From IMG/VR virus record IMGVR_UViG_3300036864_000072, positions 1 through 26,474 of that record: a stretch of 26,474 nt of DNA; one strand, 5' to 3'. The notes beneath the pieces are model-generated. The model had not been told where the DNA came from, did no database searches, and was given only the letters and a program-made list of their open reading frames with translations. Source of the stretch: a virus. How positions within the stretch are numbered: the stretch's first letter is position 1; the number at the start of each line of letters is the position of its first letter. Positions 1 to 26,474 of this stretch are shown here, in pieces. Position numbers and translations under genes: made by a program.

Positions 1-72
1 GGTCGCCGGGTCGTAGGTACCCTTCGTGATGACGTGGCTCTTGCTGAGTTTCCGGCTGCGGAGGTATTTCAT
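1..72 (-). CDS. Hypothetical protein, N-terminal part only
   Basis: An ATG at 72-70 opens a frame that runs off the left edge after 24 codons, starting MKYLRSRKLS. A purine-rich GGGAG lies about 7 bases upstream on the minus strand. The visible part is basic and rich in Ser, Lys and Arg. It is the most distal gene seen in the leftward early operon. I do not recognise it; the function is unknown. Confidence 0.5.
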   Translation of the reverse strand, partial: MKYLRSRKLSKSHVITKGTYDPAT

Positions 73-155
73 CGCTCGCTCCCTGGAAGGGCTTCCCCGG
101 GGCGTCGTGTTTCCAAGGCCCCGGGGGTCGCCACAGTGGTGGGCTCTCTCGCCCT

Positions 156-371
156 TCACGTTCCCCTTTTCAATTCCTCGCTCAACAAGTCAGGCGGCAT
201 CTGCGCCTTGACCGTTTCCAGTACAGCTTCCATGGCCGCGATCTCGTGCTCGGCCTTCGCCTGGGTCAGCCTGCCCGCGGTCACCCACAGGGGATAGAGT
301 TGCCGGCGGAGGCGCAGCTCGCGGACGACCGCCGCAACTTGCTGCTCGATGGTGATGACGGGTGCGTTCAC
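156..371 (-). CDS. Small phage protein of unknown function
   Basis: A 71-residue protein. I chose the GTG start at 371 because it forms a GTGA overlap with the stop of the upstream gene, the coupling used throughout this operon. A longer frame exists upstream but runs antisense-like through the neighbouring gene. The protein is predicted helical, with alternating charged and hydrophobic residues from about residue 5 to 55, and has no Cys cluster or membrane segment. Short helical proteins of this look are common in early operons of proteobacterial phages, but I cannot assign a function. Confidence 0.6.
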   Translation of the reverse strand: MNAPVITIEQQVAAVVRELRLRRQLYPLWVTAGRLTQAKAEHEIAAMEAVLETVKAQMPPDLLSEELKRGT

Positions 372-610
372 AGGATCAACCTCGGGTCGATTGCTGCGAC
401 TTCCGGGCTCGGGCTGCGGACGCTTACTAACTCGCGCGCGAACCGCTGGTGCTGATAGGGCGCCGCGCTCTCGGGCACGGCAATCCTTGTGATGTAGCAA
501 TGCACGGGCACGCCGTCGTCCGTGGTGCCCTCCCAAATTCTCGCGGGAATCTCGCCGCCCTTCACGATCAAGGTGACGATCTTGCTCGTGCTCTCGATCG
601 TGATCTTCAT
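368..610 (-). CDS. Small phage protein of unknown function
   Basis: An 80-residue protein that begins MKITIESTSKIV and is coupled by ATGA to the coiled-coil gene upstream. The first 50 residues look like alternating beta strands (KITIES, IVTLIV, VHCYITRIAV). The tail is rich in Ser, Pro and Arg and probably flexible. There is no catalytic motif or metal site. Its place right after the recombination genes suggests an accessory early role, which is inference only. Confidence 0.7.
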   Translation of the reverse strand: MKITIESTSKIVTLIVKGGEIPARIWEGTTDDGVPVHCYITRIAVPESAAPYQHQRFARELVSVRSPSPEVAAIDPRLIL

Positions 611-1476
611 CGCCCGCTCCTCCGCGAGGTCTCGGTGACCTTGAGCTTGCAGCCGCCGATGTTGAAGGCGTCCTTCATCGCGATCGCCTGCGAACGCAGC
701 GCACTCCTGTTGCCTTGGATCAGATTGCGGTACTCCGGGTGGGCGATCTTCGCCGTCTGCCAGCCCTCGCCAAGCACGATGAATGCGGCGAGCCCGAGCA
801 CGTCGATCTCATCCTCGACGTCGTAAGTCGTGACGCTGGCGAGCCCCTGCACCTTCTGCACTGGCGGCAGCACGACCGCCGGCATCGCAACGCCAGCCTC
901 GATTACGGCAGCCTGCGCACGGACCTCGCCTGCCTCGATCTTGTTCTCCGCCTGCACGGCGAGCTTCGCGGCTTCGCCGACCTTTCCCGCTGCTGCCGCT
1001 GCTGCTGCCTTGCGCTGCAGCTCCTCGGCCTGCTTGGCGGCTTTCGCGCGCTCTTCCGCGGCCTTCGCTTCGGCAGCGGCTTGCGCTCGGCGGTTGTCCT
1101 CCTCGATCTTCGCCTGCGCCTTGCGCCGATCCTCCACAATCTTGCGCTGCCGCGCAGCGGCCTTCTCCTTGTAGATAGCGGCAATCTGCTTCCAGCGCGC
1201 CTGCGGTCCGCGAAACCAGCTCTGCACCTTCTCCCGGCCCTCGTCGAACGGCTTGACCAGTTCCTTGCGCATAGCCTCAAGCTGATCGTGCCGCGCCAGT
1301 GCGTCGTTGACCTCGTCGGACGCGACCTGGAGCATGCTGCCATCATCGTCGTCAGGAATCGTGAACTCGGTGGCGATCGCGAGCGCCCGCTCAGATGGCG
1401 CCAAGTTCACCGGGAAGTTGCTGCGCTCGATATGGATTACTGGTGGTTCAAGTGCAACGTCGATCGTTTCAGGCAT
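607..1476 (-). CDS. Coiled-coil phage protein of the recombination cluster
   Basis: A 289-residue protein. After a leader of about 35 residues and an acidic DDDD patch near residue 42, a long Ala/Glu/Lys/Arg-rich segment (about residues 55-190) reads as a continuous helix or coiled coil. A more globular C-terminal part (about 205-280) follows. Its start overlaps the stop of the exonuclease gene by 8 bases (ATGCCTGA), so the two are probably translated together. Long helical proteins of this kind often sit beside exonuclease and annealing genes in phages. A structural or partner role in recombination is inference; no enzyme motif is visible. Confidence 0.75.
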   Translation of the reverse strand: MPETIDVALEPPVIHIERSNFPVNLAPSERALAIATEFTIPDDDDGSMLQVASDEVNDALARHDQLEAMRKELVKPFDEGREKVQSWFRGPQARWKQIAAIYKEKAAARQRKIVEDRRKAQAKIEEDNRRAQAAAEAKAAEERAKAAKQAEELQRKAAAAAAAGKVGEAAKLAVQAENKIEAGEVRAQAAVIEAGVAMPAVVLPPVQKVQGLASVTTYDVEDEIDVLGLAAFIVLGEGWQTAKIAHPEYRNLIQGNRSALRSQAIAMKDAFNIGGCKLKVTETSRRSGR

Positions 1477-2065
1477 GACGGAGTCCTTTCCAGTTGAGCA
1501 GCGAGAGCGCGGCGCAGAACACGGTCCAGTCAGCGGCGTCCTTGTACGGGACTAAGCTGTACGTGCCATCGGCTTGGAGATAGAGGCCGAAGCGCGGCAG
1601 TCGCGCCGTTGCTTTCTTCGCGCGGCCATAACCCGCTGTCTGTGGGCCAGTCGCGCGCTGCTCGTAGCCGGTCTTGAAGTCGATGACGCCATCCTTGCCG
1701 CCGACATCGCCGAGAAAATCCCGCGTGCCGGCATAGCGCAAACCGGCGTGGTAGACCATGTGCTCAATCTGCGCTGGCACCAGCCGCAGATCGCGTCGCG
1801 CCCGCCAGTACGCTTCGAGATACCCGCCGAGCAGCGGATCGACCGACGCTTCATCCAGTTCACCCAGCCAGTCGAGTTCGATGAGCTTGTGCACGATCCG
1901 GCCGCGTTCGCGCGCCTGTAGGAGCTGGTACGGGTTCGCGTCGCCGAAGTCGTACATGCCCGCCGCTTCAAGCGCCAAGGTGACGTTGGGCACCCACACG
2001 CCCCGGTGGTAATACGTGTGGGTCTTCTCTTCGAAGGTGAGCAGCGGATCATCGGCGACGGGCAT
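1469..2065 (-). CDS. PD-(D/E)XK exonuclease, RecB/Cas4-like
   Basis: A 198-residue protein with the ordered signature of the RecB/Cas4-like PD-(D/E)XK nucleases: GRIVH with His59, Glu101 in EHMVYH, Asp116 in GTRDFLGD, Asp129 and Lys131 in VIDFKTG, then a QxxxY motif at Gln142-Tyr146. Such phage enzymes resect double-stranded DNA ends to expose single strands for annealing. The neighbouring gene at 2264-3238 is the natural candidate for the annealing partner. There is no clear ribosome binding site, and the start lies 4 bases after the upstream stop, so translation is probably coupled. It is shorter than lambda Exo (226 residues) but keeps all expected catalytic positions. The family call is firm; the exact substrate is inference. 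Confidence 0.85.
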   Translation of the reverse strand: MPVADDPLLTFEEKTHTYYHRGVWVPNVTLALEAAGMYDFGDANPYQLLQARERGRIVHKLIELDWLGELDEASVDPLLGGYLEAYWRARRDLRLVPAQIEHMVYHAGLRYAGTRDFLGDVGGKDGVIDFKTGYEQRATGPQTAGYGRAKKATARLPRFGLYLQADGTYSLVPYKDAADWTVFCAALSLLNWKGLRHA

Positions 2066-2069
2066 GGGG

Positions 2070-2267
2070 CTAGTGCGGCATGCAGGCTTGGTCGCAGTAG
2101 GTCACTGCGCAGTGCGTGCATTGGAAGTGCAGATGGTCGGGTTGATCGTCCAGAGCGAAGATGCAGAAGTGCTGGCTACCGCAGTCGCACACCAGCGCCA
2201 GAGCGGCGTGTTCTTCTCCCGCATTCGGCCCGGTGCGCGCGACGACCGTGGTGTGGACGGCTTTCAC
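2070..2267 (-). CDS. Small Cys-rich, probably zinc-binding protein
   Basis: A 65-residue protein that starts with a GTG in a GTGA overlap with the stop of the upstream gene. Cysteines fall at 27, 29, 50, 53, 58 and 62 (VCDCG, then CTHC and further Cys). Together with several His these could form one or two zinc sites. It lies between the exonuclease and the suspected annealing protein, so it may help nucleic-acid binding or protein contacts in recombination. That role is inference. Confidence 0.7.
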   Translation of the reverse strand: MKAVHTTVVARTGPNAGEEHAALALVCDCGSQHFCIFALDDQPDHLHFQCTHCAVTYCDQACMPH

Positions 2268-3238
2268 GGCTGCAGCGCCAGTTCGCCCGAGGCCGTCGAC
2301 GGCTTACCGGTCGGCTGCTGCGCGTGCAGGAGCATCGCCTTGCAGTCGTCCTTCGTGAGCTGATGACCGGCCGGAAACTTTGCCCAATCAAGTTCGCGCT
2401 TCCAGGTCGAGCCCGCTTCCTCGATCTTCTTGGAGAAGTGGGCAATCATGCCCTCGTTCGCCAACTCAACCTTCGCCGGCTCGGGGTTGCCTTGGGAGGC
2501 GGTCGCTGCGGTCCTCGCCGTCGCAGTGGTCCCAGTCGCAGCCCCGGCCGTCGAAGTCTTGTCCTTCTTCGAGCGCGGCTCCTTGTAGCCTTTCTTCTTG
2601 TCGTCGCCGCCAGCGCCTTCGGTCTCGTCAACAACCTGCTCAAGCACCTTCTTGCTCAGGTCCTCGAGGTCCTGCGCGAACACGTCGCTCGCCGCGAGCG
2701 CATTCAGCGTCATCGCGATCATCGCCCGCTTCGCCGCCATCTTGAGCAGCGTGTTCTCCTCGTCTGCCGTCTCCGCGCGGATCTGTTTGATCTCGTACTC
2801 GGCGCGCTTGTCCTTGTCCCAATAGAAGTCGATGCGACGCCGCGCTGGATCCGTGTTGTCGAACTCCTTGTTGCTGTAGGTCCGGCGCCACTTGTACTTC
2901 TCTTCCATCGACGAGCAGGAGCCGATGCCCTCGGCGACGATCCGCCCGCTTCCCTGGTGCACGCCGACGCACTTGACGCGATAGCGCACGCCATCGTCGA
3001 AACGGTCTTCGATCACTTGGGGATACGTCGGCGCGATGTGGAACGCGACGCACAGCGATTCGGCACCGGGCTTCCAGAGCGAGGGCTTCTTCACACCGGG
3101 AATGATTCCGTAGTGCACGTTCTCGATCATCACCCGCGCCATGATCTCCTTGATGCGCTTCGTCTGATTGAGGACCTCGTCGACCGTCGCGACGGCCGTG
3201 CCGTGGTACTCAACAACTGCGGTGCCGTTCTCAGCCAT
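2264..3238 (-). CDS. Conserved phage protein, suspected recombination or annealing factor
   Basis: A 324-residue protein. An ATG 15 bases further upstream (3253) has no ribosome site. The ATG at 3238 follows AAGGA with 7-base spacing and overlaps the upstream stop as ATGGCTGA, so I use it. The N-terminal about 200 residues match by eye a widespread uncharacterised phage family: an opening helix, then HYGIIPG, KPSLWKPGAE, GSCSSMEEKY, and a closing helix LLKMAAKRAMIAM. The segment from about 205 to 260 is Ala/Thr/Lys-rich and disordered, and a small C-terminal region ends the protein. Its place one small gene away from an exonuclease is where phages usually keep a single-strand annealing protein. 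I infer that role from position; no tested member is known to me. Confidence 0.7.
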   Translation of the reverse strand: MAENGTAVVEYHGTAVATVDEVLNQTKRIKEIMARVMIENVHYGIIPGVKKPSLWKPGAESLCVAFHIAPTYPQVIEDRFDDGVRYRVKCVGVHQGSGRIVAEGIGSCSSMEEKYKWRRTYSNKEFDNTDPARRRIDFYWDKDKRAEYEIKQIRAETADEENTLLKMAAKRAMIAMTLNALAASDVFAQDLEDLSKKVLEQVVDETEGAGGDDKKKGYKEPRSKKDKTSTAGAATGTTATARTAATASQGNPEPAKVELANEGMIAHFSKKIEEAGSTWKRELDWAKFPAGHQLTKDDCKAMLLHAQQPTGKPSTASGELALQP

Positions 3239-3629
3239 TGGCTTTTCCTTCATCGTTGAGGATTTCGTCGACCCACTCGGGCGGCTTCGGCCCTTCCGGC
3301 TTCGGCTTGTGCACGTGGATCTGGTAGGTCATGTCCTTGTCGTCGATCCTCAGGCACTCGCCAGCCAGTTCAGGCTGTGCGGCGGCGATCGCATCAAAGA
3401 ACTTCGATTTATCTGCTGCGAGGGCCTCGTCAGCTTCGTATATCGCTGCCACCAGCGCCTTGGCGACGACATTCAGCGCCTCCCGCCTTTTCCTGAGTGG
3501 CTCGCTGTCGGCCATCGCGGCGCGCACGATCGCCTTCGCCGCGTCGTTCAACGGCCGCTTCTCCGACCACCGCACATCTTCGTGGCCCGATACGATCGAA
3601 CCGAAAAGTGCGGCGATTGGATGCGTCAT
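3231..3629 (-). CDS. Early phage protein of unknown function
   Basis: A 132-residue acidic protein, mostly helical, with Ala-rich helices between about residues 25 and 90 and a Pro/Lys-rich linker (HKPKPEGPKPP) before a short acidic tail. It is coupled by ATGA to the gene upstream and by an 8-base overlap to the gene downstream. No catalytic or metal motif is visible. I do not recognise the family. Confidence 0.7.
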   Translation of the reverse strand: MTHPIAALFGSIVSGHEDVRWSEKRPLNDAAKAIVRAAMADSEPLRKRREALNVVAKALVAAIYEADEALAADKSKFFDAIAAAQPELAGECLRIDDKDMTYQIHVHKPKPEGPKPPEWVDEILNDEGKANG

Positions 3630-3826
3630 GCTGCCGCCCTGACCTTGACCGTTCGCGGCTTGCGAACGCGCTTCTTGCGGACAGTTACCTCAACGAGAAT
3701 ATCTTCGGGGATGCCGCTCGCTTCAGCGTCGAACTCGGTTGCCCCTACCTGGGATTGCACGAACGCCTCGCAAGCGGCGGCGACCTCTTTCGCGTCAAGC
3801 CGTGCCGTCAGGAATTTCGCCATCAT
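3626..3826 (-). CDS. Small phage protein of unknown function
   Basis: A 66-residue protein that begins MMAKFLTARLD. A strong AAGGAGG lies 9 bases before the first ATG. The middle is acidic and the C-terminal 20 residues are very basic (VRKKRVRKPRTVKV), which could contact nucleic acid. It sits in the compact leftward operon, coupled by ATGA to the next gene. The function is unknown. Confidence 0.65.
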   Translation of the reverse strand: MMAKFLTARLDAKEVAAACEAFVQSQVGATEFDAEASGIPEDILVEVTVRKKRVRKPRTVKVRAAA

Positions 3827-3830
3827 CGTT

Positions 3831-3998
3831 TCACGCCTCCTTCTTCTTGAGCTGCTTCACGTTGCTCGGCCTTGGCTCCGGTTCAGCCGGCGGCGGATCC
3901 TGCAGCCGCAATTCGCGCCGGATGCGCGCGAAGGTTTTCCGGATGTCCGTGTCGACCGATTTGGTGTAGCGGAACGAAGGATCGAGAATCGACTTCAT
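3831..3998 (-). CDS. Small phage protein of unknown function
   Basis: A 55-residue protein. The frame is open further upstream, but the ATG at 3998 forms an ATGA overlap with the preceding gene and is the better start. It has a short helical, Arg-rich middle (DIRKTFARIRREL), a Pro/Glu-rich stretch and a basic end (KQLKKKEA). The function is unknown. Confidence 0.6.
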   Translation of the reverse strand: MKSILDPSFRYTKSVDTDIRKTFARIRRELRLQDPPPAEPEPRPSNVKQLKKKEA

Positions 3999-4243
3999 TC
4001 GGCCCTCCGAACGAACACTCGGTCTTTGCCGATAGCGCGCCTGGCGACCAACATCGCGTCGGCGATCAGGTAGCAATGCTCGGCAACCTCATTAATGTGG
4101 CCGAACTCACGGCCCTCTGTCTCCGAAGCAAGCACACCGACCAGTGCCAGCCCCGCCATTTCGTCGCGGAGGCGAACCTCGGCCAGCGACCGCTTCACCG
4201 CTTCTGGTGCTTTCAGTCGACTGCTACTCCCTCTAGGCTTCAT
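3995..4243 (-). CDS. Small helical phage protein of unknown function
   Basis: An 82-residue protein. The ATG at 4243 is preferred over the one at 4255: GGAGG lies 5 bases before it, and it overlaps the upstream stop as ATGA. The protein has a basic N-terminus followed by two helices, with a conserved-looking core (HINEVAEHCYLIADAML) in the second. It has no membrane segment. I cannot name a function. Confidence 0.65.
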   Translation of the reverse strand: MKPRGSSSRLKAPEAVKRSLAEVRLRDEMAGLALVGVLASETEGREFGHINEVAEHCYLIADAMLVARRAIGKDRVFVRRAE

Positions 4244-4425
4244 GTTCGCCTCCACATTCGACGGACGAAGTCACGCACGGTCTTCGGCTTGGGCTGCGCC
4301 ATCCGCCGACATACGTTGATGAGCGCAAGCCGTACCTCGTCCGGAGTGACATCGGGGAAGCTATCCAGGGCTTCCGCGACCACGTCCGGCGTGGCGTGCA
4401 GGAAGATATTGACGCGGTGCGTCAC
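4240..4425 (-). CDS. Small basic phage protein of unknown function
   Basis: A 61-residue protein. The GTG start at 4425 gives a GTGA overlap with the zinc-knuckle gene upstream; an upstream ATG would place 16 extra residues inside that gene. The C-terminal half is basic (KPKTVRDFVRRMWRR). A helix around residues 27-43 could be a DNA-contact helix, but this is weak. The function is unknown. Confidence 0.55.
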   Translation of the reverse strand: MTHRVNIFLHATPDVVAEALDSFPDVTPDEVRLALINVCRRMAQPKPKTVRDFVRRMWRRT

Positions 4426-4613
4426 CGCTGCTTCTCCATGACGATCGAGCCCTTGCCGGCGCAGCCCGGGCAAGGGACATCGAGTTCGCTGCCGCGATAA
4501 CCGTCGGCGACTTTGCCGCGCCCCGCGCAGATGCCGCAGACGACGTCCTCGTATTCGGTCTTCGGACCAAACGAATTGACGATGTCGTGCAGGTTGCGTT
4601 CGGCGGGTGTCAC
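4422..4613 (-). CDS. Small zinc-knuckle protein with DnaJ-like CxxCxGxG repeats
   Basis: A 63-residue protein that starts at a GTG overlapping the upstream stop as GTGA. It carries two CxxCxGxG repeats, CGICAGRG (Cys26, Cys29) and CPGCAGKG (Cys48, Cys51). This is the spacing of the zinc-binding repeats in DnaJ. With only two repeats and no J domain it would bind one zinc ion and is not a chaperone itself. Small proteins of this type are common in phage early operons; their task is unknown. Confidence 0.7.
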   Translation of the reverse strand: MTPAERNLHDIVNSFGPKTEYEDVVCGICAGRGKVADGYRGSELDVPCPGCAGKGSIVMEKQR

Positions 4614-4849
4614 GCGTAGTCCTCCGGATCGCAAGCGCACTCGCGCTCGCGATAATCGAAGTGCTTGCTCAGGTCGTGCTCGTTTTCCAGCACGCGCTCG
4701 GCGCGGTAACGGTCGGAAAAGCCGAGGCAGTCTCCATGCTTCACGGCTCTGGCGAGGCGGTACTCGCCGGACTGTTCGAGCTTGTCGGCCAGTTCCTGCC
4801 GCTCCCAATAGGAACCAAAGCGTCCTTCAATGCGGGTTCCGCAGCTCAC
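4610..4849 (-). CDS. Small charged phage protein of unknown function
   Basis: A 79-residue protein. The GTG at 4849 overlaps the upstream stop as GTGA, which fixes the start; the longer upstream frame is a shadow. The composition is highly charged, rich in Arg, Glu, Tyr and Asp. It ends DPEDYA, the same last six residues as the gene just upstream. The DNA around both stop codons repeats with one mismatch in 22 bases (see the repeat entry), so the gene looks like an inserted or duplicated unit. Confidence 0.6.
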   Translation of the reverse strand: MSCGTRIEGRFGSYWERQELADKLEQSGEYRLARAVKHGDCLGFSDRYRAERVLENEHDLSKHFDYRERECACDPEDYA

Positions 4850-4867
4850 GCGTAGTCCTCGGGATCG
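4610..4867. repeat. 22-base direct repeat at both ends of a small gene
   Basis: Positions 4610-4631 and 4846-4867 read the same except for one base. Each copy holds a TCA stop complement followed by the codons for DPEDYA on the minus strand. The two copies bracket the 79-residue gene exactly, from stop to stop. Confidence 0.7.
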
Positions 4868-5241
4868 AAGGCGTCCATCGCGGCGTTGAAACCGTCGGGA
4901 TCGCCTGCGGTGTAATTCCAGTCGCTGATAACGTCGATGCCGTTGCCGAGGATCAGTAGGACGCCGTGGTCCGGCTCGACGAAGCCAACAGGGCCGCGCT
5001 TCCAGAAACGGAGCGACGCCTCGTCCAGGCTGAAGATCAGTTCCATGCTGTCGCGGGTTCCAAAAACGGTCGTCTCGGTCTCGCCGTCGAACACGTTGCG
5101 CGGCTCGAACCCGGCGCCGTGCAAATGCGCGATCAGGTTGCACACGATACGGCGCTCCAGCTTGCCCTGCGGACTCGGTTTGCCGAGTAGGTTGTCGATG
5201 TCGAGTGCTGGCGGTTGCAGGATGGTGGTTAGGTTGTTCAT
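4846..5241 (-). CDS. Early phage protein of unknown function
   Basis: A 131-residue protein that starts MNNLTTILQPP behind a good AAGGGAA site. It mixes helix (residues 25-45) with likely beta strands (TTVFG, ELIFSL, GVLLILG) and is acidic at the C-terminus, ending DPEDYA. The 88-residue gene at 5697-5963 shares an ETETTVF string with it, which may be chance or a shared fold. There is no catalytic motif. Confidence 0.75.
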   Translation of the reverse strand: MNNLTTILQPPALDIDNLLGKPSPQGKLERRIVCNLIAHLHGAGFEPRNVFDGETETTVFGTRDSMELIFSLDEASLRFWKRGPVGFVEPDHGVLLILGNGIDVISDWNYTAGDPDGFNAAMDAFDPEDYA

Positions 5242-5254
5242 CGCTTCCCTTTCA

Positions 5255-5425
5255 TCACAGCGTCACGTTGATCGCGACGTACAGCGGGGCAGCGCCGCCG
5301 CCCTCGATCGTGACTGGTTGCGCGGCGCGCAGCGGTAGTTCTTGTCCGTCGTCGTCGCAGACCGCGGTTACCGGCAGGTCCTGCGAGAAGCGACTCAGAA
5401 GCTCGATCAGGTCGTGGACGGTCAT
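5255..5425 (-). CDS. Small phage protein of unknown function
   Basis: A 56-residue protein that starts at ATG 5425 in an ATGA overlap with the gene upstream. The N-terminal helix (TVHDLIELLSRF) and the later strands (VTAVCDD, APLYVAINVTL) resemble a common small phage family with a helix followed by a 'pVxxxDDdG' strand pair. I know of no assigned function. Confidence 0.65.
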   Translation of the reverse strand: MTVHDLIELLSRFSQDLPVTAVCDDDGQELPLRAAQPVTIEGGGAAPLYVAINVTL

Positions 5426-5700
5426 GATTGCTCCGCAGCGGCGAGCGCGGCGCCGACAATCTCGGTCATCCGCGCTGTCCGCAATTCGCCACTGCATTGG
5501 ACCGCGCGCAGCGCCGCGACGAGCGCGTCGTGCGAATTGCAGGCGCGGACGATGATTTCCGGTACTTCTGGCGTCTCAGCTAACGCACCGGGTAGAAAGA
5601 GGACGATGCGACCATCTGTGCCGCGAATCGTGCCGTCGGTGTAATCGACATACCACGGCAGCGTCGGTGTGCGCTGCGCTTTGGCGGTTGCGGTGGTCAT
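5422..5700 (-). CDS. Early phage protein of unknown function
   Basis: A 92-residue protein. After a short basic leader, a beta-rich segment (WYVDYTDGTIRGTDGRIVLFLPG) is followed by a helix with CNSHDALVAALR. Many phage proteins of this size pair such a strand segment with an 'N.HD.LV.AL' helix. None has a proven role that I know of. It is coupled by ATGA to the first gene of the operon. Confidence 0.7.
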   Translation of the reverse strand: MTTATAKAQRTPTLPWYVDYTDGTIRGTDGRIVLFLPGALAETPEVPEIIVRACNSHDALVAALRAVQCSGELRTARMTEIVGAALAAAEQS

Positions 5701-5963
5701 CGTTTGCCTCTCTTGCGCTTCGCGCGCTCGTTAGCCTTCGTCTCGGCAGCCGCCTCTTTGTAGATCGTGTCGGCGAATTTGTAGTACCAGCGCCGCTCGC
5801 CCTTGAGCCGGAAACCGCACACTCCATCGGGCGTCACCATGACGATGACCGGGCGTCGCTTGCGCGCGCTGAACACGGTCGTTTCGGTTTCGCGGCGGAC
5901 CTTCGAGCCGGGCTCGCCCCATTTCTTGCGGACCGGTTTCTTGCGGGTCGGTGCCGGGCTCAT
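5697..5963 (-). CDS. Basic protein, first gene of the left early operon
   Basis: An 88-residue, very basic protein with Arg/Lys-rich ends and a central beta-like part (VIVMVTPDGVCGFRLKG, then RRWYYKFADTIY). I use ATG 5963, not the upstream ATG at 5984, because the -10 box of the predicted left promoter ends only about 7 bases before 5963. The message would start at or next to this ATG and be leaderless. In lambda this position holds the antiterminator N. The basic charge would fit an RNA-binding regulator, but there is no recognisable arginine-rich N motif, so that is speculation. Confidence 0.65.
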   Translation of the reverse strand: MSPAPTRKKPVRKKWGEPGSKVRRETETTVFSARKRRPVIVMVTPDGVCGFRLKGERRWYYKFADTIYKEAAAETKANERAKRKRGKR

Positions 5964-5965
5964 GA

Positions 5966-6012
5966 GGGCAAGCATACTTACCATCCACGGCGCTTGTCAA
6001 GTATGCTTGCCA
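5966..6012. promoter_or_regulatory. Left operator pair (OL)
   Basis: Two sites face each other. The plus-strand site at about 5967-5982 reads GGCAAGCATACTTACC; the minus-strand site at about 6011-5996 reads GGCAAGCATACTTGAC. They share 13 leading bases and a near-palindromic core AAGCATACTT. The same motif occurs twice at 6888-6926. These are the expected binding sites of the repressor and Cro. Confidence 0.75.
5971..6000 (-). promoter_or_regulatory. Predicted left early promoter (PL)
   Basis: On the minus strand a perfect TTGACA (6000-5995) is followed after 18 bases by TATGCT (5976-5971). Both boxes are embedded in the operator pair. Transcription would begin around 5964, right at the ATG of the first left gene. 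Confidence 0.6.
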
Positions 6013-6020
6013 TCGCGGGC

Positions 6021-6045
6021 AAAAAAAGGCCGGCCAGCGGCCGGC
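6021..6045 (-). terminator. Rho-independent terminator of the repressor-lipoprotein operon
   Basis: On the minus strand a 7-bp GC stem (6045-6039 with 6035-6029, loop of 3 bases) is followed after one base by seven T (6027-6021). It lies 21 bases past the lipoprotein stop and just before the left operators, so it separates repressor transcription from PL. Confidence 0.85.
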
Positions 6046-6066
6046 TCTCGGTCCTAACTCGATGAA

Positions 6067-6414
6067 TTATCTTTGGCGCTGGTCCTGAATTATGGTCGTC
6101 GGTGGCGGTTGATACTCAGGACGCCGTAGATCGCGATCACCAGCGAGCAGGCACTGGAATGTAACGTCGACATTGCCCGCGCCCATGCGCGTCGTGCTCT
6201 GGCCGGATATATTGGTGACGACGATCTCCCTACCCGCCGCGGTGCAGTAGTCGGAGGCCTGAGTCAACGCCAACTGCTTCGCTCCTACGACGCCGCCGCG
6301 AGCTGGAGCCGCCGCAACACTGAGCGTGTACGTGTCCGGACCCATCTTCAGAACCCCGCTCGACATCGCGCAGCCCGTGACCATGATGAAACATGCAAGT
6401 GTGGTGAACCTCAT
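6067..6414 (-). CDS. Putative lipoprotein in the repressor operon
   Basis: A 115-residue protein. A short signal peptide (MRFTTLACFIMVTGC) ends in a lipobox VTGC, so Cys15 should be lipidated and the mature part anchored to a membrane. The mature part matches by eye a small bacterial lipoprotein type (GPDTYTLSV, then ALTQASDYC and a Cys near the end). A strong AGGAGG lies 6 bases before the ATG. The gene starts 13 bases after the repressor stop on the same strand and shares its terminator. It should therefore be expressed in the lysogen, as expected of a lysogenic-conversion or superinfection-exclusion gene. That role is inferred. Confidence 0.75.
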   Translation of the reverse strand: MRFTTLACFIMVTGCAMSSGVLKMGPDTYTLSVAAAPARGGVVGAKQLALTQASDYCTAAGREIVVTNISGQSTTRMGAGNVDVTFQCLLAGDRDLRRPEYQPPPTTIIQDQRQR

Positions 6415-6427
6415 CGACTGCCTCCTC

Positions 6428-6862
6428 TCAGCGCTTGTCTGTGGGTTTCGGTCGGATGTGCTGCTGCCTTAGCTGCTCTCTCACGCTTCCAAGATAGCGG
6501 TGGAAGTCATCGAGCCGCGACGGGTCGACCGGAGCGGTAAACGCAAACGGCACCGCTCGCGCGGCCTGTTCCGCGGTCTGAATTTCCTCGGCAATATGCT
6601 GGCGCAGCGCCATCGGCAGAGCGGCGACTCGGGTCCCGAGCGCCGTGTCCGGCGCGCCAGGGCGACCGGTGGCGAGCTCGCGAATTGACATCCGCAACGC
6701 GTCGGCGCAGGCGACCAAGTTTTCCGGCTTCAGACCCTTCGTGTCGCCATTCTCCCATTGCGAGACCGCCGCTCGACTCACCTTCACGAACTTCGCGAGT
6801 TGCCCCTGTGTCATCCGCAGTTCGGCGCGTCGCTTCGCGATCCGCTCACCGATGGAAGCCAT
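6428..6862 (-). CDS. Phage repressor (XRE family, CI-like, short form)
   Basis: A 144-residue protein starting at ATG 6862 (MASIGERIAKRRAEL). Longer in-frame starts reach back over the operators and are unlikely. Residues 3-62 form a classic XRE helix-turn-helix: AKRRAELRMTQGQLAKFV, then VSRAAVSQWENG, then LKPENLVACADAL. The remaining about 80 residues are helical and lack the LexA/S24 autocleavage domain: there is no Ala-Gly cleavage site and no Ser-Lys dyad. Divergent from cro and flanked by matching operators, it is the immunity repressor. Without an S24 domain, RecA-driven self-cleavage is not expected. Assignment as repressor is strong. Confidence 0.85.
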   Translation of the reverse strand: MASIGERIAKRRAELRMTQGQLAKFVKVSRAAVSQWENGDTKGLKPENLVACADALRMSIRELATGRPGAPDTALGTRVAALPMALRQHIAEEIQTAEQAARAVPFAFTAPVDPSRLDDFHRYLGSVREQLRQQHIRPKPTDKR

Positions 6863-6887
6863 GCAGAGCAGGGTAGCGAACGGCGAG

Positions 6888-6926
6888 TCCAGTATGCTTG
6901 ACACCATGATGCAAGCATGCTTACCA
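6888..6926. promoter_or_regulatory. Right operator pair (OR)
   Basis: The minus-strand site at 6904-6889 reads GTCAAGCATACTGGAC. The plus-strand site at 6910-6925 reads TGCAAGCATGCTTACC, whose core AAGCATGCTT is a perfect palindrome. Both match the left operators and lie between the repressor start (6862) and the cro start (6937). Confidence 0.75.
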
Positions 6927-6927
6927 T
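6898..6927 (+). promoter_or_regulatory. Predicted right early promoter (PR)
   Basis: A perfect TTGACA at 6898-6903 is followed after 18 bases by TACCAT at 6922-6927 (4 of 6 matches to the -10 consensus). The -35 lies in one operator and the -10 in the other, the same geometry as PL. The expected start of transcription is within a few bases of the cro ATG at 6937. Confidence 0.55.
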
Positions 6928-6936
6928 TCGGGTGGG

Positions 6937-7140
6937 ATGCTGAAGTCACAAGCGATCACGCTTTTTGGTGGCGCTCCACAGCTCGCGGAGGCGCTGGGCG
7001 TCACGCGCCAGCGTATCTACCAGATGCCGAAAAAGCTGCGCCCGTTCGAGGTAGATCGGGTCGTCGGTGCGGCACTTCGCCTCGGAAAGATCAAGAGAGC
7101 CGAAGACATCGCGAACATAGGGCGCGCAGCTCATGGCTGA
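6937..7140 (+). CDS. cro: Cro-like repressor
   Basis: A 67-residue protein that begins MLKSQAITLFGG. It has the layout of lambdoid Cro proteins of the 'AI..FGG...LA.ALG..RQ.IYQW' type: helix 2 PQLAEALGV, helix 3 TRQRIYQM, followed by LRPFEVDRVV. Met replaces the usual Trp after IYQ. It is the first gene rightward of the operators, divergent from the repressor. Its start codon is only about 10 bases from the predicted -10 box, so the message is near leaderless. It should switch the phage to lytic growth by occupying the same operators as the repressor. Confidence 0.85.
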   Translation: MLKSQAITLFGGAPQLAEALGVTRQRIYQMPKKLRPFEVDRVVGAALRLGKIKRAEDIANIGRAAHG

Positions 7141-7468
7141 ACTCTCGCCGGTTCCCCATCCCCGGGTCATCCCCGAACAAGGGGACGGAACGGGGGCGCC
7201 CCGAAACCTACTGCGCGAGCGCTTGCTTCAGGCCAGCCGCGAGGCCGTGCAGGAGTCGTTGGGGAAGGGCTCGACGTGGTGTCGCGACGTTCTCAACGGT
7301 GAAGCTGGAATACGGCTCGACGATCTACCGGCGTTCGCGCGCGCACTCGGCGTGAAGTGGGTGTCGGCCGAAAAGGTCTGTGTGGATCCGGACATCGCCA
7401 AGGCTTACGACGCCATCGTTCGGAAGAAGACGACCGAGCGTTCGCTCCTGTTCGACGACGCGGAGTAA
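7133..7468 (+). CDS. cII: CII-like transcription activator
   Basis: A 111-residue protein coupled to cro by the 8-base overlap ATGGCTGA. After about 25 flexible N-terminal residues comes the CII fold: LLRERLLQASREAVQESLG, then STWCRDVLNGEAGI and LDDLPAFARALG. This gives a helix-turn-helix at about 38-65. The C-terminal helix would help tetramerise. CII proteins activate repressor synthesis after infection by binding direct repeats near -35 of the establishment promoter. I could not single out such a repeat here. Family and position both support the call. Confidence 0.75.
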   Translation: MAELSPVPHPRVIPEQGDGTGAPRNLLRERLLQASREAVQESLGKGSTWCRDVLNGEAGIRLDDLPAFARALGVKWVSAEKVCVDPDIAKAYDAIVRKKTTERSLLFDDAE

Positions 7469-7474
7469 CGCGTC

Positions 7475-7687
7475 GTGGCCTGCACCCACCCGCGCTTCGA
7501 AACGTACAAAGCGGCCCTGCAGGCGCGGCCCTGTCGCGATGGACTGGTCTCCCGCGCCGCGTACTGTCCGCGCTGCCGCGGCTACCACGTCGCCATGCTG
7601 CGGCCCGCTGAACTCGTCCCCGGCAACGAATTCCACCGCGGGAAGCGGGCGCGGCCCGAGATCGTCGACGAGGAGGTCGCTACGTGA
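7475..7687 (+). CDS. Small zinc-ribbon-like phage protein
   Basis: A 70-residue protein with a GTG start behind GGAG. It carries CPRCRGYH at residues 31-38, preceded by Cys3/His5 and Cys20, which could bind one zinc ion. Proteins with a 'YRCp.C..wHv' core are common between cII and replication genes in proteobacterial phages. The function is unknown. Confidence 0.65.
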   Translation: MACTHPRFETYKAALQARPCRDGLVSRAAYCPRCRGYHVAMLRPAELVPGNEFHRGKRARPEIVDEEVAT

Positions 7688-7908
7688 CCCCGCTACCGGT
7701 CGCCGAGTCCTACGAGGATCACCTGGAGCGGCTGCTCACGTCGTTGCGCACGCGCGCCGTCGTGCGGCAGGACCACGAGCTCGACGACGCCTACGCCGAG
7801 CGACCGCTGCGCTGGCTCCTCTCGCTCTGGCGAACCTACCGCAGCTTGCGGGCAATCGGCGGCTTGAGCCGCCTGCACTGCGCGCGCATCGCCCTCGGCG
7901 CGGCCTAG
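7684..7908 (+). CDS. Small phage protein of unknown function
   Basis: A 74-residue protein whose GTG start overlaps the previous stop (GTGA) and follows GAGGAGG by 7 bases, a strong ribosome site. It is helical and basic, with acidic N-terminal helices (YEDHLERLL) and an Arg/Leu/Trp-rich middle (RWLLSLWRTYRSLRAI) that could be amphipathic. No motif is recognised. Confidence 0.6.
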   Translation: MTPLPVAESYEDHLERLLTSLRTRAVVRQDHELDDAYAERPLRWLLSLWRTYRSLRAIGGLSRLHCARIALGAA

Positions 7909-7917
7909 CTCCAGACT

Positions 7918-8145
7918 GTGACCGCCGCCTACCGCGTCACCGCGCATGATCGCCATGGCATCGAGGTCCTCCTTGGCGTCTTTGAGGCTCGCGGGCCAGC
8001 CACCGCGATCAGCATCGCGTGTCGTTGCCACTCTGGCTGCACCAATTTCGGCACGCCAAGCGCTCGGCGAACCTTCCGCTTCAAGGCCACCCCAGCGCCA
8101 CTCGTTTTCCCGCGCCATGCGCAGGTGGACGCAGCAGGATCTTGA
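7918..8145 (+). CDS. Possible small phage protein
   Basis: A 75-residue frame opening with GTG 9 bases after the previous stop and overlapping the nuclease gene by 29 bases. The first 40 residues look protein-like (AYRVTAHDRHGIEVLLGVFEA, then a helix and CRCHSGC). The last 30 are basic and low in order. There is no convincing ribosome site. The main support is that it fills an otherwise 200-base gap. Confidence 0.45.
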   Translation: MTAAYRVTAHDRHGIEVLLGVFEARGPATAISIACRCHSGCTNFGTPSARRTFRFKATPAPLVFPRHAQVDAAGS

Positions 8146-8545
8146 TGGCCTCGCCGCCGGCAAGCCGCCGGGCAGGGTGCCCAAGGTCCGGCTCGAGCGC
8201 GATGTCTCACGGGAAGGGCGCCGGTGGCTGAAGCGTCACCCGGCTGTCCAGATGGTCTGGCGGGTCAACAGCGGGGCGCACATGCGCGGCAAGCGCTTCA
8301 TCCGCTACCACACGATCCCCGGCATGTCCGACGTGTGGGTGCTGCTCAAGCCGCACTTCGGCACCGTGATGGTGTTCATCGAGTGGAAGCGCCCAGGCAA
8401 GGAGGCCAGGACCGAACAGGCCGCGTTCCTCGAATCCATGCGCGAGCGGGGCCACATCGCCTTCGTCGCAACGTCGGAATCGGCAGCGTGGGAGCAGTTG
8501 AGCGAGGCGTTGCGGGCCCGGAAAGGAGGGTGGCGGCATGCCTGA
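8117..8545 (+). CDS. VRR-NUC family nuclease
   Basis: A 142-residue protein starting at ATG 8117. The VRR-NUC core covers about residues 40-120: VWRVNSGA, then the GxxD element GMSD with Asp72, the ExK element IEWKRPG with Glu89 and Lys91, then Glu100-Gln101 and a terminal strand IAFVATS. Phage VRR-NUC proteins act on branched DNA, in some cases as Holliday junction resolvases. It precedes the replication protein and overlaps its start by 8 bases, suggesting a task in replication or resolution before packaging. The family is clear; the exact activity is inferred. Confidence 0.8.
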   Translation: MRRWTQQDLDGLAAGKPPGRVPKVRLERDVSREGRRWLKRHPAVQMVWRVNSGAHMRGKRFIRYHTIPGMSDVWVLLKPHFGTVMVFIEWKRPGKEARTEQAAFLESMRERGHIAFVATSESAAWEQLSEALRARKGGWRHA

Positions 8546-9245
8546 CCGGGTTATCCGCGAAGAACTCCTCGAGTCCGACCCCTACCTCGGCCTGAAGGAC
8601 AACGCCGATCGACTCTGCTTCCTGTCGTGCATGCTGCGCTGCGACACCCTCGGCAACCTGCCGGCCAGCCCGACTCGTCTGCTTCGAATGTGGCGTGATT
8701 GGGGTGTGGCCACCGAGCAACTCGTCGCCAAGAGCCTGACGGAGCTCGTCGAGGCCAAGCTGGTGCTCCTCTATGAGTTCGACGGCAAGCGCTACCTCCA
8801 CATCCCGAAATTCCGCCAGAACAGGCGTTACCTCGGTCGCCTCTGGCCACTCTCACCATTCAATACTGATGCCGAACACCAGCGGGTCGCGAAGCTCAGA
8901 CCAGACCACCCTGGCCTGTGGATAAGTAGGCCTCCGCCGACGAAGTCCGCAACAAGTGCGGCACGTCGCAAGTTATCCACAGGAAAATCACAGGCGACTT
9001 CTTCGAAAAAACAGCCAGTTGCAAAAAAATCACATGCGGTGCACGGTGAACCTCCGCTTGGTGTAGGTGTTGGTGTTGGTCTTTCCGTAGGTTTTCACGC
9101 GAACGACGGTCGCGCTTCGGCGGAACGTCCAATCCCCGGGATAGACATCCCGGAAGGTCAAAAGCAAACCCTCACCCAAGAAGAAAACCGCCAGCGCGCC
9201 GCAGCGCTCGTGGCTGCGGTGCTCAAGCCGGTACCACCGAAGTGA
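8538..9245 (+). CDS. Putative phage replication initiation protein
   Basis: A 235-residue protein. Residues 1-110 form a conserved winged-helix-like domain seen in many phage replication proteins (VIREELLESD, then DRLCFLSCMLRCDTLGNLPA, then FDGKRYLHIPKFRQNRRY). The following 80 residues are Lys/Ser/Thr/Pro-rich and probably disordered, and a short helix (EENRQRAAALVAAVL) closes the protein. As with lambda O, the disordered part is encoded by DNA that looks like an origin (two DnaA boxes). No helicase or helicase loader gene follows, so it may recruit host DnaB itself. The role is inferred from domain look and position. Confidence 0.6.
   Translation: MPDRVIREELLESDPYLGLKDNADRLCFLSCMLRCDTLGNLPASPTRLLRMWRDWGVATEQLVAKSLTELVEAKLVLLYEFDGKRYLHIPKFRQNRRYLGRLWPLSPFNTDAEHQRVAKLRPDHPGLWISRPPPTKSATSAARRKLSTGKSQATSSKKQPVAKKSHAVHGEPPLGVGVGVGLSVGFHANDGRASAERPIPGIDIPEGQKQTLTQEENRQRAAALVAAVLKPVPPK
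8917..9040. other. Candidate replication origin with two DnaA boxes
   Basis: TGTGGATAA at 8917-8925 and TTATCCACA at 8973-8981 are perfect 9-base DnaA boxes in opposite orientation. They are followed by A-rich runs (9006-9011 and 9024-9030) in an otherwise GC-rich region. All lie inside the disordered-linker part of the replication gene. Confidence 0.55.
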
Positions 9246-9490
9246 CCGCCGCCGCCCTGAACCTGCGCCGGGTGGCGATGCGGAAGGTGCACCTGGCGCG
9301 CACCGCGCAACGCAACGCCGCAACAACCGAAGATGCGCGGCTACTATGGAACTCCGAGATCATGCAACGCGAGAGAGCCGGCGAGGGCACGGCCTTCATA
9401 AACCGTGACACAGGCTGGTACTTCCTGATTCAGCATCCAAAGTCGCCGCCAACACGCCGGTTTTGGTCCTGGGGCCCGTTTCTGCCATGA
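9242..9490 (+). CDS. Small phage protein of unknown function
   Basis: An 82-residue protein. The GTG start at 9242 overlaps the stop of the replication gene (GTGA), though no good ribosome site is present. It is basic in the first 30 residues, with two short helices, and aromatic-rich near the end (GWYFLIQHP, RFWSWGPF). I do not recognise the family. Confidence 0.55.
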   Translation: MTAAALNLRRVAMRKVHLARTAQRNAATTEDARLLWNSEIMQRERAGEGTAFINRDTGWYFLIQHPKSPPTRRFWSWGPFLP

Positions 9491-9750
9491 CCTGCGTCAC
9501 CTTCAAGCTCAACGACGCCGGGATGGCCATCCTGTGCGGCAGCTTCCCCAAGCCGAAGCCGCTGTTCTTTCACCGCACGTCCAGCACGTCCTGGCAGGCT
9601 GAAGACCTGATCATCGCTAGGGTGCGGGTGGACGACGTCGTCAGCTACGAGCTGCGCCGCGACAACAAGACCATCGCCGGCCAGTGGATCGGGAGGTTCG
9701 ATACCCCGCGCGCCGCGCGCGCCGCGGCCGAGCAGTGCAGGGCGGCATGA
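9487..9750 (+). CDS. Small phage protein of unknown function
   Basis: An 87-residue protein starting at ATG 9487 in an ATGA overlap. Beta-rich first half (CVTFKLNDAGMAILCGSF), then FHRTSSTSWQAEDLIIARVRVDDVVSYELRR in pieces resembling a small beta barrel, and a C-terminal helix rich in Ala and Arg. There is no motif pointing to a function. Confidence 0.6.
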   Translation: MTCVTFKLNDAGMAILCGSFPKPKPLFFHRTSSTSWQAEDLIIARVRVDDVVSYELRRDNKTIAGQWIGRFDTPRAARAAAEQCRAA

Positions 9751-9899
9751 TCCGGTTTGGCAATTTATCCCTCCCCGCCGAGGTCGCGGCTGACGTGGCT
9801 CACATCCTGTCTTGGTGGCCGAGGGTGCTTTACGAAAAGCGGCTGCGCGAGATTCACTTTCAATGGCACCGCTGGTGCGTCGTGGTGTATCTGGCGTGA
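9747..9899 (+). CDS. Very small phage protein of unknown function
   Basis: A 50-residue protein starting at ATG 9747 (ATGA overlap with the gene before, GTGA with the gene after). An N-terminal helix (EVAADVAHILSWW) is followed by a basic helix and a hydrophobic end (RWCVVVYLA). The tight coupling on both sides is the main support for it being real. Confidence 0.55.
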   Translation: MIRFGNLSLPAEVAADVAHILSWWPRVLYEKRLREIHFQWHRWCVVVYLA

Positions 9900-10156
9900 A
9901 ACCGCTCACCTCAATTCGTGCATTGCCTGGTCGCGACTCGCTGTGGTCGCAACGAATCCGACAAGCGCGGTCGGCGCTGCTCGTGGCACTGCATGGACGG
10001 GCGCACCGAAGGGCACAGATGGTCGCTGGCGACCTCGAGTCACTCGCGGCCCTGTCGGCAGACAACGCCCTGGAGGCAGCGGCCAAGGTTGCCGAGTACC
10101 ACGGCTGCGTTACCGTCGCGGCCGAGATCCGAAGCCTGAAGATCGGGCCAGCGTGA
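9896..10156 (+). CDS. Small helical phage protein of unknown function
   Basis: An 86-residue protein starting at GTG 9896 in a GTGA overlap. Residues 20-75 read as Ala-rich helices with many Arg (WSQRIRQARSALLVAL, then DNALEAAAKVAEY). A GTG 3 bases before its stop opens an 11-codon frame that ends at 10188, too short to call. The function is unknown. Confidence 0.55.
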   Translation: MKPLTSIRALPGRDSLWSQRIRQARSALLVALHGRAHRRAQMVAGDLESLAALSADNALEAAAKVAEYHGCVTVAAEIRSLKIGPA

Positions 10157-10188
10157 GCGAGCAGCAGGGATTGTTCACGTTCGTCTGA

Positions 10189-10389
10189 AGCTCACCAATG
10201 CACAAATCTGTTCTCTACAACCACATGAATCTAAAATAAAAAATAAGTGAGGAAGCGCACATATAGACCCTGAAGGCGTGTATATCATGAAGTTGTCCCC
10301 CCGCGTGGGGACCCGCCTTTGTTTGCCCGCGGCCACCGAGCCGTGATGCTTCGGCGGCACGACGCTCCAATGCGCCGTACTTAGGAATC
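10189..10389. other. Intergenic region with AT-rich tract and hairpin
   Basis: This is the most AT-rich stretch of the window (10197-10290, with long A runs around 10230-10245). It is followed by a 6-bp hairpin GTCCCC/GGGGAC (10295-10300 with 10307-10312). Only a weak, interrupted T run follows (10318-10324), so terminator function is doubtful. The only plus-strand frames are under 20 codons. It probably holds a control site between the replication block and the following genes. Confidence 0.4.
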
Positions 10390-10551
10390 ATGCAGGAGAC
10401 GACCGTAACGGTCGGTGCACGGCGCGTATCCCTGATCGTCATCAGGGGCGGCACTGACCGTAACGGTTCGCCGGGACCCGAGCGAGTAGAGCTACGCGTT
10501 CGTGGGCTCCCCACGACCATCATCGCGTCAGCAGGTTGTCAGCATGGCTGA
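10390..10551 (+). CDS. Possible 53-residue phage protein
   Basis: An ATG at 10390 (AGGA close upstream) opens a 53-codon frame that ends in an 8-base overlap ATGGCTGA with the next gene, the same junction as between cro and cII. About two thirds of third positions are G or C, a little below the neighbours. The product (MQETTVTVGARRVSLIVIRG...) looks beta-rich. The frame spans the palindromic repeats at 10401-10468, so it could instead be a chance frame across a regulatory site. Confidence 0.4.
   Translation: MQETTVTVGARRVSLIVIRGGTDRNGSPGPERVELRVRGLPTTIIASAGCQHG
10401..10468. repeat. Two palindromes flanking a perfect stem-loop
   Basis: The 11-base palindrome ACCGTAACGGT occurs at 10402-10412 and again at 10457-10467, with centres 55 bases apart. 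Between them CCCTGAT (10430-10436) and ATCAGGG (10441-10447) form a perfect 7-bp stem with a 4-base loop. Such paired palindromes usually bind a dimeric protein. Confidence 0.7.
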
Positions 10552-10783
10552 CGTCCTCGCTGTCCCTGGTACACGTCGCGCGTTGCGCGAGCTCGTCGAC
10601 GGCACGATCCGCGTCCAAGTTGATATTCATCCGCTGCACTGCGCGGATTTTCACAAGCTGTTCCCTAAGATCGACATGGGTGTTGCACTCGCCCCGCTGG
10701 CTGTCGGCGTCGGAATCGCGCACCCCGGGAAGCAACAACCCACCGGTCCACCGTGGGATCCGTTCAACCAAGGTGCGAAGTGA
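10544..10783 (+). CDS. Phage protein of unknown function
   Basis: A 79-residue protein beginning MADVLAVPGTRRALRELVDG. A first helix is followed by beta-like segments (IRVQVDIHP, VALAPLAVGVGIA) and a Pro-rich end. The ribosome site is weak, but the start overlaps an upstream small frame and the end overlaps the next gene by GTGA. No family is recognised. Confidence 0.6.
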   Translation: MADVLAVPGTRRALRELVDGTIRVQVDIHPLHCADFHKLFPKIDMGVALAPLAVGVGIAHPGKQQPTGPPWDPFNQGAK

Positions 10784-11133
10784 ACGTCCGCGATCGCAGT
10801 CTGCTTGACCTCGCGCACCGCATCCACGAGTGCACGAACTGCCGGCGCTACATGCCTCACGGCTGCTCGCCGGCGCACCAGAACGGCATCGAGGCCGGCA
10901 AGGGCCAGAGCATCAAGGGACAGGACAATCGGCACGCCGCGCTGTGCGACGGCCCCGGTGGTTGTCACCCCTGGTACGACACCGGCAGCGGCGCTGACCC
11001 GAGCTTGCGCTACGCGAGCTCCAAGGTGGAAAAATTCGAGATGTGGGTCCGTGCGCACCTCGCCACGTTCGACCTGTACTTTGCGAACGGCTGGATCATT
11101 GTGGCCAGATACCGGGAGGCAGCATGCTCGTGA
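10780..11133 (+). CDS. Cys/His-rich, probably zinc-binding phage protein
   Basis: A 117-residue protein whose GTG start overlaps the previous stop (GTGA). Cys18, Cys21, Cys29 and His33, then His52, Cys56, Cys62 and His63, make two possible metal sites (CTNC, then LCDGPGGCH). The C-terminal about 35 residues look like a small folded domain (FEMWVRAHLATFDLYFANGW in part). It may bind nucleic acid, as small zinc proteins before late genes often do, but this is inference. Confidence 0.65.
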   Translation: MNVRDRSLLDLAHRIHECTNCRRYMPHGCSPAHQNGIEAGKGQSIKGQDNRHAALCDGPGGCHPWYDTGSGADPSLRYASSKVEKFEMWVRAHLATFDLYFANGWIIVARYREAACS

Positions 11134-11381
11134 CAGTCGATGAAGCAGTTGGCAACAAGGAGCGCGGTCTCGAAGCGATGCAATGCCGCGCGGTGCCGCT
11201 GATGCTGGTGCCGATGAGCGCTCCGGTTGGCCTGGCACTTCCACCGCAGCAGCAGGCGGTCGGTTACATCGCGGCATCGTGCGTCGGCCCGAAGTGCATG
11301 CACTGGTGTTGGCTCGACGACAATAAAACGCCGGCGGTCGAGCGACGCGGTTTCTGCGGGCTCTCCGGTTTCGGACCGTGA
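11124..11381 (+). CDS. Small Cys-rich phage protein with CMxWCW motif
   Basis: An 85-residue protein starting at ATG 11124. Residues 50-80 carry a pattern I know from many phage proteins of unknown function: CVGPKCMHWCW (Cys53, Cys58, Cys62), then RRGFCGLSG (Cys78). Four Cys could hold one metal ion. This version is shorter than the usual 100 or more residues because the loop between the two halves is reduced. The function is unknown. Confidence 0.65.
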   Translation: MLVTVDEAVGNKERGLEAMQCRAVPLMLVPMSAPVGLALPPQQQAVGYIAASCVGPKCMHWCWLDDNKTPAVERRGFCGLSGFGP

Positions 11382-11953
11382 ACCCCTTGGCCTACGCCGA
11401 CCCTTGGGGCAATTGCGCGCAGTCAGCAACGCGGTGGGCCTATGCGTTACTTGCCTCCTCGGGTGGGGTGCCGTGCGTGCTCGGCAACCTGCGCAGCGGC
11501 AGCCGGCCGCGCGCCGAGCTCAACCGCCTCGACCTCCGCGCCCAGGCCGCGCAGATCCGCCGCATCGTCGAGCGGCTCGACAATCCGATCGCCGCAGCGT
11601 ACCTCTGCGCCATCTACCTGCCGAAGCCGCTCAAGGAGCGCCAGGCGGGCGGCGGCATCGTGTTCGTCGACTACTTCGGCGCCGAGCGGCGTGCGGCGAT
11701 CGAGCAAATCGCCCGCTGGCTCATGGTGCAGGGGCGCGGCAGCGGCACCTACCGCATTCGCGGCTACATCGAGATCGTCTCTGAATTCTGCCTCGGGTAC
11801 AGCACGATGCGGGTGATCGCCCGCTACTTGAAGATCGACAACAACAAGGCCAAGGAAGTGCGCGACGAATGCCGGAAGACGCTCCTCGACCTCGACAAGC
11901 TGGCGCACCTGCTCGCCGATGACCGGCTGGCTAGCGCGGGACTGATCACATGA
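11378..11953 (+). CDS. Candidate late-gene regulator (Q-like)
   Basis: A 191-residue protein with a GTG start in a GTGA overlap. Residues 50-75 are helical (LRAQAAQIRRIVERL), followed by AAYLCAIYLP, and near residues 135-165 there is a helix-turn-helix-like element (FCLGYSTMRVIARYLKI). The overall layout and its place between the replication genes and the packaging genes resemble the Q antiterminator slot of lambdoid phages, some of which use an unrelated helix-turn-helix protein. Several terminators lie within the late genes downstream, which fits a need for antitermination. The role is inferred; sequence similarity to a named Q is not certain by eye. Confidence 0.45.
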   Translation: MNPLAYADPWGNCAQSATRWAYALLASSGGVPCVLGNLRSGSRPRAELNRLDLRAQAAQIRRIVERLDNPIAAAYLCAIYLPKPLKERQAGGGIVFVDYFGAERRAAIEQIARWLMVQGRGSGTYRIRGYIEIVSEFCLGYSTMRVIARYLKIDNNKAKEVRDECRKTLLDLDKLAHLLADDRLASAGLIT

Positions 11954-12228
11954 AAACCGACCAAACACTACGCGACCACATTCGAAAGTCCTACCAGCAC
12001 GACTACGCGGTTGGGTTGATCTGCGACGATGCCAACCTCGCTGTCGCGGCAATCGGGTGGATCCGCCGGCACGCTATCGACTTCTCCGACATGTCCGAAG
12101 CGCTGCGTGCAGCGGTCGACGCGCCACCGTGTTACTACGGCGTCCACGGCCACCGTGATCGCGACGACCTCTACGGCCGTCTCGACGACCTCGAGTCCTG
12201 CCTTCGGGGCGCGCTTCGACCGCGATGA
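11950..12228 (+). CDS. Small phage protein of unknown function
   Basis: A 92-residue protein starting at ATG 11950 in an ATGA overlap with the gene before. It has helical N- and C-terminal parts and an aromatic, His-rich centre (PPCYYGVHGHRDRDD). It is acidic overall. No known motif is seen. Confidence 0.65.
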   Translation: MKTDQTLRDHIRKSYQHDYAVGLICDDANLAVAAIGWIRRHAIDFSDMSEALRAAVDAPPCYYGVHGHRDRDDLYGRLDDLESCLRGALRPR

Positions 12229-12401
12229 TCCGCAAGCCGCGCCCGCCGAAGCCGCGCTCGAGCACGCAAGTGGACGAAAGCGGCAACAAGTTCATCGCGC
12301 CTTCAGGTGGTGCGATTGCGGGCTACTGCGCGCCGTGTCAGCGCCGCACGTACTTCTCCGGCGGGAAGTGCTTGCGGTGCGGTGGCAAGGTGCACCCGTG
12401 A
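12225..12401 (+). CDS. Small zinc-ribbon protein
   Basis: A 58-residue protein, ATGA-coupled to the gene before and ending in a TGATG with the next. After a basic Pro-rich start it has Cys35-xx-Cys38 (CAPC) and Cys49-xx-Cys52 (CLRC), the spacing of a zinc ribbon. Such mini-ribbons may bind DNA, RNA or RNA polymerase. Just after the candidate late regulator, a part in transcription control is possible but unproven. Confidence 0.65.
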   Translation: MIRKPRPPKPRSSTQVDESGNKFIAPSGGAIAGYCAPCQRRTYFSGGKCLRCGGKVHP

Positions 12402-12598
12402 TGACGCTTGAAGAGTTCCGGCGCTTGATCGCTGTGCTCGGCGAACCCGAGCCTGATCCGCTGCAACTCGACTACTGGCTCGGGTATCCTGGCGGAGCCT
12501 TCGTGTACGTGAGGGTGTGGGAACCGACTCACGACGCCTGCACCGATGTTGAGGAATTCAACCTTTTCTCGTATCCCGCACCGAGATTCACAGCGTGA
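12401..12598 (+). CDS. Small acidic phage protein of unknown function
   Basis: A 65-residue protein starting MTLEEFRRLI. The ATG overlaps the previous TGA; a GTG codon just before it could also serve. It is acidic and aromatic in the middle (LDYWLGYPGGAFVYVRVWEP). No motif is recognised. Confidence 0.6.
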   Translation: MTLEEFRRLIAVLGEPEPDPLQLDYWLGYPGGAFVYVRVWEPTHDACTDVEEFNLFSYPAPRFTA

Positions 12599-12912
12599 AC
12601 CGCCGCTCCTTCTTCGCCCGGCTGCTCGGGATCGCGGCGATACCGGTCGCGGGCAAGGTCGCGGCGATGCTACCGGCCGCAGAGTGGACCGAGGAGCTGT
12701 ACGACGCCTCCAACGTCTCGGTGACCTCGATCGCGCGCGGGTTGTGGCCGACGATCGGCTCGTACCGCGAGTACGTCGATCTGCGCACGCTGGTGCGTGC
12801 ACATCTTGATCGGTGGCTCAACGATGAGTTCGACCGGGTCTTCTATGAGGCGCTAACCACGAATAAACCCCTTGCATTCCCCGCCAGAACGCCTATAACT
12901 CGAAAGTTCTAG
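12595..12912 (+). CDS. Small protein with twin-arginine-like N-terminus
   Basis: A 105-residue protein with a GTG start in a GTGA overlap. It opens MNRRSFFARLLGIAAIPVAG, an RRxFF sequence followed by a moderately hydrophobic stretch, close to a Tat signal. A globular, acidic and aromatic part follows (residues 30-95). Similar short proteins are found near head genes of other phages. It ends 32 bases before a strong terminator and so closes this gene block. Export through Tat is a prediction only; a basic amphipathic helix is the alternative. Confidence 0.6.
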   Translation: MNRRSFFARLLGIAAIPVAGKVAAMLPAAEWTEELYDASNVSVTSIARGLWPTIGSYREYVDLRTLVRAHLDRWLNDEFDRVFYEALTTNKPLAFPARTPITRKF

Positions 12913-12943
12913 GCTTCACAACTGCATTCATTGATGGCTCCGG

Positions 12944-12965
12944 ACCCGCGCAAGCGGGTTTTTTT
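12944..12965 (+). terminator. Rho-independent terminator
   Basis: ACCCGC (12944-12949), loop GCAA, GCGGGT (12954-12959), then seven T (12959-12965). It is strong and lies between the regulator block and the packaging genes. Confidence 0.85.
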
Positions 12966-13101
12966 ACGCCCATCGTGCCCCGGACTGTCCCTCGCCGGCG
13001 CCGCGGTTCCTCCTCCTACCGCGCTCTGCGCTGGACCAACGAGGGGCAGCCCGATGCGGTCGAGCCAAGCTCCACATCAACCCCACGGAGATCCAGAGAC
13101 G

Positions 13102-13302
13102 ATGGCGACTTTCGGAATGGTCAAGAAGCGCGGGCAGAGCCGCACGAATCGGCGCGGTCAGTCGGCAAGCGTTCGCGGCACCAGCGGTCTCCCCGACATG
13201 CGCAAGAACCCCGAGCGCGTCCCGGCGGGCAACACCGCCACCGTGAGCCGCGGCCGCATCGCCAACCTGGGCAAGTTCGCCCACGGGCTCAAGCAGCGAT
13301 GA
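13102..13302 (+). CDS. Small basic phage protein
   Basis: A 66-residue, strongly basic protein (MATFGMVKKRGQSR...) with many Arg, Gly and Ser and little predicted order. An in-frame ATG at 13054 sits behind GAGGGG and would add 16 residues; either start is possible. The 189 bases before 13102 hold a terminator and no other frame I trust. It may bind nucleic acid or act as a virion-associated peptide; this is not known. Confidence 0.55.
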   Translation: MATFGMVKKRGQSRTNRRGQSASVRGTSGLPDMRKNPERVPAGNTATVSRGRIANLGKFAHGLKQR

Positions 13303-13445
13303 CCTACATCGTCCAGCGCGGCCGCGCCGACGACCCGCAACGCGTGTTCATCGACGCCATCCTCCACGCTGGCTGCACGGAGATCACCACGATCGAAGCC
13401 GCGAGTTGGAAGGACGCCAGGGAGAAATATCAATGGCTCGGCTGA
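13299..13445 (+). CDS. Very small phage protein of unknown function
   Basis: A 48-residue protein in an ATGA overlap with the gene before. It has a strand-helix-strand-helix layout (TYIVQRG, QRVFIDAILHAG, EITTIEAA, WKDAREKYQ), compact enough to be a small folded domain. The function is unknown. Confidence 0.6.
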   Translation: MTYIVQRGRADDPQRVFIDAILHAGCTEITTIEAASWKDAREKYQWLG

Positions 13446-13633
13446 CCAAGCGCGCTCGCGACGCCATCCCCACATCCCAGTTCGCTGGGCCCAACCGCAG
13501 CTTCCCGATCGAGGACGCTGCGCACGCCAAGGCGGCAATCATGCTGTCGGGCCATGCTGCGAACCCCGGCCAGATTCGCGCCCGAGCCCGCGCCAAGCTC
13601 GCGCAGTACCGTCGCGGCAAGAGTGGCTACTAA
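13433..13633 (+). CDS. Small phage protein, structural-region type
   Basis: A 66-residue protein starting at ATG 13433 behind AGGGAGA. The sequence follows a pattern I know from phage and prophage proteins: 'RDAIPTSQFAGPNRSFPI', then 'HAKAAIMLSG', then 'QIRARARAKL'. In other phages the motif stands alone or at the end of larger head-region proteins. It is basic and helical at the C-terminus. The molecular role is not established. Confidence 0.65.
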   Translation: MARLTKRARDAIPTSQFAGPNRSFPIEDAAHAKAAIMLSGHAANPGQIRARARAKLAQYRRGKSGY

Positions 13634-13811
13634 AGCAAAGCCGCACCTGGCCTTCGCCAGCGGCGTCTGGTGGTGCATGGGTCCGGAGACCATCAGGGCC
13701 GGTTACAACAGGGCTGACGCTTACCAGCGTTGGCAGGGCCACATCCGCCCGCCGAGAGACACGTGGGGCCTGCGAGCACCAGAGCGTCCAGCACGTCTGA
13801 TATGTCGCTAA
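13623..13811 (+). CDS. Small Trp-rich phage protein
   Basis: A 62-residue protein with GTG start, overlapping the previous gene by 11 bases and the small terminase gene by 10. Trp16, Trp17, Trp38 and Trp48 stand out, with the string SGVWWCMG. It is basic towards the end. Small proteins with a 'WWC' core lie next to terminase genes in other phages. The function is unknown. Confidence 0.5.
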   Translation: MATKAKPHLAFASGVWWCMGPETIRAGYNRADAYQRWQGHIRPPRDTWGLRAPERPARLICR

Positions 13812-14434
13812 CAGCCAAGCAGGAAGCATTCGCCCAAGCGGTCGCGCACGGCAGCAATGCCAGTGAGGCGTACCGGCAGGTATTCGGTCAAAGGCGCTCA
13901 TCGGACAAGACCATCAACGAGCAGGCGTCGCGGCTGATGCGCAAGGTACACGCAAGGGTTACCGAGTTGCGCGCGCCGGCGCTCCTCGCGGCCGAGCACA
14001 CCATCCTGGTGGACCTCAAACGCACCATCTTCGAGAGCGCACGCGTCGGCTTCTCCGACATTCGCAAGCTCTTCGGCCCTGGTGGCCGGCTGCTCGACCC
14101 GCATGAGTGGGACGACGACACCGCAGCGGCGGTGGCCAGCGTGGAGCGCGTCGCGCTCTTCGGCAAGGGTACCGACGGTCTCGGCCAGATCGGCTACACG
14201 ACCAAGGTGAAACTGTGGAACAAAGGAGAGGCGCTCGACACGCTGATGAAGAACCTCGGCGGATACAAGCGCGACAACGAGCAGAAGAAGGACGTCCTCG
14301 CCGATCTGCCGTACGAAACCTTGAAGATGCTGGAGCGCACGCTCAGTGGCCTTGTTGAGCGACGAGCTCTCGCTGCTCCCATTGGAGGCGCAGTCCGACC
14401 TCCTCGGGCGCGTGCGAAGCAAGCTCGAGCGTAA
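13802..14434 (+). CDS. terS: Terminase small subunit
   Basis: A 210-residue protein (MSLTAKQEAFAQAVAHGSN...). The first 60 residues match the terminase small subunit family: LTAKQEAFAQA, NASEAYRQVFG, and INEQASRLMRKVHARVTEL, which form the DNA-binding helical domain. The middle part should form the oligomer ring, and the end is basic (RPPRARAKQARA). It recognises the packaging site on phage DNA and feeds it to the large subunit. The end overlaps the large subunit gene by 89 bases in another frame. Confidence 0.85.
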   Translation: MSLTAKQEAFAQAVAHGSNASEAYRQVFGQRRSSDKTINEQASRLMRKVHARVTELRAPALLAAEHTILVDLKRTIFESARVGFSDIRKLFGPGGRLLDPHEWDDDTAAAVASVERVALFGKGTDGLGQIGYTTKVKLWNKGEALDTLMKNLGGYKRDNEQKKDVLADLPYETLKMLERTLSGLVERRALAAPIGGAVRPPRARAKQARA

Positions 14435-15800
14435 CAAGCTCTTTGATCTCTACCCCGACAAGGGGCCGCTAAGGCGCGAGCTCTACCCGAAGCACCAGGC
14501 ATTCCTCGCCGCCGGCCGGACGCACAGCGTCCGCATGATGATGGCGGCCAATCGCGTCGGCAAGACCGAGGGTTGCGCGCTGTACGAAGTGGCCCTCCAC
14601 ATGACCGGCAAGTATCCGAGCTGGTGGGAAGGCCGACGGTTCACGCGACCGGTGCGCGTGTGGGTGTGCGGCGACACCGGTAAGACCCTGCGGGAGATCC
14701 TGCAGGTCAAGTTGCTTGGCGCTTGGGCCAATTTCGGCACCGGGCTCATTCCGGCCGATGACCTGCTCGACTGGAAGAACAAGTCGGGCGTCGCCGAATC
14801 GATCGACACCTTCACCGTGCGTCACGTGAGCGGCGGCAAGTCGCACGGCGTGTTCAAGTCCTACGAGTCGGGCCGCATCGCGTTCCAGGGCAGCGAGCAG
14901 GACATCATCGTGCTCGATGAAGAGCCGCCGCTTACCACGGCGCTCGACATCTACAGCGAGTGCATCACCCGCACCATGACCACCGATGGCCTGGTGATGC
15001 TGACCTTCACGCCGCTGTTCGGCATGACGAAGCTGATCAAGCACATGCGCGAGTCGCACGTGTGGGAGATCGGTGCCACGTGGGACGACGTCCCGCACCT
15101 GAGCCAAGAAGCCAAGGAGAAACTTTGGGCGAGCTATCCGCCGCACATGCGCGATGCCCGCTCCAAAGGCATCCCGCAGCGAGGATCCGGCGTCGTGTTC
15201 CCGGTCTCTGAGCACACGATCACGGTCGAACCGTTCATTATCCCGGCGATCTGGCCGTGCATCGGGGGCCTCGACTTCGGTTGGGATCACCCGAGCGCTG
15301 CGGCCAAGCTCGCGCACGATCGCGACAACGACACGATCTACGTCGTCGGCACCTATCGCGAGCGCGAGAAAACGCCGCTTGAGTTCGCCGCGGGCGTGCG
15401 CTCATGGGGCAAATGGCTGCCTTGGGCGTGGCCGGCGGATGGCCTGCGCAAGGACAAAGACCCGCGCGCTGGCAAGCAGCTCGCGCAGCTCTACCGCGAC
15501 GAGGGCCTGTCCATGCTGCCCGAGCCGGCGAGCTTCAGCGACGAGAAGCTCGAGCACAGCCTCAACGATGGCGTGATTGGCATGCTCACCATGATGCAGG
15601 CCGGCCGCTTCAAGGTCATGGCGCATCTGACCGAGTGGTTCATCGAGTTTCGCGACTACTACCGCAAGGACGGCGTCATCGTAGCCGAGGCGGAAGACTT
15701 GATGTGCGCCACGCGCTACGCCTGGATGATGCGCCGCCATGCACGCGTGAAGCCGAGCAAGAGCCTCGGCGCAACACCAGCGAATTGGCGGACTGTTTGA
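14346..15800 (+). CDS. terL: Terminase large subunit, P22 gp2-like
   Basis: A 484-residue packaging ATPase-nuclease, close to the 499 residues of P22 gp2. I keep the GTG start at 14346 because residues 20-60 (DLYPDKGPLRRELYPKH) are typical of the family's N-terminus. Walker A is ANRVGKTE (68-75), Walker B IIVLDEEP with Asp191 and Glu192, and the coupling motif LTFTP is at 219-223. The nuclease domain starts near residue 306 with GGLDFGWDHP (Asp310, Asp314), followed by acidic residues towards the end (VIVAEAEDLM). It pumps DNA into the prohead through the portal and cuts it. P22-type enzymes work by headful packaging, so terminally redundant, permuted genomes are likely. Confidence 0.93.
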   Translation: MALLSDELSLLPLEAQSDLLGRVRSKLERNKLFDLYPDKGPLRRELYPKHQAFLAAGRTHSVRMMMAANRVGKTEGCALYEVALHMTGKYPSWWEGRRFTRPVRVWVCGDTGKTLREILQVKLLGAWANFGTGLIPADDLLDWKNKSGVAESIDTFTVRHVSGGKSHGVFKSYESGRIAFQGSEQDIIVLDEEPPLTTALDIYSECITRTMTTDGLVMLTFTPLFGMTKLIKHMRESHVWEIGATWDDVPHLSQEAKEKLWASYPPHMRDARSKGIPQRGSGVVFPVSEHTITVEPFIIPAIWPCIGGLDFGWDHPSAAAKLAHDRDNDTIYVVGTYREREKTPLEFAAGVRSWGKWLPWAWPADGLRKDKDPRAGKQLAQLYRDEGLSMLPEPASFSDEKLEHSLNDGVIGMLTMMQAGRFKVMAHLTEWFIEFRDYYRKDGVIVAEAEDLMCATRYAWMMRRHARVKPSKSLGATPANWRTV

Positions 15801-16126
15801 CATTTGACAAACAACCCGCACCACCAAGCGAGCGGCGTGAACACTGGTTCCTTCCTGTGCGGCCACACCAGGTGAAGCACACAACGGAAGGTAGCGCCGC
15901 TCGCGAATCTTCAATGGGAAGGGCGGACACGCCAACGAGGCGCGAATGCCGGAGGCTCTGTAAGTCCGTAAGCGGCGTAATGGTCCCAGCGGCGTGGCGC
16001 AGCAGTCGGGCGCTGAATAAGTCCTTCGGAGCTGGGCGCCGCGTTGCCGCCTTCCCCGCCCCCTGTATCACCCCGGCCGCCGAAGGGCCCAAGCGAGTCC
16101 GGACCTAATTCACCAAGGAGAAGGCA
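15801..16126 (+). other. 326-base gap between terL and the next gene
   Basis: No gene here is well supported. A tandem TTTGACA repeat spans the terL stop (15796-15808) but has no matching -10 box. A 64-codon frame from ATG 15914 has no ribosome site and a poor composition. The last 20 bases hold the strong AAGGAGAAGG site of the next gene. A control region or decayed gene is possible. Confidence 0.4.
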
Positions 16127-16360
16127 ATGCACTACAAGAATGGACGCGAGGCAAAGAACGGTGACAAGGTTGTGCTGATTCCAAGCTACGGCTCGCCCGT
16201 GATCGGCATCCTCTACGACGCGCAGGCAGGCAACGACTACTGCAACGGCTTCATCGCGCCGATCCGACCCGGTGATCCGTGCCCGAATCTCAAGGAATGC
16301 CTGCACCTGGACGACGTGCTCAAGGCGCTGCCAGCGGAAGTCCCGGATAGCTCGAAGTAA
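16127..16360 (+). CDS. Small phage protein of unknown function
   Basis: A 77-residue protein behind AAGGAGAAGG. It begins MHYKNGREAKNGDKVV, followed by short strands (VLIPSYG, VIGILYDA), a pattern of a small SH3-like barrel known from many phage proteins of the 'M.Y.NGr.ak.GD.V' type. Two Cys (CPNLKEC) lie near residue 55. Its place between terminase and portal is common for it. The function is unknown. Confidence 0.7.
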   Translation: MHYKNGREAKNGDKVVLIPSYGSPVIGILYDAQAGNDYCNGFIAPIRPGDPCPNLKECLHLDDVLKALPAEVPDSSK

Positions 16361-16401
16361 GCGCGAAGGAACACCGGACCTGTTGGTTGCCGGCTGCGTC
16401 C

Positions 16402-16424
16402 GCGCCACGATACGGCGCATTTTT
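16402..16424 (+). terminator. Possible terminator (first of a tandem pair)
   Basis: GCGCC (16402-16406) pairs with GGCGC (16414-16418) around a 7-base loop and is followed by A and five T. The stem is short, so it is moderate in strength. Confidence 0.5.
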
Positions 16425-16430
16425 CTGACA

Positions 16431-16452
16431 ACCCGCCACCCGGCGGGTTTTT
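16431..16452 (+). terminator. Rho-independent terminator (second of the pair)
   Basis: ACCCGCC (16431-16437) pairs with GGCGGGT (16442-16448) around loop ACCC, followed by T to 16452. Nearly the same sequence occurs at 25737, and both copies are followed within a few bases by TCTGGAGG and a start codon. Confidence 0.8.
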
Positions 16453-16468
16453 CACGTCTGGAGGACCA

Positions 16469-16771
16469 ATGACCGGCATCCGCACCCGCATGGACGAGGA
16501 CACACCACCCTTTGACCTGATGCGCCCGATGACGCGAGACGACGCCAAGCGCGCCCTCGAGCATCAACTGCGCTGGCTTGACGGCTCGGGTTCGCTCGAC
16601 ACCGATCGCAAGGCCGGCGATGGCGTCATCTTCGTCAACCTCGACGACCCGGTCTGCAAGGCCATGGGCTTCGACGCGCTCGTCATTTGGTGCGCACAGA
16701 AGGGCCTGTCGATGGCGCTGTGCCCGCGCACGCGCATGGTCGGCCTGTACCGCGACCACACGGTGCACTGA
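16469..16771 (+). CDS. Phage protein of unknown function
   Basis: A 100-residue protein behind GGAGG, directly after a terminator. It has a helix at 22-38 (RDDAKRALEHQLRWL), strands (GVIFVNLDDP, DALVIWCA) and a final segment with CPRTRMVGLYRDH. The fold looks alpha/beta, but I recognise no family. It is followed by two tiny membrane genes in the same transcript. Confidence 0.65.
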   Translation: MTGIRTRMDEDTPPFDLMRPMTRDDAKRALEHQLRWLDGSGSLDTDRKAGDGVIFVNLDDPVCKAMGFDALVIWCAQKGLSMALCPRTRMVGLYRDHTVH

Positions 16772-16872
16772 TGAGCCACGTGTTCCTGGCACTGCTCGCG
16801 CTCGCCATCGGCATCGCCATCGGGCTGGTTCTCGCGTCGATCTTCGCCCCTCTCGCCACGGTGTTCCCCTGA
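16771..16872 (+). CDS. Tiny membrane protein (33 residues)
   Basis: ATG 16771 overlaps the previous TGA (TGATG). The product, MSHVFLALLALAIGIAIGLV and 13 more residues, is one hydrophobic helix from about residue 4 to 25, with no charged residue except His3. It could be a single-pass membrane peptide acting in lysis, exclusion or entry. Position and coupling support expression; the function is unknown. Confidence 0.6.
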   Translation: MSHVFLALLALAIGIAIGLVLASIFAPLATVFP

Positions 16873-16955
16873 TGCCTGCTTGGGCCGTGCTATGGCTGGG
16901 CGTGCTCGCGCTGGCGCTCGGCCTGCTCGTGGTCGTGGTCGCACGCGGCGTCTGA
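16872..16955 (+). CDS. Tiny membrane protein (27 residues)
   Basis: ATG 16872 again overlaps the previous stop (TGATG), and its own stop overlaps the next ATG in the same way. The product, MPAWAVLWLGVLALALGLLV and 7 more residues, is a single transmembrane helix ending in Arg. Together with the 33-residue peptide before it, it forms a coupled pair of mini-membrane proteins. No family is recognised. Confidence 0.55.
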   Translation: MPAWAVLWLGVLALALGLLVVVVARGV

Positions 16956-17350
16956 TGGGCATCGAATTCGGCAAGAACGCGCGTAAGCAGATCGTTCGCG
17001 GCGACATGGTCGCGAGCTTCCAATATGTCAACGGCGAAGAGTCGCTCTGCCTCTGGCGCCTCAACACCCTCAATAGCTCGCTCGCGCTCAAGAACTACGG
17101 CGCGGTCGTGATCGGGCTCTCCTCCGCCTACAAGTACACGGACGACGAGTATCTCGTCGCTCAGTGCCGCACCTACGCCAAGGTGATGGGCTTCGGTGAC
17201 ACCGCGCGCGAAGCCCACCGCATCGCCACTTTCATCCAGGACATGCTCATCGAGCTCTGCACCATGAAACCGCTACCCGCCGCACTCGAAGAGCAGGACC
17301 CCGGCGAGCTCGCGATCAACGGCAACAAGATCGACGTCATCCTGCACTAG
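16955..17350 (+). CDS. Phage protein of unknown function
   Basis: A 131-residue protein starting at ATG 16955 (TGATG). It is mixed alpha/beta: strands around DMVASFQYV and AVVIGLSSAYKY, then helices (EYLVAQCRTYAKVM, EAHRIATFIQDMLIEL). It is soluble and acidic at the end. Lying just before the Tad2-like gene, it could be part of the same accessory set. I cannot assign a function. Confidence 0.65.
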   Translation: MGIEFGKNARKQIVRGDMVASFQYVNGEESLCLWRLNTLNSSLALKNYGAVVIGLSSAYKYTDDEYLVAQCRTYAKVMGFGDTAREAHRIATFIQDMLIELCTMKPLPAALEEQDPGELAINGNKIDVILH

Positions 17351-17364
17351 CAAGAGAGGACCAC

Positions 17365-17586
17365 ATGCAAGGTTTCGGATGGGCATTGAAGCAACTGCGC
17401 AACGGCGACCGCGTTGCCCGCAGCGGCTGGAACGGTAAGGGTATGTGGCTCGCGCTGCAGGTGCCCGATGCGCAGAGCAAGATGACGCTGCCGTACATCT
17501 ACATGAGCACGGCACAGGGCGACCTAGTGCCGTGGCTTGCCTCCCAGACCGACATCCTCGCGATCGACTGGGAAGTCGTTGGCTGA
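17365..17586 (+). CDS. tad2: Tad2-like anti-Thoeris protein (DUF2829)
   Basis: A 73-residue protein behind AGAGGA. It carries the DUF2829 signature from end to end: FGWALKQLRNGDRVARSGWN, then GKGMWLAL, then PYIYM, and the hallmark VPWLASQTDILAIDWEVV. Tested DUF2829 proteins (Tad2) from other phages form tetramers that sequester the cyclic ADP-ribose signal made by Thoeris, so the abortive response does not start. This copy is a little shorter than some members, which carry an extra loop before the PYIYM strand, but keeps the conserved ends. It sits in the late region between terL and the portal gene. Family membership is near certain; the anti-Thoeris role here is inferred by homology. Confidence 0.85.
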   Translation: MQGFGWALKQLRNGDRVARSGWNGKGMWLALQVPDAQSKMTLPYIYMSTAQGDLVPWLASQTDILAIDWEVVG

Positions 17587-17632
17587 TCTGTACTCGCCCG
17601 AGGTAGGCACACCGCCCACCTTGGGCGGAGCC

Positions 17633-20425
17633 ATGGAGACACCTGGCGCGAAGCCTCCGGCCAAGCGCCCGCTCAATCTCGACAGCGAGGAATCGCGCAA
17701 GGTGCTGCGCCAACTCGAGGAGTGGTTGGAGACCGAGAAGATTCGCCAGGCACCGAACCGCTACCAGATGGCGCTCGACGACGACTTCTACGACGGGCTG
17801 CAATTCTCCGACGAAGACGCGCAGCTCCTGCGCGATCGCGGGCAGGCCCCGTTGGTCTATAACAAGATTCAACCCGCGGTGAAGTGGGTCACGGGCACCG
17901 AGAAGCGCACGCGCTTCAACTACAAGGTCTTCCCGCGCAGCGATGGCGACATCGACGAGGCGGCGAACAAGACCAAGGTGATGGCCTACATCGACGACGT
18001 CAACAAGAGCGCATTCTCGCGTTCGCGGGGCTTCGAGAGTGCGGCGCGCGTCGGTATCGGTTGGCTCGAATGCGGCATCCGCGGCGATCCGACCATGGAG
18101 CCGATCTACGACCGGATGGAGTCGTGGCGCAACGTCATCTACGACAGCCAGGGCACCGAGCTCGACTGCTCCGACTGGCGCTATCAGTACCGGCACAAGT
18201 GGGTGGACCTCGACATCGCGCAGGCGCTCTTCCCGAAATACAAGGAGACGCTGAAGTCGACGTCGGTGTACTCCGACTACGCTGATCACCACGAAGACGA
18301 AGAGTGGTATCTCGGCCAGATCCTCCAAGAGCGCAGCGCCGATGGCACCGTGCTCAATCGCAACACCTTCATCGACACGAGCTCGTCGCTCTTCAACCGC
18401 CGGGCCCGCGTGCGCTTGAATGAAGCGTGGTTTCGCCGACCGGTGCCGATCAAGTACATCCAGGACCCCACGGGCGAGCGGCAAGACCAGCGCTTCGACC
18501 AGCTCGATGAACAGGGCCGGCAACTGCTGTCAACCGGCGTCATCAGCACCTATTCCCGGATGGGCATGCAGATGTGGTGCGCGATCTTCGTGCGCGGGCA
18601 ACTGCTGCAGCTCATGCCTTCGCCGTACCGCCACAACGATTTTCCGTTCACGCCGATTTGGGCCAACCGCCGCGGCCGCGACAACGCGCCCTACGGCATG
18701 GTGCGAGTGACCCGCGACCCGCAGGAGAGCTTTAACAAGAGAATGTCGAAGGCTTTGTTCGCGATGAGCACGCGGCGCGTGGTGATGGACGTCGGCGCGG
18801 TAGCAGACATCGACGTGCTGCGCGAGGAGGCCGCACGACCCGACGGCATCATCGAGAAGAACCATGGTGCTGACTTTGATATGGCGACGGACATGCAGGT
18901 CGCCGAGGAGCATCTGAAGTACGCGATGCTCGATGAAAAGTCGATCCAGGACCTCTCAGGCGTGACCGACGACCTGATGGGCCGCAAGAGCAACGCGATC
19001 AGCGGCAAGGCGATCGAAGCGCGCCAGGACCAGGGCTCGACTGTCACCACCGATCTCTTCGACAACTATCGCCTCGCGATCCAGCTTCACGGGCAGAAGA
19101 AGCTCTCGCTCATCCGCCAGTACATGACAGTGGAGCAGCAGATCCGCGTCATCGGCGAGAAGAAGGGCACCGACTTCATCACCATCAACCAGGCGATGCC
19201 CGACGGGTCGATCAAGAACGACATGGCCCAGGCCGAGGCCGATTTCGTCATCGACGAGACCGACTACCGGACCACGCAGCGCCAAGCCATGTTCGAGACG
19301 TTGATGGAGATGGTCGTCGAGCTGGGCAAGGTCAACCCGCAATTCGCGATGAACCTCGTCGACGATGTGTTGGAGTTCTCCGACGTGCCGGGCAAGGACC
19401 ACATCATCGCCACCATCCGGGCGATGACCGGGAAGCCAGATCCGAACAAGCGCCTGACCGACGAAGAGAAGCAGGCCATCGCGCAGAAGCAGGCCGAGGA
19501 GCAGGCGATGAAGGAAGAGCAGCAGCGCCTGGTGCTCGAGGGTGCCCGCGCCAAGGTCGAGGAATTGCAGGCCCGGGCGAACAAGCTCAACGCCGAGGCC
19601 GAGAACATCGGTGCCGGCGACGATGGGGAGCTCGCGGCCAGCTACAACCAGAAGCTCCAACAACTGCACGACGACACCACCAGCGTCATCGACAACCTGC
19701 GCAAGCAGCTCATCGAGGCGGAGCGTCAGATCACGACCGCCGACATGCGCGCACTCGACCACTCGCACACCGCGCAACTGGCGAGCACCACCACGATCGC
19801 GAAGACGCTCCTCGACAACGCCTCTAAGGAGCGCATCGCCTCCGCCGCCGACCGCACCGCCGAGGCGACGAGCAAGCAACTACGCGCGATCGACGGTCTG
19901 AACGAGCAGCTCCAGGCGCTCTCGCAGATGACCAAGGGCCTTGAGCGCAAGAAGCTCGACAAGCCGGTCACGCCGAAGGCCGACCCGTTCCAGAAGCTCC
20001 ACGAGCGCGTCGACAGCACCGACGAGAAGGTCAACAAGGTCGCTGAGGACGTGAAGGGCAAGGCACCGCTACCGAAGGCGACCGCAGCCGCAGCCGCGGC
20101 GGATCCGCGCGTCGACGAACTCACCAAGAACGTCCAGGCGATTACCGACGTGGTGAACACGCTGGCCGAGAAGGAACGGCAACCGGCCGTGCACGTGCAC
20201 ACCGAACTCGGCGAGGACGAGCGCAAGAGCCGCAAGGCCGAGAAAGAGGCCGGCGATCAGCGCCACCAGCAGCTCGCCGACAGCGTCAAGGCGATCGCCG
20301 ATCGGCTCGACAACCAACCGGGGCCCGCGGAGAGCGTCGACTTCGACACCGACGACCAGGGCCGCATCAAGAAAGCCCGCATCAACCGTAAAGCCAAACC
20401 ACCGAAGAAGGAGTCGTCAGCATGA
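17633..20425 (+). CDS. Portal protein, P22-like, with long C-terminal coiled coil
   Basis: A 930-residue protein from ATG 17633. A TTG at 17579 next to the Tad2 stop is another possible start, and neither has an ideal ribosome site. Residues 40-600 match the P22 portal family: DDDFYDGLQFS, PLVYNKIQPAVKWVTG, ESAARVGIGWLECGI, then DLSGVTDDLMGRKSNAISGKAIE in pieces. It forms the 12-subunit ring through which DNA enters. P22 gp1 has 725 residues. Here the last about 320 residues are a charged Ala/Lys/Glu/Gln-rich stretch (from about 605) that reads as one or more coiled coils, like the helical barrel of P22 but longer. The stop overlaps the next gene by ATGA. Confidence 0.92.
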   Translation: METPGAKPPAKRPLNLDSEESRKVLRQLEEWLETEKIRQAPNRYQMALDDDFYDGLQFSDEDAQLLRDRGQAPLVYNKIQPAVKWVTGTEKRTRFNYKVFPRSDGDIDEAANKTKVMAYIDDVNKSAFSRSRGFESAARVGIGWLECGIRGDPTMEPIYDRMESWRNVIYDSQGTELDCSDWRYQYRHKWVDLDIAQALFPKYKETLKSTSVYSDYADHHEDEEWYLGQILQERSADGTVLNRNTFIDTSSSLFNRRARVRLNEAWFRRPVPIKYIQDPTGERQDQRFDQLDEQGRQLLSTGVISTYSRMGMQMWCAIFVRGQLLQLMPSPYRHNDFPFTPIWANRRGRDNAPYGMVRVTRDPQESFNKRMSKALFAMSTRRVVMDVGAVADIDVLREEAARPDGIIEKNHGADFDMATDMQVAEEHLKYAMLDEKSIQDLSGVTDDLMGRKSNAISGKAIEARQDQGSTVTTDLFDNYRLAIQLHGQKKLSLIRQYMTVEQQIRVIGEKKGTDFITINQAMPDGSIKNDMAQAEADFVIDETDYRTTQRQAMFETLMEMVVELGKVNPQFAMNLVDDVLEFSDVPGKDHIIATIRAMTGKPDPNKRLTDEEKQAIAQKQAEEQAMKEEQQRLVLEGARAKVEELQARANKLNAEAENIGAGDDGELAASYNQKLQQLHDDTTSVIDNLRKQLIEAERQITTADMRALDHSHTAQLASTTTIAKTLLDNASKERIASAADRTAEATSKQLRAIDGLNEQLQALSQMTKGLERKKLDKPVTPKADPFQKLHERVDSTDEKVNKVAEDVKGKAPLPKATAAAAAADPRVDELTKNVQAITDVVNTLAEKERQPAVHVHTELGEDERKSRKAEKEAGDQRHQQLADSVKAIADRLDNQPGPAESVDFDTDDQGRIKKARINRKAKPPKKESSA

Positions 20426-20976
20426 GAGCACTGAAGTACCTCCGCGCCGCCCTGTTGTTCACAGCATTCGCGTTGTTTGCGTCGGTGTCCTGGGCGCTGA
20501 CCAGCGCGCAACTGACCACGCTCAGGGCGGCAATCGTCGCTGATCCGGTGCTTAACGCCTTACCCAACGATAGCGATGGAGCTTTTGCCATCGCTACAGC
20601 GTTCAACCTCCTGGCCTCGCCAGCATTCACGGTATGGAGAACGAATGTCGGGATTGGTGAAGTCGGCGACAACATCAACGCGACAGAGTTGGCCGGCCTC
20701 TCTTCGCTCAACGCCACGAGACTGCAAACAATCGCCCAATATTCGCCCAACGGGGTCAATCCTTCGCTTACCGATCGGCGTCAGTTCTTCGACGACATCT
20801 TCAGCGGCGCGGGCGGCACGATCACGCGGGGCAAATTGCTGATCCTCTGGAAGCGCCTCGCCACGCGCGCGGAGAAGCTCTTCGCGACCGGCACCGGAAC
20901 CGATGCGGTGCCGGCGACGTTGAGCTTCGAAGGCGAACTCTCCTACCAAGACGTCCTGGCCGCGCGGGCGAACTAA
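20422..20976 (+). CDS. Phage protein with N-terminal signal peptide
   Basis: A 184-residue protein. AAGGAG lies 8 bases before the ATG, which overlaps the portal stop. The first 25 residues are a textbook Sec signal: basic MRALKYLR, hydrophobic AALLFTAFALFASV, then SWA as a cleavage site. The rest matches by eye a phage family found beside LamG and fibre-stem genes: LTTLRAAIVADP, FTVWRTN, then RATRAEKLFATGTGT in part and TLSFEGELSYQDVL. Members I recall start right at the LTTLR region without a signal peptide. It could be a virion-linked protein exported in the host, or the leader may anchor it in the membrane. The function is unknown. Confidence 0.75.
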   Translation: MRALKYLRAALLFTAFALFASVSWALTSAQLTTLRAAIVADPVLNALPNDSDGAFAIATAFNLLASPAFTVWRTNVGIGEVGDNINATELAGLSSLNATRLQTIAQYSPNGVNPSLTDRRQFFDDIFSGAGGTITRGKLLILWKRLATRAEKLFATGTGTDAVPATLSFEGELSYQDVLAARAN

Positions 20977-20979
20977 GAC

Positions 20980-21468
20980 ATGGGGGCTCCAGTCTACGGC
21001 GCCTCAGTCGCTGTCTTCGGCGCCAATGACCTCGACAGCCTCGCCACATCGGCGACTTGGGTCGCGGGCCTTGAGTCCAATGTCATCACTAGTGCATGGC
21101 ATTCAGCACTGCTTGCGGGACGATTCAAGGCCAATAACACCGCGCCCACCGCTGGGCAGATTCAAGTGTGGGTCGGCGGGATTCTGAACGACACGCCAAC
21201 GTATCCCGACGTGTTTGATGGCACGGGAAGCGCTGAGACGGTTACTAGTGTCGACATCCGCAACTCGATCATGCGGCAGGCGGCGGGGATCGTCACGGAT
21301 ACGACTTCAAATCGCATCTACGAATTTGGCCCTGTCTCTGTCGCAGGGCTGTTCGGCGGGGACATCCCACCGAAATGGTGGGTGTTCGTGGCGCACAACA
21401 TGGTGCAAACGCTAAACACCACGACCGGTGCTGGCGGTCAGTGCTGGTACACGCCGGTTACGTACTAG
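20980..21468 (+). CDS. Small phage structural-type protein
   Basis: A 162-residue protein starting MGAPVYGASVAVFGAND. It is beta-rich, and the order of elements (ANDLDSLATSATWVAG, then IQVWVGG and TPTYPDVFDG, then FGGDIPPKWWVFVAHN) is that of a phage protein type ending in 'GG.LPPKWGIVV.N'. In other phages this gene keeps company with the LamG and stem genes, as here. It is probably a virion decoration or appendage component, by association only. Confidence 0.7.
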   Translation: MGAPVYGASVAVFGANDLDSLATSATWVAGLESNVITSAWHSALLAGRFKANNTAPTAGQIQVWVGGILNDTPTYPDVFDGTGSAETVTSVDIRNSIMRQAAGIVTDTTSNRIYEFGPVSVAGLFGGDIPPKWWVFVAHNMVQTLNTTTGAGGQCWYTPVTY

Positions 21469-21469
21469 C

Positions 21470-22228
21470 ATGTTCGACATCCGCCCCAACGCGCTCGAAT
21501 TCGACGGCCTAACGAGTTACGCCAGCGTTGCTAGTGTCGCCATTGCGACGACGCCGATTACGATGGCAGCGTGGGTGTTCGTCGATCCAGCGAGCGTAAG
21601 TGAGGCCTTGAGCACCGTCCTTCAGGTTAAGAACTCGACGTCTGCGGCCTCTACTAATATGTGGGCGCTACGGATAGCTTCGGGTGGTCAGATTAGAGCG
21701 GAGAGCGCCAACGCTACGCTTTCATCTAGCTCGAATGCTCCTTACGCGGCAGCTAATCGAAGGTGGTTTCATAGTGCTGGGACCTTCGCGTCAGCCACTA
21801 ATAGGGTCGGGCATATCAACGGCACACCAGGGACCGCTCAAACAAGTAACCGGGTGCCGAGCGGACTGGATTCGACGACGATCGGCGCGAGTTTGAATAG
21901 CGGCGCAGCCGCAGGATTTTTCCCGGGCGCGGTTGCGCATGCTGCTATTTGGAATGTCGTGCTCGCGCAGTCGGACATTCACCGCTTGGCGAGCGGCGTG
22001 TTGCCACCGCTCGTGGCGCGTGAAAGTCTAGTCGCCTACTGGCCCTTGATGGCTGATGGATTGCCTCCAGGCCACGACTACATGCAGGCGTTCCCGCTGA
22101 CGTGGAGCGGCGGACGAAGCGTGATTCCGGGGCCGTTCAGCAGACCGAGACCATATCTGATTCCGGCGGCGGTCAGCGCCGGCAAGCCCTATCACTACTA
22201 CGCGCAGCAGCGCCGGCAGGCAGCCTAA
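21470..22228 (+). CDS. LamG/concanavalin-like lectin domain protein
   Basis: A 252-residue protein starting at ATG 21470, one base after the previous stop. Residues 8-180 form a LamG-like beta sandwich: LEFDGLTSYASV, PITMAAWVFVDP, MWALRIASGGQI, RRWFHSAGTF, and FFPGAVAHAAIWN. Such domains bind glycans or decorate capsids and tails. The last about 70 residues are Pro/Arg/Tyr-rich. Third-position use is more relaxed than in the terminase and portal genes, with several A/T-ending codons, hinting at a different history. It is probably a surface protein of the virion that binds host polysaccharide. Confidence 0.75.
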   Translation: MFDIRPNALEFDGLTSYASVASVAIATTPITMAAWVFVDPASVSEALSTVLQVKNSTSAASTNMWALRIASGGQIRAESANATLSSSSNAPYAAANRRWFHSAGTFASATNRVGHINGTPGTAQTSNRVPSGLDSTTIGASLNSGAAAGFFPGAVAHAAIWNVVLAQSDIHRLASGVLPPLVARESLVAYWPLMADGLPPGHDYMQAFPLTWSGGRSVIPGPFSRPRPYLIPAAVSAGKPYHYYAQQRRQAA

Positions 22229-23557
22229 ATGCCCGGATTTCTGAGACAAGCAACAGCTTCTCAGTCAAGAGCCCTGGGTCCCTTCGTGGATGATGTCGAC
22301 TTCAAGTCGGTCGAAACCGCGCTGACGATCGCCAATACCGACATCAAGCTGATCGTCAATGGTGGAGCTTCAGCGAATAAGAACTCGGGCGGCGGCACGC
22401 ACCGCGTGAACGGCGTGTACGGCGTCACGTTCGATGCCACCGACACGGCGACCGTTGGCGAGATGGAAGTCTCGGTATCTGTGTCCGGCGCGTTGGTCGT
22501 CTTCGACAAGTTCTTCGTGGTCGAGGAAGCGGTCTACGACGCGCTGTTCGTCGCCGCCGCGCCAGGCTATGTCGTAGATCAGCCGGTCAATGTCACCAAG
22601 GTTGGTGGCACCACGCAGACCGCGGGCGACATCATGGCCGACACCAACGATATTCAGTCGCGCTTGCCCGCAGCGCTGGTGAGCGGCCGCATGGATGCGA
22701 GCGTGGGCGCGATGGCGGCTAATGTGCTTACCGCGGCCGCGATCGCCGCCGACGCAATCACCGACGCCAAGGTTGCGGCCGATGTGACCATCGCCTCGGT
22801 GACTGGCGCGGTGGGCTCCGTGACGGCTGGCGTGACCGTTACGACGAACAACGACAAGACCGGATACGGACTCTCGGCCGCAGCCGTGCAAGCGATTTGG
22901 GACGCTCTGACTTCAGCGCTCACTACGGTAGGGTCGATCGGCAAACTGCTTGTCGACAACGTCAATGCGACGATCTCCAGCCGGCTCGCCACAGCGGGCT
23001 ACACCGCGCCGGACAACACCGGAATCGCGGCGATCAAGACCAAGACCGACCAACTCGTATTCACGATTGCGAACAAGCTGGACGCGTCGATCCAGGCCGC
23101 AGGCGACTTCGCCCAAGCAGCCGCGGACAAGGTTTGGTTGACGGCTGCGCGCCTCCTCACCGCTGGCACCAACATCGTGCTTGCCAAGGGCGTGGGGGTC
23201 ACCGGCTTCAACGACCTCGACGCCGCTGGCGTGCGCACCGCCGTAGGGTTGGCGGCGGCTAACCTTGACACACAGCTTGCTGCGCTGGATGTGGACATCC
23301 TGACGCGGCTGGCAACTTCCGGCTACACGGCACCGCCAACTGCGGCTCAGAACGCCGACAAGTTACTCGGTCGCAACCTTGCCGGCGGGGCTGACGGCAC
23401 CCGCACCGTGCAGGACGCACTGCGCTTGCTGCGCAATAAGTCCAGCGTGGCCGCGGGGACGTTGACCGTGACGCAGGAGGATGACCTTACCCCGGCGTGG
23501 ACCGCCGCAGTCGTCACGACCGCAGGGAATCCGATCTCCTCGATTGATCCGGCCTAA
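22229..23557 (+). CDS. Fibre or stem-like virion protein
   Basis: A 442-residue protein starting one base after the previous stop. Residues 10-110 form a beta-rich domain typical of phage appendage proteins (VDFKSVETALTIANTDIKL, then VNGVYGVTFDATDT and VVFDKFFVVEEAVYDALF). The middle is an Ala/Val/Thr-rich, repetitive stem with GSVTAGVTVTTNNDKTGY and two RLATxGYTAP repeats (from about nt 22982 and 23305). The C-terminal 70 residues (ALRLLRNKSSVAAGTLTVTQEDD, ending ISSIDPA) are another conserved module of this family. It is probably trimeric and attached to head or tail. That it lies between portal and scaffold instead of after the tail genes is unusual. Confidence 0.75.
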   Translation: MPGFLRQATASQSRALGPFVDDVDFKSVETALTIANTDIKLIVNGGASANKNSGGGTHRVNGVYGVTFDATDTATVGEMEVSVSVSGALVVFDKFFVVEEAVYDALFVAAAPGYVVDQPVNVTKVGGTTQTAGDIMADTNDIQSRLPAALVSGRMDASVGAMAANVLTAAAIAADAITDAKVAADVTIASVTGAVGSVTAGVTVTTNNDKTGYGLSAAAVQAIWDALTSALTTVGSIGKLLVDNVNATISSRLATAGYTAPDNTGIAAIKTKTDQLVFTIANKLDASIQAAGDFAQAAADKVWLTAARLLTAGTNIVLAKGVGVTGFNDLDAAGVRTAVGLAAANLDTQLAALDVDILTRLATSGYTAPPTAAQNADKLLGRNLAGGADGTRTVQDALRLLRNKSSVAAGTLTVTQEDDLTPAWTAAVVTTAGNPISSIDPA

Positions 23558-23568
23558 CAGGGCGCGGC

Positions 23569-24081
23569 GTGTTCTACATCACTGGCCTCTATCGCCAGTG
23601 GTCGGATGGGCAGGGCATCGCGCCGCCGATTGTGGTCGTTGTCGCCGAGCCATCGGCAGTACCCCTTGGCGGCGGCGAACCACCGCGAGGACGCACGCGT
23701 TTCGGCGGCAAGATTCGCCGGCACACCACCGACGATCCGCCCAAGGTCGCCAAGAAGCGCAAACGCGCTGCCCCTGTCGTACTGCCGGAGCGCGAGCCGT
23801 TCGCGCCACTGGTCGCGCCGTCGATCGACGCCACGGCCGCGCGCGAGCTCGCCGAGCGCTTGGCCAATGCCACATCCGACGCAGCCCGCCGCGCCATCGA
23901 GCAGGAGATCGCGCGGCGTGAGCAACAAGCGCTCAAGAAGCGCGAACAAGCGCAACGCGTGGCCGAGGGCCGCGCACGCATCGCCGCACGGCGCGAGGCA
24001 GCGGCAGAGGCCGAAGCGCTGCGGCTCGATGTCGACGCGCACAACCGCCGCGTGCTGGCCGAGCTGCTCGTGCAACTCTAA
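23569..24081 (+). CDS. Helical phage protein of unknown function
   Basis: A 170-residue protein with GTG start. A short opening (VFYITGLYRQWSDGQGIAPP) resembles the first residues of small proteins that follow the stem gene in other phages. From residue 85 on it is a long Ala/Arg/Glu helix, probably coiled coil (ARELAERLANATSD, then repeated RREQ/KKREQ pieces). Together with the stem gene it may form an appendage. No catalytic motif is visible. Confidence 0.65.
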   Translation: MFYITGLYRQWSDGQGIAPPIVVVVAEPSAVPLGGGEPPRGRTRFGGKIRRHTTDDPPKVAKKRKRAAPVVLPEREPFAPLVAPSIDATAARELAERLANATSDAARRAIEQEIARREQQALKKREQAQRVAEGRARIAARREAAAEAEALRLDVDAHNRRVLAELLVQL

Positions 24082-24095
24082 CTGAAGGGGTTTGA

Positions 24096-24581
24096 ATGAA
24101 TTTTCGTGGCATGTTTGGCTGGATGCAGCGCTATCGCACCACCTGCGATGGGCCGCCGGCCACAAGGCGATCCGCAGCGCGGCTCGCGAGCCACGTGACC
24201 CGCTTCGAGATCGGACCGGATGAATGGTGCGAGATCCGGCCAACGCAGTACGCCCTGCGGGTCTACAAAGGCCACTCGGACAACTACCCCGCGTCGGCCG
24301 TGATCCAGACTTACGGCGACAAGGCGTGGATGAGCATGATCAGCAACCCGGGCTTCTACCGGGCGCTACGCAACCACGTGCCGGACATCCTCGACGCGGT
24401 GGGCGTGCGCTCCCTAGAGGGCTATGTGACACCGGCGCACGCAAGGCTCATGCGCATGATGTTCAAGCACCGTGCGAGTTTCGCCATGGACGACGAATGC
24501 GGCACCTGTGCCGACCGCGACATGCCCTGGGTGACGATCTCGGCTGCGGACGACCCGCACGAACCGCGGCATTTCGGCTGA
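24096..24581 (+). CDS. Phage protein of unknown function
   Basis: A 161-residue protein behind AAGGGG. It is alpha/beta in appearance: VTRFEIGPDEWCEIRPTQYALRVY in two strands, then AVIQTYGDKAWMSMI, a helix with RALRNHVPDILDAVG, and GYVTPAHARLMRMMF. The last part resembles the end of acetyltransferase-like phage proteins, but I cannot confirm the acetyl-CoA loop. Two Cys (CGTC) near residue 137. The role is open. Confidence 0.65.
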   Translation: MNFRGMFGWMQRYRTTCDGPPATRRSAARLASHVTRFEIGPDEWCEIRPTQYALRVYKGHSDNYPASAVIQTYGDKAWMSMISNPGFYRALRNHVPDILDAVGVRSLEGYVTPAHARLMRMMFKHRASFAMDDECGTCADRDMPWVTISAADDPHEPRHFG

Positions 24582-24588
24582 CGCGCGC

Positions 24589-25704
24589 GTGATCATTGAC
24601 CGCGCCGTCATCCTCGCGGCCCTGAGCAACACCAACGTCAAAGCCGTCCTGCGGGTGCTGCGCGCCGGCGAGAGCCATCAGAACGACGACGCCTACACGC
24701 TGCTGAACGGTGGCGGGCACTTCACCGATCTGTCGTGGCATCCGTACTACGGGCTGCCGACGCCCCCGGCGAAGGCCGCAGGTGCGTACCAATATCTCGG
24801 CACCACTTGGAAGCGCTATGCCGAGAAGTACAACGTCACCGCGTTCAGCAAAGAGGACCAGGACTTTGTCGCGGTCGCCGACATCGCTGAGCACGGTGCG
24901 CTCAATGCGGCGATCGCCGGCGACTTGGCGACCGTCATTCGCCTGCTCTCAAAAGAGTGGGTCTCGCTGCCCGGCCTTGGCACCAAGGCTCGACTCGTAT
25001 TTGAAAACTTCGGCGGACGGTCGGACGCCACCGCACCACCACTGACCACCACCACGGCGGCTACAACGCCGCAGGAGAAGCCCGTGCCCCTATTACTGGC
25101 GTTGCTGCCGGCCGTACTGCAACTGTTCGCACCGCGTGCGCAAGCAGCTCTCGGCAAGATCACCGGAGCTGCTCCGGACATCGTGGAGAAGTTCGCGAGC
25201 AACGTGATCGACAAGGTGCAGCAGGTCACCGGCAAGGCCGACCCCATCGAAGCCGTCGCCGAGCTCAAAAAGAGCCCTGTGTCAGTCGTCGATCAGGTGG
25301 AAGAGAGTGCGCTCGATCATCTCGACAAGTTGCTGCCGGTGCTCGACAAGCTCGCGACCTTCGACAAGGACGCGTGGAGTGCCGAGGAAGCCTCACGCGA
25401 TGCCGCTGCCGAACGTGGCCGCGCGGACGGCTTTGATTTGGGACCGCTGCTCGGCAAGGCCGCAGTCGCCCTGGTCGCCGCCATCCTGCTCGCGATGTTC
25501 GCGATCATGGGCGTGCAGACCTGGCTCTTGGACGAGCACGAGCCGACCACCGCCATCTTGACGATGGCGAGCTCCCTATTCGGCATCGTGTTCTCGACCG
25601 CTTTCGGCGCGATCTACGGCTATCGCTTCGGCTCCAGCCGCTCGAGCAGCGCCAAAGACGTGGTCCTGGGCGAGATCGCCAGCCGCGCGCCCCGACAGAC
25701 GTAA
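24589..25704 (+). CDS. Lambda-R-like lytic transglycosylase fused to a holin-like domain
   Basis: A 371-residue protein with GTG start. Residues 15-135 match the lambda R endolysin family (GH104): LRVLRAGES with the likely catalytic Glu28, LLNGGGHFTDLSWHPYYG, AAGAYQYLGTTWKRYAEK, and SKEWVSLPG. It would cut the glycan of peptidoglycan. A Thr/Ala/Pro linker (147-164) leads to a second part: a hydrophobic opening (VPLLLALLPAVLQLF), a helical middle, and two transmembrane segments (about 288-310 and 320-343) with a charged tail, as in holins. Lambda keeps these two functions in separate genes. An internal start (next entry) may give the holin-like part alone. It is far from the usual lysis place and lies before the scaffold. 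Confidence 0.8.
   Translation: MIIDRAVILAALSNTNVKAVLRVLRAGESHQNDDAYTLLNGGGHFTDLSWHPYYGLPTPPAKAAGAYQYLGTTWKRYAEKYNVTAFSKEDQDFVAVADIAEHGALNAAIAGDLATVIRLLSKEWVSLPGLGTKARLVFENFGGRSDATAPPLTTTTAATTPQEKPVPLLLALLPAVLQLFAPRAQAALGKITGAAPDIVEKFASNVIDKVQQVTGKADPIEAVAELKKSPVSVVDQVEESALDHLDKLLPVLDKLATFDKDAWSAEEASRDAAAERGRADGFDLGPLLGKAAVALVAAILLAMFAIMGVQTWLLDEHEPTTAILTMASSLFGIVFSTAFGAIYGYRFGSSRSSSAKDVVLGEIASRAPRQT
25084..25704 (+). CDS. Holin-like protein from an internal in-frame start
   Basis: Codon 166 of the endolysin gene is GTG, and AGGAG stands 6 bases before it (25073-25077), better than the ribosome site of the full gene. Translation from here would give 206 residues (VPLLLALLPAVLQLF...) with a helical domain and two C-terminal membrane segments. 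This resembles free-standing holin-like proteins of other phages. Whether the internal start is used is inference; the site itself is seen. Confidence 0.55.
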   Translation: MPLLLALLPAVLQLFAPRAQAALGKITGAAPDIVEKFASNVIDKVQQVTGKADPIEAVAELKKSPVSVVDQVEESALDHLDKLLPVLDKLATFDKDAWSAEEASRDAAAERGRADGFDLGPLLGKAAVALVAAILLAMFAIMGVQTWLLDEHEPTTAILTMASSLFGIVFSTAFGAIYGYRFGSSRSSSAKDVVLGEIASRAPRQT

Positions 25705-25736
25705 AGCGTTTCGCTACACAACCGCAGTACACGAAG

Positions 25737-25758
25737 GCCCGCCACCCGGCGGGCTTTT
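25737..25758 (+). terminator. Rho-independent terminator
   Basis: GCCCGCC (25737-25743) pairs with GGCGGGC (25748-25754) around loop ACCC, followed by TTTT. It closes the inserted block before the scaffold gene and is nearly the same as the terminator at 16431. Confidence 0.85.
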
Positions 25759-25781
25759 CATTTTCTGGAGGCACCGAACAC

Positions 25782-26474
25782 ATGAAGCTCCCTGACACCA
25801 CACCCACCGCCGAAGAAGTAGCCGCGTTCGCCGAGAAATTCCAATACAGCGCCGACGAGGTCGCCGTGCTCACACCTGAAGAGCGCGCGGCGATGCTGGA
25901 TGAGCCGGAGCCGCAGAGCGCCGATCCCTCCCCCAAGGCGCCGGCCCCAGGCGACGAAGCGATCACCGAGGACGCGGACGAGTTGGAGGCCCGCGGTTAC
26001 GCCGACACCGCGACCGATCCTGGCATGCCGCACGCGCGGGTGCGCGCCGAGCCCAAAGCGCCAGCGCAAGCCGATCCAGCCGCAGGGACGGCAGCGACGG
26101 CCAAACCCGCCGCTGCAGCAGTCGAGCCAGCCGCGACTACCGCTGCCGCCTCCGCGACCGCCACCAAGATAGCAGAACCGAGCGCCGCAGAACCAGTAGC
26201 GGTTGCAGAGGTCGCCGACGACGCCGAACAACCGTTCGTCGTGCGTCTGCCCGTACCCGCAGCACGCGAGTACGCCGCCGAGCTCGAGGCCGTCGCCAAG
26301 AAATTCGAGGACGGCGACATCACCACCGCCGAGCACACGAAACAGGTGGCCGAGATCAGCCGGGCGCAAGCGCACGCCGACTTCGTCACCCAGTTCAACG
26401 AACAGGCCGAAACCCAAGGCTGGGAGCGCCAGCAAACGGTGTTTCTCAACCGGCACAAGGAATATGACTTCAAG
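25782..26474 (+). CDS. Probable scaffolding protein, N-terminal part
   Basis: ATG 25782 lies 10 bases after GGAGG; the frame is open to the window end (231 codons). The first about 150 residues are acidic and then Ala/Pro/Thr-rich, low in complexity and likely disordered. From about 150 a helical part begins (EQPFVVRLPVP, YAAELEAVAKKFEDGD, ISRAQAHADFVTQFNEQ). An acidic, disordered-then-helical protein after the portal and, presumably, before the coat gene is the usual scaffold of P22-like and related phages. The call is based on composition and order; the coat gene is not in view. Confidence 0.6.
   Translation, partial: MKLPDTTPTAEEVAAFAEKFQYSADEVAVLTPEERAAMLDEPEPQSADPSPKAPAPGDEAITEDADELEARGYADTATDPGMPHARVRAEPKAPAQADPAAGTAATAKPAAAAVEPAATTAAASATATKIAEPSAAEPVAVAEVADDAEQPFVVRLPVPAAREYAAELEAVAKKFEDGDITTAEHTKQVAEISRAQAHADFVTQFNEQAETQGWERQQTVFLNRHKEYDFK

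Follow-up and report, generated by a model that had tools for sequence, protein, structure and literature searches.

The virus contig analysed here (IMG/VR, linear, 26,474 bases; hereafter the window) carries a GTG-initiated open reading frame of 371 aa (24589-25704, plus strand, as are the parts of the gene and the downstream hairpin given below) that is probably a two-start lysis gene. Judged from sequence, it would encode an endolysin tethered to the membrane and, separately, a holin-like protein acting as a hole-former or membrane partner, with the long form perhaps serving as an inhibitor. The first-pass annotation had already proposed a tethered endolysin and a holin-like protein from this single gene, and the proposal is favoured by a start codon with a Shine–Dalgarno (SD) sequence at the domain joint (24 of 26 clusters of relatives), by stand-alone counterparts of the C half and by related fusions in which a GH24 or GH19 enzyme takes the place of GH104.

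The long product is a GH104-linker-holin-like fusion. A GH104 (lambda R-like) catalytic domain (about residues 1-145; 24589-25023) is followed by a Thr/Ala/Pro-rich linker (residues 146-165; 25024-25083) and the holin-like C half. The first GTG (24589) lacks an SD sequence, whereas the in-frame GTG at codon 166 (Val166; 25084-25086) has AGGAG (25073-25077) 6 nt upstream, as noted earlier and read directly in the window sequence. Initiation at this codon would give a short product of 206 aa (25084-25704). A terminator-like hairpin with a T-rich tail (25733-25758) lies after the fused gene and before the putative scaffold gene; three such hairpins occur in the region against 1.4 expected in shuffles.

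The N half matches the endolysin family phrog_90 in a profile search (E 3e-17, residues 13-130), lambda lysozyme (3d3d/1am7) in a sequence search (E 5e-13) and 1am7 in a Foldseek comparison (E 7e-6, TM-score 0.73 over the target), in agreement with the expected GH104 relationship. A Pfam search of the window protein gave no significant match, and none to PF11351. Glu28 (24670-24672), previously suggested as the catalytic residue, lines up with HK620 R Glu19 and does not vary across seven GH104 proteins, whose alignment is too divergent for a pattern search, or across 44 fused GH104 proteins; it is likely catalytic. By these comparisons the N half is a GH104 lambda-R-like domain, predicted to be a transglycosylase, sharing with lambda R both the enzyme fold and the aligned glutamate.

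The C half had been credited with two C-terminal membrane helices; the hairpin stands, but the total does not, as there are three hydrophobic segments. Segment 1 (residues 166-183; 25084-25137), with no charge before it, begins at the internal start, and predicted transmembrane helices 2 (about residues 288-310; 25450-25518) and 3 (about residues 321-342; 25549-25614), both seen in the hydropathy profile and the structure model, are followed by a basic tail. Hydropathy reaches its C-terminal maximum of 2.73 at residue 291; segment 1 (1.56, residue 166) and a further stretch of the hairpin (1.79) are weaker. The AlphaFold2 model (mean pLDDT 83.7) has a disordered linker (pLDDT <50 at residues 150-160) and a helix starting at residue 166. 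Among representatives of 26 clusters of related fusions, none has Lys or Arg before segment 1 (26/26), and the mean net charge is +0.85 after segment 1, falls to -1.04 in the loop of the hairpin and reaches +1.92 in the tail. This average charge pattern, which the hydropathy also fits, suggests that the short product is placed N-out/C-in, as class I holins are. PMC9636201 describes this class I topology and its alteration by the N-terminal change in S107.

In profile searches the C half matches phrog_1544 modestly (E 5e-4). The previously noticed union of a lambda-R-like domain with a holin-like segment holds. As evidence of a holin the profile result is mixed: phrog_1544 is filed under unknown function, and PF11351 gave no match to the window C half. 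The window C half scores 79.7 bits with an HMM of fused C halves from which it was left out and 27.7 bits with an HMM of stand-alone proteins only, against maxima of 6.7 and 5.7 bits, respectively, for shuffled copies. The stand-alone relatives themselves match GTA_holin_3TM (PF11351; L065 E 1.6e-14, L107 E 1.1e-22). A viral fold search ranked a 3TM holin fourth, which was not significant (E 0.19, probability 0.82). Weak matches to a T4SS pilin, nSTAND2 and CysQ-like proteins fell below curated cut-offs and were rejected. For the RcGTA holin, PMC3423380 cites no direct proof of lytic activity.

Stand-alone C-half genes start at the point corresponding to the fusion joint, and most are found immediately 3′ of an endolysin gene; PF11351, phrog_1544 and phrog_3427 all include such relatives adjoining endolysin genes. 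Unlike PF11351 members, the window C half is below Pfam detection and fused to an enzyme. The neighbouring enzyme varies. In L062 a GH24 endolysin gene is followed one base later by a phrog_1544 gene (12595-13519), and in L065 the C-half gene is directly 3′ of an M15 endolysin gene. Stand-alone C halves also directly follow an annotated peptidase gene in Vibrio phage 1.024.O and an endolysin gene in Salinivibrio phage SMHB1, while Xanthomonas phage PBR31 has an annotated holin, a lysozyme and then the C-half gene. Split GH104 versions exist too: in L106, L113, L118 and L166 a distinct C-half gene overlaps the GH104 gene, and in L107 a PF11351 holin gene follows GH104. A PBR31 protein named "putative spanin" (L196:2495-3043) matches the fused-C-half holin-like model (E 6e-14), and its name may be wrong. 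A spanin reading of the C half, raised by that annotation, was rejected, as the C half has a C-terminal hairpin and not an N-terminal anchor with a periplasmic arm.

Taken by itself, the SD sequence in the window is weak evidence of an internal start, because synonymous re-coding of the upstream peptide yields such a sequence 52% of the time; within the window, 2 of 198 internal in-frame starts have a 5-nt SD match. Comparison with relatives turns the joint start into strong evidence, as far as sequence conservation can tell. Alignment searches recovered 65 further fusions of GH104 to a transmembrane part in IMG/VR (66 including the window), and all 66 have an in-frame start at the joint (ATG in 57, GTG in 9). 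An SD match of at least 4 nt precedes it in 60/66 and of at least 5 nt in 52/66. The corresponding shares among the 1424 remaining in-frame starts of these genes are 3.4% and 1.7%. Since the script that picked the joint starts preferred those with an SD sequence, a second test applied a comparable rule to controls and used one gene per 50%-identity cluster (26 clusters); matches of at least 4 and 5 nt were found in 24/26 and 18/26 clusters against 6.8% and 3.9% of control windows. The residues before the joint start are often K/Q-E-K, a motif that itself encodes an SD sequence, and synonymous shuffles predict 31.8 of 66 genes with a 5-nt SD against the 52 observed; the 66 rows are related, and the SD and shuffle figures are therefore not exact probabilities. 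Between the SLP motif and the joint start, linker length varies from 35 to 90 residues. In 43/66 genes no SD sequence precedes the long-form start, which hints that more of the short product than of the long one may be made.

The C half is also exchanged between enzymes. A search with it found eight fusions to other catalytic domains, namely GH24 (PF00959; L368:2031-3059 and L374:2497-3543) and GH19-type domains (L369, L370, L372, L375, L377 and L402), and the start with its SD sequence is present at the joint in 8/8. L377 resembles phage endolysins of solved structure (9ms7, E 1.5e-48) as well as chitinases, and L369 matches Glyco_hydro_19 below the cut-off, while the other four GH19-type assignments rest on sequence resemblance. 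Neither phages nor plasmids yielded a match to the C half of L402. A single origin of the fusion gains no support from the tree, a fast one whose window branch is long: the fused label changes 13 times on it, with 5 changes forced by starred branches. The whole window protein, its C half and the portal found no relative when used as direct queries against viral contigs, and tblastn of the C half in phages gave no match; the relatives were reached only through alignment-based searches. No phage record spans 80% of a fused protein.

We propose that weak initiation at GTG 24589 would produce the full-length protein, a GH104 transglycosylase joined through a flexible linker to a 3TM-holin-like part, with the enzyme tethered to the inner membrane, and that initiation at GTG 25084 behind its SD sequence would produce the membrane protein alone. 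The latter would be a hole-former or membrane partner in N-out/C-in orientation. In the long product, the folded GH104 domain ahead of segment 1 should hinder insertion of this segment, and the enzyme would then stay on the cytoplasmic face, the long form perhaps inhibiting the short one as lambda S107 does S105. Membrane opening by the short product would let the tethered enzyme reach the peptidoglycan; action independent of a holin, as in M4Lys (PMC7143992), is also possible. Against this proposal weigh the weakness of segment 1 in the window and the modest link to stand-alone holins (1.56 and 27.7 bits, as given above). More tentatively, we speculate that such genes form a widespread one-gene design, in phages with Gram-negative-type endolysins, combining endolysin, holin and their natural fusion by means of the conserved internal start, in which the endolysin domain would be the topological block making an antiholin of the long form, the ratio of the two starts would set enzyme dose, holes and timing, and the enzyme would be exchangeable.

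Both products could be made with the short one serving as an antiholin, a pinholin-like depolariser or an anchor partnering the long form, the canonical holin being encoded elsewhere. We regard this as possible, if rather doubtful. In L124 a phrog_2359 holin gene and a further small transmembrane gene (L124:3319-3962) lie just upstream of the fused gene; phages of this type may have more than one membrane lysis protein, and the presence of another predicted holin means that the short product need not be the main one. The PBR31 gene order, with its own annotated holin, points the same way, as do complexes of long and short endolysin products in Gram-positive two-start endolysins, whose C-terminal products partner the long form (PMC9430671). 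However, a scan of neighbouring ORFs in the window revealed no further lysis candidate, PF11351 as the family of close stand-alone relatives bears the holin name, and the charge pattern agrees with class I holins.

It is unlikely that only the full-length protein is made or relevant, as a C-terminally anchored endolysin whose internal start is a relic of a former downstream gene. Endolysins of Gram-negative phages with an N-terminal enzyme and a C-terminal membrane part, the layout of the window gene, are described in the available portions of the papers on Enc34 (PMC8943055), M4Lys (PMC7143992) and LysAP (PMC8879335), which report no second product, and M4Lys lyses E. coli without a holin. 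As with these proteins, the host of the window virus is presumably Gram-negative. M4Lys nevertheless has a different enzyme and a short transmembrane part: its gene (L366:40306-41019) matched neither the GH104 nor the C-half models and has no SD-preceded internal start. The relic reading is further opposed by the persistence of the joint start and its SD sequence over 26 clusters below 50% identity despite drifting linker length and sequence, by their persistence with three unrelated enzymes and by long-form starts mostly without an SD sequence.

A virion-associated protein acting at entry, a role earlier raised from the position of the gene, appears improbable. The gene does sit among structural genes, between the portal and the putative scaffold, and GH104 domains open the internal protein D of phage BB8 and occur in a tail protein of ST4. 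The portal (17537-20425) belongs to the P22 family and resembles those of Skulduggery-, Lessievirus- and PBC5-like phages at about 40%; in these phages it is followed by a protein of roughly 320 aa, in several by a CsrA-like gene, and by the capsid gene. The window and relatives such as L009 and L062 carry an insertion of additional genes ahead of the putative scaffold, and the L062 insertion opens with the GH24 endolysin and stand-alone phrog_1544 pair. As a lysis pair occupies this interval in L062, the window gene is suggested by sequence to be its fused counterpart, and the entry role is weakened accordingly. The C-half family moreover occurs as separate genes directly 3′ of endolysins, a virion role leaves the conserved internal start unexplained, and on a fast tree most virion-type GH104 rows group away from the fused ones (3 label changes). 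Another inserted gene in the portal-scaffold interval of the window (21428-22228) encodes a Laminin_G_3/ConA-like domain protein, perhaps a fibre or decoration protein. Finally, GH104 and the C half are separate genes in several phages, but a lost stop or frameshift merging two genes in this assembly is so unlikely as to be negligible, given 65 additional, independent fusions of GH104 and eight of other enzymes on many contigs and in several bacterial genomes.

Accounts of phage lysis usually assign holin, endolysin and spanin to distinct genes. Lambda keeps R and S apart, and its longer S form gains just two residues. Lambda S105/S107 nonetheless offers a close parallel to the proposed arrangement in having two in-frame starts and long and short membrane proteins, and its N-out/C-in three-helix pattern is likewise predicted for the window short product; here, however, the extension would be a whole endolysin, and the C half has no demonstrated kinship to lambda S. 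In Staphylococcus phage 187 a holin-like gene lies inside ply187, so that a holin-like product comes from within an endolysin gene; its frame differs from that of the endolysin, whereas in the window the two are in frame and share a stop.

Two-polypeptide endolysins made from in-frame internal starts are known in Gram-positive phages from PMC9430671, PMC4777826 (CTP1L) and PMC12203907 (phi2638A). Like the window gene, they combine two in-frame starts with a shared stop in one gene, but their short product carries a wall-binding part or a catalytic domain as well, whereas that of the window would be a membrane protein; PMC9430671 excluded Gram-negative phages, in which it considered internal starts unlikely. 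A natural holin-endolysin fusion of Clostridium sporogenes (PMC9527704) differs, in the portions available, in its N-terminal holin, TpeE family and Gram-positive host, with no internal start described. An in-frame internal start of an endolysin gene giving a holin-like protein was found neither in the accessible text of open-access papers nor in 50,697 phage records. Endolysin internal starts, endolysins with C-terminal transmembrane parts, a holin-endolysin fusion and the lambda dual start are each known; their combination did not appear in that open-access text or those records.

If the two-start reading is correct, the second start yields a membrane protein onto which the first start welds an enzyme, so that a single transcript would couple dose and timing. 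In such genes automated annotation would report one endolysin and overlook the holin. It would also represent a lysis design in phages whose joint start signal is kept in dozens of distant relatives.

The GH104-fused C half recurs in bacterial genomes related to G274, where the fusions are probably prophages. A sample of the class of G274 contained one genome with the C half and a sample of its family contained more; two genomes of this family have stand-alone C halves beginning at the same point. One genome, G732, carries the full fusion together with two extra C-half copies that lack the first 40 positions (L410 and L413; C41:41943-42353 and C27:55774-56187).
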